Positions 1 to 64,000 are shown, counted from the first letter of the stretch. The stretch: 64,000 bases of DNA from Candidatus Desulfarcum epimagneticum (GCA_900659855.1 CAACVI010000045.1:124985-188984); one strand, 5' to 3'. Notes: generated by a model from the sequence alone, not told the origin. Numbers and translations: made by a program.

Positions 1-2
1 GG

Positions 3-692
3 AAAAACGCCCTGGTTTTAAGCCTTGTCCGAAGCGCCGCCGCTTTAAACGCCCCGACCGTGATTTTTGACTCAGGGGGGGCGTTTGGAGAAATCTCATC
101 CCTGGGAAACCCGGAATCCCATGATTTCGACATTGACAAAAAAAGCATGCAGACCTGGAGAAAACCGGGCGTGGAGCCGGGCCGCCTCTTCCGGGAGCGG
201 GAATCGTCCATCCAGGGGTTTGCGAAAATTCATGCGCCGGTGTTTGACGCCTCGGGCATGATCGCCAATTTCAAAGTTCTGGATGAGCTGATGGTCCGGG
301 TCTGCCGAACCCTTATTCAATGGATGAAAAACAGGCCCGACGCCCCCGGCGTCCTGAACGGGCTGCTCATCTTTGACGAGGCGTCCCGCTTCATCCCCGC
401 CTCGGGCAAGGGCGAGTCCCCCCCGCTCATCCGGGAGCTGATCGAAATGGCGCGAAAAAAGGGTTTCGGGCTGATTTTCGCCACAGAATCGCCCGGGGAT
501 GTGAGCCTGGATCTCATGGACCGGCGCTCATGCTACTTTCTCGGAAAGGCCAGCTCGCCTGCGGCCATCAATATCATCAACAGCCGCCGAAAGCCCCATA
601 AGCGCGACAACGGGGACATTCCCCGCCTTCCCGGCGGAAAATTCCATTTCGTGGGGCCCGGCGGAATGGAATATGTCTTCCAGGTTCGGTGA
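3..692 (+). CDS. HerA/DUF87-like ATP-binding protein, 5' end cut by window
   Basis: The frame is open from the first bases of the window, and the readable part begins GKNALVLSLV, which looks like the tail of a Walker A motif and the helix after it. A Walker B-type strand, GLLIFDEASRFIP, lies near residue 120 of the visible part, followed by the motif FATESPGDV. This order fits the C-terminal half of a HerA/VirB4-type hexameric ATPase. The protein ends VFQVR at 692. A GTG at 60 could be read as a start but would remove the P-loop, so the gene almost certainly begins left of the window. Substrate and partner cannot be told from this fragment. No gene follows on the + strand before the palindromic element and the tRNAs. 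Confidence 0.7.
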   Translation, partial: KNALVLSLVRSAAALNAPTVIFDSGGAFGEISSLGNPESHDFDIDKKSMQTWRKPGVEPGRLFRERESSIQGFAKIHAPVFDASGMIANFKVLDELMVRVCRTLIQWMKNRPDAPGVLNGLLIFDEASRFIPASGKGESPPLIRELIEMARKKGFGLIFATESPGDVSLDLMDRRSCYFLGKASSPAAINIINSRRKPHKRDNGDIPRLPGGKFHFVGPGGMEYVFQVR

Positions 693-769
693 GCGGGCGA
701 TTTTTTAAAAAAAAATGCCGAAATCCCTTGAAAACCGCCCGACGATCTGATATGGTCCCGTTTTCGACA

Positions 770-928
770 AGGGTTCACTCAAAAATTAGTTTACAATTTT
801 GGGAGTTAAGTCGCCTGGCTGACAAGGCGTGAAAACTTGAGGCATATCGGGATATGCCGAGTTTTCATAACGCGGTCAGGCAGGATGAATGGGCTTCCAA
901 AATGTAAAGTTATTTTTGAGTGAGCCCT
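770..928. repeat. Palindromic MITE-like element upstream of tRNA-His
   Basis: The two ends are imperfect inverted repeats of about 35 bases: AGGGTTCACTCAAAAATTAG on the left, and AGGGCTCACTCAAAAATAAC reading inward on the right. Inside is a second palindrome with GAAAACTT...AGTTTTC arms around GGCATATC/GATATGCC. The inner order AAGGCGTG - GAGGCATA - TATGCCGA - AACGCGG is shared with the element at 50638-50762. It has no coding capacity. It could be a non-autonomous transposable element or a transcribed hairpin. Confidence 0.65.
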
Positions 929-937
929 AAACCTTGT

Positions 938-1014
938 GGTGGGTGTAGCTCAGCTGGTAGAGCGCCGGGTTGTGGCCCCGGTTGTCGAGGGTTCAAGTCC
1001 CTTCACTCACCCCA
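938..1014 (+). tRNA. tRNA-His (GTG)
   Basis: The sequence folds as a complete cloverleaf. The acceptor stem GTGGGTG pairs with CACTCAC with one G-U pair. The extra G-1 opposite C73, which is specific for histidine, is present at 938, and CCA is encoded at 1012-1014. The anticodon loop is TTGTGGC, with anticodon GTG. The D-loop carries GG and the T-arm is GAGGG-TTCAAGT-CCCTT. Confidence 0.95.
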
Positions 1015-1038
1015 TTTTTTTCCTCCGACTTCCCCCAC

Positions 1039-1115
<77 letters not shown>

Positions 1116-1515
1116 GTTTGAGTTTGTTGGGTTTTTGGGGTTCATGGCGCTTGTTGAGTTCCCCCATCCTTCGATTTCCTGCGCAAATTCTTTCTGTTTT
1201 CAAAAAAATCGGCGCTGTTTCATACCGCCGAAGACATATTCCCCGCGCGGATCGGTTATTTTATTGGTAGAAAAAACAGCCCGATATTGTTAAACATTTT
1301 TCCCAATGACCCTGTTGATTTTTCGGGAAGCTGTTTTTCTATGAGCGTCTCATCATATCTTTTTGTATTTCGTCAGGAATCCTGAGCATGATATTTATGG
1401 CCTTATACCGCAAAAAGTGTGCTGTGATCCGGTTGATTTTTTATGTTTGACATTGTTTTGTTTGTCAAGTAATTGTTTTTCATTAACGATATACGAAAAA
1501 CTATACAATGACTTG

Positions 1516-1595
1516 TTCCCGGCGACTGCGTCGCCGGGAATCGCGGCGCTGGCTACGTCCAGTTCCCCGCCCGGCGCGCTCTACGCGCCGCGATT
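1516..1595 (+). promoter_or_regulatory. Two strong hairpins in the leader of the CDF transporter gene
   Basis: A perfect 10-bp hairpin lies at 1516-1540 (TTCCCGGCGA, loop CTGCG, TCGCCGGGAA). It is directly followed by an 11-bp inverted repeat, AATCGCGGCGC at 1539-1549 and GCGCCGCGATT at 1585-1595. The arms share two bases, so the hairpins could compete. No U-run follows either one, so an intrinsic terminator is not evident. The stretch sits 23 bases before the coding start and could control expression of the metal transporter, or could simply be GC-rich repeat DNA. Confidence 0.45.
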
Positions 1596-1617
1596 ATGCA
1601 AAAGGAAAGGAGAAAGA

Positions 1618-2835
1618 ATGCCCCAGGAAATTTTAACAACTGAGCAAAAGGAATTCAGACGTAAATGGGTTGTGCTTATCTCTGCCCTTGAGTCGCTGTT
1701 TGAGAGCGGTATTAAGATTTTTGCCGCGATCTATACAGGCAGCGCGGGCCTTTTGGCAGATTCTATTCATTCCGCAGCCGATGTCGCCGGGTCGTTTCTG
1801 GTCTGGATCGGGGTAAGGCTGGCTCCCCAAAAATTCAAACGTTTTCCTTTCGGATTCTACAAAATTGAGAACCTGCTGGCGTTAGCCATAGGTCTGGCCA
1901 TTCTGTACGGCGCATACGAGATTCTCCAGGTTTTCATTTCAGGGGGAAGCGTCTTGCCGAAAAATATCCCGGTCGGCATTGCCGCCGTTTTAGCCGGCAT
2001 GACGCTGGATTTTTTTTGGGGCCGATTTGAGGCAAAATCCGGCAGGCTGATCAACTCACCTGGCATTGAGGCAAGCGGCAATCATACGTTGTCAGATGTG
2101 TTCTCTTCATTGGTTGTCCTGATCGGCCTGGCAGGGGCGCTGTTTGGGGTAAACCTTGACCGCTGGGCCGCCTTGTTTGTCGCTTTAATAATTGTCAAGA
2201 TAGGGGGAGAGATCATCTGGGATAATCTCAAAGTTCTCCTTGATATTTCATTGGATGCTGAAAAAATAAAATCATACTCCCAACTGCTCTCTCGGCAGCC
2301 AGGAGTTACAAAAGTGAAAAAGATCTCTGGCCGAAATGCCGGTAGCTTCAGGTTTTTGCATCTTTCCCTCGGGATAAAAGCGTATGAAATTGAACAAGCC
2401 AAAAAGATTGTGATCAATTTAAAAAAGGCGCTCAAGGATAGCGACCCCGCCATTGACCAAATTTTTATCCAGTATACCCATGAGCTGCCTGCTGTCTTAA
2501 CCATTCTAATTCCCTCTGAAGAAGGCGGGAGGAAGGTGTCCGCTCATTTTGGCGATTCCAAGACTCTCACGATTCTTAAATATGATCAGGAATCAGGGAC
2601 GTATACTGATCTGACGACTGAACCCAACCCTTTTCGGGAAGATGATAAGCAGCGTGGCATTAAACTGGCGCATTACATATCTGACAAGGGGATCGATTCG
2701 GTTTGTTGTCAAAAGGACTTATCGGGCAAGGGGCCGGGGTTGTTATTGCATCAATTGGGCGTTGATTTGCGGCGCACAAAAATCAATGACATGGAAGAAC
2801 TGCTTGGCGACTATTTTGGCAATACTCAAAGTTGA
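1618..2835 (+). CDS. Cation diffusion facilitator with C-terminal NifX-like domain
   Basis: This 405-aa protein is predicted to export divalent metal ions across the inner membrane by proton exchange. Residues 1-290 are a CDF unit: HSAADVAGS in an early helix and NHTLSDVFSS later supply the HxxxD-type metal-site residues, among about six hydrophobic segments. From about residue 295, LIPSEEGGRKVSAHFGDS to the end resembles the NifX/NafY (dinitrogenase Fe-Mo cofactor) domain, which in other proteins binds metal clusters. The ATG at 1618 is chosen because AAAGGAG lies just upstream. The open frame reaches back to 1363, but only through the duplicated non-coding DNA. The stop codon overlaps the start of a repeat at 2832. 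Metal specificity is unknown. Confidence 0.85.
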   Translation: MPQEILTTEQKEFRRKWVVLISALESLFESGIKIFAAIYTGSAGLLADSIHSAADVAGSFLVWIGVRLAPQKFKRFPFGFYKIENLLALAIGLAILYGAYEILQVFISGGSVLPKNIPVGIAAVLAGMTLDFFWGRFEAKSGRLINSPGIEASGNHTLSDVFSSLVVLIGLAGALFGVNLDRWAALFVALIIVKIGGEIIWDNLKVLLDISLDAEKIKSYSQLLSRQPGVTKVKKISGRNAGSFRFLHLSLGIKAYEIEQAKKIVINLKKALKDSDPAIDQIFIQYTHELPAVLTILIPSEEGGRKVSAHFGDSKTLTILKYDQESGTYTDLTTEPNPFREDDKQRGIKLAHYISDKGIDSVCCQKDLSGKGPGLLLHQLGVDLRRTKINDMEELLGDYFGNTQS

Positions 2836-2884
2836 TGGCGTCGTAAAAAATCCGATCTACGGCGTTGCAGCGCTTATTTTTAAT
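2832..2884. repeat. Truncated GTCGTAAAAAA element (copy A)
   Basis: TTGATGGCGTCGTAAAAAA and the following GCAGCGCTTATTTTTAA match the left half of the elements at 16537 and 49785. The right half is missing. The sequence instead runs into a RAYT-type repeat at 2887, so this copy was probably truncated by that insertion or by the tRNA-block duplication. Confidence 0.6.
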
Positions 2885-2886
2885 GG

Positions 2887-2910
2887 AAAATAGGGGACAG
2901 GCAAATAGTA
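2887..2910 (+). repeat. RAYT-associated dispersed repeat, copy 1
   Basis: AAAATAGGGGACAGGCAAAT followed by AGTA. It is the outermost of seven copies of this motif; the others lie at 8891, 15080, 15143, 15208, 15305 and 17379, around the Y1 transposase gene. It abuts the start of the second tRNA block. Confidence 0.75.
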
Positions 2911-2914
2911 TTGT

Positions 2915-2991
2915 GCTGGGTGTAGCTCAGCTAGTAGAGCGCCGGGTTGTGGCCCCGGTTGTCTATGGTTCAAGTCCCTTCACTCACCCCA
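2915..2991 (+). pseudogene. Decayed tRNA-His copy
   Basis: Compared with 938-1014, the first acceptor base is C instead of G, which breaks the 1:72 pair. One D-loop G of the conserved GG is A. The T-stem is TATGG against CCCTT, which loses two pairs. The anticodon GTG and the encoded CCA remain. These changes in three separate arms suggest loss of function. Sequencing error is unlikely because the adjacent tRNA-Arg is unchanged. Confidence 0.75.
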
Positions 2992-3015
2992 TTTTTTTCC
3001 TCCGACTTCCCCCAC

Positions 3016-3092
<77 letters not shown>

Positions 3093-3512
3093 GTTTGAGT
3101 TCATTGGGTTTTTTGAGTTCATGGCGCTTGTTGAGTTCCCCCACCCTTCAATTTCCAACAAAAATTCTTCCTTTTTTCAAAAAATGCAGCGCCGTTTCAT
3201 ACCGCCAGGGACCTATTTCCCGCGCGGATCGGTTATTTTATTTGTTGCAAAAATAGCCTGATATTGTTAAACATTTTTCCCAATGACCCTGTTGATTTTT
3301 CGGGAAGCTGTTTTTCTATGAGCGTCTCATCATATTTTTTGTATTTCGCCAGAAATCCTGAGCATGATATTTATGGCCTTATACCGCAAAAAGTGTAATG
3401 TGATCCGGTTGGTTTTTATGTTTGACATTGTTTTGCTTGTCAAGTAATTATTTTTCATTAACCATATCGGAAAACTATACAGTCACTTGTTCCCGGCCCC
3501 GGCATGCTCACG

Positions 3513-3613
3513 CGCCGGAACAAGGAACTGGACCCGACCGCGCTCGTTAAATGGGACTATGCCTGCGACCTACTCCCCATCCGCCGTGCTCGCGGGTCAG
3601 CGCCGCGATTGGA
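3513..3613 (+). other. Possible degenerate attC-like hairpin
   Basis: The arm CTGGACCCGACCGCGCTCG near 3527 can pair, with bulges, with CGTGCTCGCGGGTCAG near 3587. That is the bulged-stem layout of an integron attC site. CCGGAAC lies at the left foot. The right foot GATTGGA fits the GTTRRRY rule poorly. The site precedes the HNH gene and would close an upstream cassette that is now lost. Confidence 0.3.
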
Positions 3614-3628
3614 GGACCAGAAATATAG

Positions 3629-4087
3629 ATGCCAAATGTCGAAACATTGTTGCTCACTGAAACTGATGGAGCTTGTGCCTATTGCGGGATCAAGGACTAC
3701 CGCGTACTGACAACCCATCACATTGAGCAACAGGAACCAAAAAATGAATCGTATGACAACAAAATCATCCTATGCCATAACTGTCATCATCTGCACCACC
3801 AGAATAAAGGCCCATCAAAAGACGACATAGTAGCTATCAAGAAACGCCTGATTTGCAAAGTTGTGACACAGTATGGTGTAAACGCGTTAAAAGAGAGCTA
3901 CCGAAAGGGTTTTGTTGCCGCTGCACCATATTTGGTTAACCATCTCGTCGAACTTGGTTTTCTGTTGCAAACCGACGTGTTGCATTCAATTGTTACGCCG
4001 AATCATGAACACGGTGCAGTCCAAGCTGCCGCATATGAACTTACCAAAAAGGGGCGGCGATTTTCTGAGAAATGGGGCTTTAAATAG
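3629..4087 (+). CDS. HNH endonuclease domain protein, likely gene cassette
   Basis: This 152-aa protein carries a compact HNH unit: CAYCG near residue 15, THHIEQQ near 28, and LCHNCHHLHH near 48. Two Cys pairs could bind structural zinc, and HH supplies the catalytic and metal-binding histidines. Known HNH proteins cut or nick DNA; the target here is unknown. The C-terminal half (about residues 70-152) has no recognised domain. GGAGG lies about 13 bases before the ATG. The gene is closed by an attC-like hairpin 9 bases downstream, and this spacing is typical of an integron cassette. A role in defence or in a mobile element is inference. Confidence 0.7.
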   Translation: MPNVETLLLTETDGACAYCGIKDYRVLTTHHIEQQEPKNESYDNKIILCHNCHHLHHQNKGPSKDDIVAIKKRLICKVVTQYGVNALKESYRKGFVAAAPYLVNHLVELGFLLQTDVLHSIVTPNHEHGAVQAAAYELTKKGRRFSEKWGFK

Positions 4088-4096
4088 GCAAAACAA

Positions 4097-4169
4097 GCTC
4101 CAACAAATCAGTTCACCCAACTATCATTTCGCTGCCGCTACATGATGGTGGGTGACTTTCACGTTGGGC
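4097..4169 (+). other. attC-like integron recombination site
   Basis: The left foot is CTCCAAC and the right foot GTTGGGC, which fits GTTRRRY except at one position. Between them, AGTTCACCCA..CTATCAT pairs with ATGATGGTGGGTGACTT, leaving unpaired bases as in real attC stems. The loop is about 15 bases. The site directly follows the HNH gene stop codon. Confidence 0.7.
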
Positions 4170-4224
4170 GCAAGTACAATGTTTTTGAAAACTATATAAA
4201 CGAGACTACGAGAGAGAGGCGGAA

Positions 4225-4758
4225 ATGCGAAACCGAGACAGAAGGTCGAGAGGGGGGATTCGGTTCGATGAAATTGCCAAGAGAATAACAGGAATCTCAA
4301 CCCCGATATTTGGTGTATCCTGGCAACCGCCTTCACTTGAGGTCGAGGTCGCCAGACGTCTATTGACATATCTGGAAGACCGGCGGGTTTTATATGTTGA
4401 CTATTTTGATGAGCGATTGCGGGACGTGGTCGAATCAGTTATTCAAATCAGAGCGAGACTTACTGATGATTTAGAGCATATAGATCGCTGTTGTGAACTG
4501 GCCAAATCGATCAGTAGCATGCGAGCAGCCTCTCGTAGGTTTCTTAACGAAGTACAAAGGATTGAAACCCGAAAAGTCTTGGTCTCGCTGTATCATTCAC
4601 GAGGCAACGAGACAGCGGCATACTTCTTTGGCGCACTTGGTGAACTACGAGCCACATTCGGCATTCATATAGCGCAAATCGCCGTTCGACACGGAATCGA
4701 TCTTGAAAAATCACTCGCATCAATTCTACCGGCGGATTCAACGGCAGAAAATCCTTGA
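4225..4758 (+). CDS. DUF6650-like protein of unknown function
   Basis: The protein has 177 aa, is soluble and largely helical, with the early motif FDEIAKRITGISTPIFGVSW followed by LEDRRVLY. This N-terminal pattern is one I associate with small proteins annotated DUF6650, but the match is from memory. No catalytic motif, signal peptide or membrane segment is seen. The start ATG follows a purine-rich GAGAGAGGCGG. It lies just after an attC-like site, so it is probably cassette cargo. Its own attC appears to be missing: the next reading frame, which lacks a start, begins 3 bases after the stop. Confidence 0.5.
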   Translation: MRNRDRRSRGGIRFDEIAKRITGISTPIFGVSWQPPSLEVEVARRLLTYLEDRRVLYVDYFDERLRDVVESVIQIRARLTDDLEHIDRCCELAKSISSMRAASRRFLNEVQRIETRKVLVSLYHSRGNETAAYFFGALGELRATFGIHIAQIAVRHGIDLEKSLASILPADSTAENP

Positions 4759-4761
4759 TGA

Positions 4762-5235
4762 CCTACTCATTACATTGAGTATTGGCATGAGCATGCGCCC
4801 GGTTACACGGTAAATGATAATGGCAAAAAAAATATCAAAAAATGGCTCCGCAAATTCTCGTTGGATGAAATTACTTATGCAATGGATGTAGCTGCCGAGT
4901 CATATTTGAAATTTGATGAGAATGGTACCTTGACATCCGAGTCATGGGAGGAAGCTTTTGCCAAAGTCCCAGGCATTTGTCGAGTAGAGCGTGACAGCAA
5001 AGAAAATCCAGATTTAAAAGATTTATATTACATTAGGGGTATAGCAAGAAACCGCTGCGGCTATTTCAACAATTACCAAGCGTTAAACTGGCTTAAAGCA
5101 GCACGAAGCTGGGATGTAGAAATGGATGAACTCAGAGAAATAGCCTGTAATTGCCGAAATTGGACAAATTTTAAAAATAAAACAATTGACGCAATTGAGT
5201 ATCAAAAAGAACTTCAGGGGTATGAAGAAGAATAG
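4762..5235 (+). pseudogene. Gene fragment without a start codon, cassette remnant
   Basis: The frame reads as plausible protein from immediately after two TGA stops (first words HYIEYWHEHAPGYTVND) through KKWLRKFSLDEITYAMDVA to the stop at 5235. The first possible start, a TTG at 4861, falls inside what looks like the conserved helix. The content resembles helical DnaD-like or phage accessory proteins with a W-x-x-K-F/Y-S-x-x-E pattern, but I cannot name the family. The 5' part was probably lost together with the attC site of the preceding gene by a deletion that joined two cassettes. An intact attC-like site follows. Confidence 0.55.
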
Positions 5236-5240
5236 AAAAT

Positions 5241-5331
5241 GTCGAACCATTGCATCCACCATACGGCAAGAAGCGCGGCGGCACTAACGCGGCAAGCTCG
5301 GGTGGGCCGCTGGTGATGCAGGTCGTTAGGC
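5241..5331 (+). other. attC-like integron recombination site
   Basis: The left foot is GTCGAAC and the right foot GTTAGGC, a perfect GTTRRRY. The inner arms GCATCCACC and GGTGATGC pair with one bulged base. The 91-base length is within the usual attC range. It ends 16 bases before the SIR2-like gene. Confidence 0.7.
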
Positions 5332-5346
5332 GCAAGACCGAACGGA

Positions 5347-6378
5347 GTGAGGACAGCATTGGAATTCACATCAGCACTCGAATCTAAGATTACCGAGCAA
5401 CTCCAATCGCAACGTGTTGGCTATCTATTAGGGGCTGGCTCGTCATACCTTAATGGTAATGGTTATCCGCTCTCCTTCGAGTTATGGGACAAGATCAAAG
5501 ACCACATTTCCGATGTTGAGAAGCGCGATGAAATACAACGAAAAATCGATTTTCCGGGAACTAAGGGCATAGAGCATGCCCTTGACTTGCTCGACGGTGG
5601 TGGACCGGAAGAAGGCGATCATCGCCACCTTGTGGCAAAGGCAATCGCCGACCTGTTCCTGCCCCTTGCTCCTCCGCTGGACTCTCATGTTGAGTTTGTA
5701 AGGCGAGGGGCAGCCAAATCGGTGCCGCACCTGAAAGTCTTCAACCTGAACTATGATCCGCTCATCGAGCGAGCAGCAGAACTCGGGGAGGTGCGCCTGT
5801 ACGATGGCTTTGCTGGACACGAGCATGCGTACTTTGATGCAGCTACTTTCGAAGAACGAATTTTCAGGGTCAGGGGAACCCACAAAGGGCGACAAACTGA
5901 TGAAACCGCAAAACCACTTCATCTGCTCAAATTGCATGGGTCTCTCGGATGGTATCACTGTGATACGCATGGTGTACGTCGTTGTGGCTTCGGCGTCTCT
6001 ATTCCAGATAACACCAAGCGTCTGATGATTCCTCCGCAACGGCGCAAGGCGGATGATACCATGACTCAACCCTATCAGGCATTGTGGTCTGCTTTTCGAG
6101 GCGCGCTCGGACAGGATCACAATCCCTTGCATCGCCTTGCCTGCATCGGCTACGGATTTTCGGATGAACACGTCAACACTGTCATCGAGAGCGCGCTCGC
6201 ACGAACTGACTTTACAGTGTTGATATTTGCAAAGGACTTGTCGGATGAAGCTTGGAATCGCTGGAGTGCAAAGAGCAACGTGATCATTGTGACCGAGGAT
6301 CGTTGCGCTATCAAGAGCGAAGTCGGAGCGGGACACCCCAACCTGTGGAAATTTGAATATCTCTCGAAAAGGATCTGA
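5347..6378 (+). CDS. SIR2-like NAD-hydrolase-type defence protein
   Basis: This 343-aa protein has the SIR2 nucleotide-binding loop YLLGAGSSYLNGNG near residue 25, FNLNYDPLIERA near 132 and KLHGSLGWY near 196, in the order seen in SIR2-like effectors that destroy NAD during phage attack. It stands 3 bases before a HerA-type ATPase gene. SIR2-HerA pairs are a described anti-phage system in which the ATPase ring assembles the effector; by gene order and motifs this pair belongs there. The start is drawn at GTG 5347. A TTG at 5359 with GAGG six bases upstream is an equally good or better start. The gene sits between two attC-like sites, so the pair looks like cassette cargo. NADase activity is inferred. 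Confidence 0.75.
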   Translation: MRTALEFTSALESKITEQLQSQRVGYLLGAGSSYLNGNGYPLSFELWDKIKDHISDVEKRDEIQRKIDFPGTKGIEHALDLLDGGGPEEGDHRHLVAKAIADLFLPLAPPLDSHVEFVRRGAAKSVPHLKVFNLNYDPLIERAAELGEVRLYDGFAGHEHAYFDAATFEERIFRVRGTHKGRQTDETAKPLHLLKLHGSLGWYHCDTHGVRRCGFGVSIPDNTKRLMIPPQRRKADDTMTQPYQALWSAFRGALGQDHNPLHRLACIGYGFSDEHVNTVIESALARTDFTVLIFAKDLSDEAWNRWSAKSNVIIVTEDRCAIKSEVGAGHPNLWKFEYLSKRI

Positions 6379-6381
6379 ACT

Positions 6382-8070
6382 ATGCCAAGCGAAACTAATA
6401 CCGTCATAGGGCATCTCGTTGATGTGCAAGGCAATCTGCTAACGGCAACTCTCGTTGAGGATGAACAGGGTCGTGTACCGACCATTACCATTGGGGACGA
6501 AGACATAACCGTAGGTCAGATTGGCTCCTATGTTGTCATTCGGCAGGGCTTGGTGCAGATTATCGCGATGGTTTCGAGGATGACCGAGCAGGAAGCACTT
6601 GCCGTACCGACTATTGAAACTCCCGGGGAGCCAGATGCGCGACTGCCCTACGCTAAGCGTATTGCCCGATTGACACCGATAGGTTCGATATCCACTGACG
6701 GCTACTTTGAGCGCGGAGTCGGTCAGTATCCGACAACTGGTGCTGAGGTTCACGCTATTGGATCCGCCGAGATCACGAAGATGTTCGAGCGGTTTCATGC
6801 CGAGGGGTTCACAGTCGGAGCACTGACGACCCACCCTTCAATCAAAATTTCTTTGTATGCCACCAATCTCTTCGGCAGGCATTTTGCTATTCTAGGTCAA
6901 ACCGGTTCAGGCAAGTCCTGGACAGTGGCCTCGGTCGTGCAGAAGACGGTTGCTGAGATGCCAAGGGCGCACATCATCATTCTAGACTTGCACGGGGAGT
7001 ATTGTTGGAAGTCGAAGGATGGGAAACACCACTACGCATTCGATGATACGATTGTTCGCCATGTGGATGCGAGAGAGTTGGAGATTCCTTACTGGCTAAT
7101 GACGTATGCGGAGCTCTGTGATCTCCTAATCGATCAAACTGACTTTAGCGCGCACAACCAGACAACTGTATTTCGAGACGCACTTAGTGAACAGAGACTC
7201 ATAGAGGGCAAGCGAATAGGACTAGAACGCACGACGCTCGACACTCCGGTTTATTTTGATATCGGAGAGATTCGCAAAGCTCTGGAGGCCAAGAATGGAT
7301 TAGTGCAGGGCGCGACAAAAATGATCAAGGGAACACTAACTGGAGCATTCGATAATTTCCTGATGCGACTTGATAGTAAACTGAATGATGTGAGATATGA
7401 TTTCCTCTTAAACCCAAAGAAACGAAATAACTCAGCCTCACTTTCAACACTGTTACGGGACTTCGTCGGTCTCGGGGAGTCCAAGGTCGCTGTCACTGTC
7501 ATCGACCTGTCCTCTGTTCCATTCGATGTCCGCCCGACAGTTGCTGCACAGATTGGCCGCCTTGCGTTTGAATTCAACTATTGGAATCCTGAGTATCGCG
7601 ACTTTCCGATTATGCTCATTTGTGAAGAAGCGCATTCGTACATCCCGCGCGAGAGCAAGAGCCAGTTTGCAGGCTCGCGAAAGTCGATGGAGCGCATTGC
7701 AAAGGAAGGCCGGAAGTACGGTGTAGGATTGGCCGTGGTAAGCCAGCGGCCGCACGAAGTCTCAGAGACTGTGCTCTCTCAATGCGGTACATTCATATGC
7801 CTGCGAGTCACGAACCCAGACGATCAGGCGTACATTCGAAAGCTTGTGCCAGAGAGCGAAGGTGATCTGGTGAGTGTCCTTGCTGGACTTGGGCGAGGCG
7901 AAGCACTTGTCCTTGGCGAAGCGATCCCGCTTCCAACTCGATTGAAATTCGCTGAACCAAGTCCCGCGCCAAACAGCAATGATATCGACTTTTACAACAA
8001 GTGGAAGGGCGGCCCGGAAGACCTGGATGTTGACGAAATAGTGAAACGGTGGCGCAGTCAGGAACGATGA
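6382..8070 (+). CDS. HerA-family ATPase of a SIR2-HerA pair
   Basis: The protein has 562 aa. Residues 1-100 form a beta-rich segment like the HAS-barrel of HerA proteins. Walker A GQTGSGKS is near residue 173. Walker B is IMLICEEAHSYIP near 411, and a sensor-like VVSQRP follows at about 451. RVTNPDDQAYI near 475 is also typical of this family. HerA proteins form hexameric rings, normally with NurA in archaea and with SIR2 or other effectors in bacterial defence. No NurA gene is present. AAGGA lies 8 bases before the ATG, and the 3-base gap to the SIR2 gene suggests translational coupling. Confidence 0.85.
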   Translation: MPSETNTVIGHLVDVQGNLLTATLVEDEQGRVPTITIGDEDITVGQIGSYVVIRQGLVQIIAMVSRMTEQEALAVPTIETPGEPDARLPYAKRIARLTPIGSISTDGYFERGVGQYPTTGAEVHAIGSAEITKMFERFHAEGFTVGALTTHPSIKISLYATNLFGRHFAILGQTGSGKSWTVASVVQKTVAEMPRAHIIILDLHGEYCWKSKDGKHHYAFDDTIVRHVDARELEIPYWLMTYAELCDLLIDQTDFSAHNQTTVFRDALSEQRLIEGKRIGLERTTLDTPVYFDIGEIRKALEAKNGLVQGATKMIKGTLTGAFDNFLMRLDSKLNDVRYDFLLNPKKRNNSASLSTLLRDFVGLGESKVAVTVIDLSSVPFDVRPTVAAQIGRLAFEFNYWNPEYRDFPIMLICEEAHSYIPRESKSQFAGSRKSMERIAKEGRKYGVGLAVVSQRPHEVSETVLSQCGTFICLRVTNPDDQAYIRKLVPESEGDLVSVLAGLGRGEALVLGEAIPLPTRLKFAEPSPAPNSNDIDFYNKWKGGPEDLDVDEIVKRWRSQER

Positions 8071-8074
8071 GCGG

Positions 8075-8134
8075 CACCTAGACTTTTGCAGCGGATCGCA
8101 AAAAGCCGCGCCCGCTGAAAAGCAACATTATAGC
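8075..8134 (+). other. Degenerate attC-like site after the SIR2-HerA pair
   Basis: CTTTTGCAGCGG pairs with CCGCTGAAAAG with one bulged G, the hallmark extrahelical base of attC. The feet CACCTAGAC and CATTATAGC only partly fit the consensus. It begins within 5 bases of the HerA gene stop. Confidence 0.55.
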
Positions 8135-8154
8135 TAAACGGAGTCAGATTATGA

Positions 8155-8274
8155 GTTGACTATGAAATTTTATCTTTCAAAGATTTTCACGAAGTAGTCG
8201 AGAGATACAAAGATAAAACTATTGTATATCGCGGTGTTAAATCTTGTAAATATGAGCTTATGCCTAAAATTTGA
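8155..8274 (+). pseudogene. FRG-domain gene fragment
   Basis: The frame reads SFKDFHEVVERYKDKTIVYR then GVKSCKYELMPKI and stops. This matches the start of the FRG domain (named for its F/Y-R-G motif), found in nuclease and defence proteins. Only about 40 codons are present. A TGA stands just upstream, and the nearby ATG at 8151 is out of frame. It is probably the stump of a cassette gene following the attC-like site. 8275-8449 holds no recognisable gene, only short direct repeats of GGGGATAAT. Confidence 0.5.
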
Positions 8275-8449
8275 AGATTAAAAAAATTCAAAGAGGATAA
8301 TGGGGATAATGGGGACGCCTATGATTTTAGGGGGATAATGTGTGAGGAATAGGGGTCGGGCCGTCGCAAAAATTTGTAATAACAGGAAAAAGACTAAAAA
8401 AAAGGCCCTAAATTGGTAACTTCTCAAAAAGTCAGGGGTAAAGGCGCAA

Positions 8450-8908
8450 TTATGCGCTGGAACAAGTCATTCTGAATTTTACAATTTCAGCCAGGGGCGG
8501 ATATTTATTCCGAGACTCAAGTCGATCTTTTAGAAAGTCCCAAAATGAAATGTCCAATTTGCGGCAAGTTTTTTTAAGACTGGTAAAAGTGTCTCGGCAT
8601 CGCCGTCCGGATGCGCTCCGGGTGGATCCGCTTATTTTTCGTTTTTTGACATATTCCCTGATGTCTCGTTCGCTCAAATTGTTGTGCAGGGGGATATCAG
8701 GCCGTTTTAAAACCAGCAGCAGTTCGGATTTATTCCGCCACAGGCGTTTTAATGCCAGGTCCAATGAAGCAAATCCGGTTTTACGGGTGAAAATCTCGTC
8801 AAATCGTTTTTCTAAAGACCGCTTTTGCGATTTCTCCGGATTTAAGCGATATTTTTTAACCCTACAACGCAAGTTAATTTTCTCTAAATGAAAATAGGGG
8901 ACAGGCAA
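8450..8908 (-). pseudogene. Transposase C-terminal remnant (IS66-like)
   Basis: The readable 152 aa include LHNNLSERDIREYVKKRKIS and GSTRSASGRRCRDTFTSL. These resemble the C-terminal part of IS66-type DDE transposases (DNN..ER.LR...RKN...GS..G). The N-terminal catalytic part is missing. The frame enters from a RAYT-type repeat at 8891-8917, which seems to have cut the gene. No terminal inverted repeats were recognised. It separates the left cassettes from intI. Confidence 0.55.
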
Positions 8909-8917
8909 ATAATACTT
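8891..8917 (+). repeat. RAYT-associated dispersed repeat, copy 2
   Basis: AAAATAGGGGACAGGCAAAT followed by AATACTT, the full-length form of the repeat. It lies between the truncated transposase and the 3' end of intI. Confidence 0.8.
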
Positions 8918-8947
8918 CTTTCATCTGAAAATCCCATGCGACACGTT

Positions 8948-9943
8948 TCACAACTCCAAATCATCCAGCGGACTTTTGATGCGGGAGATATCCTTATCCA
9001 TCACATGCGTATATCGCTCAGTGGTCTTGACATCCGCATGACCCATCAGCTCCTGCAACATGCGAATATTGATTCCATTTTCCAGCATGGCGGTGGCAAA
9101 GCTGTGTCGAAGGGTGTGACAAGTGACCCGTTTGTCAATTTTTGCCTGGTCGGCGGCTCTTTTGACCGCTTTTTGCAAGCCGGATTCAATGACATGATGC
9201 CGACGCTCACGTCCGGATCGAGGATCTATGGAACGTTTTTTAGACGGAAATATGTATTGCCAAACGGTTTCCATGGCGGCGTTTTTATATTTCCTCTCCA
9301 GGGACGACGGAATATAAACTTCCCCGAAGCCTGCTTCAAGATCGGAATGGTGAAGGCTTTTAACATATTCGATATGATTACGAAGGACAGGGATAATGGG
9401 GTTGGCCAATATTGTGCTTCGCCATTTGTCTCCCTTGCCGAGCACATGAATCCTTTTTCGGTCAAAATCAACGTCCTTGATTCGGAGGCGCACACATTCC
9501 ATGAGTCGCAGTCCTGAACCGTACATAAGCTTTGCCATCAGGGCATGTGTTCCTTCAATATGTCTGAAAAACCGTCTGATTTCTTCCCTGCTGAGCACAG
9601 TGGGAAGATTGGGTTTCTTCTTTGAGCGGATGGGTTGAATTTTACCATCTATGGGTATGTCAAGAACCTGGCGATATAGAAAGACAATGGCGTTGAGCGC
9701 CTGTCGCTGAGTGGAAGCCGACACTTTTCCATTGACCGCCAAATCCGATAAAAAGCGTTCGATGTCCCTGACGCCCAGGTCACGAGGATGAGTCTGGCCG
9801 CCAAAAAAATGAATATAGCGTCGTATCCATTGGCAATAGGTCTGCTCAGTCCGATATGCATAATGATGGTAACGCATCACTTGAAGAATCTGATCCATCA
9901 ATTTTAGTTTTGGATCAGGACGAAATTTTGCTTGATTTTCCAT
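8948..9943 (-). CDS. intI: Integron integrase IntI (tyrosine recombinase)
   Basis: This 331-aa tyrosine recombinase has catalytic Arg in GSGLRLMECVRLR near residue 143, the HTLRH box near 277, LMGHADVKTTERYTH with the nucleophilic Tyr near 310, and an N-terminal SAM-like domain starting around LMDQILQVMRYHHYAYRT. Between the two catalytic boxes it carries AMETVWQYIFPSKKRSIDPR followed by RRHH. This is the extra patch that separates IntI from Xer and phage integrases and binds the extrahelical bases of folded attC. It is transcribed away from the cassettes at 10141-14744, the classic integron layout. The start ATG at 9943 is followed by MENQAKFRPDPKLKL. All key residues are present, so it could be active. 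Confidence 0.9.
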   Translation of the reverse strand: MENQAKFRPDPKLKLMDQILQVMRYHHYAYRTEQTYCQWIRRYIHFFGGQTHPRDLGVRDIERFLSDLAVNGKVSASTQRQALNAIVFLYRQVLDIPIDGKIQPIRSKKKPNLPTVLSREEIRRFFRHIEGTHALMAKLMYGSGLRLMECVRLRIKDVDFDRKRIHVLGKGDKWRSTILANPIIPVLRNHIEYVKSLHHSDLEAGFGEVYIPSSLERKYKNAAMETVWQYIFPSKKRSIDPRSGRERRHHVIESGLQKAVKRAADQAKIDKRVTCHTLRHSFATAMLENGINIRMLQELMGHADVKTTERYTHVMDKDISRIKSPLDDLEL

Positions 9944-10140
9944 ATTGCATCGCCTAATATCACAATATACAGAAAAAGAAAAATGTTTTTTTATATGTGG
10001 AAAATTTTTCCATATTTGATTCTTTAATATAAGGATAAATGTAAAATAGCGCTATTTGAGACATATCTATTACTGTCGATATCATGGAATTTTTCTATTT
10101 ATCAACACTGTTAGCAGCTTTTAAAGGATAATCCAAACGC
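9944..10140. promoter_or_regulatory. intI upstream region and putative attI
   Basis: This is the gap between the divergent intI and first cassette gene, where attI and the cassette and integrase promoters lie in known integrons. It is very AT-rich. The best crossover candidate is GTTAGCA at 10110-10116, which matches the first five positions of GTTRRRY. I could not identify a convincing LexA box or sigma-70 promoter pair by eye. Confidence 0.45.
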
Positions 10141-10680
10141 ATGATGGATAAATTGACGAGTTTTACTGATTACTTTCGAAAGATTCCGGCTGCTTTTTTA
10201 GTAGCAATAGTGACGGTTCTTGGACTGATATTATTCCTGCCCGAAAATTATGCGAAGATTGTGGCAGTAGATGGATTCCGAAACAAATACAGAGTTTATC
10301 TTGGCCCTGCTTTTCTGCTGACATTGTCATTCTGTGTTGCAAGGATTTTCATTTTCATAATGCAAGGACAAGCGCAACGAAAAGCTCTCAAAATAAAGCA
10401 GGAATATTTGCATCGGCTAACACCGGAGGAAAAAGGATATTTAGTTCCGTACATTGATGGGCAACAGAATAGTGTATATGTAGGAATGGAAGACGGTGTG
10501 ATGTCTGGGCTAAGAGCAAAAGGGATCACTTATTTGGCTGCTAATATGGGGGATGTGCTAAATGGATTTGCATTTAACCTTCAACCTTGGGCGCGGGAGT
10601 ACTTAGAAAGTAACCATCACCTCCTTGATGGGCATGCGGGCCGCCCAAGGACGCCTCAACAAAGGATATTCTCCAGATAA
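10141..10680 (+). CDS. SieB-like superinfection exclusion membrane protein
   Basis: The protein has 179 aa and two membrane helices (about residues 17-33 and 53-72). The conserved words LFLPENYAKIVAVDGFRNKY and HRLTPEEKGYLVPYI are ones I associate with the superinfection exclusion protein B family. In lambdoid prophages SieB is an inner-membrane protein that aborts the lytic growth of other phages. The C-terminal tail after HHLLDG is probably read-through into non-homologous DNA. It is the first gene after the putative attI, the position with the strongest expression in integrons. The next attC is only found after the following gene, so the two may share a cassette. Confidence 0.7.
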   Translation: MMDKLTSFTDYFRKIPAAFLVAIVTVLGLILFLPENYAKIVAVDGFRNKYRVYLGPAFLLTLSFCVARIFIFIMQGQAQRKALKIKQEYLHRLTPEEKGYLVPYIDGQQNSVYVGMEDGVMSGLRAKGITYLAANMGDVLNGFAFNLQPWAREYLESNHHLLDGHAGRPRTPQQRIFSR

Positions 10681-10722
10681 CTTTTTAGCAGTAGGCAACA
10701 AAACACAATATAGATTGTAAAA

Positions 10723-11424
10723 ATGGAAAAATGGAAACAGATCGGGCCGTTAAAATTTAAATACAAAAAAGATGTTACTGCCCATTTCAAAAGAATTTTA
10801 AACTCCTATGACTTTCAAGAATCTCTTGATGAAGAAGATTTTAATGATGTTTTAAATCTGCTAAGAATTCATCCAAAAGCACAGGAAAAAATCGGCCCAG
10901 GGATTAAAGAAATTATAGTTGATGAAACCCGGTATAAAACAAAATGTTTTAATGCTGTCAGACTTGACTCTTCATGTGAAATTTTTTCATATCTTAAATG
11001 CATAAATGGCAGTTTATCTCCTTTGACAAAATTTAGCAAAACGTGCCGGGATGCTATCTCTGAAGACTTAAGATTGGTAAAATTATCTTTTTTTAAAAAA
11101 AATTCACAAAAAGGGAAGGTTAAATGCCAAGAAACAGGAGAATTGAGCTTTTGGGAAGAACTAAATGTTGATCATAGGCAACCAAATACATTTTCCGTAA
11201 TTGTGGATAGGTTTATCGAATTGCATGGGATAGATATAGAGACAGTTGAGTACATTGAAACTATCGATAACGTTTATTTATTCAAAGCTGATGATCTGTC
11301 TAAAAAATTCAGACAGTATCACAAAGAAAAGGCAAATCTACGATTGGTAAGAAAGGATAAAAATTTAGGCAGATCTCATTTGGCACGAAATAAGAGGCAA
11401 AGAAAAGACTTAAAAATAGAATAG
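10723..11424 (+). CDS. DUF3223 domain protein with HNH-like C-terminal region
   Basis: Residues 5-95 show the DUF3223 pattern known from plant DCL and bacterial proteins: FKYKKDVTAHFKRILNSY, then LLRIHPKAQEKIGPGI, then KCFNAVRLDSSCEIFSYLKC. Residues 130-165 (CQETGELSFWEELNVDHRQP) look like the start of an HNH nuclease fold, with Cys plus an Asp-His pair. The C-terminus is strongly basic and suits nucleic-acid binding. The protein has 233 aa, is AT-rich and lysine-rich, and has no membrane segment. The gene follows sieB by 42 bases without an attC between and is closed by a long attC at 11435. Nuclease activity is inference. Confidence 0.6.
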   Translation: MEKWKQIGPLKFKYKKDVTAHFKRILNSYDFQESLDEEDFNDVLNLLRIHPKAQEKIGPGIKEIIVDETRYKTKCFNAVRLDSSCEIFSYLKCINGSLSPLTKFSKTCRDAISEDLRLVKLSFFKKNSQKGKVKCQETGELSFWEELNVDHRQPNTFSVIVDRFIELHGIDIETVEYIETIDNVYLFKADDLSKKFRQYHKEKANLRLVRKDKNLGRSHLARNKRQRKDLKIE

Positions 11425-11434
11425 CACACGAATT

Positions 11435-11563
11435 TGCTAACAAAACGCTGGAGCGGGACCGGGCGTACTGCGAACCTTTTCGGAAATATGTGGTTTAGGA
11501 AACTGAAAACTTTTATCTGAGGTTTCGGGTTAAACGCCCGGCCCCTCAGCTCAAGCGTTAAGC
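11435..11563 (+). other. attC site (129 bases)
   Basis: The left foot is TGCTAAC and the right foot GTTAAGC, a perfect GTTRRRY. The arms GGAGCGGGACCGGGCGT and ACGCCCGGCCCCTCAGCTC pair with bulges. The length is similar to the large VCR-type attC sites of Vibrio. It begins 10 bases after the DUF3223 gene stop. Confidence 0.85.
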
Positions 11564-11578
11564 TCCACAAGGAATCAT

Positions 11579-12301
11579 ATGGAATTTAAAGATTGGCTTC
11601 CAATGTTTGGTATCATTATTGGATGGATGTTAAGCCAGCTTGCATCCCACTACAAGGATACAAGAGAAGAGAGAAAATTACTATCTATAGCTATGTCCAC
11701 TTTCCTATACGTGTATTTCGATCGCGTAAGATATCGCCAAATATTAAAAGTATTGAATGTGAGGTTAGGTGATAAGTTAGAAGTAATATCGAAGCAAGAT
11801 TTAAGCTCTGAAGAGAAAATAGCTGAAAATAATAAGCTTCTTGTTGAGGTCGAATCTGCGAGGATGATTTTACTTATAGATCACCCTGAAACAGAGGCAA
11901 GAAACAAAGAGGCTCTCTCGAAAGCATTGGAATCTATATCGCAGGTTGATTCCCTAATTTCATATAAAGCAAAATCACTCATTGAAGACGACTATCTTTA
12001 CAAAAAAACGGATCTACGTGGCCTACTAAATCAACCAATAGTCTATTTAGAGTCATATGGCTCTTTAATGGGGGCAGTTGAATCATTTAACACCGAACTA
12101 TGCAATCTAATACGAATCACAGCTCTTAGACATGGTGCTCTTTGCTATATTAGAACTTTTTTATTCCTGTGGTATGAGCGCTCAAAACTAAAAAAGAGCG
12201 ATCAAAGGGCCAATCAGTTTTTAGAAGCCTTTGAAAACTCAAACAGCGAGCAACAAGAGCTTAACAATAAAATGCAGCCGACCGCTGAAAGCGGCGGCTG
12301 A
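11579..12301 (+). CDS. Cassette protein with N-terminal membrane anchor, unknown function
   Basis: This 240-aa protein begins MEFKDWLPMFGIIIGWMLSQ, a single hydrophobic segment at residues 6-22, followed by KDTREERKLL and a long helical cytoplasmic region. No family is recognised. The last residues NNKMQPTAESGG are encoded by the attC site itself, because the stop codon lies inside the hairpin. That is a frequent signature of integron cassettes. Its AT-rich codon use differs from the chromosomal genes after 19 kb. Confidence 0.7.
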   Translation: MEFKDWLPMFGIIIGWMLSQLASHYKDTREERKLLSIAMSTFLYVYFDRVRYRQILKVLNVRLGDKLEVISKQDLSSEEKIAENNKLLVEVESARMILLIDHPETEARNKEALSKALESISQVDSLISYKAKSLIEDDYLYKKTDLRGLLNQPIVYLESYGSLMGAVESFNTELCNLIRITALRHGALCYIRTFLFLWYERSKLKKSDQRANQFLEAFENSNSEQQELNNKMQPTAESGG

Positions 12302-12315
12302 TTTAGACGTTATGC
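12259..12315 (+). other. attC site (57 bases)
   Basis: The left foot GCTTAAC is a perfect RYYYAAC and the right foot is GTTATGC. AAATGCAGCCGACCGC pairs with GCGGCGGCTGATTT, leaving an extrahelical G and A, with the loop TGAAA. Of all the sites in the window this has the most canonical short attC form. Confidence 0.9.
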
Positions 12316-12346
12316 CCAAAATACCCAATCTAATGGAGAAGATCGT

Positions 12347-12832
12347 ATGGGAAATGACACAGAAAGCTTAAGGCAATACGCTTGGGATTATTTTCTTGCT
12401 CACGCACAAGCTCGTCTTGCAACTTTTCGATTCTACCTCTTATATTGTTCAATAATCATGGCTGGTCTATATGCTGTCCTTTCTAAAGGAGAGAACTTAT
12501 GGATAGGTGCGATATTGTCGTTTTTGTTAACTTTTATTTCTTGGGTTTATTTGAGAGTAGATATCAGACATAAACAAATAATCAAAAGAGCTCAAGAAGC
12601 CTTAATGGAGTTAGAATCGAAACTCGATCTGCCAGATCAAGATGGAGGCCCTAATAAATTAAAACTTTTTTCACGAGAAAAATATATTACCTCAACCATG
12701 CCTCGATTTCCTGCAAGTTTATCACCAAAGGCTCATTGCAGTTATTCAACAAGTATTTATATGGTATTTTACTTATTTATAATTTTAGGGCTGGTTGGCG
12801 GTTTTGGGATAATTCTATCAATTATCAATTAA
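12347..12832 (+). CDS. Small three-helix membrane protein of unknown function
   Basis: The protein has 161 aa. Two adjacent membrane helices at about residues 27-42 and 47-68 are followed by a soluble stretch and a third helix at about 137-158. The first word AWDYFLAHAQARLATFRFYL resembles small membrane proteins that accompany defence or signalling genes, but I cannot assign a family. It follows an attC site and is followed within 14 bases by the radical SAM gene with no attC between, so the three genes 12347-14744 probably form one cassette. A role as a membrane effector is only a guess from context. Confidence 0.6.
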   Translation: MGNDTESLRQYAWDYFLAHAQARLATFRFYLLYCSIIMAGLYAVLSKGENLWIGAILSFLLTFISWVYLRVDIRHKQIIKRAQEALMELESKLDLPDQDGGPNKLKLFSREKYITSTMPRFPASLSPKAHCSYSTSIYMVFYLFIILGLVGGFGIILSIIN

Positions 12833-12846
12833 ACGTAGGCAGAATA

Positions 12847-14193
12847 GTGAAATATAAAATTCTTTTTATAAATTCACCATTATTCATGGCTGAAAGTAAA
12901 GATAATAGTGAGGACAAATTACCACCAATTGGATTAGGATATATAGCAACTAGTATCAGTAATAATGGCCATGACGTAGAATTTTTGGATGCTGTTTCTG
13001 GCGAAATAGGCGTGAAACGAATCATAGAAAAGATTAAATCTGCAAATCCAGATTTTGTCGCAATAAATATATTTTCGACCAACTATGAACTTGTCAAGAA
13101 AATTGTAACATCAGTTGATATTAAAGTTAATTTCATTATTGGAGGAATTGTAACGAAGTCAATTTACAAGCTGATAAATGATTGGGATACAGACAACCAT
13201 ATTGATATTGTTTTTGGAGACGGGGAATTAATAACTGAAGGGATTATTAATAACAACTTGATCCAAGAACCTGACGCAATAGCGGATAATAGAAGGTTTT
13301 TTTTGGTAGATAGCAAATCTCCATATTTTGTTCAAAACATTTCGAATTTACCTCTAAACCGCTCTTTTTTTGAATATGAGCCCATCTTCAACCACCATGG
13401 AGATATTGAAATATCAGTAGTAACCAGCAGAGGCTGTATTCATGATTGTGCATTTTGCTCGGCAGCTAGATCTATGAATAGAGAAATAAAAATTCGAAAA
13501 AAACAAAAAGAAAGCATAAAAAATGAGCTAAAACAAATATCTACCATGTATCCCAACGTTACAGCGATAAGAATTCTAGATGATCTTTTTTTAAAGAACA
13601 GACAATCTCTTCCTGAAGCGATAGAAATTTTTTCTGAAACCCATTACAATTGGCGCTCAATGGCCCATTTGAAAACCTTTAAGGGGGTTGACCAAAACCT
13701 TTTAATAGAACTTAAAAAATCCGGCTGCATTGAGCTATTTATTGGTATTGAATCTGGCTCGGACAGAGTTCTGAAAATCATTAACAAGGAGCGTGCAGAT
13801 ATTGATACTTTGGCAATTCTTCATAATATATTTAAAGCTCAAATAGGAGTAAAAGGCTATTTTATTCTTGGTATGCCTTCTGAAACAGAAGCCGAGTTGA
13901 TAGAAACCTACGAATTTGCTAAAAAAATAAAAAATATTTCAATTGAGACTGGTAGTTGTTTTAGGGTGAGCGCTTTTCAATTCAGGCCGTATCATGGTAC
14001 TAAAATTTACAACCATTTGTTTGCTGAATCTTCAGAAGATAATCCAAGTATTACGCAAAACATAAATCTTACAAAATTAATTGGAGGCCGATCAGGCTTC
14101 AATTTTTCAAGTGGCAATTACTCAGAGTGCAATGAAAAAACATTGCTTAAATATATTAAGTCTATCTTGGATCTTAATAATTTTCAGGTGTGA
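12847..14193 (+). CDS. B12-binding-type radical SAM protein
   Basis: This 448-aa protein opens with a Rossmann-like domain (KILFINSPLF, then LPPIGLGYIATSISNNGHDV) of the B12-binding type found in radical SAM class B enzymes. The radical SAM cluster motif SRGCIHDCAFC lies near residues 194-204, with Cys 197, 201 and 204. IELFIGIESGSDRVLKIINK and GYFILGMPSETEAEL further on are the usual barrel strands. Such enzymes use a 4Fe-4S cluster, S-adenosylmethionine and often cobalamin for methylations or rearrangements. The substrate is unknown. The GTG start is chosen to fit the domain start, and the upstream frame only overlaps the preceding gene. Its stop overlaps the next gene as TGATG. Confidence 0.8.
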   Translation: MKYKILFINSPLFMAESKDNSEDKLPPIGLGYIATSISNNGHDVEFLDAVSGEIGVKRIIEKIKSANPDFVAINIFSTNYELVKKIVTSVDIKVNFIIGGIVTKSIYKLINDWDTDNHIDIVFGDGELITEGIINNNLIQEPDAIADNRRFFLVDSKSPYFVQNISNLPLNRSFFEYEPIFNHHGDIEISVVTSRGCIHDCAFCSAARSMNREIKIRKKQKESIKNELKQISTMYPNVTAIRILDDLFLKNRQSLPEAIEIFSETHYNWRSMAHLKTFKGVDQNLLIELKKSGCIELFIGIESGSDRVLKIINKERADIDTLAILHNIFKAQIGVKGYFILGMPSETEAELIETYEFAKKIKNISIETGSCFRVSAFQFRPYHGTKIYNHLFAESSEDNPSITQNINLTKLIGGRSGFNFSSGNYSECNEKTLLKYIKSILDLNNFQV

Positions 14194-14744
14194 TGATGGA
14201 TTTGAACACTATCTTAAAATGTGACAGGTGTTGTTTAAGGGAAAACCAATTGCCTCTTTTGGATAATACAAAAAGTGCTGATATTTTTTGGGTTGGTTTG
14301 TCAGCTGTAAAAGTAGAAAATATAAAAAACGATACTCCTTTGTGCGAAAAGACAAATTCAGGAAAGCTGATAAGTGCAATAGAAGAAACTATGGGGAATG
14401 TTAGTTTTTACAAAACAAATCTTGTTAAGTGTCTCCCCTTAAATGAATCAAAAATTAGGTACCCAAATAGCAAAGAAATGTCTGCTTGCTATGATCATTT
14501 AATCTACGAAATCAATGCGTTTAAGCCGAAAGTAGTTTTTTTGCTAGGAAAAATAGTCTCTGATTTCATAGCAAAGAGAGAAAAAATTACTATTGGGCCA
14601 TTGCACCCTAATTTCGAATATATAAAACTCAACATTATTAATACAACTATAGTTCCCATACATCATCCATCTTACATTCAAATATATAAGCGAAAGAAAG
14701 TTAATAATTATATGTCAGCAGTGAAGAACATTTGCGAAGCATAA
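14193..14744 (+). CDS. Uracil-DNA-glycosylase-superfamily protein with 4Fe-4S cysteines
   Basis: This 183-aa protein matches the family 4/5 UDG layout. Cys10-x2-Cys13, TNLVKC (Cys about 80) and SACYDHL (Cys about 98) give the four cluster ligands. NLVKCLPLNE and LLGKIVSDF follow the usual order, and HHPSYI near 156 is the third motif. The first active-site motif is WVGLSAVKVEN where known enzymes have G-E-A-P-G or G-L-A-P-G, so the acidic catalytic position differs and substrate choice may be altered. It starts inside the stop codon of the radical SAM gene (TGATG), which implies coupled translation. An attC site overlaps its last codons. Confidence 0.8.
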   Translation: MMDLNTILKCDRCCLRENQLPLLDNTKSADIFWVGLSAVKVENIKNDTPLCEKTNSGKLISAIEETMGNVSFYKTNLVKCLPLNESKIRYPNSKEMSACYDHLIYEINAFKPKVVFLLGKIVSDFIAKREKITIGPLHPNFEYIKLNIINTTIVPIHHPSYIQIYKRKKVNNYMSAVKNICEA

Positions 14745-14801
14745 CGAATAAGGTTAGATTGTGAGAGCGAAGCGAGCCACAATCTGAACCGTTTGTTGGA
14801 C
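14739..14801 (+). other. attC site (63 bases), last of the array
   Basis: The left foot is GCATAAC and the right foot GTTGGAC (perfect GTTRRRY). GGTTAGATTGTG pairs with CACAATCTGAACC with one bulged C. The loop is itself a small AGCGAAGCGAGC palindrome. The UDG-like stop codon lies inside its left foot. Confidence 0.9.
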
Positions 14802-15079
14802 AAGCCCGGTCTCTATTATATAGAAAATATCTTTTTGGGATACAGGGGTGAGAGGCAGAGATTCTTCCGCTTTCAAAAAATGATCTTTGAAATAGATTTT
14901 CTTGGCAAACAATTTGCCAGAGGCGGAAAGCGCTATTTTTTTGAGCGCAGGTATCCATTTCCGAAAGAATCGGTTTTTTTTAATGATCAGCAATGTCGTT
15001 TCAGGGTTGTATAACGAATTCTCCTTTTCAAGGTTATGTACAGGCCTTTTGTCTCCTCGGTGGTTTCGATATCATGACT
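14802..15079. other. Region after the last attC, no clear gene
   Basis: No confident gene is seen. On the minus strand a stretch reads like protein (LIIKKNRFFRKWIPALKKIA, from about 14993 down to 14800), but it runs through the attC site and lacks a good start. It may be the remnant of a gene that was cut when cassettes were inserted. Confidence 0.3.
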
Positions 15080-15234
15080 AAAATAGGGGACAGGCAAATA
15101 ATACTTTGCAGCAGCTTGACCTCACCGATGAAGACTAAGACTAAAATAGGGGACAGGCAAATAATACTTTGCAGCAGCTTGACCTCACCGATGAAGACTA
15201 AAATAGTAAAATAGGGGACAGGCAAATAGTACTT
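15078..15234 (+). repeat. Tandem RAYT repeats (three copies)
   Basis: Two direct copies of a 59-base unit (15078-15136 and 15141-15199) each contain AAAATAGGGGACAGGCAAAT followed by AATACTT, then GCAGCAGCTTGACCTCACCG. A third repeat start follows at 15208-15234. They sit directly upstream of the Y1 transposase gene, where RAYT proteins commonly carry their own target repeats. Confidence 0.85.
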
Positions 15235-15405
15235 GAAAACCGCAAAGGCCCATGATAAACCATTCCCCAAACACCAAAACAGGACAAAACCCATGCCAAG
15301 AATGGAAAAAATAGGGACAGGCTAATAATGCTTGACAACCGCAAAGCCCCAAGATAAACCATTCCCCAAACACCCAAAACAGGACAAAACCCATGCCAAG
15401 AATAG
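15230..15405 (+). repeat. Tandem duplication of the transposase leader and start codon
   Basis: Two imperfect copies (15230-15303 and 15331-15405) share GATAAACCATTCCCCAAACA and end in CCCATGCCAAGAAT. Only the second start codon opens the long frame. The first is a stump that runs into a degenerate repeat at 15305-15333. Confidence 0.8.
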
Positions 15406-16325
15406 CCAGAATGCTCAACAAGGGCGAAAAAACCGTCTATCATGTGATTTCCCGAACCGCCCTGGACGGTTTCCCCTTTCAGGACGTGGAAAAGGAGGCA
15501 CTGGTCAAAATCATCAAAAAATTCAGCCGCGTCTATTTTGCCGACATCATGGGCTTTTGCGTCATGGGCAATCATTTCCACCTGCTGGCAAAGATGCGCC
15601 CAGGCCATGATTTTACGGACGAACAAATCCGGGAACGGTTTGTGAATTTCTACGGGGAAAAACGGGAATTCGGGGAAGGCGACATTGAGCGTTTTCGGGA
15701 AAAATGGTCCAATCTCTCGGAATTTATCAAAGAAATCAAACAGACCTTCTCACGGTTTTACAACAAACTTCACAACCGAAAAGGAACGCTGTGGGCCGAG
15801 CGTTTTAAAAGCGTGATCGTGGAGAATGGAAACACTTTAATCAACTGCCTGGCCTATATTGATCTGAATCCTGTCCGGGCAGGTATTGTGGATCGCCCGG
15901 AGGCGTATCGCTGGAGTTCCCTGGGCCATCACATTCAATCCGGAAATGAGGGCGGGTTTTTGTCCACGGACTTCGGTCTGGTGGAATTCAACGTCATGAG
16001 CGAAACCGAAAGAGTCAGGCGATACCGGCGATATGTGTATGAGACCGGGGCGTTGAGCCCCTCAGGCAAAGAGTTTGCGGGAACCATTGATCCCGGCGTT
16101 GTGGAAAAGGAACGAAACGCCGGATTCCGCCTGACCCGGACCCGAAGGTTCGCGTACAGAACCCGCTACTTCACCGATTCAGGAATCATCGGCTCCAAAG
16201 CGTTTGTCATGACGCATTACCAGAGGTTTAAAGACCGTTTTGAGTCCAAACGCGAAAAGAAACCCAAATCCATCCAAGGGCTTGAGGGAATCTATTCTCT
16301 GAAACGACTGTCTGAATCCATATAG
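15393..16325 (+). CDS. REP-associated tyrosine transposase (Y1, RAYT)
   Basis: This 310-aa HUH-superfamily single-strand transposase has the metal-binding HUH motif in GNHFHLLAKM near residue 55 and the expected tyrosine in FSRFYNKLHNRKGTLWAERF near 120. The usual INCLAYIDLNPVRAGIV and YRWSSLGHH words follow at about 150-175. RAYTs act on dispersed palindromic or oligonucleotide repeats rather than on a classic IS. The GGGGACAGG repeat found at 2887, 8891, 15080-15330 and 17379 is its probable partner. The start ATG lies in the duplicated leader with AGGA 11 bases upstream. The tail beyond residue 190 is unusually long and basic. Confidence 0.88.
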   Translation: MPRIARMLNKGEKTVYHVISRTALDGFPFQDVEKEALVKIIKKFSRVYFADIMGFCVMGNHFHLLAKMRPGHDFTDEQIRERFVNFYGEKREFGEGDIERFREKWSNLSEFIKEIKQTFSRFYNKLHNRKGTLWAERFKSVIVENGNTLINCLAYIDLNPVRAGIVDRPEAYRWSSLGHHIQSGNEGGFLSTDFGLVEFNVMSETERVRRYRRYVYETGALSPSGKEFAGTIDPGVVEKERNAGFRLTRTRRFAYRTRYFTDSGIIGSKAFVMTHYQRFKDRFESKREKKPKSIQGLEGIYSLKRLSESI

Positions 16326-16536
16326 TTCAGGAAGGCGCCGGGGGGCAAAATCATTGTCCGGCCCTGGAAACCCGTTCAGATTTTAGAGACAGGCATGCCC
16401 TTGCTCAAACCGCCGCAAAGATCCTTCCCGCGCGCCTGTCCGGTGATTTTATCCGTTAGGCGCCAAAAAACTTGACAATGCATCAAGGACGTATTAAAAT
16501 AAAACAAAGAATACGTACTTATTTCATCAAACAAAA
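16326..16536. other. Region after the transposase with inverted repeat and promoter
   Basis: An interrupted inverted repeat of 130 bases (GGCGCC...AAAATCA at 16334-16353, mirrored by TGATTTTATCC..GGCGCC ending at 16463) may be the 3' end structure of the transposase element. A clean sigma-70-like promoter follows: TTGACA at 16472-16477, a 17-base spacer and TAAAAT at 16495-16500. It points toward the antitoxin gene. No gene is seen. Confidence 0.5.
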
Positions 16537-16697
16537 TTGATGGCGTCGTAAAAAAAATGCGTCGCAGCGCTTATTTTTAATTGAGGCATACTACATGTAT
16601 TGCCTCAATTAAAAATAACCACTACGCCTTGTGGCTTAAATTTTAGCATATGGAATTTTTAACTTAGCCATCCCAATCTTTTTTACGAGTTTATCAA
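16537..16697. repeat. GTCGTAAAAAA palindromic element (copy B, 161 bases)
   Basis: The ends are inverted repeats: TTGATGGCGTCGTAAAAAA on the left, and TTGATAAACTCGTAAAAAA reading inward from the right. The core is a near-perfect palindrome around TTATTTTTAATTGAGGCA/TGCCTCAATTAAAAATAA. Compared with the 79-base copy at 49785 it carries about 82 extra central bases. It lies between the promoter and the antitoxin gene, so it is transcribed in the leader. Confidence 0.75.
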
Positions 16698-16714
16698 AAT
16701 TAGGAGCTTCCGTT

Positions 16715-16960
16715 ATGAATGCAAAACTAACATTGAAAATGGATGATTCTGTTATTGAGTCGGCAAAGCGATTTGCTCGCTCTCACCATACATCTCTATC
16801 AAAACTGGCAGAAACATATTTTAAAACAATAACTCGTGAAGATGCGCCTCAAAAAAGAGTCTCAGGAGTTGTTGGAGAGCTTGCAGGCTTACTTAAAAAT
16901 AAAGAGGTCGTCTCAAGCAAAAGAGACTACATCGATTACCTGGAAGAGAAATATAAATGA
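16715..16960 (+). CDS. Antitoxin of a PIN toxin-antitoxin pair (DUF6364-like)
   Basis: This 81-aa protein begins MNAKLTLKMDDSVIESAKRF, the ribbon-helix-helix style N-terminus (basic strand, then helix) used by VapB- and DUF6364-type antitoxins to bind operator DNA. The tail from residue 50 on, including LKNKEVVSSKRDYIDYLEEK, would wrap the toxin. It overlaps the toxin start by 4 bases (ATGA), giving the usual antitoxin-first operon. A RHH antitoxin would be expected to repress its own promoter at 16472-16500, although the 161-base palindromic element now separates them. Confidence 0.8.
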   Translation: MNAKLTLKMDDSVIESAKRFARSHHTSLSKLAETYFKTITREDAPQKRVSGVVGELAGLLKNKEVVSSKRDYIDYLEEKYK

Positions 16961-17373
16961 AGAAAGATAAAGTTTTTATAGACACAGATGTGATTCTTGA
17001 TTTACTAACAGAACGAGAGCCTCACTTTGAAGCTGCAGTTGAGCTGTTCCTGCAAATCCAAGATAAAGCAATACTGGCTTATACATCTCCTGTTGTCATC
17101 GCAAATATATTCTACATACTAAACAGGCGCCTTGACAGGAAAAAGGCAATACAATCACTCATTAAGATTAAATCACTTGTCAAAGCGCTTAATTGTGGAG
17201 ACCGCGTAATTGAATTAGCCCTCTCATCAGACTTCAAGGATTTCGAAGACTCAATTCAATACTACACAGCTCTTGAGAATAATATTAACATTCTAATAAC
17301 GCGAAATGTAAAAGATTACAAAACAGCAAATATAACCATCTCGACTCCTCTCGAGTATATCAAAAGCAAATAA
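16957..17373 (+). CDS. PIN-domain ribonuclease toxin (VapC-like)
   Basis: The protein has 138 aa. The PIN acidic residues are visible as DTDVILDLLTEREPH (Asp near 9), a central acidic position in FKDFEDSIQY near 92, and a C-terminal ILITRNVKDYKTA near 112. PIN toxins cleave tRNA or rRNA with bound magnesium or manganese and are silenced by the antitoxin encoded just upstream. The length and motif spacing are normal, so the toxin could be active. A degenerate RAYT repeat starts right after the stop codon. Stabilisation of the surrounding island is a reasonable role but is inferred. Confidence 0.85.
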   Translation: MKKDKVFIDTDVILDLLTEREPHFEAAVELFLQIQDKAILAYTSPVVIANIFYILNRRLDRKKAIQSLIKIKSLVKALNCGDRVIELALSSDFKDFEDSIQYYTALENNINILITRNVKDYKTANITISTPLEYIKSK

Positions 17374-17378
17374 AAAAT

Positions 17379-17404
17379 AAAATATGGGACAGGCAAATAG
17401 TACT
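17379..17404 (+). repeat. RAYT-associated dispersed repeat, copy 7
   Basis: AAAATATGGGACAGGCAAAT followed by AGTACT. One substitution turns the AGGGG of the other copies into ATGGG. It marks the right edge of the stretch of the window that contains this repeat. Confidence 0.7.
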
Positions 17405-17550
17405 CCGATGGTATTTTTCTCCTGATTGGTCAGAGGTTTTTTCCGGATGTTTAAGAGATGGATTTAAATGGCATCCCAGGTTCATTGAACGCCGGGGTTT
17501 TTTGAGTGGATTCAAGCCAACCGCGAAAACCCAACAAACTCAAAAAAACG

Positions 17551-18120
17551 CTATAGCCCCTGCGACTTTATCCGCGCGAACTCATGCTCAACCCCGGCCA
17601 TGAATATCTGGAAGCTGCGGGAACGATTTCCATTTCGGGTCAGATGCCGCGCGAGGCGCCGCGCGCCGGAGACCTTTTGAAACTCCGGAATCAATTTTGC
17701 GAGTTCTCTGGAGGGGGTGTGAATCGCATCCGGGTCTCTGTAACGGGCCTTTTTCTCAATCCCGCTTAGCCCCGGGTTGTCAAATGCCTTCGCCAATGCG
17801 GACGATTCTCCCAAATACCATGCCTCAAGCTCCTGGCAGGCGATTCGCACCCGGGCATCGGGCCGTCCGGAATCGGCGCACAACCGCGACAACCTTTCTT
17901 TCAGAGCGCGACAGTCACCGCCATCATTGTCACGCACGATCACGAAACGCGCGCCGGGCTCCCGCCAGGCCCGAAGTTTCCTGGGAATGCTTTTTTCCAG
18001 GTCCTGCTTGCCTTCGTGCGGCACGCAGATAAAAGACAGGCCTGGAAAAAGACGCGGCAAAAGACCTTCAAGCAGCGCTTTCATGGATCGTTCTTCCAGC
18101 AGAAACACCACGCGGCTCAT
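17551..18120 (-). CDS. DUF4276 (TOPRIM-like) protein, partner of the AAA15 ATPase
   Basis: The protein has 189 aa: VVFLLEERSMKALLEGLLPR at the N-terminus, FVIVRDNDGGDCRALKERL near residue 75, and RIACQELEAWYLGE near 105. The early Glu, the DNDGGD acid cluster and the E-L-E-x-W motif are typical of DUF4276, a TOPRIM-related fold proposed to cut nucleic acid. The ATG at 18120 overlaps the stop of the upstream ATPase gene by 4 bases. AAA15-DUF4276 pairs are what I recall for the AbiL abortive infection system, and this pair fits in composition and order. Phage protection has not been shown for it. Confidence 0.75.
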   Translation of the reverse strand: MSRVVFLLEERSMKALLEGLLPRLFPGLSFICVPHEGKQDLEKSIPRKLRAWREPGARFVIVRDNDGGDCRALKERLSRLCADSGRPDARVRIACQELEAWYLGESSALAKAFDNPGLSGIEKKARYRDPDAIHTPSRELAKLIPEFQKVSGARRLARHLTRNGNRSRSFQIFMAGVEHEFARIKSQGL

Positions 18121-19292
18121 TTCAGCCCCACTCCCTCGAAAAGCCCCTGTTTCCAAAGAGCGCCCGGCAAATCGCCCGCATTCGCAAGATCTCTCAATAA
18201 TTCGATTTCAGACGCGCGCCGTATCTCGGTGAAACCGTCCTTCTTGACCAGCCAGTAGATTTCTTCCAGCCGGGCGCCGTTAAGAAAATCCGGGGAATGG
18301 GTGGAAACAAATACCTGCCCCCCGCGCCGGGCATAATCGCGGAATTCCTCGATCAACTCATACAGCAAATCCGGATACAACTGGTTTTCCGGCTCTTCCA
18401 CCGCCAGAAGCGGATGCGGATGCGGATCATACAGCAATACCAGGTAGGCGAACATCTTGATTGTGCCGTCTGACACATATCGGGCGATAAACGGATCTTT
18501 GAAACTTCCGTCCTGAAACCGAAGGACCAGTCGGCCATCCTCAGTGGGTTTGGTTTCTACCTTGCTAATCCCCGGCACGCGTTCTTTCATCGTCTGAAGC
18601 GCCTTTTCAAATCGGTCCGGATGGCTTTCATAAAGATATTGCGCGACCTGAGCGATGTTATCTCCACGGGTTGAAAGGTGTTCCGCATACCCGGCTTCGG
18701 AGCTGGGCCTTGCGGCGCCGATATGGAAATCAGATATGTGCCAGTTTTCAATCAAACTTCGGAATTCGGACACCACGCGAAACTCCTTAAACTGCCCCAG
18801 ACCTTTGATGGCCAGCGCTCCGGGGTCTTCCAGAGCATAGTCTTTTCTTTCCGCTTTAGCGCCTTTTTGCACATAGGCCGACTCATTGGTGATGGCTGTG
18901 CCCTTGCCTCGTGAAAAATCCACAAAATGCCAGGGCTGCCCGCTCTTGCCCCGGCGAAATTTTAAGATTTCCCGGTCAACCACGGGACGGGCGCCATCTT
19001 CTCCCACATCCAGTTGATAGGTCGCCAGTCTGCCGCCGCTTTCGCGAAACTTGACTGTTATCCCAATCGGTCCTTTTTCACTGCGGCTCACCAGTTCCCT
19101 GAAGCCTCCCCGTCGCGCCACCGCCACCCCGACGTTTTGCGCCAGCGCGTCCTTAAGAAAGCTGAACACATCAAAAAGAGTGGACTTGCCCGAGCCGTTG
19201 GCGCCCACCACAAGGGTCAGCCGGGGCAAATTTTTAAACTTGGCGCGTCGGAACAAACGGTAGTTGCGGATCTCAATGCTTTCGATTTGCAT
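18117..19292 (-). CDS. AAA15-family (OLD/SMC-like) ATPase, AbiL-like
   Basis: This 391-aa ATPase begins MQIESIEIRNYRLFRRAKF, the standard RecF/SMC-like N-terminus. It has Walker A VVGANGSGKST near residue 28, an ABC-like region YVSDGTIKMFAYLVLLY near 290, Walker B HPLLAVEEPENQLYPDLL near 312 and a His switch VFVSTHSPDFLNG near 345. No nuclease domain is fused to it; that role probably belongs to the overlapping DUF4276 gene downstream. Internal ATG 19292 is preferred because the first 17 codons of the longer frame are not family-like. The start is preceded by GGAGTCC-like purines. It lies at the right end of the defence-rich stretch. Confidence 0.8.
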   Translation of the reverse strand: MQIESIEIRNYRLFRRAKFKNLPRLTLVVGANGSGKSTLFDVFSFLKDALAQNVGVAVARRGGFRELVSRSEKGPIGITVKFRESGGRLATYQLDVGEDGARPVVDREILKFRRGKSGQPWHFVDFSRGKGTAITNESAYVQKGAKAERKDYALEDPGALAIKGLGQFKEFRVVSEFRSLIENWHISDFHIGAARPSSEAGYAEHLSTRGDNIAQVAQYLYESHPDRFEKALQTMKERVPGISKVETKPTEDGRLVLRFQDGSFKDPFIARYVSDGTIKMFAYLVLLYDPHPHPLLAVEEPENQLYPDLLYELIEEFRDYARRGGQVFVSTHSPDFLNGARLEEIYWLVKKDGFTEIRRASEIELLRDLANAGDLPGALWKQGLFEGVGLK

Positions 19293-19400
19293 GATGGACT
19301 CCTGTCCCAAAAGATTCCGGTTACGGCGGCTCCCCAACCCCAAAAAACCCCGCGCGAATCTATAAACCCCACAAACTCAAAAAACCCAGCAAACTCTAAT

Positions 19401-20477
19401 CTAACTCCAAGGCAACGGCTCGGCCAGCGACGCCCACAGCCGTCTGGAGTGGATGTCGGACATGGCCTCCCCCAGTTTTTCGCACGTGGACAGGGCCTTT
19501 TCCCATCGGGCGCGGCGCTCGGGATAGGAATAGGCGTAGAAATCGTGGCGGTCCGGAATCCGCCCCCCGGGAAGGGTGGCCACAAAGGCTTCGGACGGCG
19601 CCAGGATGACGGCCCGGCGGTAATTGTCCAGGGACGGCTTTCGCCAGCGCAGTTTTTTGTCAAACCAGCCCGGGATGGGGGGCCGGGCGGAGAAGTGGGG
19701 ATAGAGCACAAATCCGTCGTCGGGAAGGGCCGGCAGGTCGAACTGGTAGTCGGTCAAGGCCCCGTCCCGGTAGGTCCCGGCCGGGGCGCCCTGGATGTCT
19801 TTCACGCCTGAGATCACGGTGGGAACCGCGCCTGTGGCCAGAAGCGCCTTTCGGATGTTGTCAACGCTGAGCGCGATGCGGCGGACGGGAACATGGGGAA
19901 AATGGTCGATGGGGGGCTTTTTCTTGGGGTGGTAAAACAAGAAACGCTCAAAAAAAGGCCGAATGGCGTTCGGGGAAATGGCGTTGAGCAGCATGGCCGC
20001 CACAAGCCCCAGGGTCTGAAACGCCCGGCTGTCCAGGGAGATCAGGCCCCGGCACCGGGCCGCGATGGTGTGGTAGCGCATGAAGGAATGGTTCACGATG
20101 GCTTTGGCGCCGTTTTCCCCCAGCAAAATCCCCAGGATGCGGCGGCATTCCCGCGACACTTCCCCGGGGGTGGGTTTTGGAGAGTAGGTCTGGGACAAAT
20201 AGGCGTCTTTGAAACGGCCCAGGGCCGACAGGGGGTCCTTCTGGGCGTAGCAGGCCATGCGCCACGCGCCGGCCGATGTGCCCAGAAGATGCAGGGGTTT
20301 TAAACGTTTTGAAAACCACTCGGACAGCAAAAAAGCGTCCATTGAGGCCAAAGCCAGCCACTTGGGCCCCCCGGAGGCCGCGAGTATCATGGAGATGTCG
20401 TCGGGCCTCAATCCGTTTTTTCTGATATGGGCCAGAGCTTCCCGGCCCGCGAATATTTTTAGAGGAAAATCTTTCAT
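19401..20477 (-). CDS. Patatin-like phospholipase family protein
   Basis: This 358-aa protein shows the patatin serine hydrolase layout: ILAASGGPKW near residue 31 as oxyanion loop, LLGTSAGAW near 64 with the nucleophile Ser in G-x-S-x-G, and YRDGALTDY near 238 with the Asp of the Ser-Asp dyad. It would hydrolyse phospholipids or other acyl esters. No signal peptide is seen, so a cytoplasmic location is likely. The surrounding sequence contains the motif AACTCAAAAAACCC that also follows the tRNA blocks. It is a single gene with no tight neighbours, and its physiological substrate is unknown. Confidence 0.8.
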   Translation of the reverse strand: MKDFPLKIFAGREALAHIRKNGLRPDDISMILAASGGPKWLALASMDAFLLSEWFSKRLKPLHLLGTSAGAWRMACYAQKDPLSALGRFKDAYLSQTYSPKPTPGEVSRECRRILGILLGENGAKAIVNHSFMRYHTIAARCRGLISLDSRAFQTLGLVAAMLLNAISPNAIRPFFERFLFYHPKKKPPIDHFPHVPVRRIALSVDNIRKALLATGAVPTVISGVKDIQGAPAGTYRDGALTDYQFDLPALPDDGFVLYPHFSARPPIPGWFDKKLRWRKPSLDNYRRAVILAPSEAFVATLPGGRIPDRHDFYAYSYPERRARWEKALSTCEKLGEAMSDIHSRRLWASLAEPLPWS

Positions 20478-20573
20478 GGGCTGTCAATAGCAAAAACAGA
20501 CTCTTTTGACAACCGCAATGCGCCGGTCCGGGAATATTTTTTAGAAGAATTCAAATTCAGGCCGCGAGACAAA

Positions 20574-20978
20574 CTATTTAAGAAACACAGCCTCCTCGAC
20601 GTTTCCATGCTTGTCATACCTTACTTGAAACGCCATTTCTTTGCCGTCAAAGGTTCCTTCGGTAGGCGTCCCCACAGCTTCCCACAGGCCAAGAGTCAGC
20701 ACATCCGCCGCGCCGTGGAAGATGGCCCTGCCCGCTTTGGCCCCCTTGCTGTATCCCTGGACAAAGCGGAATATTTCATATTTTTTTCCATCATCCCGGA
20801 CTTCTGAAGAAACAGGATTGCCGAACTCCGCCAAAATCAGGCCTCGAGGAACGCCGGGCTTGACCAAATCAATATTTTTTTTGCCGGGCTGTTTTGCGGC
20901 CATATACACGGAGCATCCGGAGCCTGTAAACGCCAAAAAAAACAAAGCAAAAACCATTATCAAACTTTTCTTCATCAT
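20574..20978 (-). CDS. Small lipoprotein
   Basis: This 134-aa protein starts MMKKSLIMVFALFFLAFTGS with the lipobox ending TGSGC at about residue 23, so it should be processed by signal peptidase II and lipid-anchored. The mature part contains GVPRGLILAEFGNP, which resembles the SmpA/BamE-like fold (short domains in which a signature glycine-rich turn precedes a beta meander), but this is not certain. GGAGGG lies 7 bases before the ATG at 20978, which decides this start over the upstream one at 21050. It stands alone between the patatin gene and the Liv operon. Confidence 0.7.
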   Translation of the reverse strand: MMKKSLIMVFALFFLAFTGSGCSVYMAAKQPGKKNIDLVKPGVPRGLILAEFGNPVSSEVRDDGKKYEIFRFVQGYSKGAKAGRAIFHGAADVLTLGLWEAVGTPTEGTFDGKEMAFQVRYDKHGNVEEAVFLK

Positions 20979-21213
20979 GTCTATTCCCTCCTTTTTTACA
21001 CTTCTTGAACCATTGACAGTTAACCGCGAAAACATTTTTAAATTTTTCATAGACTTCGGGTTAAACTATCTTTTTCTAAAAAAATTATCAACCGTTTCAA
21101 TGGGAAAAAAAAGGAAAAAAGGAAAACAAAAAAGGAAAGAGTCCCGCGCTGTGGCTGATTCGGTTTAAGTCCCGGAATTTAAAACCTGCGATCAGATTCA
21201 GATTTGTCCGCCG

Positions 21214-22095
21214 TCAAATCCGCTCCACAAACTCAGAGCCCAAAAGCCCCTCGGGCCGGAACAAAAGAACCACGATAATGATAAGAAAGGCCAGGGTGTT
21301 TTTAAAGGCCACGGATATGAATCCCCCGGCCAGCGCCTCGGCCACTCCCAGGATGAGGCCCCCGGCCACGGCCCCGGGCAGGCTGTTCAGTCCTCCCAGG
21401 ATGGCGGCGGCAAACCCTTTTAAAAAAGGCTCCAGCATGTAGAAAGGATCAATGAGCAGCGAGGCGGCCAGGAAAAATCCCGCCAGGGTCCCCAAAAGGG
21501 CGGCCAGCCCCCAGGAAAAGGCCAGAATTCCCCGGGTGGGAAGCCCCAGGGTCTGGGCCGCCTGGAGGTTTTCGGAGGTGGCCCGCATGGCCAGCCCGAG
21601 ACGGGTTTTCTGCACGAGCAGGTAAAAAATCAGGCTGCCCGCTATCCCGGCCCCGAAGGCCCCCAGGCTCAGGTGGCTGATAATGATTCCCCCCACATCA
21701 AACACCTTTGTGTCCGAAATAAAAAAAGGAAAGGTCTGGGGCTCGGTGTCCCCGAAACGAAGCACAAGCCCCTGGATCACAAGGGCGAAACCCAGGGTGA
21801 GGATGATCTGACCCAGACGCGTGGCGTCCCTGCGCTGGGCCGGAACCAGGATGCCGAAATAGAAAAGAACGGAGATGCCCGCGCCGAACAAAAGCCCCAG
21901 GGACATGGCCAGCCACCACGGAAAACCGACCATGACAAAAAAGACGGCGCCGAAGGCCCCGGCGGTGGTCACATCGCCGTGGGCGAAATTCAGCACCCGG
22001 CTGGACCGGTAAATCAGAACAATCCCCAACGCCACCAGGACGTAAAGGCTGCCCTGGGAAATCCCCGCGATGATATATTGAAGCGCCAGTCGCAT
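21214..22095 (-). CDS. livH: Branched-chain amino acid ABC transporter permease LivH-type
   Basis: The protein has 293 aa with about eight membrane helices. Typical LivH words are seen: YIIAGISQGSLYVLVALGIV at the N-terminus, VLNFAHGDVTTAGAF near residue 35, and FAAAILGGLNSLPGAVAGGL near 230. It forms half of the membrane channel with LivM. As the last gene of a six-gene operon transcribed leftward (livK-livG-livF-acyl-CoA synthetase-livM-livH), it probably takes up a carboxylic acid or amino acid. Confidence 0.88.
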   Translation of the reverse strand: MRLALQYIIAGISQGSLYVLVALGIVLIYRSSRVLNFAHGDVTTAGAFGAVFFVMVGFPWWLAMSLGLLFGAGISVLFYFGILVPAQRRDATRLGQIILTLGFALVIQGLVLRFGDTEPQTFPFFISDTKVFDVGGIIISHLSLGAFGAGIAGSLIFYLLVQKTRLGLAMRATSENLQAAQTLGLPTRGILAFSWGLAALLGTLAGFFLAASLLIDPFYMLEPFLKGFAAAILGGLNSLPGAVAGGLILGVAEALAGGFISVAFKNTLAFLIIIVVLLFRPEGLLGSEFVERI

Positions 22096-22133
22096 CTTTG
22101 TCTCTCTCCCCTGCTCCCGCCGATTGACCGGCC

Positions 22134-23114
22134 TTATCGAAACGGCCAGTTTTTAAAGTAAATCCGGATCTTCATCCATCGTCCCGCCAGACCCCCGGGC
22201 TCAAAAATGAGAATCACAATAATGGCCGCCCCGAAGATGACCGGGACGAACTCCTTGAGATCGCTGAAAAAATGGGGAACCAGGATCACAAAGGCCGCGC
22301 CCAGGAACGCGCCTTCCACAAACGCCGGCCCCCCGACGATGACGGCCACCAGGAAGGTGATGGTCTCCATGAATGTGAACATGTTGGGCTCCAGGTACCC
22401 CAGGATCATGGCGTACAGGGCCCCCTGGATTCCCACGTAAAACGAGCTGAGGCCGAAAGCCAGAAGCTTGTGAAAGGTCAGGCTGACGCCCAGGACCTCG
22501 GCCGCGATGTCATTGTCCCGAACCGCGATAAAAGCCCGGCCCATGTAGGAGGAGACCAGGTTTTGCGTGGCCAGGGCAAAGACCGCGGCGATGGTCGCGC
22601 TTAAGTAAAAATAAACGTGGGTTCTGGAAAGGAACCAGACGGGCTCCAGGCGTTCGATGACCATGCCCATGCGGCCCCCGGACAAAAGGGGGACATTGAC
22701 AAACACCTGGTACACCGCCACCCCGAAACCCATGGTGACGATGGCCAGGTAAGGGCCTTTCAGGCGAAGGGAGGGAAAACCCACCAGGACCCCAAAGATT
22801 CCGGCGATGATCCCCGCCGCGAGAATCCCCGCCGGCCAGGGGACCCCGGCCTGGGAGAGATGCCCGAAGGCGAACGCCCCGACGCATAAAAAACCGGCCT
22901 GGCCGAAGGAAATTTGCCCGGTGTAGCCGATCAGAAGATTCTGGCCCATGACGCCGATGCTGTAAATGGCGATGAGAGACGCCACATACACGATGTGCTC
23001 CGGCGCGTAAAAGGGCAGGAGAAAAACGGCCAGAATCAGCGTCGCGGCCCAGAATTTTTCCCCGGGTTTTCTTAAGAATTTCAACTCTTCGGCATAATTT
23101 TCAATGAGATCCAT
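22134..23114 (-). CDS. livM: Branched-chain amino acid ABC transporter permease LivM-type
   Basis: The protein has 326 aa and about nine membrane helices. NLLIGYTGQISFGQAGFLCVG near residue 60, RLKGPYLAIVTMGFG near 115 and AVIVGGPAFVEGAFLGA near 260 are the standard LivM motifs. A short cytoplasmic N-terminus, DLIENYAEELKFL, precedes the first helix. It pairs with LivH to make the translocation path. It lies 17 bases downstream of the acyl-CoA synthetase gene and 38 bases before livH in transcription order. Confidence 0.88.
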   Translation of the reverse strand: MDLIENYAEELKFLRKPGEKFWAATLILAVFLLPFYAPEHIVYVASLIAIYSIGVMGQNLLIGYTGQISFGQAGFLCVGAFAFGHLSQAGVPWPAGILAAGIIAGIFGVLVGFPSLRLKGPYLAIVTMGFGVAVYQVFVNVPLLSGGRMGMVIERLEPVWFLSRTHVYFYLSATIAAVFALATQNLVSSYMGRAFIAVRDNDIAAEVLGVSLTFHKLLAFGLSSFYVGIQGALYAMILGYLEPNMFTFMETITFLVAVIVGGPAFVEGAFLGAAFVILVPHFFSDLKEFVPVIFGAAIIVILIFEPGGLAGRWMKIRIYFKNWPFR

Positions 23115-23131
23115 TCAAGGCCTCGTCCCTT

Positions 23132-24967
23132 TTATTCCTGTCCTGTTTTCCCGCCGTCATACATGGATTCGATCAGATGGGCGTAGGTTTTTTCCACCGA
23201 GCGTCTTTTCACCTTCTGGGTGGGCGTCACATCCCCGTCCTCGGCGTAAAAACGCCGGGGCAGGAGTCGAAATTTTTTGATGGTCTCCACCCGGGCCAGG
23301 GTCTGGTTCACCCGCTCCACCTCTTTTTCGATGACCTCGATGATATCGGGGCTTTGGGTCAGGTCCACGAAAGTCGTGAAGGGAATGGCCCGGTCCTGGG
23401 CCAGCCGGGTGACATTGTCCTCGTCGATGAGAATCAGCGCCGTGAGGTATTTCCGGCCCTCCCCGACGACCACCGCGTCCTGGATGTAAATGCTGAATTT
23501 CAGCTTGTTTTCGATAAAGGCCGGGGTGATGTTTTTCCCGCCCCGGGTGATGATGATGTCCTTTTTCCGGTCCAGGATTTTAAGAAAACCGCCGTCCATG
23601 GAGCCGATGTCCCCGGTGTAAAGCCAGCCGTCCCGGATGGTTTCTTTGGTCAGCTCCGAATTTTTAAAATAGCCCGAAAAGACCCCCTCTCCCCGGGCCA
23701 GGATCTCGCCGTCTTCAGCGATCCGGGCCTCCACACCGGGCAGGGGCTCGCCCACATACCCGGCCTTGAAACTCTCCAGGCGCTGCATGGCGATGACCCC
23801 GGTGGATTCGGTCTGGCCGTAGCCCTCTCTTAAGGGAATCCCCATGGCGTTGAACCACTGGAAAAGCTCAAGGCCGGCCGGGGCCGCGCCGCAAACCGCG
23901 TATCGGAGGCGCTCAAGGCCGATCTGACGTTTGAGATGCCACAAAACGCCCCCGTAAAGGGGCCAGTAGGCCAGGCTCCATACAAAACGCGCCGCAGACC
24001 CAGCGGAAGCGCTCAGACGCCCCAGGCCCGCCCGGCGGGCCGCGCGGTACAGGAGGCGCTTCAAAGGGGTGGAGTCGGACATCCGTATCTCCACCATGGA
24101 GACGAATTTCTCCCATACACGGGGAACCCCGGCGAAAACGGTGGGGGACACCTCCCGCAGATTAAGGGCCAGGGTGTCCAGGCTTTCCACAAAATTCACG
24201 GCCCCGCCGCCTTTCACCGCCAGAAACACGGAAATGAGATTTTCGTAAATATGGGCCAGGGGCAGGTAGGACAGCATTTCGTCATCCTCCCGGGCCCCGA
24301 TGACCGACGCCAGGGACTCGGTGAGGGACAAAATATTGGTGTGGGAAATCATGGCCCCCTTGGGCCGTCCGGTGGTCCCGGAGGTGTAGATGATCATGGC
24401 GGTGTCCGACGCCTTGATGGAGGCCGCGCGGTTTTGCCCCGCGTCGGGATTTTCCTCTCCAAACCCCGACGCGCGGTCCATGAACTCGTCGAAAAACATG
24501 AAACGGGGATGGGAAAACCCCCACAGCCCCTGCCGGTCCCAGACCACGACGTTGGGCGCCGGCGCGTCCGGGCCGAACAGGTCGTCGATGACTTTCAGGA
24601 CCTTTTCCACCTGCTCTTCATTTTCCACGAAAAGGGCTTTGGATTCGGAATGGCGGACAATATATTGAATCTCCTCGGGGGAGGAGGTGGGATAGATGCC
24701 GCAGGAGACGCATCCCGCCGCCATGGCCCCGATGTGGCACACGACCCATTCGGGGCGGTTCTCACCCAAAATGGCCACACGGTCCCCCGGAGAAAGGCCC
24801 CATGAAAGAAAACCGTCGGCGGCCCGCCGAACCCTTTGGCCGTACTCCCTCCAGGATATGGCGTTCCAGACGCCCCGGGTTTTGCGGCGAAGCGCCGTGG
24901 CGTCCGCCCTTCTTTCAACGGTTTGAAAAAAAAACTCGGGAAAACTTTGGGGCGCGCTCGCCGTCAC
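23132..24967 (-). CDS. AMP-forming long-chain-type acyl-CoA synthetase
   Basis: This 611-aa adenylate-forming enzyme activates a carboxylic acid to acyl-AMP and then acyl-CoA. The P-loop YTSGTTGRPKGAM lies near residue 195, GYGQTESTGV near 385, YTGDIGSMDG near 445, and KILDRKKDIIITRGGKNITP near 457, leading to the C-terminal catalytic lysine region. It resembles FadD15-type long-chain ligases. It starts with GTG and overlaps the livF stop by 4 bases, and livM follows 17 bases later, so it is embedded in the transporter operon. That position suggests it activates the acid brought in by the transporter. The chain length of the substrate cannot be read from sequence. Confidence 0.88.
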   Translation of the reverse strand: MTASAPQSFPEFFFQTVERRADATALRRKTRGVWNAISWREYGQRVRRAADGFLSWGLSPGDRVAILGENRPEWVVCHIGAMAAGCVSCGIYPTSSPEEIQYIVRHSESKALFVENEEQVEKVLKVIDDLFGPDAPAPNVVVWDRQGLWGFSHPRFMFFDEFMDRASGFGEENPDAGQNRAASIKASDTAMIIYTSGTTGRPKGAMISHTNILSLTESLASVIGAREDDEMLSYLPLAHIYENLISVFLAVKGGGAVNFVESLDTLALNLREVSPTVFAGVPRVWEKFVSMVEIRMSDSTPLKRLLYRAARRAGLGRLSASAGSAARFVWSLAYWPLYGGVLWHLKRQIGLERLRYAVCGAAPAGLELFQWFNAMGIPLREGYGQTESTGVIAMQRLESFKAGYVGEPLPGVEARIAEDGEILARGEGVFSGYFKNSELTKETIRDGWLYTGDIGSMDGGFLKILDRKKDIIITRGGKNITPAFIENKLKFSIYIQDAVVVGEGRKYLTALILIDEDNVTRLAQDRAIPFTTFVDLTQSPDIIEVIEKEVERVNQTLARVETIKKFRLLPRRFYAEDGDVTPTQKVKRRSVEKTYAHLIESMYDGGKTGQE

Positions 24968-25800
24968 CAGGTCCTCCTTTTTTTATACAGCCGCCATCCT
25001 GTGGAGCGGTCGTTTTCCTGTCCCAGGCCCAGGTAGAGCTCCCGCACATCCTCGTTTTTCGAAAGCGTCTCAGGCTCTCCCTCTAAAACGATGCGCCCGG
25101 CCTCCATGATGCAGGCGTAATCGGCGATCTTAAGGGCCATTCCGGCGTTTTGCTCCACCAGGAGGATGGCGGCCCCGGTCCGGCTGATTTTCAAAAGCGC
25201 GTCGTAAACGTCCTGGGCCACCCGGGGCGCCAGGCCCAGGGACGGCTCGTCCAGCATGAGAAGACGGGGCCTTCTGAGCATGGCCCGGGCCACGGCCAGC
25301 ATCTGCTGCTGGCCCCCGGACAATGTCTCGGCCTGCTGTTTGCCCCGCTCTTTCAAAATGGGAAAAAGGTCGTAAATCAATTCAAGATCCGCCGCCACGT
25401 CTCCGGCTTTCCGCCCCCAGGCCCCGGTCTCCAGATTTTCGGTCACCGTCAGCTCCCGAAAGAGCCCCCGGTCCTCCGGCACGTACACAATGCCCGAATT
25501 GGCCACATATTCCGGGGATTTCCGGTGAATCCGCCGGCCCATGAACTCAATGACCCCCTTCCTGGGCTGGTCTTTCAAAAGGCCCGCGATGGTTTTGAGC
25601 ATGGTGGTCTTGCCGGCGCCGTTGGGGCCCAGAACCGCGAATATCCGGTTGGGCGGTATGGAAAGGGACAGGCCGTGAAGGGCGTATATGCGGTCCAGGT
25701 AAAGGGTCTCGATGTTGGCGACGCGCAAAAGAGGGGCGTCGCCGCTGTCCGGCCGGGGGGGATTTCGCCGGGCCGCCGTTTTTTTATCCAATGTTCTCAC
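24964..25800 (-). CDS. livF: ABC transporter ATP-binding protein LivF-type
   Basis: This 278-aa ATPase has Walker A VLGPNGAGKTT near residue 57, signature LSGGQQQMLAVARAML near 158, Walker B RLLMLDEPSLGLAP near 177 and the switch ILLVEQN near 212. A 25-residue N-terminal extension precedes the usual LivF start (VANIETLYLDRIYALHGL). It starts at a GTG that overlaps the livG stop codon by 4 bases and itself overlaps the synthetase gene start by 4 bases. It energises uptake together with LivG. Confidence 0.9.
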   Translation of the reverse strand: MRTLDKKTAARRNPPRPDSGDAPLLRVANIETLYLDRIYALHGLSLSIPPNRIFAVLGPNGAGKTTMLKTIAGLLKDQPRKGVIEFMGRRIHRKSPEYVANSGIVYVPEDRGLFRELTVTENLETGAWGRKAGDVAADLELIYDLFPILKERGKQQAETLSGGQQQMLAVARAMLRRPRLLMLDEPSLGLAPRVAQDVYDALLKISRTGAAILLVEQNAGMALKIADYACIMEAGRIVLEGEPETLSKNEDVRELYLGLGQENDRSTGWRLYKKRRTW

Positions 25801-26585
25801 TCATCGCCTTTTTTTGAAGGTTCATCAACGGCGGCCTCCCCGCCCAGATAAGCGCGGCCCACATCCGGGTTCCGGCGAACCTCCCCGGGGGTTCCCTCGC
25901 AGATTTTCACCCCGGAGTCGATGGCCGCCATGCGGTCGGCCAGATCAGAGGCCAGCCTGAGATCATGCTCCACCAGGAGAATGGCGGTCTTAAACCGGCC
26001 CCGGATCTCGTTGATAAGATAGGCGGTCTCCTGTTTTTCCTCGGCGGTCAGACCCGATATGGGTTCGTCCAGCATGAGCATCCGGGGCTCCAGGGCCAGG
26101 GAACGGCCGATTTCCGCCCTTTTCTGAATGCCGTAGGGACAGTCCGCCACCCGGGTCTTTCGGTAGGCCTCCAGCTTTAAAAAATCAATCAGCTCCTCCG
26201 CCGTCTCCCGGTGCCTCAGCTCCTCCCCCCGCCGTCTTAAAATCGCGCTCAAAAAATTTTTCCTGAATTTGATGTGACGGCCTAAAAGAAGATTGTCCAG
26301 AACCGTCATGTTCAAAAACAGCCTTAAATTCTGAAAGGTCCTGGCGATCCCCAGCCGGGCGATCCGGTGGGGGGCAAGCCCGGCGATATCCTTTCCGTCG
26401 AACAGAATTCGCCCGCCCTGGGGCTTGTACGACCCGGATATACAGTTGAAAAGAGTGGTCTTGCCCGAGCCGTTGGGACCAATGACGGCCAGTATTTCGC
26501 CGGCGTCCGCGCGGATGCTGATGTCGGACAGGGCGCGGATGCCGCCGAATTGGATGGACAGGTTTTGGATATCAAGCAGCGCCAT
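25797..26585 (-). CDS. livG: ABC transporter ATP-binding protein LivG-type
   Basis: The protein has 262 aa. Walker A VIGPNGSGKTTLFNC is near residue 35, and the LivG-specific insertion GIARTFQNLRLFLNMTVLDN is near 80. The signature region is degenerate: CPYGIQKRAEIGRSLALEP at about 145 has YGIQKR where most ABC proteins have LSxGQ. LivG proteins commonly carry this. Walker B RMLMLDEPISGLT follows. It begins 10 bases after the substrate-binding protein stop and overlaps livF by 4 bases. Confidence 0.9.
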   Translation of the reverse strand: MALLDIQNLSIQFGGIRALSDISIRADAGEILAVIGPNGSGKTTLFNCISGSYKPQGGRILFDGKDIAGLAPHRIARLGIARTFQNLRLFLNMTVLDNLLLGRHIKFRKNFLSAILRRRGEELRHRETAEELIDFLKLEAYRKTRVADCPYGIQKRAEIGRSLALEPRMLMLDEPISGLTAEEKQETAYLINEIRGRFKTAILLVEHDLRLASDLADRMAAIDSGVKICEGTPGEVRRNPDVGRAYLGGEAAVDEPSKKGDE

Positions 26586-26595
26586 AATTTATCCG

Positions 26596-27786
26596 TTAGA
26601 ACTTGGGTTTAAATTCGACATACCCCCGCATGGGAACATGCTTGCCGTCTTTGGCCACCAGCGGGAAAATGGCGTTTAAGCCGTGATGGCGGCCGGGCGC
26701 GTAGGTCACCGGGGCGCCCATGCCTTCGGGCTTCCAGTTCCGGATCATTTCCATTCCCTTGATAAACGATTCCCGGGTGAGATTTCTCCCGGTGTTTTCC
26801 AGTCCCTTGATCAGATGCATGATGGAGGCGGCCCCGAACACCGCCAGGAACTCTTTTCCCTTCAGCTTGGGATTCCGCTGGGTCAAAACGGCGGCCACCC
26901 GGTCGGCCTCGGGATGGGAGCCGGGCATGCTCATGTGGGCCGGCATGTTGACAAAGGTCCCCTCCCAGGAAGGGCCCGCGATTCTGTACATGATGGAGTC
27001 GCCCAGGGGAAAGTTGCCCATCATTTTGGGTTTGTAGGCGATTTTGGCCATCTCCTTGGTGATGATGGCGGCGCTGGACATCATGCTGCTCAAAATCAAC
27101 GTGTCGGCGCCGGACTCTCTCAGCTTCAGGGCATGGGTGCCCAGGGCCCGCTCGGTCACTTCGTAGGGCACGGCGGCCGCAAGCGTGGCTTTTCCCGGGT
27201 TGGACTTAAGGGCCTTCAAAAGCCCGAAATGGGCGCCCAGGCCGTAGTCGTCGTTTTGGTAAAAATGGGCGATTTTTTTGGCCCCCATATCCTTAAGGGC
27301 ATAGTTGGCCATGTATTCCGTCTCGTCCTCATAATCCGGGTAGGAGATGAAATAATATTTTTGTTTTTCAGGGGGCTGCTCGGCATAGATGTTGATGTTG
27401 CCGTAGGCGGTGACAAGGGGAATTTTGTTTTCCGGGTAAAAATTCTTGGACGCGTTGCAGGGGGCGGAGCCAAGCTGGCCGCAGATGGCGAACACCCGGT
27501 TTTTCATCTCCTGCAGGTTGGCCACGGCCCGGGCCGGGTTGTAGCCGTCGTCTTTGACGATGAGCTTGATCTTCCTGCCGTGAACCCCGCCCTTGTCGTT
27601 GATGTGGTCCACCCACGCCTTCATTCCGCCGCTGATGTTGATGCCCCATCCGGCGGCCGGGCCGGTGAGGGGAGTGGTGACGCCCACCACCACCTCTTCA
27701 TCCGAGACCCCCGGATCGGCCGAGACGGACAAAGGGATCAAAAGCAAAAGAGCCGACAGAATAAAAAACCGCTTGAAAGTCATCAT
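26596..27786 (-). CDS. Periplasmic substrate-binding protein LivK-type
   Basis: This 396-aa protein has a signal peptide (MMTFKRFFILSALLLLIPLS, cleavage expected after VSA) and the type I periplasmic fold opening VVVGVTTPLTGPAAGWGINI. KIKLIVKDDGYNPARAVAN and FAICGQLGSAPC follow as usual for LivJ/LivK-like proteins that bind amino acids, urea or aromatic and aliphatic acids. The start at 27786 has GGAGG six bases upstream; the longer frame from 27813 is not needed. It is the promoter-proximal gene of the operon. Confidence 0.88.
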   Translation of the reverse strand: MMTFKRFFILSALLLLIPLSVSADPGVSDEEVVVGVTTPLTGPAAGWGINISGGMKAWVDHINDKGGVHGRKIKLIVKDDGYNPARAVANLQEMKNRVFAICGQLGSAPCNASKNFYPENKIPLVTAYGNINIYAEQPPEKQKYYFISYPDYEDETEYMANYALKDMGAKKIAHFYQNDDYGLGAHFGLLKALKSNPGKATLAAAVPYEVTERALGTHALKLRESGADTLILSSMMSSAAIITKEMAKIAYKPKMMGNFPLGDSIMYRIAGPSWEGTFVNMPAHMSMPGSHPEADRVAAVLTQRNPKLKGKEFLAVFGAASIMHLIKGLENTGRNLTRESFIKGMEMIRNWKPEGMGAPVTYAPGRHHGLNAIFPLVAKDGKHVPMRGYVEFKPKF

Positions 27787-27933
27787 GTTTTTCCTCCATG
27801 CATCCGGTTCCAAGAAAAGAACTGTTTAAAAATATTTAAGAAAATAAAAATCAATCCAATTGTTGGCGGAAAAATATTTTTCTAAATTCCGTTCATGATA
27901 TAAGCGTCCCTTATATCGGTTTTAAAAAAAATG

Positions 27934-29376
27934 TCAACCTTTTTCCGCCTCTTCGGCTTTCCGTGCCACGCGCCCGGTCATGGCCGAAAAGACAAGATGG
28001 TGAAGTGGAAAGACCAGATGCCAGTAGGCCAGCCCCCAAAGACCCTTGGGATCATAAATCACGGTCCGGCGCAGGCGGGTTTTTCCATCCGGCAGGGGCG
28101 TCGCCTCAAACTCCAGCCACGCCCGGCCCGGGGTTTTCATTTCGGACAAAAGCTTCAGGCGTTTAAACGGCTCCCAGGCCTCCACCCGCCAGAAGTCCAG
28201 GGTCTCTCCCGGGCGAAGGTCCGCCGGGGCTTTCCGGTCCCGCCTCAGTCCCGGGCCGCCGGCCATGCGGTCCATCCAGCCCCTGAGCCTCCAGGCAAAA
28301 CCTTCAAAAGGCCCGGGGCCGGAGATGATGTCAAAAATCTTTTCCGGGCCGGCCTCCACATTCCGGACCTCGGACTCCGCCACCCGGTTTCCGAATCTGA
28401 CGCCGCCCCATTTTTTCGGCGCCGCGGCCGGGGACTCCGAGAGTTTGGACCACGGGGTCTTTTCGAACATCCGGTCTTCGTGGGCAAGGGCGTTTTCAAT
28501 GGCTTTTGCAAAAGAAACCGGGCGAACATCGAAATCCCGAGACGCCGCCGGGTCTCTCACCACGGTGGGGGAGCGGACGCCTTCGATGAGCTTGCGGCCC
28601 ACGTCGGCGTAAAGGGGGGTGACCAGGGCCAGCCAGTAGCTGGAAAGCTTCAGGGACAAAAACGGAACCGGCAGCATCAGGCGTTTGAGGCCCCTGCGGC
28701 GGGCGTACTCTTTCATGATGTCCATGTAGGCCACCCGGCTTTCACCGCCGATCTCATAGACCCTGTTTTCGTCCGTCTCAAGATCGACGGCGGCGGACAG
28801 ATAGGACAATACGTCATCCACCGATATGGGCTGGGCCTCAACCCGGACCCACCGGGGGGTGACCATGACCGGCAGCCTCTCCACCAGGCCCCGGATCATT
28901 TCAAAAGAGACGCTTCCGGAGCCGAGTATGATGGACGCCCTGAACTCAATCACCTGGACCCCGGTCTTTCGCAGACAGTCGCCGGTTTCAATCCGGCTTT
29001 TCAAGTGATCCGACACGTCCTCATCCGGGGCGGCCAGGCCTCCTAAGTAGATGACGCGCCTGACCCCGCCTTCAAAGGCGCTTTGGCTGAAATTTTCCGC
29101 CGCCGCGCGGTCCAGATCCCGAAAGTCTTTTTTGGAGCCCAGGGAATGGATCAGGTAAAAGGCCGTGTCCACGCCTTCAAAGACATCTTTGAGGGAATCC
29201 CGGTCCAGGGCGTCTCCGAAGACGATTCGAGTCTCTCCGTCCTCCAGACGCCGGTAATTTTCAAAGGGGCGAACCAGGCAGGTGAGTTTAAAACCGCGCT
29301 GTTTTAAAATATCAAACAGACGTCCCCCGATGTATCCGGCGGCCCCGGTTAAAAGAATGCGACGCGCGTTTGTCAT
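27934..29376 (-). CDS. NAD(P)-binding SDR protein with C-terminal DUF2867 domain
   Basis: The protein has 480 aa. Residues 5-290 are an atypical short-chain dehydrogenase fold: ILLTGAAGYIGGRLFDILKQ with the G-x-x-G-x-x-G dinucleotide motif, TAFYLIHSLGSKKDF near 80 and VIYLGGLAAPDEDVSDHL near 110. Residues 330-475 match DUF2867, a SRPBCC-like fold (VRNVEAGPEKIFDIISGPGP; LDFWRVEAWEPFKRLKLL). This two-domain protein is widespread and its reaction is unknown. ATG 29376 has AGGAGCC upstream, which decides the start over 29403. A single gene, apparently monocistronic. Confidence 0.82.
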   Translation of the reverse strand: MTNARRILLTGAAGYIGGRLFDILKQRGFKLTCLVRPFENYRRLEDGETRIVFGDALDRDSLKDVFEGVDTAFYLIHSLGSKKDFRDLDRAAAENFSQSAFEGGVRRVIYLGGLAAPDEDVSDHLKSRIETGDCLRKTGVQVIEFRASIILGSGSVSFEMIRGLVERLPVMVTPRWVRVEAQPISVDDVLSYLSAAVDLETDENRVYEIGGESRVAYMDIMKEYARRRGLKRLMLPVPFLSLKLSSYWLALVTPLYADVGRKLIEGVRSPTVVRDPAASRDFDVRPVSFAKAIENALAHEDRMFEKTPWSKLSESPAAAPKKWGGVRFGNRVAESEVRNVEAGPEKIFDIISGPGPFEGFAWRLRGWMDRMAGGPGLRRDRKAPADLRPGETLDFWRVEAWEPFKRLKLLSEMKTPGRAWLEFEATPLPDGKTRLRRTVIYDPKGLWGLAYWHLVFPLHHLVFSAMTGRVARKAEEAEKG

Positions 29377-29494
29377 GGGCAGGCTCCTTTGTTTTGGGCG
29401 CAAGCGTCCCGGCGCTTCCCCGAATCCCCGGGAATTTCCGGGAAGACTTGCGGCGTTTGAAATGTTTGGGCGCGAGAGGGTGACGGACCGAACT

Positions 29495-29647
29495 TTATAA
29501 CACGGGCTGACGGATGAGGGTCTTCCAGTTTTTCGGGGCCGCCCGACGGATATCGCTTAAGTAAATTTCGTGGTGGTCCCCGGTTTTTTTCAAGCCCAAA
29601 TCCTCGATAAAGGCGCGCGGCCTCTTTTTGTAATCTGTCTTTTTCAC
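29495..29647 (-). pseudogene. GyrI-like domain gene fragment
   Basis: Only 50 codons remain. The end reads KKTGDHHEIYLSDIRRAAPK then NWKTLIRQPVL, which matches the final strands of GyrI/SbmC-like ligand-binding domains (H-H-E-I-Y-L-S-D-x-R). The N-terminal two thirds are missing, and the first usable codon is a GTG at 29647 with no ribosome binding site. It directly abuts the 3' end of the cyclic-nucleotide-binding gene, suggesting an old deletion. Confidence 0.55.
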
Positions 29648-29659
29648 GGGCGGGCGAAG

Positions 29660-30148
29660 CTACCAGCTGAACATAATGTCATATCCCTTGTTGACGGCGA
29701 TCAGCTCCTGAAGGCTTTTGAACCGGCCTCCCACAATCATGGCCACATTCGTCATCACCCGGCGGCCCAGCTCGGGGTCTTTCTGAAACAGCCCGTTCAG
29801 GCATTCCCGGTCCACCAGGGCGATTTTGCATAAATCCGAGGCGCAATAGGCGGAGAGTTTGCTTTTGTGGGGGGGAATCAGGCCCGACCACCCGAAGGCG
29901 TCGTGTTTTTCCGCCGACGACAGGTTGTTTTTAGGGGACGTTTCAACGCCGGGCAGATCAAAACGAAGATCCACCCGCCCCTCCATCACCAGGTGCAGGC
30001 AGGATATCTCCTGTCTTTCGGCGAATATTTTTTCGCCCTTCGGCTCGAACCATTTTTCCCGGCAGCATTCCTTGTGAATCGCCTCCAGTTGAGTGTCGCC
30101 CAGGGTTTTAAAGACCGCGCATTTCTTCAGGAAATCCAGATCAATCAT
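29660..30148 (-). CDS. Cyclic-nucleotide-binding-domain protein
   Basis: This 162-aa protein is essentially one cNMP-binding beta-roll: FLKKCAVFKTLGDTQLEAIH at the start, GEKIFAERQEISCLHLVMEG near residue 40, FGWSGLIPPHKSKLSAYCAS near 90 (the phosphate-binding cassette position, but without its usual Arg), and a C-terminal helix. No DNA-binding or catalytic domain follows, so it may be a free-standing sensor or regulatory subunit. GGAGG lies 8 bases before ATG 30148, which is preferred over the longer frame from 30331. No partner gene is adjacent. Confidence 0.75.
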   Translation of the reverse strand: MIDLDFLKKCAVFKTLGDTQLEAIHKECCREKWFEPKGEKIFAERQEISCLHLVMEGRVDLRFDLPGVETSPKNNLSSAEKHDAFGWSGLIPPHKSKLSAYCASDLCKIALVDRECLNGLFQKDPELGRRVMTNVAMIVGGRFKSLQELIAVNKGYDIMFSW

Positions 30149-30483
30149 GGCAAGCGCCTCCTTGTCCAAAACAGGTTTATGGTTTTGAAGAACCCCCCGG
30201 GCCTCATCACGCGCTTTGCCGGGAAAAATTCTTCCGCTCCCAGTGGATATGGATGTGCAGGCGAAAAGAAAATAAATTGATTGAGCATCAAGCTTATGAT
30301 ATTCTTTACAATATTCGGGGTGAAAAATCAAGAAAAATTTCGGTTTTGCAAGAGTGGGTCGGCCGAATAGCGCAACCTTTTTCGGTCCCCCTCACATGCT
30401 GTTTTTCCCTTTGACAGTTTGATTTTCCCGAATCGCTTCCACACGGAAGCGCTCTCTCCGAAGTCATTCTGATCTGTTCGCTG
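30149..30483. other. Intergenic region without a recognised gene
   Basis: The 335 bases between the cyclic-nucleotide-binding gene start and the XRE regulator stop show no conserved frame. A small stem CTTCCACACGGAAG at about 30437 is the only clear structure. The promoter for the leftward gene must lie here, but I cannot fix it. Confidence 0.5.
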
Positions 30484-30747
30484 TCAGGAAATCCTTTCCG
30501 CTTTGATTTGAAGAACCTTTGCCATACGTTTTGCCATTGATGGGGAAAGTCTGCGTTTGCCCCTTTCATAATCGCTGATCATATTCTGGCGGATGCCGAG
30601 TCTTTCGGCGAGCTGTGTCTGAGACAGATTTGCCTTGAGTCTGGCGCCGGCCAGAAGGGCGCCGATCCTGTTGGACTGCATCTCTTTCCAGAAATCAGTC
30701 TCTTCCACAGGCATGCCATGGGATTTTTCAAATTCCGAAACGCCCAT
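30484..30747 (-). CDS. XRE-family helix-turn-helix regulator
   Basis: This 87-aa protein has an HTH of the Cro/CI type: ARLKANLSQTQLAERLGIRQ then NMISDYERGKRRLS near residues 38-68. The preceding 30 residues (GVSEFEKSHGMPVEETDFWK) look like the linker seen in HigA/MqsA-like antitoxin regulators. No toxin-like gene is adjacent on either side, so it may be an orphan regulator or an antitoxin whose partner is lost. The ATG at 30747 is chosen over a TTG nine codons upstream. Confidence 0.75.
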   Translation of the reverse strand: MGVSEFEKSHGMPVEETDFWKEMQSNRIGALLAGARLKANLSQTQLAERLGIRQNMISDYERGKRRLSPSMAKRMAKVLQIKAERIS

Positions 30748-30804
30748 TTTTAATTTTCCCAATCCGTTAATCAATCCATTCCCTTTTCATGTAAGACATG
30801 AAAA

Positions 30805-32430
30805 TCAAAACCTGAAATCAACGCTCCCGGAATACCCGGCCTCGCCGGCCCCGGCCAGGTCCTCATAGCCGAGCCTGATCCGGGCGCCCCGCCACAGGAC
30901 GGGGCTGACGTAGGAAACGGCCAGGCGCTCATTCTCATCCACGAGGTTGTCATAGTCGGAATCATCGATTTTGTATCGTCTCTCGCCGGACAACGTCCCG
31001 AAGGGCGTTTCCACGGACAGCGATTCCCGGACCTCGGCCCACATCCCGAAATAGCCGGCCCAGAAGACCGAGGCGGAGACGGCCGCCGGGCCGAATTCGC
31101 GCGACAAAGACGCCCGGGCGTAGCGGACGCCGTTTAAAAGCTCAAAGCTGCCGTTGTCCTTGTTTCCGCCGGGGACGATTCCCCCGCCGCCCTCGATCAC
31201 ACACCGGGCCGAATCGCTTTCATACCGATAGCCCAGCCCGTAATGGATCTCGTACTCCGCGTCTGAGAAACCCACGGTGTTCTGCTTGGCGTCGGAATAT
31301 CCCGAGGCGTATATCTCGTTGGAAAGGGTGGCGAAAACGGAGCTGTTGGATTTTTTGAAGGGATAGGCGTAAAGGTAATTGTGGAAAAGCGATCCCCGGA
31401 AACTGTTGTAGCGCCGCCTTTCATCCGGGTCGGCGGCCAGCTTGTTCCAGAGCATGGAGTAAGAATAATCCATACCCAGGGTGTTTCGGCGGCCGGGCTT
31501 AAACCGCAGTCCGGCTTTGAAATTAAAAAGCTCATCAATGGAGTTGGCCGGGTCCTCGTAGCTTCGATGGGAGACGCCCAGGGTCAGCCATTTGTAATTC
31601 AAATCAATGGAGTGGCTCAATTTGTCGGCCCTCACGATGAGCGACCGCTCATGCCGGGGCGTCTGGACGGACATGGCCAGATGGCGCTCGGTCATGCTTC
31701 GATTCCCCGTGGTCTCCTCGTACAGGGTCTCATAGGCCCGGGTGCGGATATAGCCTTCCAGCACGGCGTCGGAATCAAATATCCGGGTCAAAGAAACGCC
31801 TTTGAGCCTCTCGTAAACCTGCATGGCCCGGTCGAGCTTGGCCTCCCCGGTGTCGTGCATGTTCTGCCAGTCCAGAATATAATGGCGGCCGTTGACCCAG
31901 GCCACGGTGACGTTGTGGGGAACGCCGCTGGACACCGACACCGACTCGGCGGGGATATTGAATTTTTCTTCTAAAAGCCACTTGGTGAATGTGCTGGCCT
32001 GGGAGCAGACGATGCCGCTTCCCTGTATGTCGAGCTGGGAGCCGGGATAATCCGCGATGAGGTTGATCACGTCCCCGGGGCTCTTTTTCTCACGGGGGAC
32101 CGCAAAGGAGGCCACGTCGTAATCGTAAAGCCTTCCCATCTCTTTGTAGCAGTAGCGGACGAAATCCAGCTGTTCCATGACCGTTTTGCCCTTAAATTCG
32201 TTGACGCGGCTTTCAAAGGAGGCGGAGTCGGAAAAATTGTAAAGGGCGCTGTTGGAGTTGTAAGGCGAGTAGTAGGTCGCATTGACATCCGAATAGCCCG
32301 GGGGCTCTTTGTGGCCGATTTCAAAAATATATTCAAAACCGTCTTCTTTCCGGGTCTCTTCGGCGCCGGCGGCGAACGGGAAAAAGCAGATCAAAAAAAG
32401 CGCGATTGCGGATATTTTTTTCATAGCCAC
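30805..32430 (-). CDS. Transglutaminase-like domain fused to an outer-membrane beta-barrel
   Basis: This 541-aa protein starts with a signal peptide (MKKISAIALFLICFFPFAAG). Residues 50-215 look like a papain-fold transglutaminase-like domain, with Cys in GIVCSQASTFTKWLL near 140, His in GVPHNVTVAW near 172 and Asp in YILDWQNMHD near 187, in catalytic order. From about 225 to the end, amphipathic strands alternate (LNYKWLTLGVSHRSY, GMDYSYSMLW, YGLGYRYES), and the protein ends VDFRF with the C-terminal Phe used as BAM signal. The combination implies a surface- or periplasm-facing enzyme anchored by its own barrel. I know no named family for it, so the function stays open. Confidence 0.65.
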   Translation of the reverse strand: MAMKKISAIALFLICFFPFAAGAEETRKEDGFEYIFEIGHKEPPGYSDVNATYYSPYNSNSALYNFSDSASFESRVNEFKGKTVMEQLDFVRYCYKEMGRLYDYDVASFAVPREKKSPGDVINLIADYPGSQLDIQGSGIVCSQASTFTKWLLEEKFNIPAESVSVSSGVPHNVTVAWVNGRHYILDWQNMHDTGEAKLDRAMQVYERLKGVSLTRIFDSDAVLEGYIRTRAYETLYEETTGNRSMTERHLAMSVQTPRHERSLIVRADKLSHSIDLNYKWLTLGVSHRSYEDPANSIDELFNFKAGLRFKPGRRNTLGMDYSYSMLWNKLAADPDERRRYNSFRGSLFHNYLYAYPFKKSNSSVFATLSNEIYASGYSDAKQNTVGFSDAEYEIHYGLGYRYESDSARCVIEGGGGIVPGGNKDNGSFELLNGVRYARASLSREFGPAAVSASVFWAGYFGMWAEVRESLSVETPFGTLSGERRYKIDDSDYDNLVDENERLAVSYVSPVLWRGARIRLGYEDLAGAGEAGYSGSVDFRF

Positions 32431-32483
32431 CTCCTGGTCATGGGCTCCCCGGGCTTTACGGGATCATGGAATGAAATGACGCT

Positions 32484-32526
32484 CCCCTTCCCGCCCCGGG
32501 GACGCGGCGGGAAGGGGGTTTTTTTT
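32484..32526 (+). terminator. Intrinsic-terminator-like hairpin on the + strand
   Basis: A perfect 12-bp stem CCCCTTCCCGCC/GGCGGGAAGGGG with a 10-base loop is followed by GTTTTTTTT. It faces the + strand although both flanking genes are on the minus strand. It would stop antisense transcription running into the acyl-CoA dehydrogenase gene. Confidence 0.75.
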
Positions 32527-32547
32527 AAGGAAGGACTTTCTTTATTT

Positions 32548-33702
32548 TTACTTTAATTTCCCGAAGATATCTCCGGCGATGGTGTTTTTCTGAATCTCTT
32601 TGGTGCCTTCATAAATCTCCGTGATTTTCGCGTCCCGATAGAAACGCTCCACCTCGTATTCCGTCATGTATCCATACCCGCCCAGGAGCTGGATGGCCTC
32701 GTCGGCGATCTCCACCGCGGAGCGCGCGGCGTACATTTTGGCCATGGAGGTCAGTTTGGCGTCGATCCGGCCCTGGTCGAAATTCCAGGCGGCCTTGTAG
32801 GTCAAAAGCCGGGCCAGCTCCAGCTTGGTGGCCATGTCGGCGATTTTGTGCCGGTTGACCTGGAACTGGGCGATCTTTTTGCCGAACTGCTCCCGCTGCT
32901 TGATGTAATCCAGGGCCCGGTCATAGGCGCCCTGGGCCGTTCCCAGCGCCTGGGCCGCGATCTGGACCCGGCTTTCGTCAAAAAACTCCAGAACCTGGTA
33001 AAAGCCCCGGCCCTCTTTTCCCACGAGGTTGGACAAAGGAACGCGCACGTCCTTGAAGCTCACTTCTCCGGTGGTCATCATGCGGATGCCCATTTTATCG
33101 CCCACGCTGGCCACCGAGATTCCCTCGCGGTCCCCCTCCACCAGGATCATGCTCAGGCCCCGGTGGGAAGGTTTGCTTTCAGGGTCGGTCTGGCAGAGCA
33201 CGGTGTAAAAACCGGCGAGCCCGGCGTTGGTGATAAAGGTTTTGACCCCGTTGATCACCCATTCGTCCCCGTCCTTCACGGCGGTGGTGTTCATAAAGGT
33301 GATGTCCGATCCGTGGTCCGGCTCGGTGAAGGCGCCGGCGGACAGCATTTTCCCCTCGGCCACCTGGGGCAGGTATTTCTCCTTTTGCTCATCGCTTCCG
33401 AAATGCATAACACATTCCGATGCGAACGGCGCCAGACACACGGCGCTTCCGATTCCGGAGTCCCTGCGGCAGAACTCTTCGATGACCAGTATATCCTCAA
33501 TGGAGCCCAGGCCCTGTCCGGAGTATTTTTCCGGAAAATGAATGCCGATAAAACCCAGCTCTCCGGCCTTTTGCCATATCTTTTTCGGGAACTCATGGTT
33601 TTTCTCAAGCTCCAGGGCCTTTTCCTTATCAAACTCGCCTTTGGCGAAATCCCGGGCGGCTTTTTGAATCTCTTTCTGCGATTTGGTCAACTCAAAATCC
33701 AT
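32548..33702 (-). CDS. Acyl-CoA dehydrogenase
   Basis: This 384-aa flavoenzyme oxidises an acyl-CoA to the trans-2-enoyl-CoA. It starts MDFELTKSQKEIQKAARDFA; AFTEPDHGSDITFMNTTAVK near residue 125 is the FAD-contact signature, and the catalytic Glu is expected in the C-terminal LLGGYGYMTEYEVERFYRDA near 350. GSGIGSAVC is near residue 85. ATG 33702 is preceded by AGGAGG at 12 bases; a longer frame from 33780 is not conserved-looking. It lies downstream of the metF operon terminator, so it has its own transcript. Fatty-acid or butyrate-type oxidation in a sulfate reducer is the likely context; chain length is not determined. Confidence 0.9.
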   Translation of the reverse strand: MDFELTKSQKEIQKAARDFAKGEFDKEKALELEKNHEFPKKIWQKAGELGFIGIHFPEKYSGQGLGSIEDILVIEEFCRRDSGIGSAVCLAPFASECVMHFGSDEQKEKYLPQVAEGKMLSAGAFTEPDHGSDITFMNTTAVKDGDEWVINGVKTFITNAGLAGFYTVLCQTDPESKPSHRGLSMILVEGDREGISVASVGDKMGIRMMTTGEVSFKDVRVPLSNLVGKEGRGFYQVLEFFDESRVQIAAQALGTAQGAYDRALDYIKQREQFGKKIAQFQVNRHKIADMATKLELARLLTYKAAWNFDQGRIDAKLTSMAKMYAARSAVEIADEAIQLLGGYGYMTEYEVERFYRDAKITEIYEGTKEIQKNTIAGDIFGKLK

Positions 33703-33847
33703 TTTTGTCTCGTGCCTCCTGTTGTTCTGTTGTTGATGCTCATGGGTCCGGCGCGCGCCTTGGACGGACGCCGATTTCACACTCCTCTATCAAAAAGGCA
33801 CACGTATCATAAAACCGCCGATTTTGCAAAACGTTTGATTTTGGATT

Positions 33848-33887
33848 AAAAAAATAAAAAAAAGGCCCCCGGCTCACACCGGCGGCC
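33848..33887 (-). terminator. Intrinsic terminator of the metF operon
   Basis: Read on the minus strand, GGCCGCCGGTGTGAGCCGGG then GGCC forms a strong stem, directly followed by eight T and an ATTTTTTT tail. It lies about 50 bases after the metF stop codon and ends the six-gene operon. Confidence 0.85.
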
Positions 33888-33938
33888 TGCCCTTTTCCCG
33901 CGAAGGAACCGGGCCCAGAGGCGGGGCCCGAAAACGAA

Positions 33939-34823
33939 CTAAATCCCCGCGGCCTTCATGATGTCGGGAACCAGCTCTTCCCGGCCGATGGCCATGATGT
34001 GGACGCCGTCGCACACCTTTTCCTCCCGGATCTGTCTGATCATGCGGCCCGCGATGTCGATTCCCTTCGCCAGCGCCCCTCCCTTGGGCGCCGCGGCCAT
34101 CTCGTCGACCAGATCGGCGGGCACGTTGACCCCGGCGATGTTTTTGTTCATAAACCGGGCCATGGGCGCCGAGGTCAAAAGGATGACGCCGGCCAGGACC
34201 TTGACGGGAAAGCGCCGGGAATACGCCATGAACGATTGAAGCTTTTCCATGTCGTACACGGCCTGGGTCTGGATGAATTCGGCCCCGGCCTCAATCTTTT
34301 TTTCATACTTGATCAGCTGAGGCTCAAGGGGCTCGGCCTCGGGCGTCACGATGGCTCCGGCGCACATCGACACACCCCCGTCCAGATCGCTTCCCCCCAG
34401 GTCTTTGCCCCTCTCCAGCCTCCGGATGGCCGCCACCAGCTGGCTGGAATCCAGATCAAAAACACCCCTGGCCTCTTTGTGGTCTCCCAGCATCACGGAG
34501 TCCCCGGTGAGGCAAAGCACATTCTCAACGCCCCGGCTGGCCGCGAACAGAAGGTCCGCCTGCAGGGCCAGGCGGTTGCGGTCCCGGCACGTCATCTGCA
34601 AAATGGGCTCCCCTCCCCTCTCCTTGACCATGATCGCGCCGCCCAGGGAGGGAAAGCGCATCACTGAGCTTTGATGGTCGGTGACATTCATGGCGTCCAC
34701 CTGGTCCTTTAGCATGTCGATGTGATGAATGAATTTATCCAGATTGGTTCCCTTTGGCGGGGCCAATTCACATGTGACCACAAATTTTCCCGAATCCAGG
34801 GCTTTTTTAAATGAGGAAGGCAT
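33939..34823 (-). CDS. metF: Methylenetetrahydrofolate reductase MetF
   Basis: This 294-aa TIM-barrel flavoprotein interconverts methylene-THF and methyl-THF. VVTCELAPPKGTNLDKFIHH with the catalytic Glu lies near residue 15, VMRFPSLGGAI near 55, MTCRDRNRLALQADLL near 78 and NVLCLTGDSVMLGDH near 100, all typical of MetF. It is the last gene of an operon with metV and Nuo-like subunits, as in acetogens and complete-oxidising sulfate reducers that run the Wood-Ljungdahl pathway. AAGGAAAAG precedes the ATG. In this setting it should work in the methyl branch rather than only in methionine synthesis. Confidence 0.9.
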   Translation of the reverse strand: MPSSFKKALDSGKFVVTCELAPPKGTNLDKFIHHIDMLKDQVDAMNVTDHQSSVMRFPSLGGAIMVKERGGEPILQMTCRDRNRLALQADLLFAASRGVENVLCLTGDSVMLGDHKEARGVFDLDSSQLVAAIRRLERGKDLGGSDLDGGVSMCAGAIVTPEAEPLEPQLIKYEKKIEAGAEFIQTQAVYDMEKLQSFMAYSRRFPVKVLAGVILLTSAPMARFMNKNIAGVNVPADLVDEMAAAPKGGALAKGIDIAGRMIRQIREEKVCDGVHIMAIGREELVPDIMKAAGI

Positions 34824-34893
34824 AATCTTTTCCTTATGGCAGTGGGTCGTGGGTTGCGTTTAAGGGGACTTTCGACCCCGTTCCCAATTTTTT

Positions 34894-35547
34894 TCAAACG
34901 GCCGGCATGACGATTTTTCCCGGCGTGGGCTCTCCCAAAAAGTTCCGGGGTTTTTGAAGCTTTCTCATCAAATCAAGCTTGTCCAGCTCGCTGAGCCGGT
35001 TGTATATCAAGGTCCAGGCGCAGTCTTTGTCCTGGTCGATCTCGCATTTTCCCCCATTCGTCCCCCCGCAGGGGCCGTTGACCAGGCCCTTGTGGCACGC
35101 GGTCACCGGGCATATGCCCCCGGTCTCGCCGATGACGCAGGTTCCGCACTGGAGACACGACTCGTCAAAGCGCCCCGGGCCGGTTTCCTTTCCGATAAAC
35201 AAAGTGTCCAGCGCCGGGACCGTCATTTTTTTCATCTGCCGGGCCACATTCTGGACCCCGAAGGCGCAGGTCATGATCAAAAGGGCGTCGGCCTGCCGGA
35301 TTTTTTCCCCGAATTCCAAAAGGATGTCGCCGGTCAGGTTGTCGCACGCCACCGGCAGGACCACATCCCCGGTGATCATCCGCCCCGCCCCGGCGAGCTT
35401 TTCTTTCATGGCCAGGACCTCATCGGCCCCCCCTGTCCGGGTGAGCGTCACGCATGTGCCGCAGCCGATTATAAAAATTCGTCCCGACCCGCTCAAAAGC
35501 CGGTCGATCTCCTCATCGGTTTTTGGTTTTGTAATGGACCGGATCAT
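34894..35547 (-). CDS. metV: MetV, zinc/iron-sulfur subunit of the MetVF complex
   Basis: This 217-aa protein corresponds to the MTHFR C-terminal-type domain found in MetV. IIGCGTCVTLTRTGGADEV lies near residue 27, LIMTCAFGVQNVARQM near 90, and a Cys-rich stretch follows: CLQCGTC, ICPVTACHKGLVNGPCGGTN. The cysteines would bind zinc and an iron-sulfur cluster that feeds electrons to MetF. It lies 70 bases before metF and 13 bases after the NuoF-like gene, so it connects the reductase with the NAD(P)H/ferredoxin side of the complex. The ATG has AGGAGACC upstream. Confidence 0.88.
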   Translation of the reverse strand: MIRSITKPKTDEEIDRLLSGSGRIFIIGCGTCVTLTRTGGADEVLAMKEKLAGAGRMITGDVVLPVACDNLTGDILLEFGEKIRQADALLIMTCAFGVQNVARQMKKMTVPALDTLFIGKETGPGRFDESCLQCGTCVIGETGGICPVTACHKGLVNGPCGGTNGGKCEIDQDKDCAWTLIYNRLSELDKLDLMRKLQKPRNFLGEPTPGKIVMPAV

Positions 35548-35560
35548 ATTGTATGGTCTC

Positions 35561-38686
<3,126 letters not shown>

Positions 38687-38691
38687 CTCTT

Positions 38692-39180
38692 TTAATCATC
38701 CCCCTTGTCTTTCCGGTGCTGGTTCAATACGCTGGAAACCTTTTTTGGAGAAAGCTTGCCGTAATAATCCCGATTGGTCATCATGGTGGGAGCCAGAAAA
38801 CAGGCGCCCAGGCAGGCCACCGTCTCAAGGGTAAAACTGAAATCCTCGCTGGTCTGCCCCTCCTCAAGATTCAGATCGTTTTTGATCATCCGAAGTATTC
38901 CCCGACCTCCCTTGACATGGCACGCCGTTCCCCGGCACACCCTCACCACGCATTTTCCCTTGGGCTTCAGGCTGAATCCCGAATAAAAGGTGATCACGCC
39001 CTGGACCCGGCTCGGACGCATGTGAAGGGCTTTGGCGACGGGCTCGATGGTTTCCGGCGGAATATAGCCGAAATGCTCCTGAATCTCCTGGAGAAGCGGG
39101 ATCAGGCTCCATTTCTCCTCTTTTCGGGACTCGACGATCTCGTTGAATTTTTCCCAGTCAAGCGTGTCGTTGGCGCTCAT
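38692..39180 (-). CDS. NuoE-type 2Fe-2S thioredoxin-like subunit
   Basis: This 162-aa protein is the 24-kDa type subunit that carries a single 2Fe-2S cluster. EIQEHFGYIPPETIEPVAKA near residue 30, VITFYSGFSLKPKGKCVVRV near 60, the first Cys pair in CRGTACHVKGG near 82, and TVACLGACFLAPTMM near 120 with the second pair give the C-x4-C...C-x3-C arrangement. It is adjacent (5 bases) to the NuoF-GltD gene. Its length matches HndA/NuoE proteins of NAD-linked hydrogenases and formate dehydrogenases. Confidence 0.9.
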   Translation of the reverse strand: MSANDTLDWEKFNEIVESRKEEKWSLIPLLQEIQEHFGYIPPETIEPVAKALHMRPSRVQGVITFYSGFSLKPKGKCVVRVCRGTACHVKGGRGILRMIKNDLNLEEGQTSEDFSFTLETVACLGACFLAPTMMTNRDYYGKLSPKKVSSVLNQHRKDKGDD

Positions 39181-39202
39181 GGATATTCCTTTTTTTTAAC
39201 AT

Positions 39203-41860
39203 TCACATTTTTTCAACCCGGACCCGGCATGATGTCCAGCTCTCCCCCTCCGGGGAGAAAAGGCGGGTCAGGCCCGTCAGATTGACGGCGTCATTGCCAA
39301 AAAATCCCCGGGGAACCAGGACCGTGCCGGCCGGGGCGTCCGCGCTCACCCGGACCCGCCGACTCACACGCCCGTTTTCAGATGTCACCCGGGCCATATC
39401 GCCGTCATCCAGGCCCAGCTCAAGGGCGTCTTTGGAAGAAATCCCGATGTCGCCCCCGGCGTTGAACTCCGAAATCCGCGCCGAACGGGACGTGCGGGTC
39501 CCGGACCCCAAATGAAAGCGCCGGAAAACCAGAAAGGCGGTGAGGGGAAAATCCCCGTCGCCGTTCGCCTCCGGGAAGCCGTCGGAGGGCGGCGGGCAGG
39601 GCGCGAAGGGGACCCGGCTCTCTTCCCGCGCGGCCCCGGGGGATTTGCCTTTTTCCCGGGTCCAGATAAAACGGCCGTTGACCCCCAGAACCTTCTCGAT
39701 CTCATCCCTGACCTGGGCGTCGGAAACCCTGAGCCCGGGCCACCCCATCTTTTCAGCCACCCGGCCCAGGATCTCCAGGTCGGGCATGGCCCGGCCCGGG
39801 GGAATCGCCGCGGCGGAAAACACCTGCCGGGCGCCTTCCATATTGGTGAAGCTTCCGGATTTTTCGGCAAAAGCCGCGCCCGGCAGCGCCACATGGGCGA
39901 GCCTCACGGTCTCATTGTCCAGTATGTCCTGGACCGCCAGAAAATCGATTTTCTCAAACGCCTTTAAAACCCGGTCCTGGTCCGGCAGGCTTCTTAAGGG
40001 ATTTTCCCCCATGACATACATGGCTTTGATTTTCCCTTTCTCCGCCGCCTCCACTATCTGAGCCATGTCGAGCCCCGGCTCAGACGAAATCCGGCCCTCC
40101 CAGGCCTCCTCCCACATTTTCCGGGCCGAATCATCGGACAAAAGACGGCGGCCCGGAAGAGCGTCGGGAACGGCGCCCATGTCCCAGGCCCCCACCATGT
40201 TGTTTTCGCCGGCCAGAAGATAGAACCCGGCGCCCTCGTGCGCGATGCTTCCGGTCATGACCGCCAGATTCAAAAGGGCCTCCAGGGCCTCGACGCCTCG
40301 CTTTTCCATGGCCAGGTTCTCGCCGATGACAAAGGCGATCTTCCTGTTTTCAAGAAGGTCCGCGGCCGACTTGACGACATCGGCGTCCAGGCCGGACATT
40401 CGGGCCAAAACGTCCATGTCCGGGGTCAGAAGGGGGTCCCGAAAGTCGGCGAACCCCTTTGTGAAGCGGTCAATGAACGACTCGTCATAGGCCCGGCGCC
40501 GGATCAGCTCGGCTGAGACCGCCCGAATCAGCGCCGGGTAGCCGCCCTTTCTCGAGTCGGGGGGCGGCGCCTGGAGCGTGGCGAAGTCGGCGAGATCGGT
40601 CGGGACGGGTCCGGACAGGACAATGGGGACGCCCCGGGAGGCGCCCCGCCTCAGACAATAGCCGGCCACCGGCGTCAAATGGCCGGGGTCCGCGCCGATG
40701 GCCCACACCGCCTCGGCCTTTTCAAGGCCTGAAAGGGGGCCTGCGAAAAAATCAAACCGCCTCATGGGGTCCGTCCGGCCTTCAATGAGGCTTAAAAACC
40801 GCCTTCCGCCCATGTAGCCGCCGTTGTCGATGTGGGAGGTTCCCACAATGAGCCGGGCTATTTTCTGAAAGAGGTAATTCTCCTCATTGGAGCACTTGGA
40901 AGACCCCAGGAAAGCCACGCTGTCCCCACCGCTTTGCTCCCGGATTTCAAGGAGCCGCCGGGCCACAAACCCCGCGGCCTCGTCCCAGGAAACCGGCGTC
41001 AGATCACCGTCTTTTCGAATCCGGGGCTCTTCGAGCCGGTCGGGAGAGTTTAAAAAATCATGGGCGAAATGCCCCCGGACGCAGGAGGTGGCGTCGTTGA
41101 CGCTCTTTTCGATATGGGCCGGGCCCGCCTCCACCACCCGTCCTCCGGAAACCCCCAGGGTCAGATTGCATCCCACGCCGCAGAACCCGCAGATGGACAC
41201 GGACTCTTTTTCAGGGGTTCCCACAAACCAGGAAGGCGAAAACAAAGCGCCGGTGGGGCACATGGACACGCAGGCGCCGCAAAAGACGCACTCCGAGCTT
41301 TCCAAAGGACCGTCATGAAGGGCGGCGGGCCGGGATTTGAATCCCCTCAGATGGTAATCGATGGCCCCGACCACCACCAGCTCATGGTCGGCGCGAACGC
41401 ACTTTCCACAAAGCACACATTTGGACAAATCCCGGGAAATGAAGGGATTGGCCTGCTCAATGGGGCTGTGATTGGGCATGGCGTAAAGACCGGCCTCCCC
41501 CACCCCAAGCTGGGCCGCGATCCTCCGAAGCTCACAGCGGTTTCCCTTGTCGCAGACCAGGCAGGACTCCGGATGCTCGGCGATCATGAGCCGGACGATG
41601 TCCTTCCGGCGTTTGATCACTCTCGGGGTGGATGTGAGAAGCTCCATGTCCCGGGCCGCCGGGGTGACGCATGACGCCATGAGCCGACCGGTTTTTTTGT
41701 CCTCCACCAGACACAGCCGGCAGGCGCCGAAGGGCTTGAGCGCTCGGTGATGGCAAAGGGACGGAATGTCGATTCCGTTTTCCCGGGCCGCGTCGAGCAC
41801 GCTGGCGCCTGCCTTGCACGATATATTTTTTCCATCGATGATCAACGGTATCTTTTCCAA
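39203..41860 (-). CDS. NuoG/FdhA-like molybdopterin-type subunit without the metal ligand
   Basis: The protein has 885 aa. Residues 1-220 are the NuoG-like 2Fe-2S and 4Fe-4S module (IPSLCHHRALKPFGACRLCL; CVLCGKCVRADHE; CVFCGACVSMCPTGAL). From about 222 the formate dehydrogenase fold starts with SICGFCGVGCNLTL. SSKCSNEENYLFQKIARLIV near 320 is typical FdhA, but the next strand reads GTSHIDNGGYMGGRRF, where FdhA enzymes have a Cys or selenocysteine plus His that bind molybdenum or tungsten. There is no in-frame TGA. The subunit is therefore probably not a formate dehydrogenase and may serve as an electron-transfer scaffold for the MetVF complex. It is followed closely by the NuoE-like gene. Confidence 0.82.
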   Translation of the reverse strand: MEKIPLIIDGKNISCKAGASVLDAARENGIDIPSLCHHRALKPFGACRLCLVEDKKTGRLMASCVTPAARDMELLTSTPRVIKRRKDIVRLMIAEHPESCLVCDKGNRCELRRIAAQLGVGEAGLYAMPNHSPIEQANPFISRDLSKCVLCGKCVRADHELVVVGAIDYHLRGFKSRPAALHDGPLESSECVFCGACVSMCPTGALFSPSWFVGTPEKESVSICGFCGVGCNLTLGVSGGRVVEAGPAHIEKSVNDATSCVRGHFAHDFLNSPDRLEEPRIRKDGDLTPVSWDEAAGFVARRLLEIREQSGGDSVAFLGSSKCSNEENYLFQKIARLIVGTSHIDNGGYMGGRRFLSLIEGRTDPMRRFDFFAGPLSGLEKAEAVWAIGADPGHLTPVAGYCLRRGASRGVPIVLSGPVPTDLADFATLQAPPPDSRKGGYPALIRAVSAELIRRRAYDESFIDRFTKGFADFRDPLLTPDMDVLARMSGLDADVVKSAADLLENRKIAFVIGENLAMEKRGVEALEALLNLAVMTGSIAHEGAGFYLLAGENNMVGAWDMGAVPDALPGRRLLSDDSARKMWEEAWEGRISSEPGLDMAQIVEAAEKGKIKAMYVMGENPLRSLPDQDRVLKAFEKIDFLAVQDILDNETVRLAHVALPGAAFAEKSGSFTNMEGARQVFSAAAIPPGRAMPDLEILGRVAEKMGWPGLRVSDAQVRDEIEKVLGVNGRFIWTREKGKSPGAAREESRVPFAPCPPPSDGFPEANGDGDFPLTAFLVFRRFHLGSGTRTSRSARISEFNAGGDIGISSKDALELGLDDGDMARVTSENGRVSRRVRVSADAPAGTVLVPRGFFGNDAVNLTGLTRLFSPEGESWTSCRVRVEKM

Positions 41861-41939
41861 AATACGGCGCTCCTTTTACGCCGCGCGCGGCCGCGCGCGG
41901 GTGAATAATGGCCGAGACCGGGTCCGCCGGCGAACGAAA

Positions 41940-42815
41940 TTATTTCAAATGGGCCGCGTCCAGGTAGCGGCTCAGCCTCTCCTCGCCCCCGATGGAAATG
42001 ATGTGGGCGCCCTGGCATAAATCTTTCAGCCCCTTGATCGTGTCGGCGAAAAGCTCCAGGCTGGCCTTCTCCCTGTCCTTTGCCCGGGCCAGCTTTTTGA
42101 TGACCCAGTCCGGAACCAGCCCCGGTCTTAAGTGCCGGTTCAAAAATCGCCCCATGCCGGCCGTTCTCAGTATCATAACCTCGGCGATCACCGGCACCTG
42201 GAAGGGATTGGCGTGTTTCATGAATTTTTCAAATTTGTCCAGATCAAAAACCGGGGTGGTCAAAAAATACCCGGCCCCGATCCTGGTCATCTCCTCCATC
42301 TCCTTAAGCTCCAGGTCCGGCACATTTTTTCCCCATCCCGACTCCACCCCCGAGCCCAGGGTGAAATCGGCTTTGGAGTCCAGGGCCTTTCCGTCAATGG
42401 CATGGCCCTGGGTGATGTGCTCCAGGACCGATGACAATTTTCCGGCGTCCACATGAAAAAACATCATCTCCTGAAGACTGTCGCCGGTGATGCGGTAATC
42501 TTCAGTGAACACCAGGAGATTCTCCACCCCGGCCTCATGGGCGCCCACCAGGTCTTTTTGAAGCTCCAGGCGATTTTTGTCCCGGGTGGTGGTCTGGTAA
42601 ATGGCATCGAAGCGGTTTTCCTTCAAAAGACCGCAGGTTTTGATGGAATCGCCCACCACGCCCTCGATCTCCACCTCGGACACGGAATATCCATCCACCC
42701 GGCCCCGGACGCCCTTTAAGCTCTCAATCAGTCTTTCGGGCTCCTGCTCCACATGGGACTGGATCTCGGATGTCACCACGAATTTTTTCTTTCCAAGCGC
42801 TTCTTTTAATCCCAT
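41940..42815 (-). CDS. MetF-like paralogue
   Basis: This 291-aa protein shares the MetF plan: KKFVVTSEIQSHVEQEPERL near residue 10 (Glu at the catalytic position), DAIYQTTTRDKNRLELQKDL near 68 (compare the RDRNRLALQ of the other copy), ENLLVFTEDYRITGDSLQ near 97, and GAGYFLTTPVFDLDKFEKFM near 180. Several residues differ from true MetF, for example the flavin-contacting strand is TEDYRITGD. It is the first gene of the operon that contains the complete metF at its end. It could be a second subunit, or act on another folate or pterin. The real role is unknown. Confidence 0.7.
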   Translation of the reverse strand: MGLKEALGKKKFVVTSEIQSHVEQEPERLIESLKGVRGRVDGYSVSEVEIEGVVGDSIKTCGLLKENRFDAIYQTTTRDKNRLELQKDLVGAHEAGVENLLVFTEDYRITGDSLQEMMFFHVDAGKLSSVLEHITQGHAIDGKALDSKADFTLGSGVESGWGKNVPDLELKEMEEMTRIGAGYFLTTPVFDLDKFEKFMKHANPFQVPVIAEVMILRTAGMGRFLNRHLRPGLVPDWVIKKLARAKDREKASLELFADTIKGLKDLCQGAHIISIGGEERLSRYLDAAHLK

Positions 42816-42857
42816 AACCCCCTCCTGTTCCGCGGCTGTTTCGCCCTGATGTCCGGA

Positions 42858-43433
42858 TCATTCCCCGTCTTTCAAAAATCCCGCCACCTCCCGGCGCAGC
42901 CGGTCCAGGGGAAGGGGTTTTGAAAAGCAGGCGTCGGCGCCGTGTTTTTTCATTTCATTGAATTTCTCATCATCCAGGTAGGCCGACAGCACAATGATCT
43001 TGGTGTTTCGGGTCTCAGGGGACGATTTGATCTTCTCGCACACCTCATATCCCTTGATATCCGGCATCATGATGTCCAGTATCATGACATGGGGCTTGAA
43101 ATGATTGATCTGAAGCCCCGCCTCAAAACCGTCCGAGGCCGATATCACCTCATAATCGGCCTCGTCCTCCTCCAGGGCCTGAACAATGGTCTCCACGATG
43201 ATGGGATCATCATCCACCACCAGAATTCTCTTTCTTTCAGACGTGTCCGGGTCGTCGGGGATGGGAATCCCCTGCCTGCGCATAAAACGCTCCAGATCGG
43301 TTTTTTTGATCCGCCGGTGCCCCCCCACGGTCTTGTAAGCCTCGATGTTGCCTGAGTCTATCCAGTTGATGATGGTCTTGGGTGAGACATTGCAATGTTT
43401 GGCCGCCTTTACCACCGTGAGTATGTCGTCCAC
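42858..43433 (-). CDS. Response regulator with BldC/MerR-type HTH at the N-terminus
   Basis: This 191-aa protein reverses the usual order. Residues 5-52 are a winged HTH of the BldC/excisionase type (VVKAAKHCNVSPKTIINWID; YKTVGGHRRIKKTDLERFM), and residues 68-188 a receiver domain with ILVVDDDPIIVETI, phospho-acceptor Asp in VMILDIMMPDIKGYE near 119, and the conserved Lys in CFSKPLPLDR. It stands upstream of the methyl-branch operon and downstream of a CBS-PAS histidine kinase, which is the probable partner. A terminator after the kinase gene means it has its own promoter, in a region of AT-rich direct repeats that could be its operator. Confidence 0.82.
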   Translation of the reverse strand: MDDILTVVKAAKHCNVSPKTIINWIDSGNIEAYKTVGGHRRIKKTDLERFMRRQGIPIPDDPDTSERKRILVVDDDPIIVETIVQALEEDEADYEVISASDGFEAGLQINHFKPHVMILDIMMPDIKGYEVCEKIKSSPETRNTKIIVLSAYLDDEKFNEMKKHGADACFSKPLPLDRLRREVAGFLKDGE

Positions 43434-43448
43434 TTGAATCCTCCTTAA

Positions 43449-43608
43449 TTTTATGGTTTTTATGACTATTATAGAATTTTATTCTTGTCAAGAACTTTTT
43501 TGATTTTTTTTTATTTCTTAAAAATCAAGCAAATAGCGTTTAGCGGATTATTCTTGTTTTTAAACTTTATAGATTTTATAGTTATTATAGTTTTTAAAAT
43601 TTGTCAAC
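43449..43608 (-). promoter_or_regulatory. AT-rich direct repeats upstream of the HTH response regulator
   Basis: Two about 45-base direct copies (43449-43493 and 43565-43608) each contain three TTTATRG-like units at 9-10 base spacing and end in TTGTCAA. On the minus strand each reads TTGACAA...CTATAAT, so promoter-like -35 and -10 words are present but only about 12 bases apart. BldC proteins bind arrays of AT-rich direct repeats, which makes autoregulation plausible. The remaining part of 43434-43742 holds no gene. Confidence 0.5.
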
Positions 43609-43672
43609 AAAAAACCCGGGAGACAAAAAACGCCGAAACGGCGCATAGGAGAGCGGGGGTCGAAACAGGGAT

Positions 43673-43720
43673 CAAAAAAAAGAAAGCCCCCGCCCGAAAG
43701 GGCTTGCCGGGGGCGGGGGA
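43673..43720 (-). terminator. Intrinsic terminator of the histidine kinase gene
   Basis: On the minus strand, GCCCCCGGCAAGCCCTTTCG then GGCGGGGGC forms a stem, followed by TTTCTTTTTTTT. It begins about 23 bases after the kinase stop codon and separates its transcript from the response regulator gene. Confidence 0.8.
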
Positions 43721-43742
43721 ACGGGCGGGCGAAGGGGCCGGA

Positions 43743-45590
43743 TCAGGGGGTTTTTTTCGGGAGGGGCAACACCAGGGTAAAGGCGGCGCCGGCCCCGGGC
43801 TCGCTTTCCACAAGGATGTCTCCGCCGTGGTCCTTCATGAATCCATAACACACGGACAGGCCGAGCCCCACGCCCTTCAGGCTGTCTTTGGTGGTGAAAA
43901 AGGTGTCGAACACCTTGGCGATGTTCTGGGGAGGAATCCCCAGGCCGGTGTCTTTGAATCTGACGCGCGCGGCCTCTTTGTCGGAAAATGTGGAGATGGA
44001 AAGGGTCCCGCCCTGGGGCATGGCGTCCCGGGCGTTTGAGATCAGGTTTAAAAACACCTGCCTGAGCTGATTTTTAGAGGCGTGAACCCGGGGCAGGCCC
44101 TTGTCGAAATCGCAGGACACGGCGATATTGTTTTCGCGGAGCTGTTTTTCATGCAAAATCACAATCTCGTCCAGGCCCTGGTTGATGTCGATCTCCTCTT
44201 TCAGCTCCTGGTCGGGCCTGGAAAAAGTAAGCATTTTCCGGATCATCTCAGACAGCCGCATGATCTCGGAAAGGGCCATCTCCAGTATCTTTCTGCGCTT
44301 GTTTTCCAGGGAAATCTCGGTTTTCAAAAGCTCCAGGGTGTTCATGATGCCGTAAAGGGGGTTGTTCAGCTCGTGGGCCACCTGGGAGGTCAAACGCCCC
44401 ATGGCGGCGAGCTTTTCCGACTGAAGCAGCTGTTTTTGTGTGTCCCGCAGCCGCCTTTCCATCTCAAGGCGCTCTTTTAAATCCACCACCACCCCCACGC
44501 TGGCGATCTCGGCCCCCTTTTCGTCGCAGATCAGGGCCGCGGAAAGGTTGCCCTCCACCACCCCGCCGTCCTTTCGCACGGCGATCAGGGGATAAGATTT
44601 CAAAATGCCCGCGCCCCCGTCGCTTTCGGCCCGGAGCCGCCGCATGATTTTCACCGCGATTCCCTCGGGATACACCTTGCGGATGTTGAGTTTTCCGATC
44701 ACATCCTTCGCCCGATAGTCCAGCATCTCCTCGGCGGCGCTGTTCCAGATGATGATGTTGCCCTTCATGTCGGCGGCCATGATGGCGTTGGGAGAGTTCT
44801 GCACGATTTTGTTCAAAAAATCATGGGCCTCCCTCAATTCTTTTTCCATCTCCTTTCTCTGGGTCTGGTCCACATTGATGCCTTCGTAGCCCAGTATTTT
44901 TCCATTCTGGCCATAGCGGACATGGCCCGTGTGCAGGACCGAAATGGGACGGCCGTCCCGGCGTTTGAACTCCACCTCGTGATCAATGACGATCCCGTCC
45001 CGCTCAATGATTTTTTGAAAGAAAAGACGATCCCCGGGGTTCACATACAGTTCCCGGGCGATATCGATTTCAAGGAACTCCTCCTTGCTGTCATATCCCA
45101 GCATATCCAGCATGGCCTTGTTGGCGTCAATAAACTTTCCCTCCTTGCTGCTGATATAGACCCCGCACCCCACATGCTCGAACAGACTGGCGTAATCCCT
45201 GGCTTTTTTGGGAAACAGATGCCAGATGATGTCGCTTTCGGAAACCAGGCCGATGTGGCGGCCGTCCTTTTCAATGAGCTGGTAACGGGAGTCGGACCTG
45301 GCGAATGTTTTCAAAAGGGCCTCAATGGAGGCGGTGTGGGGGGAGACGGGCGGGATCCGGGCGACATGATCGCCCACCCTGGATTTTTGGGGGTCGAATC
45401 CCTCCTCCAGCATATTGCGGGCCAGGTCCCTTTGGGTCCATATGCCTTCAATCACGCCGTCTTTGGAAACCAGAACGGACGTGACATTGTTTTCGGCCAT
45501 CAGCGCCAGCGCCTCATGGATGGAGGCGTCGAGGGGGATGGAGATGAGCTTCCCCCCCTTTTCCCGTATCATGTCTTCGGCGGTTTTCAT
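43743..45590 (-). CDS. Soluble sensor histidine kinase with CBS and two PAS domains
   Basis: The protein has 615 aa. Residues 5-120 are a CBS pair (SIPLDASIHEALALMAENNV; YQLIEKDGRHIGLVSESDII) that may sense adenine nucleotides. PAS1 is at about 135-250 (FEHVGCGVYISSKEGKFIDA) and PAS2 at about 260-370 (IVQNSPNAIMAADMKGNIII). HisKA has the phospho-His in GRLTSQVAHELNNPLYGIM near 405. The ATPase domain has NQLRQVFLNLISNARDAM, DTGLGIPPQNIAK and GVGLGLSVCYGFM. No membrane segment is seen, so it senses a cytoplasmic signal. It has its own terminator. Pairing with the HTH-receiver protein is by adjacency. Confidence 0.9.
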   Translation of the reverse strand: MKTAEDMIREKGGKLISIPLDASIHEALALMAENNVTSVLVSKDGVIEGIWTQRDLARNMLEEGFDPQKSRVGDHVARIPPVSPHTASIEALLKTFARSDSRYQLIEKDGRHIGLVSESDIIWHLFPKKARDYASLFEHVGCGVYISSKEGKFIDANKAMLDMLGYDSKEEFLEIDIARELYVNPGDRLFFQKIIERDGIVIDHEVEFKRRDGRPISVLHTGHVRYGQNGKILGYEGINVDQTQRKEMEKELREAHDFLNKIVQNSPNAIMAADMKGNIIIWNSAAEEMLDYRAKDVIGKLNIRKVYPEGIAVKIMRRLRAESDGGAGILKSYPLIAVRKDGGVVEGNLSAALICDEKGAEIASVGVVVDLKERLEMERRLRDTQKQLLQSEKLAAMGRLTSQVAHELNNPLYGIMNTLELLKTEISLENKRRKILEMALSEIMRLSEMIRKMLTFSRPDQELKEEIDINQGLDEIVILHEKQLRENNIAVSCDFDKGLPRVHASKNQLRQVFLNLISNARDAMPQGGTLSISTFSDKEAARVRFKDTGLGIPPQNIAKVFDTFFTTKDSLKGVGLGLSVCYGFMKDHGGDILVESEPGAGAAFTLVLPLPKKTP

Positions 45591-45617
45591 ATCGATTTCC
45601 CCCCCTGTCTGACTGGG

Positions 45618-46181
45618 CTATTTTTTCACCCGCTCCACATATTCCCCGGTCCGGGTGTCGATGCGCACCGTCTCCCCTTCCTCCACAAAGGGAGGCACAT
45701 TCAGAACATGGCCGGTGGAAAGGGTGGCGGGCTTTGAATCCCCGGAGGCGGTGTCTCCTTTGGCCCAGGGCTCGGTTTTGATGATTTCAAGCTCCACAAA
45801 GTTGGGAAGCGACAAACCAATGGCGCGGCTTTCGAAAAAAAGAACCTGGCAGACCGTGTTTTCCTTCAAAAAATGCCCGGCCTCCCCCACATGCTCTTTG
45901 TCGAGGTATTCCTGCTCATAGTTGGCGGTGTTCATGAAACAGAGCTGATCCCCTTCGGAGTACAGGTATTCCATTTCCACCTCCTCAAGATCGGGCTTTC
46001 CAAACTTGTCCCCGGACCTGAATGTCTTGTCGAACTGAACGCCCGTGATCATGTTTTTGAGTCTGCATTTGTAAAGGGCCTGTCCCTTTCCGGGCTTCAC
46101 AAATGAAAACTGGACCACCACATAGGGGTCCCCGTCTATTTCCAGTTTAAGGCCTTTTCGAAGATCCGCGCTTTCATACAT
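45618..46181 (-). CDS. efp: Translation elongation factor P
   Basis: This 187-aa protein has the three EF-P beta-barrel domains and the normal length. MYESADLRKGLKLEIDGDPY opens it, and VVQFSFVKPGKGQALYKCRL carries the conserved Lys of the KPGKG loop that contacts the P-site tRNA. FVELEIIKTEPWAKGDTASG near 130 and VNVPPFVEEGET-like sequence close it. EF-P relieves stalling at polyproline. Residues 1-14 of the longer frame are dropped because EF-P begins at this Met. Which modification enzyme acts on the Lys is not evident here. It is divergent from guaA. Confidence 0.95.
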   Translation of the reverse strand: MYESADLRKGLKLEIDGDPYVVVQFSFVKPGKGQALYKCRLKNMITGVQFDKTFRSGDKFGKPDLEEVEMEYLYSEGDQLCFMNTANYEQEYLDKEHVGEAGHFLKENTVCQVLFFESRAIGLSLPNFVELEIIKTEPWAKGDTASGDSKPATLSTGHVLNVPPFVEEGETVRIDTRTGEYVERVKK

Positions 46182-46259
46182 GTCTGATGTGTTCCTCCCC
46201 GGCGATTTCAGTCCGCCGGTCATAGTAAGATAAAAAAACGGCTTAATAAAAAAGAATGG

Positions 46260-46293
46260 TTGACTTTTTTTTAATATTTAACATATTTATAAA
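46260..46293 (+). promoter_or_regulatory. Probable guaA promoter
   Basis: TTGACT at 46260-46265 is followed by a run of T and an AT-rich stretch with TATTTA (18-base spacer) and then TATAAA. The region lies 45-78 bases before the guaA start. The exact -10 element is uncertain. Confidence 0.45.
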
Positions 46294-46337
46294 ATTTAGG
46301 CAAACGATTTCCCCCAAAAAACATCAAAGAGGCGTTT

Positions 46338-47864
46338 ATGATTTTAGTGATTGATTTCGGCTCCCAGTACAACCAGCTCATCGCAAGGCGCGTGCGGGAA
46401 AACCGTGTGTACTGCCGCATCGAGCCCCCGGACATCACGGCCGCCGAGGTGGCGGCCATGAAACCCGACGGCATCATCCTTTCCGGGGGGCCTTCCAGCA
46501 TCTATGAGGACGAAAGCCCTCAAATGGACACAGCCGTTCTGGAGATGGGGATTCCCATCCTGGGCATCTGCTACGGCATGCAGTTTCTGGCCCTGGCGAT
46601 GGGCGGAGAGGTGACACGGTCCGAAAAAAGAGAGTACGGCCGGGCCGATCTCATCATCCGGGAAAAAGGCTCTCTTTTAAAAGACGTCCGGGACACCCGG
46701 TGCTGGATGAGCCACGGCGATTCCATCGAAACGCTGCCCAGGGGGTTTTCAGCCATCGCGCTCACCCGGAACACAAAAATAGCGGCGGCGGAGAACCCGG
46801 AAAAAAAGATATACGGGCTTCAGTTTCACCCCGAGGTGGCCCACACCCCGGACGGCGTCAAAATCATGCGCCGTTTTATTTTTGACGTGTGCGGCTGCGA
46901 GCCGTCGTGGACCATGAAGAAGTTCGCCGCCGATTCCATTGAAAAAATCCGGGAAAAAGTCGGGGACAAAAAGGTCATCCTGGGACTCAGCGGCGGGGTG
47001 GACTCGTCTGTGACCGCGTCTCTGGTCCAGGCGGCCATCGGGAGCCGGCTCACCTGCGTCTTCATCGACAACGGGCTTTTGAGGGAAAACGAGGCGCTGG
47101 ATCTGAAAAAAACCTTTAAAAAAAACATCGCGTCGAAAATCCGGCTCGTCAGCGCCAAACGCAAATTTTTATCCGCGCTTTCCAAAGTGACCGATCCTGA
47201 AAAAAAGAGAAAGATCATCGGCCGGATTTTTGTGGATGTCTTTGAGGCCGAGGCCCAAAAAATCAAAGGCGTTGAGTTCCTGGCCCAGGGAACCATCTAC
47301 CCGGACGTCATCGAATCCAAATCGGCCCACGGCGGCCCCAGCGCCGTGATCAAATCCCATCACAATGTGGGGGGGCTGCCCGAACGGATGAAACTCAAGC
47401 TCATCGAGCCCTTAAACTCCCTTTTCAAGGACGAGGTCCGGGAACTGGGCCTGGAGCTGGGGCTGGACGAGGGCCTGATATGGCGCCACCCCTTCCCGGG
47501 GCCGGGGCTGGCCATCCGGATCATGGGCGCCGTGACGCAGAAAAAGCTGTCTCTGCTCAGAAAAGTGGACGCGATTTTGCTTGACGAAATCGAAAAAAAT
47601 AAATATGGCCGAAAGCTGTGGCAGGCGTTCGCGGTTCTTCTGCCGATCAAGACCGTCGGGGTCATGGGCGACAAAAGAACCTATGACCACATCGCGGCCA
47701 TCCGCGCCGTGACCAGCAAAGACGCCATGACCGCCGACTGGGCCAGGCTTCCCCATGATCTCCTGGCCGAAATCTCAAACCGGATCATCAACGAGGTCGA
47801 CGGGATCAACCGGGCGGTTTACGACATCACCTCCAAACCCCCTGGAACCATTGAGTGGGAGTAA
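46338..47864 (+). CDS. guaA: GMP synthase (glutamine-hydrolysing)
   Basis: This 508-aa enzyme converts XMP to GMP with glutamine and ATP. The class I amidotransferase domain has the nucleophile in ILGICYGMQFLALAMGG near residue 76 and His-Glu in GLQFHPEVAHTP near 163. The ATP pyrophosphatase motif LGLSGGVDSSVTASL lies near 218, and the dimerisation domain ends GTIEWE. The length and all motifs are normal. It is cytoplasmic and part of purine synthesis. It is followed after 6 bases by a coiled-coil membrane protein gene, so they may be cotranscribed. Confidence 0.97.
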   Translation: MILVIDFGSQYNQLIARRVRENRVYCRIEPPDITAAEVAAMKPDGIILSGGPSSIYEDESPQMDTAVLEMGIPILGICYGMQFLALAMGGEVTRSEKREYGRADLIIREKGSLLKDVRDTRCWMSHGDSIETLPRGFSAIALTRNTKIAAAENPEKKIYGLQFHPEVAHTPDGVKIMRRFIFDVCGCEPSWTMKKFAADSIEKIREKVGDKKVILGLSGGVDSSVTASLVQAAIGSRLTCVFIDNGLLRENEALDLKKTFKKNIASKIRLVSAKRKFLSALSKVTDPEKKRKIIGRIFVDVFEAEAQKIKGVEFLAQGTIYPDVIESKSAHGGPSAVIKSHHNVGGLPERMKLKLIEPLNSLFKDEVRELGLELGLDEGLIWRHPFPGPGLAIRIMGAVTQKKLSLLRKVDAILLDEIEKNKYGRKLWQAFAVLLPIKTVGVMGDKRTYDHIAAIRAVTSKDAMTADWARLPHDLLAEISNRIINEVDGINRAVYDITSKPPGTIEWE

Positions 47865-47870
47865 ACGGAA

Positions 47871-49019
47871 ATGAGCCGGAAAAACGACATGGATCTGATT
47901 ATCGGAATGGGCGACGATGAAGGCCTGGGCTCTTTTTCAAAAGGCGGCCTGGCCGGGGCCGGGCTCCAGAGCCTCAAACGAACCGTCGCCTTTTTGTCCA
48001 TCGCCTTCGCGCTGGTCATCATCGTTTTGTCTTTTTTGGGCCACCGGATCCTGTCCGCCAGACTGGGCGACATTCACAGCGCCGGTGAAAAGGAGTCCCA
48101 GACCCTGTCCCAAAACTTTGAAGCCGGCCTGACCGACCTGGCCGCCCGGCAGGACGCTTTGGAAAAACGCGTCGAATCCGATCAAAAGGCGTCAAAGGCG
48201 CGGGATAAAAAAACAAAATCCGCCCTGTCCCTTCTGAACCAGGGGCTTTACAAAGCGCGGTCCCTGTACGCCCCCAAAAAAGAATTTCAAGACCTGCGGG
48301 AAAAAACACAGACCGAGATCGCGGCCCTTGGAAAGGGGCTGAAAGACGCTGTTTTAAAAATGCGTGAGGCGGCCGGCCAAATGGATGAGCGGGCCGGCCG
48401 AATGGCCGGCGAACTGGCCGATGGTCTGGAATCCGCCTCCAGGCGGCTCAAAGACATGTCCGACGAGCTGGCCCTGGCCCAGGCCGACATCTCTTCCCTC
48501 GCCGCCGACAAGGCGAACAAAAAAGACCTGCGGGAGGAAATATCAAAGGCCGCCCAGGCGCTGCGCGGGGCGCTGGAAGAAAACCAGGGACGGATGGATT
48601 CCCTCAAGGGCAAGGTGGATTCCCTTAATGGCCAGGTGGATGCCCTCAAGAGCCAGGTGGACTCCTCCCTCAAAGGCCGGATAAGCGCTCTCAAGGGCCG
48701 GTTGGATTCCCTCAAGGACCGGATGGGCCGGATGGAGGAGACGGCGGCCCAGGTTGAGACCCTTGGCAAAGAAATCGACAAAATCGCCTTCATCCAAAAA
48801 CGCTTCACAACCATTGAGAAAAAAATGGGGCGGGTGAAAATACAGATGGACTCGATTCGAAATGACATATCCAAAATCGACGACATCCAAAGCGACCTTT
48901 ACTTTCAAAAGCAGGAGACGAATCAGATCAAAAAAATGCTGTCCCCGCCCCCTGGAAACGACGGGGACGCAAAATCCCGGGAGGACATCATCGAAACCGA
49001 GATCACCGGCGGGGAGTGA
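47871..49019 (+). CDS. Membrane-anchored coiled-coil protein
   Basis: This 382-aa protein has one membrane helix at about residues 40-60 (VAFLSIAFALVIIVLSFLGH) and a long heptad-repeat coiled coil from about 65 to 340. Around 240-290 the pattern becomes nearly regular: DSLKGKV, DSLNGQV, DALKSQV, then SALKGRLDSLKDRM. Such seven-residue repeats expand by DNA slippage. The short N-terminus faces the cytoplasm. No enzyme domain is present, so a structural or scaffolding role at the membrane is likely. It overlaps the 3' end of kdsB (opposite strand) by 17 bases. Confidence 0.7.
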   Translation: MSRKNDMDLIIGMGDDEGLGSFSKGGLAGAGLQSLKRTVAFLSIAFALVIIVLSFLGHRILSARLGDIHSAGEKESQTLSQNFEAGLTDLAARQDALEKRVESDQKASKARDKKTKSALSLLNQGLYKARSLYAPKKEFQDLREKTQTEIAALGKGLKDAVLKMREAAGQMDERAGRMAGELADGLESASRRLKDMSDELALAQADISSLAADKANKKDLREEISKAAQALRGALEENQGRMDSLKGKVDSLNGQVDALKSQVDSSLKGRISALKGRLDSLKDRMGRMEETAAQVETLGKEIDKIAFIQKRFTTIEKKMGRVKIQMDSIRNDISKIDDIQSDLYFQKQETNQIKKMLSPPPGNDGDAKSREDIIETEITGGE

Positions 49020-49752
49020 GCGGCTCTTTTTCCATGGCGCGCTCAATCCGGGCGATGTCCTCGGGAAGATCCACCTCGGGGGAGTCGTGGCGGGTCACCA
49101 CCACCCGGATGCGGCGGCCCTGCTCCAGCGCCCGGAGCTGCTCCAGCTTTTCAATGTCCTCCAGCCTCCCCGGGGGAAACGCGGCGAACTCTTTCAAAAA
49201 CTTTTGGGTGTACGCGTAGATCCCCAGGTGTTTGAACATATCGCATTCCGTGTCCCGGCCATGGGGAATGGGGGACCGCGAAAAATAAAGGGCGTTCCCC
49301 CGGCTGTCAAAGACCACCTTGACATCCTTGGGATCGTGTGTTTCCCTTTTATTGACGATTTTAAAGGCCAGGGTGCTCATGCCCAGACCCGGATCGGAAA
49401 AAAACGGCTCCACCACCTCGTTGACGCAGTCCGGATGAACCAGGGGCTGGTCGCCCTGGACGTTGACGACAATGTCGTCGTCTTTGAGCCCCATTTTATC
49501 GGCCGCCTCGGAAAGCCGGTCCGTTCCGGAACGGCTTTCAGGGGATGTCATGACCACCCGGCCCCCGAACGCCGTCACCGCGTCGCGGATCCGGGGGTCG
49601 TCAGTGGCCACCGCCGTCTCGGAGACAAGGCGGGCCGCCGCCACGCGCTCGCACACCATCCGGATCATGGGTTTGCCGGCGATTTCGGCCAGGGGCTTGC
49701 CCCTGAACCGGGTTGAGGCGAACCGGGCCGGAATAAGCGCCACAACTTTCAT
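49003..49752 (-). CDS. kdsB: 3-deoxy-manno-octulosonate cytidylyltransferase
   Basis: This 249-aa nucleotidyltransferase activates KDO as CMP-KDO for lipopolysaccharide inner core synthesis. VALIPARFASTRFRGKPLAE at the N-terminus holds the CTP-binding loop. ATDDPRIRDAV near 58, VMTSPESRSGTDRLSEAA near 75, VVNVQGDQPLVHPDCV near 98 with the metal-binding Asp, and FSRSPIPHGRD near 150 are all KdsB signatures. GGAGG lies 5 bases before the ATG. The gene shows that the organism makes LPS with KDO, as expected for a Gram-negative. Confidence 0.95.
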   Translation of the reverse strand: MKVVALIPARFASTRFRGKPLAEIAGKPMIRMVCERVAAARLVSETAVATDDPRIRDAVTAFGGRVVMTSPESRSGTDRLSEAADKMGLKDDDIVVNVQGDQPLVHPDCVNEVVEPFFSDPGLGMSTLAFKIVNKRETHDPKDVKVVFDSRGNALYFSRSPIPHGRDTECDMFKHLGIYAYTQKFLKEFAAFPPGRLEDIEKLEQLRALEQGRRIRVVVTRHDSPEVDLPEDIARIERAMEKEPLTPRR

Positions 49753-49784
49753 TTGAACCTCCCGAAAAGGAACTTAAATCAATT

Positions 49785-49863
49785 ACGATGGCGTCGTAAA
49801 AAAAACGCGTCGCGGCGCTTATTTTTAACTTAGCCATCCCAAACTTTTTTACGAGTTTATCAA
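49785..49863. repeat. GTCGTAAAAAA palindromic element (copy C, 79 bases)
   Basis: ACGATGGCGTCGTAAAAAA at the left and ACTTTTTTACGAGTTTATCAA at the right frame GCGGCGCTTATTTTTAACTT. The sequence is nearly identical to copy B (16537) without its central palindromic 82 bases. It lies between the divergent kdsB and larB starts and so overlaps their promoters. Confidence 0.75.
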
Positions 49864-49865
49864 TT

Positions 49866-50624
49866 ATGAATATCGATCTTTTAAAAAAAGAGCTTGAAAA
49901 TTTCGCGTCGGGAAAAGCGTCCCTGGATGAAACCTCCCGAAAACTCATCTCCATGTCCTATGAAGACATCAACTACGCCCATATAGACCATCACCGAAGC
50001 ATTCGCAAGGGATTTCCCGAAGTCATCTTCGGAGAGGGAAAAACATCCGCGCAGATCATCGGAATCATGGAAAAAATAACGGCGCAGGAAAACGTGTGCC
50101 TGGCGACCCGTGTGGCCCCCGGGAAGGCGGAAAAGATCAAAACCCGCTTTCCCGGCGCGTCCTATGACGAAGACTCCCGGATGATCGTGTGGAAAAAACA
50201 GGGCATGGAGGAAAAAGCGGCCGGGGGCCGGGGCGACGTGCTGGTGATTTCGGCCGGGACCTCGGACATTCCCGTGGCCAAAGAGGCGCTGATCACGGCC
50301 CGGGCCATGGGAAACCGGACGGAGTCCGTCTTCGACGTGGGGGTCTCGGGAATCCACCGGCTTTTCGCCCACAGGGAAAAAATCGCCGCCGCCTCGGTTC
50401 TGGTGGTGGCGGCGGGCATGGAGGGGGCGCTGCCCAGCGTGGTCGCCGGCATGACGTCCCGGCCGGTCATCGCCGTTCCCACCAGCGTGGGGTACGGGGC
50501 CGGCTTCGGCGGCCTGGCGGCGCTTTTGGGGATGCTCAACAGCTGCGCCTCCAACGTGGCCGTGGTGAACATCGACAACGGATTCGGCGCGGGCTATATG
50601 GCCGCCATCATCAACCGGGACTGA
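49866..50624 (+). CDS. larB: LarB, nickel pincer cofactor biosynthesis carboxylase
   Basis: This 252-aa protein carboxylates and hydrolyses nicotinic acid adenine dinucleotide, the first step of the nickel-pincer nucleotide cofactor of lactate racemase and related enzymes. YAHIDHHRSIRKGFPEVIFG near residue 37, TSDIPVAKEALITARAMGN near 137, VVAAGMEGALPSVVAGM near 180 and PTSVGYGAGFGGLAALLGML near 200 are the LarB/PurE-like signatures. No larC or larE is adjacent. The start lies right at the end of the copy C element, and no good Shine-Dalgarno is visible between them. Confidence 0.92.
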   Translation: MNIDLLKKELENFASGKASLDETSRKLISMSYEDINYAHIDHHRSIRKGFPEVIFGEGKTSAQIIGIMEKITAQENVCLATRVAPGKAEKIKTRFPGASYDEDSRMIVWKKQGMEEKAAGGRGDVLVISAGTSDIPVAKEALITARAMGNRTESVFDVGVSGIHRLFAHREKIAAASVLVVAAGMEGALPSVVAGMTSRPVIAVPTSVGYGAGFGGLAALLGMLNSCASNVAVVNIDNGFGAGYMAAIINRD

Positions 50625-50637
50625 AAAAAATCCCGGG

Positions 50638-50762
50638 ACAGCGTCGTAAAAAATTCGATATACAAGGCGTGGGGCTTTTTTGTGAGCGAGGATACATGTA
50701 AGTATGCCGAACGAATAAAAAAGAGCCACAACGCGGCAGATCGGATTTTTTACGATGCTGTC
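50638..50762. repeat. GTCGTAAAAAA palindromic element (copy D, 125 bases)
   Basis: The ends GACAGCGTCGTAAAAAATTC and, reading inward from the right, GACAGCATCGTAAAAAATCC are inverted repeats. The inside follows AAGGCGTG - GAGCGAGGATAC - GTATGCCGA - AACGCGG, the same plan as the element at 770. It lies between convergent larB and the GNAT gene and supplies the stop codon of the latter. Confidence 0.8.
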
Positions 50763-51247
50763 AAATCCAGCTCAAAGCGCCTCTCATTCACCGTCCTTCC
50801 CCACCGGCTTCCCGGTTTTTCCTCCACCTGCCTGAATCCAAAGCGCTCATACAGATGTCTCGCCGCTGAAAGGCCCTGAAACGTCCAGAGGGAGACTTTT
50901 TCAAATCCCGCTTCCCTGGAAAATGAAACGGCCCGCTCAACGAGACGCCGACCGGCGCCCTTTCCCTTGAGGCGGTCCGAAACAATAAACCACCTCAGCC
51001 AGGCCCGGCTCTCCCCGTCCCGGGACCCCTGGATGGCGATGGAGCCCTCAATCTCGCCATCCGCGTCCAGGGTCCATATCCGGTCCCTGGAGGGGTCGTG
51101 GCGCTCGATGAAATCCGCCAGCTCCACCGCCACCCCGGCCTCGAACACATGGCCGAAATTCCATTCCCCGGCATAATAGACGGCATGGAGAAAACACACC
51201 CGTCCGATCACCCCCGGCCGGTATCCGATCCTGATTTCAAAATTCAT
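50750..51247 (-). CDS. GNAT-family N-acetyltransferase
   Basis: This 165-aa protein carries the acetyl-CoA motif A in LRWFIVSDRLKGKGAGRRLV near residue 95 and FQGLSAARHLYERFGFRQVE near 130 (the R/Q-x-x-G-x-G/A pattern). Its N-terminus MNFEIRIGYRPGVIGRVCFL has the helix that shapes the acceptor site. MarR-linked or stand-alone enzymes of this kind acetylate small amines or protein N-termini; the substrate cannot be told. The C-terminal codons DLTAS and the stop fall inside the palindromic element, so the insertion probably altered the end. Start 51247 fits the domain; upstream codons are not conserved-looking. Confidence 0.82.
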   Translation of the reverse strand: MNFEIRIGYRPGVIGRVCFLHAVYYAGEWNFGHVFEAGVAVELADFIERHDPSRDRIWTLDADGEIEGSIAIQGSRDGESRAWLRWFIVSDRLKGKGAGRRLVERAVSFSREAGFEKVSLWTFQGLSAARHLYERFGFRQVEEKPGSRWGRTVNERRFELDLTAS

Positions 51248-51452
51248 GATCCTGGCCCCGCTTTCTTGTTTTTGCTTTTTTTTATGGAAAAAAAATCCGT
51301 AATGTGCTTTTAAAAGAATTACCATGATCCCGGGTCCGAATCAACGGGATTTTCATCACTCAAAAAAGCCGGTCGCCCGCGCTCACGCCCTGGCGGACGA
51401 TTCAAAAAATACCATCTTTTCACTTTTTGCCGTTTTGGAGGAATCTAAAATC

Positions 51453-52040
51453 ATGACACATTCGGTTTCAGCGAAACATTGGGGGTGGCTCACCGGGGGA
51501 GCGGCCCTGGGCGCGGTGTTTTTCATCGCGGTCCTGGCGGTCAAACCCATCGGGGTGTCCACCCAGTTTGTCATCTTCGACGCCATCATCTGGGACATGG
51601 CGTCAAACGATTTGATCACGGCGGATAAAAACGCCAAATCCGGCTACTCCAGCCCCAACGCCTACCTGGGCAAAAGCGGGGGCAAATACGCCAAAAACGC
51701 CCGCCATCCACTGAACTACAGCTTTGTGTTCGTCCTGGCCATGGCGCTGGGGGGTTTTGTGTCCTTTGCCCTTCGGAAGACCCGGCCGGACCGTTCGGAG
51801 CGCGCCGTTCCCGGGGTCTGGAGAGAGCGCTTCGGCGATTCCCGGGCGAAACGCTATGCCTGGGCCTTTATCGGCGGGATACTGTCGCTTTTCGGGGCGC
51901 GTCTGGCCGGGGGATGCACCAGCGGCCATATGATGAGCGGCATGATGCAGACCGCCATCAGCGGTTATCTTTTCGCCGCCGGCGCCTTTCTGGCGGCGGT
52001 TCCTTTTTCCATCCTGTTTTACAAAAAAAGGGGGGAATAA
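51453..52040 (+). CDS. YeeE/YedE-type sulfur transport protein, first half
   Basis: This 195-aa membrane protein has four to five helices. The family signature ARLAGGCTSGHMMSGMMQTA near residue 150 holds the conserved Cys and Gly-Cys-T-S-G-H pattern of YeeE/YedE, channels that take up thiosulfate or other sulfur compounds through Cys relays. GGAGG lies 9 bases before ATG 51453, which fixes the start over the longer frame. The next gene is the other half of the protein, 4 bases away. In a sulfate reducer the substrate may be thiosulfate, sulfide or a persulfide. Confidence 0.82.
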   Translation: MTHSVSAKHWGWLTGGAALGAVFFIAVLAVKPIGVSTQFVIFDAIIWDMASNDLITADKNAKSGYSSPNAYLGKSGGKYAKNARHPLNYSFVFVLAMALGGFVSFALRKTRPDRSERAVPGVWRERFGDSRAKRYAWAFIGGILSLFGARLAGGCTSGHMMSGMMQTAISGYLFAAGAFLAAVPFSILFYKKRGE

Positions 52041-52044
52041 CGCC

Positions 52045-52614
52045 ATGTCGATCATTCTTGCCATTGTCATCGGGGGGCTGTTCGGGTTTGTTCTGGAAAG
52101 GGCCGGGGCCGCCGATCCTGAAAAAATCATCAACATGCTCAGGCTCAAGGACCTTCACCTCATGAAAGCCATCCTTTTCGGCATCGGGATCAGCAGCCTG
52201 GCGCTCTTTTCTCTCATGGGCGCGGGCGTCATGGGAAATTCCCATCTCAGCGTCAAGGCCTCCTATGTGGGGGTCGTGGCCGGGGGATGCCTTCTGGGGC
52301 TCGGGTGGTCCCTGTCCGGGTTCTGCCCGGGAACCGGCCTTGCGGCGGCCGGGGCCCGTCGCCGGGACGCGCTTTTTTACATCCTGGGGGGCCTTGTCGG
52401 CGCGTTTTTATTCACCCTGTCCTACGGGTCTTTGAAGTCCGGCTTTTTGTTTCAGAAGCTGTTCGGGGGAAAGGCCACCCTCGCCGCCACCGGGATTGAC
52501 GGATATCCGGCCCTGGCCGGCTCCATCCCCGGCTGGATGATGGCCGGGGGCGTGGCCCTGGCGTTTATCGTCATCGCATGCCTTTTGCCGCTGCGCCCGG
52601 GAGATAAGGCATAG
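52045..52614 (+). CDS. YeeE/YedE-type sulfur transport protein, second half
   Basis: The protein has 189 aa and about five membrane helices. VIGGLFGFVLERAGAADPEK at the start and SFVG-like AGGCLLGLGWSLSGFCPGTGLA near residue 75 with the conserved Cys in SGFCPGTG are the DUF6691/YedE signature. Together with the preceding gene it forms a split transporter, the common bacterial arrangement. The genes are 4 bases apart, and an NRDE protein gene follows after 2 bases, so the three are one operon. Confidence 0.82.
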   Translation: MSIILAIVIGGLFGFVLERAGAADPEKIINMLRLKDLHLMKAILFGIGISSLALFSLMGAGVMGNSHLSVKASYVGVVAGGCLLGLGWSLSGFCPGTGLAAAGARRRDALFYILGGLVGAFLFTLSYGSLKSGFLFQKLFGGKATLAATGIDGYPALAGSIPGWMMAGGVALAFIVIACLLPLRPGDKA

Positions 52615-52616
52615 GA

Positions 52617-53417
52617 ATGTGTCTGATCGTTTTTTCCCACCACGCTCACCCGAAATACCGCCTGGCCCTGGCGGCCAACCGGGATGAGTTTTATGAGCGT
52701 CCCGCCGCCCCTTTGGGATTCTGGGAGGATCATCCCCAGATACTGGGGGGCCGGGACCTCACGGGGGGCGGCTCATGGATGGGCGTCAACAAAAGACTTT
52801 CCTTCGCCGCCATCACCAACTACCGGGACCCCGCCTCCATCAATCCCGACGCCCCGACCCGGGGAAACCTGGTGAAAGATTTTCTGCTGGATGGCCAAAG
52901 CCCCCGGGAGTATATGGCGCGGGTGGAAAAAATCGGCCCCCGGCATAACGGCTTCAATCTCATCGTCGGGGACCGGGACGAGGCGTGGTTTTATTCCAAC
53001 GGCGCCGCGGCCCGGGGGAAAGGCGCCCAAAAAATTCCCCCGGGTTTTTACGGGCTCAGCAACCGAATTCTGGACACCCCGTGGCCCAAGGTTAAAAAAG
53101 CAAAAGCCGCCTTAAAGCCCATGCTCACGCGGGATGAAGTCAAAACAGAGGCGGTCTTTCAGGCCCTGGGCGACCGGTCCCTTCCCCCTGCCGAAGACCT
53201 TCCCGAAACCGGCGTGGGGCCCGAATGGGAAAAAATGCTGTCCCCGGTCTTTATTTCAAGCCCGGGATACGGGACCCGGGGCTCGTCCATTCTTCTCATT
53301 GAAAAAAACGAAACCGCGCGTTTCCTGGAGCGCCGCTTCATTCCCCAAAAAGACGGCTCCCCGCGTGAAACCACCCGGGAATTCAGGGTCCGGGGGGAGA
53401 CAAACGGCCCGTTTTGA
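52617..53417 (+). CDS. NRDE/TANGO2-family protein
   Basis: This 266-aa protein begins MCLIVFSHHAHPKYRLALAA and then NRDE, the name-giving Asn-Arg-Asp-Glu of the family, with Cys2 able to act as an Ntn-type nucleophile after Met removal. LGGRDLTGGGSWMGVNKR near residue 43 and AAITNYRDP near 65 follow the family pattern. Human TANGO2 belongs here and has been linked to haem trafficking and acyl-CoA metabolism; the bacterial role is unclear. It lies in an apparent operon with two sulfur transporter genes. It is soluble with no signal peptide. Confidence 0.88.
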   Translation: MCLIVFSHHAHPKYRLALAANRDEFYERPAAPLGFWEDHPQILGGRDLTGGGSWMGVNKRLSFAAITNYRDPASINPDAPTRGNLVKDFLLDGQSPREYMARVEKIGPRHNGFNLIVGDRDEAWFYSNGAAARGKGAQKIPPGFYGLSNRILDTPWPKVKKAKAALKPMLTRDEVKTEAVFQALGDRSLPPAEDLPETGVGPEWEKMLSPVFISSPGYGTRGSSILLIEKNETARFLERRFIPQKDGSPRETTREFRVRGETNGPF

Positions 53418-53852
53418 CCCATTTTTTCTTGACACCGCGCCACATGCCCTGATATAGGACGTTTCGGCGTTTTTTGTTTTTTTAAAAACCGAACATTTCC
53501 AAAAATCCAAAAACAAACATTCCGACACATCATTTTAATTTTCGGCATCGCATCATGATATTTTTTTTCGGCTTCACATGAGCGTTTCTCACGATTCCAC
53601 CCGGGTTTGGCAGGGAACAGGGATTGGGCTGTGAGCCATGCGCTTGCGCCGAAAAATAAAATCATGCCGCGTTTTTTTTAATCCGCCGCTTCAGACTTCC
53701 GATTTTTATTTTCCCGTTCGCCCTTCGGCGTTTCATATCCAGGCGTCCTCATCCCTTTCTCCTTTCGTCAACTCATTGTTTTTTAAATAAATTTCGTTTC
53801 ACAAGCTTTTGGGGACCGAAACAGTCGTCTCCAAACAAAAAAGGAGAAAAAC
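53418..53852 (+). promoter_or_regulatory. Long leader of yedE with a consensus-like promoter
   Basis: TTGACA at 53429-53434, an 18-base spacer and TATAGG at 53453-53458 form a good sigma-70-like promoter pointing right. About 390 bases then separate it from the yedE ATG. The leader contains short palindromic stretches, such as CGGC..GCCG arms around 53573-53655, and T-runs, but I recognise no known riboswitch or gene. Confidence 0.5.
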
Positions 53853-54938
53853 ATGACCGACTTTTTTTCAAAAACACGGGGAATCATCCTGGTGGGCGCC
53901 GTCATCGGCGTTCTGGCCGCCATGCTTCAAAAAATGGGAAATCCGGGAAACATGGGGGTCTGCGTGGCCTGCTTCCTGCGGGACACCGCGGGCGCGCTGG
54001 GCCTTCACCGGGCCGGGGTGGTCCAGTATGTCCGGCCCGAAATCATCGGTTTCGTGCTGGGATCCTTCGCGGCGGCTTATCTGTTCAAGGAGTTTCGACC
54101 CAGGGGGGGAAGCGCGCCCATGGTGAAATTCGTCCTGGGGGCCTTTGCCATGATCGGCGCCCTGGTTTTCCTGGGATGCCCCTGGCGGGCGCTGCTTCGT
54201 CTGGCCGGGGGGGACGGAAACGCCATCGCCGGCATCGCCGGTCTGGTCGCCGGAATTTTTATCGGGACCCAGTTTTTTAAAATCGGCTACAGCCCGGCCC
54301 GAAGCCGGGACACATACACGGCGGCGGGATGGATCATGCCCATTCTAATGGCGGCCCTGCTGGTCCTGGCGCTGGTCTTCCCGGCCGTGGAAGGACAGGG
54401 AAAAAGCGGAATTCTTTTTTACAGCGTCAAAGGCCCCGGCGCCATGTATGCCCCCCTTCTGATTTCCCTCGGGGCCGGTCTGGCGGTGGGATTTCTGGCC
54501 CAAAGAAGCCGTTTCTGCACCATCGGCGCCTTCAGGGACCTGTTTTTGTTTAAAAAAACCCACCTTCTCTGGGGACTTCTCGCCCTTGTGGCGGCCGCCT
54601 TTGTCTTCAATCTCATCTTCGGCCAGTTCAACGCCGGTTTTGAAAAACAGCCCGTGGCCCACACCCAGACCCTGTGGAACTTCATGGGCATGCTTCTGGC
54701 GGGGCTCGCCTTTGTCCTGGCCGGGGGATGCCCGGGCCGCCAGCTTTTTCTGTCCGGCGAAGGCGACGGCGACGCCGCCGTCTTTGTCATGGGACTCATC
54801 GCCGGCGCCGCCTTTTCCCACAATTTCGGCCTGGCCAGCTCCCCCAAAGGGCTCGGCCCCCACGGCATGGCCGCCGTGATCATCGGCCTTTGCGTGTGTT
54901 TGGCCATCGGCTTTTTCATGCGGGAAAAAACCGCTTAG
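53853..54938 (+). CDS. yedE: YedE-family putative selenium transporter
   Basis: This 361-aa protein has about ten membrane helices. It opens TRGIILVGAVIGVLAAMLQK and continues GNMGVCVACFLRDTAGALGL near residue 33, the hallmark of the selenium-associated YedE subfamily that differs from the thiosulfate YeeE type. QRSRFCTIGAFRDLFLF near 210 and LAGGCPGRQLFLSGEGD near 290 repeat the Cys-containing loop. It accompanies selenium metabolism genes in many anaerobes; no such genes are visible in this window. AAAAAGGAGAAAAAC precedes the ATG. The related YeeE/YedE halves upstream make this a small sulfur/selenium transport cluster. Confidence 0.82.
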   Translation: MTDFFSKTRGIILVGAVIGVLAAMLQKMGNPGNMGVCVACFLRDTAGALGLHRAGVVQYVRPEIIGFVLGSFAAAYLFKEFRPRGGSAPMVKFVLGAFAMIGALVFLGCPWRALLRLAGGDGNAIAGIAGLVAGIFIGTQFFKIGYSPARSRDTYTAAGWIMPILMAALLVLALVFPAVEGQGKSGILFYSVKGPGAMYAPLLISLGAGLAVGFLAQRSRFCTIGAFRDLFLFKKTHLLWGLLALVAAAFVFNLIFGQFNAGFEKQPVAHTQTLWNFMGMLLAGLAFVLAGGCPGRQLFLSGEGDGDAAVFVMGLIAGAAFSHNFGLASSPKGLGPHGMAAVIIGLCVCLAIGFFMREKTA

Positions 54939-54954
54939 GCCGTCCTCCTGCCCA

Positions 54955-55003
54955 AAGGCATGGGCGAAGACGAATTATTCTTCGCCTTCGTCCATGCCCT
55001 TCC
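54955..55003. terminator. Bidirectional hairpin between convergent genes
   Basis: AAGGCATGGGCGAAGACGAA pairs with TTCGCCTTCGTCCATGCC then CTT, giving about 18 pairs around a small loop. It lies between the yedE stop and the end of the leftward ROK gene. No long T-run follows, so it is a less typical terminator. Confidence 0.55.
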
Positions 55004-55028
55004 GGGCATCCGTTTGGGTCGTGTCAGG

Positions 55029-58000
55029 CTATTTCGGGTTAATCAATTTTTGGATGATATGGGCGTGGTATATCGTGCCGATCTCACCCTTGTCATCATC
55101 CCTCTTATACTTGCCCTGTTCATTTTCATTTTCTTCAAAATTATGATAGATTGTTGTAAAACTCTTTTTGCCTATCAAATCGTCTTCAGCATCTTTTTCA
55201 TATTGTGCTATATCTGCAAAATGAACAAAATATTTCTTCTTTAAATGTTCCTTGATGCTCTTAAGCATCTCATTCGTAGACGTTCTGTTTTGAAGCACAC
55301 CACCGCAAAGAACCACGCCGTTCATTTTATGGTATTCATGGATCAGCATAATCACGTCTGCCAGAAGAGAGCCTGCGATGGTGAAGATTTTTTTGAATTT
55401 TTTCTTGTAATGTGCACCATCTTCTTCAGCAATATCCCTCAGCAATCTCCTGGCAATATCGAAACAGTTGTCGCATTTACACTGAAACGTCACAGGATCC
55501 TTTCCTGTAACCTTAAGCATGTTTAATATCTTGATCACACGCTCCCCGCCGATAGTTTTTACTTTGTTTATAAGCTGACAAATGGTGTCGAAACCCATCG
55601 CGCTTAAAACTTCATTGACTTTTCGAAAATCTTTTTCCTTCTCCTTGCATATTCTTTCCAATGTTTTCTTTGAAGTGACATTTTCTAATTCCTTTTGATA
55701 CAGACAATCAATCCCTATTTCTTTTATCAATTCCTCCGGCGAGTTGCCGGATACAAGAAAAAAATCCCCCAATATACCCACTTCATAGCTTGAAACTGAA
55801 ACGCTTTCAGATTCTTCCGCCACCTCTTTAAAAACATTGGGCAGAAGACTGGAAGATGCAAAATCATTTACATTGCCCCTGGGAAAACTTCCTTCGCTCT
55901 CCAAATCATGTTTGGTGTGATATTCCAAATACACGTTGAGAGTCATTTTGCCAAATTCGTTCAGCCCATCATGAATTCTGTTTCGGGTGAGAATCTGACC
56001 GGCGGTTCCGGTCCCAAGTTTTAAAATGGCCCATTTGGGATCAAACGGCGCTTTATCTTTTGACTGTGCTTCCTCTTTTAAGGAAAAATATTTTTTTTCA
56101 TTTTTATCATCCACCATGATGGCCAGGGCTTCGGCATACCCGTCATTGCAAATGCCGATGGTGATCTTTTCTTCTCCGGGAAACCTGTTCTTCAACTCTT
56201 TGATTAGATTTAATTTTCGGATGCTTTCCACGTTGTTTCTCAGGACCCAGTTTGATCCCACGCTGTCATCAAAATATTTTAATATTCCAGATGCCCCGGC
56301 AATTTTCTGGGCGCGAATGGCCCCCGGCCAGCATACCCCGACTATGGCCACATTTTCCCATCTTTTGGGATCCTTTAGCAACTTGTCGATGTTCTCTTTG
56401 ATTTTCTGAGCAAATTCCCCCAAACTCTTATATTTATCATCTTTATCCGAAGGATTTTTTTGAGTCCCGCAACGGCTCTCGGAGTCCCCTGAAGAAGGCT
56501 TCCAGCGTGAAATATCTGATATATCATTTGTTTCGTAAATTTTAAATTTTATTGATGTGGCGCCGATATCCACTCCAATTGCCAGATTCTGGATTGGCCC
56601 GCTATCTTTCTGGCTATTCTTACCTTGCTCTTTATTCGGTTTGTCCGGATCTTTCAAAGGGTTTTCTAATTTGTCCTTTCTTTTTTCGATAATTTCTAAA
56701 AAGGTTTCTTCATATTTATCAGGATCCACGTATCTGTCTCCCACCAGGTTCACATCGTGGGAACGCATAAAGCACTCTATGTAGTGCAAAAGAACATGAT
56801 AACCATAGGTTTTATGTTCAAGTATCTTCTTGATTCCTTTGCTCCAGGAGGTTTCCCCGCCATCTTGATTGCTTTTAATTTCCAGCCTGTCGTATCCAGC
56901 GCAAACGCCAATATTAATGGCGTAGGCGGCTAAAAATTTTTCAATGGTTGGAGCCATATGTGGATAATTTTCAAAAAAATCGTCAATACCCCTTTGAGGC
57001 ACATAAACTTCAAAATATCTCTTGAAATCATCATCAAACTGCCCGTGAAAATAAAAAAGGAGTTCTTTTATGCCTTCACGATAATCTTTTAAATATCTAA
57101 AAAAACGGGCCAACAAGGGAAGTGGGAAATAATCCTTTATGGGAAAAGGGTTGTAATCATCTTCGCCATTGTCTTCTTCCGCAAAATTTTTAATTATTTC
57201 CCATTCATTATGATTTTTTTTATAATGAGGGGCGCCTATCAGGTTTAAAAGGGCTTTTTCTTTTTTTAGCCTGAATTCATAAACCGCCACTTTTTTTTTG
57301 GCTTCTTCCGGTGCGACATCTTTAAATTCATACTTATTATTAAGAGAGTCGAAATTTTTAAGAGAGTCGAAATTTTTCAAATCTTCTTTCATTTCTCCGT
57401 CTTCGGATTTTTCCAAACCCGTAGAAAGAAACCGCGATTGCGCATAATGGCAGGTCAGGTATGTTTCCTTTTTACTATCATCTCCCGTCTTCCGCGGATC
57501 CCAAAAAGCTATAAAGTTTTTAAATAATTCTAAATCATGCTTGCCCCTAGATATTTCCTTGTCAATTTCACAAATAGGCAAATCATATAAGACGGCCTTA
57601 ATTCCATCAGTATCAATACTATTATGATTCTCTTCCTTATAGGTTTTTCCCCATGCTTCTATTATTATTTTATCGATGGTATCTTTCTTAGAGCCCGAGC
57701 GGTCCCCAGGCGAATCATAACAAACGGCCGCCATAGTCCCCAAAAGTTTCTTTGAAACCCCAATTGCATTGCCTTCATAATAAATTTCATCATAGGTTTT
57801 TTGAAATAACCGCCCATTGAGAACCAAACAGGCGATCTTATTGTATTTTATTAGAAACTTTATCTTTTCTTCGATTTCATTTTTTTTCACGCTCTTTCCA
57901 AAAAAGCCTTCAACATCATAATCCTTAAATCTATCATCAAATTTTTCACATGCCACATATTCATAAAGCGGAGAACTTTTCCATTCGCAAAACAGAACAG

Positions 58001-58247
58001 CGATTATCAATACCAACGCTTCTGTCTTCCCAATATCCAGATCACTGTTTAACATGTCCTGAAATCTTTTGAATTCTTTGATAATCCTGTCCCGATTCTC
58101 TTTTTCTTTCATGTCTCGCAAATATTCAGGAACGTAAATGGTTTGCGACGGAAACTTGCGGGCATGGTCTCTGTCATAAAGCAACAACTCATTGATAATA
58201 GCTTCAATAAGATAGATCATTGATTGTTTTTCATCTTCTTTCATCAT
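55029..58247 (-). CDS. Large ROK-domain (sugar-kinase-like) protein with novel N-terminal half
   Basis: The protein has 1072 aa. Residues 550-1060 are a ROK/hexokinase fold: VDIGATSIKFKIYE near 557 (phosphate 1), ICNDGYAEALA near 690, WAILKLGTGTAGQILTRNRI near 742 (phosphate 2) and MNGVVLCGGVLQNRTSTNE near 970 (adenosine). The zinc-binding motif of classic ROK proteins is not clearly present, and long insertions occur. Residues 1-545 form a charged, helix-rich region I cannot assign. A 5-residue duplication (KNFDSLKNFDSL, about residue 296) comes from a tandem 18-base repeat. The gene is clearly AT-richer than its neighbours. GGGGGAAG precedes ATG 58247. An adjacent glycosidase-like gene lies upstream. 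Confidence 0.65.
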   Translation of the reverse strand: MMKEDEKQSMIYLIEAIINELLLYDRDHARKFPSQTIYVPEYLRDMKEKENRDRIIKEFKRFQDMLNSDLDIGKTEALVLIIAVLFCEWKSSPLYEYVACEKFDDRFKDYDVEGFFGKSVKKNEIEEKIKFLIKYNKIACLVLNGRLFQKTYDEIYYEGNAIGVSKKLLGTMAAVCYDSPGDRSGSKKDTIDKIIIEAWGKTYKEENHNSIDTDGIKAVLYDLPICEIDKEISRGKHDLELFKNFIAFWDPRKTGDDSKKETYLTCHYAQSRFLSTGLEKSEDGEMKEDLKNFDSLKNFDSLNNKYEFKDVAPEEAKKKVAVYEFRLKKEKALLNLIGAPHYKKNHNEWEIIKNFAEEDNGEDDYNPFPIKDYFPLPLLARFFRYLKDYREGIKELLFYFHGQFDDDFKRYFEVYVPQRGIDDFFENYPHMAPTIEKFLAAYAINIGVCAGYDRLEIKSNQDGGETSWSKGIKKILEHKTYGYHVLLHYIECFMRSHDVNLVGDRYVDPDKYEETFLEIIEKRKDKLENPLKDPDKPNKEQGKNSQKDSGPIQNLAIGVDIGATSIKFKIYETNDISDISRWKPSSGDSESRCGTQKNPSDKDDKYKSLGEFAQKIKENIDKLLKDPKRWENVAIVGVCWPGAIRAQKIAGASGILKYFDDSVGSNWVLRNNVESIRKLNLIKELKNRFPGEEKITIGICNDGYAEALAIMVDDKNEKKYFSLKEEAQSKDKAPFDPKWAILKLGTGTAGQILTRNRIHDGLNEFGKMTLNVYLEYHTKHDLESEGSFPRGNVNDFASSSLLPNVFKEVAEESESVSVSSYEVGILGDFFLVSGNSPEELIKEIGIDCLYQKELENVTSKKTLERICKEKEKDFRKVNEVLSAMGFDTICQLINKVKTIGGERVIKILNMLKVTGKDPVTFQCKCDNCFDIARRLLRDIAEEDGAHYKKKFKKIFTIAGSLLADVIMLIHEYHKMNGVVLCGGVLQNRTSTNEMLKSIKEHLKKKYFVHFADIAQYEKDAEDDLIGKKSFTTIYHNFEENENEQGKYKRDDDKGEIGTIYHAHIIQKLINPK

Positions 58248-58375
58248 AACTTCCCCCTTTTTATGACAAAAACGCGACATATGGTTTCTTCTCATAAACT
58301 CGAAAATTTTATGCGCCAACCTGAACATTTCAAAAAAACCCATTTCCAAATCTGCGAAAAACACACCATCCGATT

Positions 58376-59329
58376 TTATTTAAACGTATGGTCCTGAAGC
58401 TCAACGATGAGATATGCGGCGCCGGGAGAGCGGTGATTGGGAGCGGCGACAAGGCATCGGTATTCACCGGCCACGGCGCCGGCGATGCCCTCATGAAAAA
58501 ACTGTGCGGTAATCGATCCGCTGTTATCCAGACAAAGCGCCCGTTTGACGCCCCGATCTCCCATCTGCCTTCCCAAATCCTCCAATCTCCCGGAGGCCAC
58601 CAGCTGACATAAATTTCCTTCCCCATCCAACCCGATCATATTATGCAGATACCCATCCTCGCGCTGAAGATCATTCTCAACGGCGTAACCATTGAGCGCC
58701 TCAAAAGCCGATTCAGGGGAAGCGGTCATGTTTTCCATGAATATCTTCTGCAAGGATTTCCACTGGTCCCGGGTTTTATCCGTGGCGTCGGGATGCGACC
58801 CCCGGGGCAGACGCCACACATGGGAGTGATCCGCGGCCTCAGGGACAATCATCCTGAAAAGCGTGTCTTTATCCGCGTCATCCCAAAGGACCGGAGGCCC
58901 GGAAACAAACCAGGAAAAATTCAGACCGGCATCGGGATCCCATGACTTGGGATCCCATTTTTCAATAACCAGCTTCCCCTTTTTTTCCCCAAACAAATAA
59001 TAGGGTCTGCTTTTAAAAAGAATGCCATACTCCTCGGAGACAGAGATGGGGGTCGGCGTATGATCCTTCAGCCAGGCGACGCAGCGAAGGTTTGCAAGCG
59101 CGTTTCTTACGCTGAGGACCATAAAAGGCCGGTTGCAGTCGAGGATCCTTTTTTCCATCAACATTTTTTTAAGATGTTCTTTCACCGTCAATCTTGAGGC
59201 TTTTGTATGGCCCCTGGGGCCGGCAAGCTCCTTTTTTTCAGGGGGAACAAACTGGCTCAATGACAGGTGAATTTTATGGATTCCGGTGATTTTCTGCTCA
59301 AACCGGACATTGGTTTGAAATGACGGCAT
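58376..59329 (-). CDS. Phosphodiester-glycosidase-like (NAGPA-type) domain protein
   Basis: This 317-aa protein has a C-terminal part (about residues 225-317) that resembles the phosphodiester glycosidase fold. LHNMIGLDGEGNLCQLVASG and RALCLDNSGSITAQFFHEGI parallel the D-G-x-G-x and L-D-G-G-G-S strands of the human uncovering enzyme relatives, with N-S-G-S in place of G-G-G-S. The N-terminal 220 residues are unassigned and contain KKGKLVIEKWDPKSWDP. No signal peptide is seen. It starts 128 bases upstream of the ROK gene in the same direction. Cleavage of a phosphate-linked sugar that the ROK protein then uses is an attractive but unproven idea. Confidence 0.5.
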   Translation of the reverse strand: MPSFQTNVRFEQKITGIHKIHLSLSQFVPPEKKELAGPRGHTKASRLTVKEHLKKMLMEKRILDCNRPFMVLSVRNALANLRCVAWLKDHTPTPISVSEEYGILFKSRPYYLFGEKKGKLVIEKWDPKSWDPDAGLNFSWFVSGPPVLWDDADKDTLFRMIVPEAADHSHVWRLPRGSHPDATDKTRDQWKSLQKIFMENMTASPESAFEALNGYAVENDLQREDGYLHNMIGLDGEGNLCQLVASGRLEDLGRQMGDRGVKRALCLDNSGSITAQFFHEGIAGAVAGEYRCLVAAPNHRSPGAAYLIVELQDHTFK

Positions 59330-59398
59330 GTGATTTCCTTTGCAAATCTAAAATCAATGTCATTAACTTAAGAGAACAATAAGGCCATGAAAGTCAGA

Positions 59399-59455
59399 AA
59401 CCTCCTTTTTATGAAACCTTTGATCCGTTCACAAAAAGGAGGTTTAATTATATTC
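59399..59455 (-). terminator. Inverted repeat after the HAO-like gene
   Basis: AAACCTCCTTTTT and AAAAAGGAGGTTT are perfect 13-base arms around a 30-base loop. The site lies between the leftward HAO-like gene and the next leftward gene. It ends in T/A runs on both strands, so it may terminate in either direction. Confidence 0.6.
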
Positions 59456-59512
59456 CCGGAATTATCAAACTCTACAAGTCTCCCCGGCAAAGACGGGGGG
59501 ATGCCGGGTTGA

Positions 59513-60907
59513 TTATTTAAAAAGTTTCTTCGGCCGGGTCGTGTCCCCGGTGGCGTTTGGAAAGTCCTTTGCGACGTACGCTTTTTTGCCGGTTTTAATC
59601 AAGTGGTTGGCCTCTTCCATGAAATTGGCGAACCGAAGCTTGCATTCATAAAAACCGTGCCACCAGGCATAGTCCGGGGCCATCATCATGACTCCCATAC
59701 GGGCGCGACGCCCCTCATGATGCCACAGCTCATAATACTCCACCTCAAGCCGCTCATCAAAAAATCGGGTCTTGTCGAGCAGACCTTTTTTATAAAGCTC
59801 ATCCAGTTTGGCTTTGGCCGGTTTAAAGTACACCTCATTATACTCTTCCACCGCTTTGTCAAAGCCGTCATAAAAGTCATTAATCCAGGAGTCGCCATGG
59901 CAGGAGCGGCAGACGTTTTTCATTTTTTCACGTTCCGCGCGCCAGTCGGAGCCGGACGGAAAGGGTTTGAAATCCTGGGGACGGACCGTTAGCGGAGCCT
60001 GGGTCTCCCATGAGAGTCTTTCCGTGACATCGTGGCTCGTCAACACCTTGCCGCTGCCGCTCATATGACAGGCCGCGCAGGTGGGCGCGCGATAGTCCAC
60101 GCCCGGGGTCCATGTGCCGCCGGCCGCGTTGAAGTTATATTCATCCTGATACGCATGGTAAATCGTTCCATGCTTGGATTCCTCAAAAATTTCTATCTGG
60201 GGATGATCCGGTCCCAAATGGCACTGATCACAGGCCTCCGGTTTGCGGGCTTCGGCCACTGAAAACCTGTGGCGTGTGTGACAGGACGCGCACGAGCCTT
60301 TGCTCCCATCCAGGTTCAGACGCCCGACGCCGGCATTGGGCCAGGTGGCCGGATCAATCTTGCCATTGTCATCCATCTTGATCACAGTCCCATGGCAATT
60401 GAAACAGCCCGTCTTGCGTTCGTTGTCCGAGTTCATGCCGTTGTTCAGCCAGGGATCCAGTTTCCACATGATCTCAATCGTATTGGCGTGTTTTGATTTG
60501 CTGTACTGCGTGGCTTCATCGGGATGGCATCGGGAACAGTCCTTGGGCGTCACAATGGACGCGATGTCCATTTTGTATTTGGCCTCGCCCCAGGGCATAT
60601 CAGAGCGGCCGTAATACTTGGCATGATCCCGGGCGATATCCCGGTCTCCGGGCTGGACCAGGTGACAGTCGAGGCAGGTGATGTTGGCGTTGGCATGACG
60701 GCTCTTCGCCCAATCGGCAAACACACCGGGCGTGGCGACCCGGTGGCACTCGACGCAGGCCTGGGCCTCCGGCGGCACGCCGCGCTCAATCCGGTATTCC
60801 TTCACCTTGGCGTAATTGGGCTGGGCGATTCCGGCCGAGACAAAACCCGTCAGCATCAAAGCCGTTATCAGCGGCGCCGTTGAAAAAAAGATATTCAGTC
60901 GCTTCAT
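59513..60907 (-). CDS. Octahaem hydroxylamine oxidoreductase-family cytochrome c (HaoA-like)
   Basis: This 464-aa exported protein has a signal peptide (LNIFFSTAPLITALMLTGFV) and eight CxxCH haem sites: CVECH, CLDCH, CSRCH, CFNCH, CASCH, CDQCH, CAACH, CRSCH. MMMAPDYAWWHGFYECKLRF near residue 400 fits the HAO C-terminal region. HAO relatives in non-nitrifying anaerobes are thought to reduce nitrite or hydroxylamine, in contrast to the oxidising enzyme of ammonia oxidisers. It lies 39 bases downstream of a tetrahaem NapC-type gene, the expected quinol-linked partner. AAAGGAGCGG precedes ATG 60907. Confidence 0.85.
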   Translation of the reverse strand: MKRLNIFFSTAPLITALMLTGFVSAGIAQPNYAKVKEYRIERGVPPEAQACVECHRVATPGVFADWAKSRHANANITCLDCHLVQPGDRDIARDHAKYYGRSDMPWGEAKYKMDIASIVTPKDCSRCHPDEATQYSKSKHANTIEIMWKLDPWLNNGMNSDNERKTGCFNCHGTVIKMDDNGKIDPATWPNAGVGRLNLDGSKGSCASCHTRHRFSVAEARKPEACDQCHLGPDHPQIEIFEESKHGTIYHAYQDEYNFNAAGGTWTPGVDYRAPTCAACHMSGSGKVLTSHDVTERLSWETQAPLTVRPQDFKPFPSGSDWRAEREKMKNVCRSCHGDSWINDFYDGFDKAVEEYNEVYFKPAKAKLDELYKKGLLDKTRFFDERLEVEYYELWHHEGRRARMGVMMMAPDYAWWHGFYECKLRFANFMEEANHLIKTGKKAYVAKDFPNATGDTTRPKKLFK

Positions 60908-60946
60908 AAGTTCCGCTCCTTTCATTTTAATCCATTTTTCATAACC

Positions 60947-61510
60947 CTATAACCCTCTCAACCCCCCGGCCTGGTAAGGCCCCCGGCGGGCCTGGCGAAA
61001 CATGACCAGGCCTCTTTCCGAATGAACCAGGTCATAATGGCAGTCCACACATTTTTTTTCATAACCCGGCCGGGCGTAAATCACTGACCGGTGCGCCAGC
61101 ATGGCGCCTCGCCGGTCGGGCATATGCAGTAAGTTTCGATGGCATTTCTGGCATTCACGGTTGTCAAAAGCCTCATAGGCGGATTCCCTGGCTTTTTCAC
61201 GATCATATTCGCCCGCAAAAAAATGGAAGACCACATCCTTGATCCCGTGATAACTTTTGGCAAAGAAAAAATCAAACGTATCCTGGGGCGCCGGCAAGTG
61301 GCAGTCCATGCAGTCCACCACAACGCCGGCCGCGTTATTGGCATGCGTGGAGGACCGCCACGCCGTCACAGCGGGTTTGATTTCATGGCACGACGCGCAG
61401 AATTCCGGGGTGGAAGTGCGCGCCATCGTGTAGTAACACATGCTGAATAAGGGAAACGCCACGAGGATTCCCATGGCGATCAAAATGGCGGGTTTCATCC
61501 ATCTTTTCAT
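60947..61510 (-). CDS. NapC/NirT-type tetrahaem cytochrome c (HaoC-like)
   Basis: The protein has 187 aa. One N-terminal membrane helix (PAILIAMGILVAFPLFSMCY) anchors a periplasmic domain with four CxxCH sites (CASCH, CMDCH, CQKCH, CVDCH). It resembles NapC/NrfH quinol dehydrogenases that draw electrons from the menaquinone pool and pass them to a periplasmic reductase. Here the acceptor is the HAO-like cytochrome encoded immediately downstream. This HaoCA-like arrangement occurs in several nitrite- or hydroxylamine-reducing anaerobes. Confidence 0.85.
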   Translation of the reverse strand: MKRWMKPAILIAMGILVAFPLFSMCYYTMARTSTPEFCASCHEIKPAVTAWRSSTHANNAAGVVVDCMDCHLPAPQDTFDFFFAKSYHGIKDVVFHFFAGEYDREKARESAYEAFDNRECQKCHRNLLHMPDRRGAMLAHRSVIYARPGYEKKCVDCHYDLVHSERGLVMFRQARRGPYQAGGLRGL

Positions 61511-61703
61511 GGCCTGTCTCTCTTTGTCTGTCGGCGCGTGAACGCGTGAATGTTTAACAATGAGGCTGCTCGGCGAAGAGCCATAAAGACCAATGACACA
61601 ATTTCTTTTCTTTTATAAGTTTAAATATAATATGGGCGAGACGGCGCTGTCAAGAAAAAGCAATTGAGGCGAAAAGGGTTTTGTTTTTCAAAACTATTCG
61701 TTT

Positions 61704-61751
61704 GAAACGTATATTTATATTGACAAATATAAGATAGAAACATATATTTAA
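61704..61751 (+). promoter_or_regulatory. Promoter with direct repeats at the DUF4143 ATPase gene
   Basis: TTGACA at 61720-61725, a 17-base spacer and TATATT at 61743-61748 form a strong promoter. The ATG at 61755 is only about 7 bases after the -10, so the transcript would be leaderless. GAAACGTATATTTA at 61704 and GAAACATATATTTA at 61738 are direct repeats; the second overlaps the -10, and they could bind a repressor. Confidence 0.6.
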
Positions 61752-61754
61752 ATC

Positions 61755-62930
61755 ATGGAAGATCTCCTCTATCAATACAATCCCTGGTGGGAAGGCCAGG
61801 CGGCCGTCAACCCTGAAATTAAACCCCGCCAAGCCTACATGCGACGGATCAAACCGCATTTGGACGGCAGACCCATCATCATCCTGACCGGCCTGAGGAG
61901 GGCGGGCAAAACCACGCTGATGAAACTCATCATCGGCGATCTGTTAAAAAACGGAGTCGCCCCGGAATATATTCTTTACGCGAGCCTGGACGACTACATG
62001 CTGAGAAAAAACAGCGTCATCGAAATCATCAACGAATACAGAAAGATTCACAAAATCAAAATGGATGAAAAAATCTTTTTGTTTCTGGATGAAGTCGCCG
62101 CCAAAAAAGATTTTCATATTCAGCTCAAAAATATTTATGATTCCCAAAACGCCAAAATAGTGGCCGCATCTTCCTCCGCTTCCATGCTCAGAGACCCCAA
62201 GGCGCGTTTGACCGGGCGCTCCGTCACGCTGGAGATCAAACCTCTTGATATGGAAGAGTATCTGTTTTTCAAAGAAATCGAAATCAAAAAAAGAGACCGC
62301 CAGCTTTTAAAATCCTACTTTCTGGATTACATCAAAGACGGCGGGCTGCCTGAAAATGTCCTGAATCCGAGCCGGGAATACCTGGTCAACCTGGTGGACG
62401 ATATCATCCAGAAAGACATCGCCGCTTTTTACGGGGTGAAAAATCCCCAGGTACTACGGGATTATTTCACCCTTTTGATGGAAAGAAGCGGAAAACAGGC
62501 AAGCGTGAATAAGATATCAAACATACTGGGTATATCGCCTGACACATCGAAGCGGTATTTGCATTATTTCCAGTCGGCTTATTTGGTTCACATGATTCCC
62601 CGCTGGGGGAAAACCAACCAGAAAATTTTGTCGGCGAAAAAAATTTACGCGGCGGACCTTGGAATCAAACACTTGTTTGTGGGGCAAAGGGATATCGGAA
62701 GTTATTTCGAAAATTATATCCACCAACTTATGAGAGACAGGCAAAGACTGTATTACCTGTATGAAAACGGCGCTGAAATCGACTTTTACACCGAAGACGG
62801 CCTGCTGATCGAGTCAAAATTTTACGCGTCCCTCAATCCCAAACAGGAAAAATTATTCTTTGAATATCCCGCGAAAAAAAGATTTCTCATCGACTCCATT
62901 GAAAAAACAGGAGCGTTGAATGACCTGTAA
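61755..62930 (+). CDS. DUF4143-type AAA ATPase
   Basis: This 391-aa protein opens MEDLLYQYNPWWEGQAAVNP, with the L-x-x-x-N-P-W-W word often seen at the start of this family. Walker A LTGLRRAGKTTLMK lies near residue 40 and Walker B KIFLFLDEVAAKKDFHIQLK near 115. Residues 255-390 are the DUF4143 domain with a PD-(D/E)XK-like end: NGAEIDFYTEDGLLIESKFY near 340 (Asp, Glu, Lys). Such ATPases are widespread, often in mobile or rapidly changing regions, and their role is poorly known. The missing leader agrees with the promoter placement. No toxin or transporter partner is adjacent. Confidence 0.85.
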   Translation: MEDLLYQYNPWWEGQAAVNPEIKPRQAYMRRIKPHLDGRPIIILTGLRRAGKTTLMKLIIGDLLKNGVAPEYILYASLDDYMLRKNSVIEIINEYRKIHKIKMDEKIFLFLDEVAAKKDFHIQLKNIYDSQNAKIVAASSSASMLRDPKARLTGRSVTLEIKPLDMEEYLFFKEIEIKKRDRQLLKSYFLDYIKDGGLPENVLNPSREYLVNLVDDIIQKDIAAFYGVKNPQVLRDYFTLLMERSGKQASVNKISNILGISPDTSKRYLHYFQSAYLVHMIPRWGKTNQKILSAKKIYAADLGIKHLFVGQRDIGSYFENYIHQLMRDRQRLYYLYENGAEIDFYTEDGLLIESKFYASLNPKQEKLFFEYPAKKRFLIDSIEKTGALNDL

Positions 62931-62948
62931 AAATCCGGAGGAGCTCCC

Positions 62949-63929
62949 ATGAAACCCCTTTCCCGAAGATCTTTTTTAAAGACCGGCCTGGCCTCGGCCG
63001 GGGCCGCGGCCTCGGGCCTCATTCCCCTGGCCTCGGCCCGCGGCGCCGATCCCGGCGAGCTGGCCACTTTGATTGATATTCAAAAATGCGTCGGGTGCGA
63101 AGCCTGTGTGGACGCGTGCCAGGAGATCAACACCTCCAAATTCCCGGAGCCCGGGCGTCCGTTTCCCAAAATGTATCCCGGCCGGGTGAAAGTCGCGGAC
63201 TGGTCGGACAAACGCGATGTCCGGGACCGGCTCACCCCCTACACATGGCTCTATATCCAGCGGGCGTCCATCGCCGGGCCCGACGGCGAAAAAACCTTGA
63301 ACATTCCCAGGCGATGCATGCACTGCCAGAACCCCCCGTGCGCGGACCTGTGCCCCTGGGGGGCGGCCCGGAAGCTGAAAAACGGGATCACACGAATCCA
63401 CCCGGACATCTGCCTGGGGGGCCAGAAATGCAAAGTGGTCTGCCCCTGGCATATCCCGGAGCGCCAGACCGGGGTGGGGCTGTACCTGGATATCCTGCCT
63501 TCCCTGGCCGGAAACGGGGTCATGTTCAAATGCGACCGCTGCTATGACCGCATCGAAAAAGGAGAGCTTCCGGCGTGCGTGGAGGAATGCCCCGAAGACG
63601 TTCAGACCATCGGGCCCAGGGACGAGATCATCAAACAGGCCCATGCCGTCGCGGACGAAATCGGGGGATATATTTACGGAGAAACCGAAAACGGGGGAAC
63701 GAACACCCTGTACGTGTCCCCGGTTCCCTTTGAGACATTGACCCGGTCCATTGAAAAAGGCCCCGGGCGCCCCGGTTTTGAGCCGGTTAAGGATTCCATG
63801 GCCCATGCGGACAACCTGGCCAAGGCCATGCTCATCGCGCCCTTCGCCGGCCTGGCGGCGGGAGCGGCCCGATTTTACGGCGCCGCAAAAAAACTGGCCC
63901 GATCGGCGGGGAAAGGAGAGGGAAAATAG
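62949..63929 (+). CDS. Tat-exported four-cluster ferredoxin subunit
   Basis: The protein has 326 aa and a Tat signal SRRSFLKTGLASAGAAASG. The four cysteine groups of an FdnH/HybA/DsrO-type ferredoxin follow: CVGCEACVDAC near residue 45, CMHCQNPPCADLCPWGA near 115, CLGGQKCKVVCPWH near 150, and CDRCYDRIEKGELPACVEEC near 190. Its C-terminal hydrophobic region (MLIAPFAGLAAGAARFYG) could anchor it. It is the electron-transfer subunit of a periplasmic complex such as a formate dehydrogenase, hydrogenase or quinone reductase. GGAGGAG precedes the ATG. The next gene, beginning 3 bases later, is probably the membrane cytochrome b. Confidence 0.88.
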   Translation: MKPLSRRSFLKTGLASAGAAASGLIPLASARGADPGELATLIDIQKCVGCEACVDACQEINTSKFPEPGRPFPKMYPGRVKVADWSDKRDVRDRLTPYTWLYIQRASIAGPDGEKTLNIPRRCMHCQNPPCADLCPWGAARKLKNGITRIHPDICLGGQKCKVVCPWHIPERQTGVGLYLDILPSLAGNGVMFKCDRCYDRIEKGELPACVEECPEDVQTIGPRDEIIKQAHAVADEIGGYIYGETENGGTNTLYVSPVPFETLTRSIEKGPGRPGFEPVKDSMAHADNLAKAMLIAPFAGLAAGAARFYGAAKKLARSAGKGEGK

Positions 63930-63931
63930 AC

Positions 63932-64000
63932 ATGGAAAAAAACTTTTTCGCCAAACGCGCGCGCGTGTCCCTGGCCTATGGCCTCATCCTTTTCATGACC
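63932..64000 (+). CDS. Start of a membrane subunit gene, cut by window end
   Basis: ATG at 63932 follows AAAGGAGAGGG by 11 bases. The first 23 codons read MEKNFFAKRARVSLAYGLIL then FMT, a basic N-terminus leading into a hydrophobic helix. In this operon position the usual partner is the di-haem cytochrome b or NrfD-type membrane subunit. The rest is outside the window, so the family is not decided. Confidence 0.6.
   Translation, partial: MEKNFFAKRARVSLAYGLILFMT

Follow-up and report, generated by a model that had tools for sequence, protein, structure and literature searches.

A rare linked gene pair for a long ROK-like protein and a divergent NAGPA-like protein, with a putative role in sugar-phosphate or nucleotide-sugar chemistry

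The window analysed here is a stretch of 64,000 nucleotides (G000:C45:124985-188984) from the 3.26-Mb genome of Candidatus Desulfarcum epimagneticum. Within it, an ORF of 317 aa is followed after 128 bp by an ORF of 1072 aa, both on the minus strand (Table 1), and the 1072-aa frame reported in an earlier note on this DNA is indeed present. The longest version of that frame (1111 aa) starts at GTG 58364; ATG 58247 is nevertheless the likely start, since it is preceded by the purine-rich GGGGGAAG and aligns with the start of the homologue found in G362, a genome of the same order. The pair is flanked by a multihaem cytochrome operon and a sulphur transporter, and no nucleotidyltransferase or dehydrogenase gene adjoins it. 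A strong hairpin, plausibly a terminator or leader, separates it from the cytochrome operon, for which reason the pair can plausibly be regarded as a separate two-gene unit.

Table 1. Coordinates of the gene pair and its features, counted from the first letter of the window
Feature	Coordinates	Strand	Evidence
Hairpin, 18-nt arms, between upstream cytochrome gene and pair	59398..59445		z = -3.95
NAGPA-like protein, 317 aa, no evident signal peptide	58376..59329	(-)	G362 and G214 homologues; profile matches to NAGPA
NAGPA-type core, residues 223-273, IGLDGEGNL...GVKRALCLDNSGS, DGGGS -> DNSGS	58511..58663	(-)	Profile alignments
Long ROK-like protein, 1072 aa (ATG start, likely)	55029..58247	(-)	ORF; full-length G362 homologue, C-terminal-half G214 homologue
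N-terminal half, residues 1-549, no recognised domain	56601..58247	(-)	No Pfam or PDB sequence match
C-terminal half, residues 550-1072, ROK/ASKHA-like kinase fold, long insertion replacing zinc cluster	55032..56600	(-)	Pfam ROK and alignment to canonical ROKs
Phosphate-1 motif D560-I-G-A-T	56556..56570	(-)	Alignment to homologues and canonical ROKs
N701-D702, corresponding to N516 (sugar-binding) and D517 (catalytic) of GNE, without change in the three homologues	56142..56147	(-)	Alignment; GNE residues PMC2742894
Phosphate-2 motif GTGTAG, residues 745-750, invariant	55998..56015	(-)	Alignment
E764-F-G-K767, sugar-binding Glu retained, zinc/sugar His -> Lys in all three	55947..55958	(-)	Alignment; zinc motif per PMC2742894
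Adenosine-motif glycines G982-G983 (VVLCGG)	55299..55304	(-)	Alignment

The C-terminal half of the long protein had been assigned to the ROK family by the earlier note, an assignment that holds in the sense of a distant and divergent relationship; both phosphate motifs, the Asn-Asp pair and the adenosine motif occur, in collinear order. Against the Pfam family PF00480 (cut-off 22.9 bits), the C-terminal halves from the window, from G362 and from G214, a genome of another class in the same phylum, scored 20.1 (E 5e-4), 19.4 and 27.3 bits, respectively. The window protein thus scores just below the cut-off, but the G214 homologue passes it and the three C-terminal halves are mutually homologous (E 3e-24). 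DIGAT, WPG, N701-D702, GTGTAG, E764 and GG are collinear with the canonical ROKs encoded by G362 and G214, and N701/D702, E764 and GTGTAG remain invariant across the three homologues at identities as low as 24%. The sugar site of human GNE, a ROK kinase, comprises N516, D517, E566, H569 and E588, with H569 binding zinc together with C579, C581 and C586, and the type I zinc motif GHx9-11CxCGx2G(C/H)xE has been called characteristic of all ROK members (PMC2742894). This motif is missing in all three long proteins, where EFGK is not followed by a downstream CxCGxxGC and a long insertion occupies that place instead; the second sugar-binding Glu is also missing. Given the absence of the zinc motif, we filed the protein as ROK-like and not as a canonical ROK. 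Compared with the ROK sugar kinases (PF00480; GNE ManNAc kinase, bacterial glucokinases, NagK), it keeps the DxGxT loop, WPG, Asn-Asp, GTG loop, Glu and GG in the same order, but the kinase-like half extends over 523 residues instead of about 300, carries Lys for His and, where the zinc motif would lie, the long insertion, and is fused to about 550 residues of no recognised fold and, in one genome, also to a NUDIX domain. A relationship with HypF was considered and rejected, the HypF_C_2 match (22.8 bits) lying below the cut-off and fitting the shared ASKHA fold.

The earlier observation that the N-terminal 545 residues match nothing was borne out in every collection searched: the N-terminal half returned no family match in Pfam up to E 10, nothing in NCBIfam, PADLOC or PHROGs and, as a profile of the G362 and window sequences, nothing among PDB sequences. 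A match to a standard regulator or other known domain, which by the earlier note would have counted against its reading, was thus not found, and the N-terminal helix-turn-helix by which ROK repressors are recognised was not found among Pfam families up to E 10. Across the searches, weak matches to BET3, TraY, UxuA and nanobodies were set aside as fortuitous. An origin of the N-terminal half as a second kinase copy by internal duplication was rejected (hhalign of the N- against the C-terminal half, E 0.17). Between the window and G362 this half is 41% identical, and window residues 371-482 show a weak, collinear likeness to the N-terminal half of the G214 protein (hhalign score 31.8, against at most 25.4 in 40 shuffles). 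Single-sequence structure prediction with AlphaFold produced an alpha-rich model of low confidence (pLDDT 43).

The upstream neighbour had been described as phosphodiester-glycosidase-like. As a single sequence the 317-aa protein has no Pfam match, but profiles support the distant relationship. PF09992 (cut-off 25 bits) matched neither the window nor the G362 protein and reached 16 bits in G214, none of the three passing, whereas a profile of the 317-aa protein and its two homologues found NAGPA as its best PDB matches (E 0.026 and 0.035), and hhalign against 26 NAGPA proteins from related genomes gave a probability of 84% and E 7e-6 (reversed control, E 0.69). By profile, the protein shares with NAGPA / DUF2233 (PF09992; human uncovering enzyme, PDB 6PKU) the C-terminal strand-helix-strand core GxDxxGNL...G...DL...GVK.A..LD..GS. 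It differs in that the canonical DGGGS reads DNSGS in the window and in G362 and DSGGS in G214, and in that the Arg preceding the core strand (RTAIG) is His in all three homologues, substitutions that leave NAGPA-like catalysis uncertain; moreover, it has an N-terminal region of its own of about 180 residues and no evident signal peptide, whereas the animal enzyme works in the secretory pathway. Ordinary NAGPA genes, present in 35 of 148 genomes, were not detected by the NAGPA-like profile, and the partner is therefore a distinct subfamily. Taken together, the 317-aa protein is apparently a very divergent, cytoplasmic member of the NAGPA-like proteins. Its single-sequence structure model was of low confidence (pLDDT 37).

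Full-length homologues of both proteins lie close together in two further genomes of the same phylum. G362, which belongs to the same order but to another family, encodes both a full-length counterpart of the long ROK protein (44% identity, E 1e-200) and a NAGPA-like protein at 61% identity; in G214 the corresponding identities are 24% (E 3e-17 for the C-terminal half) and 26%. The conserved pairing in unrelated genomes to which the earlier note looked for support is accordingly found in three genomes of different families within one phylum. Both genes share one strand in each of them, while gene order and accessory genes vary: the 128 bp of the window are replaced by two intervening genes in G362, and by about 370 bp with the order reversed in G214. 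The G362 cluster runs from a CofD-nucleotidyltransferase fusion through an HExxH protein, the NAGPA-like protein, a radical SAM protein and a ThuA-like protein to the long ROK protein, which bears an additional C-terminal NUDIX domain above the Pfam cut-off; upstream lies a divergently oriented MBL + sigma-54 activator gene. In G214 the long ROK and NAGPA-like genes are followed by a UDP-sugar dehydrogenase, a sugar-1-phosphate nucleotidyltransferase and a second dehydrogenase, the two dehydrogenases being of the UDP-glucose/GDP-mannose type. The CofD/YvcK-like domain of G362 belongs to the same family as the NCBIfam GAK-system CofD-like protein and YvcK (GlmR), scoring 76.6 bits against TIGR04357 and 78.7 bits against TIGR01826, both far below cut-off. 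In contrast to these proteins, it is fused to a GlmU-like nucleotidyltransferase, occurs in G362 only and is absent near the window pair. Synthesis of UDP-GlcNAc has been demonstrated for the CofD homologue GlmR/YvcK (PMC10128056). Two matches of the first search (L005 and L007) were spurious, with no related gene in their neighbourhood.

The pair is rare but real, on a survey basis of three occurrences in one phylum. The long-ROK profile detected 2 of 395 genomes in a phylum sample (the window genome and G214) and 2 of 321 in an order sample (the window genome and G362). In a phylum sample of 297 genomes, the NAGPA-like profile likewise detected two, the window genome and G214, and the long ROK gene is absent from the sister genomes of both G214 and G362, a distribution that fits sporadic gain and loss. 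Plasmid and phage sequences contained no homologue of the pair, nor of the G362 CofD fusion; pattern scans of genome contigs and viral contigs also returned nothing, these being weak negatives obtained with poor patterns (a low-complexity acidic stretch). The earlier note was right that the long gene is AT-rich in a GC-rich setting, with GC 0.38 and GC3 0.40 against GC3 of about 0.65-0.78 in most flanking genes, and the NAGPA-like gene is intermediate (GC3 0.58). However, in none of the three clusters is any gene richer in AT than the long ROK gene, so low GC alone is no sign of recent transfer and is, in part at least, inherent to the gene, the window and G362 proteins containing 12% Lys. As for the transferred island that had been suggested, the sporadic distribution is compatible with it, but neither integrase, tRNA nor long flanking repeats were found beside the pair.

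Because linked homologues occur in three genomes and their presence and absence coincide, we consider it probable that the two proteins cooperate in a so far undescribed step of sugar handling. The pair may constitute a module of two proteins that acts on sugar phosphates or nucleotide sugars in the cytoplasm, a putative assignment to which we give just short of an even chance, and both the protein families and the gene neighbourhoods in G362 and G214 make a role in sensing or scavenging sugar phosphates plausible. In such a module, the NAGPA-fold protein would bind or cleave a sugar in phosphodiester or nucleotide linkage, and the ROK half would phosphorylate the released or a related sugar using ATP or another phosphoryl donor, at a sugar site presumably reshaped by the insertion that replaces the zinc cluster; the N-terminal half might be, as a guess, a ligand-sensing or partner-docking domain. 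In the other genomes, sugar-nucleotidyltransferases, UDP-sugar dehydrogenases or the fused NUDIX domain could convert the sugar phosphate into a nucleotide sugar or recycle it from one. No such enzymes lie beside the window pair, and the nucleotide-sugar link therefore comes from G362 and G214, with different enzymes in each. A broader reading, which we consider unlikely, goes further: the N-terminal half would be a sensing or enzymatic domain of a new kind, and the ROK-like and NAGPA-like proteins would form the constant core of a so far undescribed system for nucleotide-sugar modification or signalling, whose accessory proteins are exchangeable (NUDIX, CofD-nucleotidyltransferase, UDP-sugar dehydrogenases, radical SAM, sigma-54/MBL regulator). 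Two widespread and rarely associated protein families are here joined in one conserved unit, which includes a ROK-like kinase with its zinc cluster replaced, its size doubled and an N-terminal domain without recognised relative; if active, it would represent a new intracellular step of sugar salvage or sugar-nucleotide metabolism.

The chief rival to a catalytic module is a catalytically silent sensor. The replacement of His by Lys and the loss of the second Glu and of the zinc cluster in the ROK half, together with DNSGS and the Arg to His change in the NAGPA-like protein, mean that either protein could be catalytically dead, and the ROK half might then bind a sugar or nucleotide sugar, with the N-terminal half signalling to a partner and the NAGPA-like protein serving as a second, non-catalytic sugar binder. 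The long insertion, the degraded DGGGS motif, an N-terminal region that makes up half of the protein and the divergent orientation of the G362 cluster relative to the MBL + sigma-54 activator gene are all in keeping with such a sensor or regulator, and many ROK proteins are repressors. Known ROK repressors, however, carry a short N-terminal helix-turn-helix, far smaller than the N-terminal half of about 550 residues, in which Pfam identifies neither that nor any other DNA-binding domain, and all three homologues retain both phosphate loops together with the catalytic Asn-Asp. We regard the sensor as rather unlikely.

Two further explanations concern the locus more than the proteins. That the pair is biological-conflict or defence cargo at a variable locus would agree with its sporadic distribution and AT-richness, with a type I CRISPR-cas locus about 8 kb from the G214 copy and with the MoaA/viperin-like radical SAM protein and RtcR-like regulator of the G362 cluster; it is nonetheless improbable, given that neither window protein has a PADLOC match at E 10, that the PADLOC matches of the G362 radical SAM and sigma-54 proteins are to generic superfamilies, that the weak match of the G362 ROK protein sits in its NUDIX tail, that the phages, plasmids and viral contigs searched hold no homologue, and that the window copy lacks defence-like neighbours. 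Chance adjacency of two unrelated, horizontally acquired genes could account for the varying spacing and order and for the compositional outliers, and only three occurrences are at hand. This explanation, already disfavoured, appears very improbable, as linkage on one strand is kept in three genomes at identities down to 24-26% despite the rearranged order, and presence and absence of the two genes coincide in the phylum samples: if they were independent, agreement on two identical genomes among about 297 would arise with a probability of about 2e-5, adjacency being excluded from the calculation.

The NAGPA-like gene of the window is preceded by a strong hairpin, the 3' arm of which carries, on the minus strand, the Shine-Dalgarno-like AAGGAGGT, the start of the gene lying about 70 bases further downstream.

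Two tRNA-His/tRNA-Arg blocks, separated by about 1.98 kb, apparently constitute a tandem duplication in the window, in which the second tRNA-His may be decaying, since its Rfam score is much lower than that of the other copy (42.7 vs 65.1 bits). Positions 10141-14744 of the window, filled with small unassigned ORFs, are very AT-rich (GC 0.32-0.42) in contrast to the GC-rich contig, and represent a candidate for another island.

Features in the window and at the loci of G362 and G214, two genomes of the same phylum harbouring homologues of both pair members
Feature	Location	Strand	Genome
tRNA-His/tRNA-Arg block, two copies	window 939-1115 and 2916-3092		
Hairpin, 18-nt arms	window 59398-59445		
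884-aa MBL/sigma-54 protein	L054:1737-4388	-	G362
CofD/YvcK-like and GlmU-like nucleotidyltransferase fusion, one 751-aa protein	L008:1305-3560	+	G362
Type I CRISPR-cas genes and repeat array	L055 ~4357-12784		G214

The L054 protein, an unusual sensor-regulator fusion, combines an RNase Z/MBL-like N-terminal part with a sigma-54 activator domain similar to RtcR and the 'GPMC system' regulator. The ROK/NAGPA pair of G214 lies about 8 kb from the CRISPR-cas genes and array.
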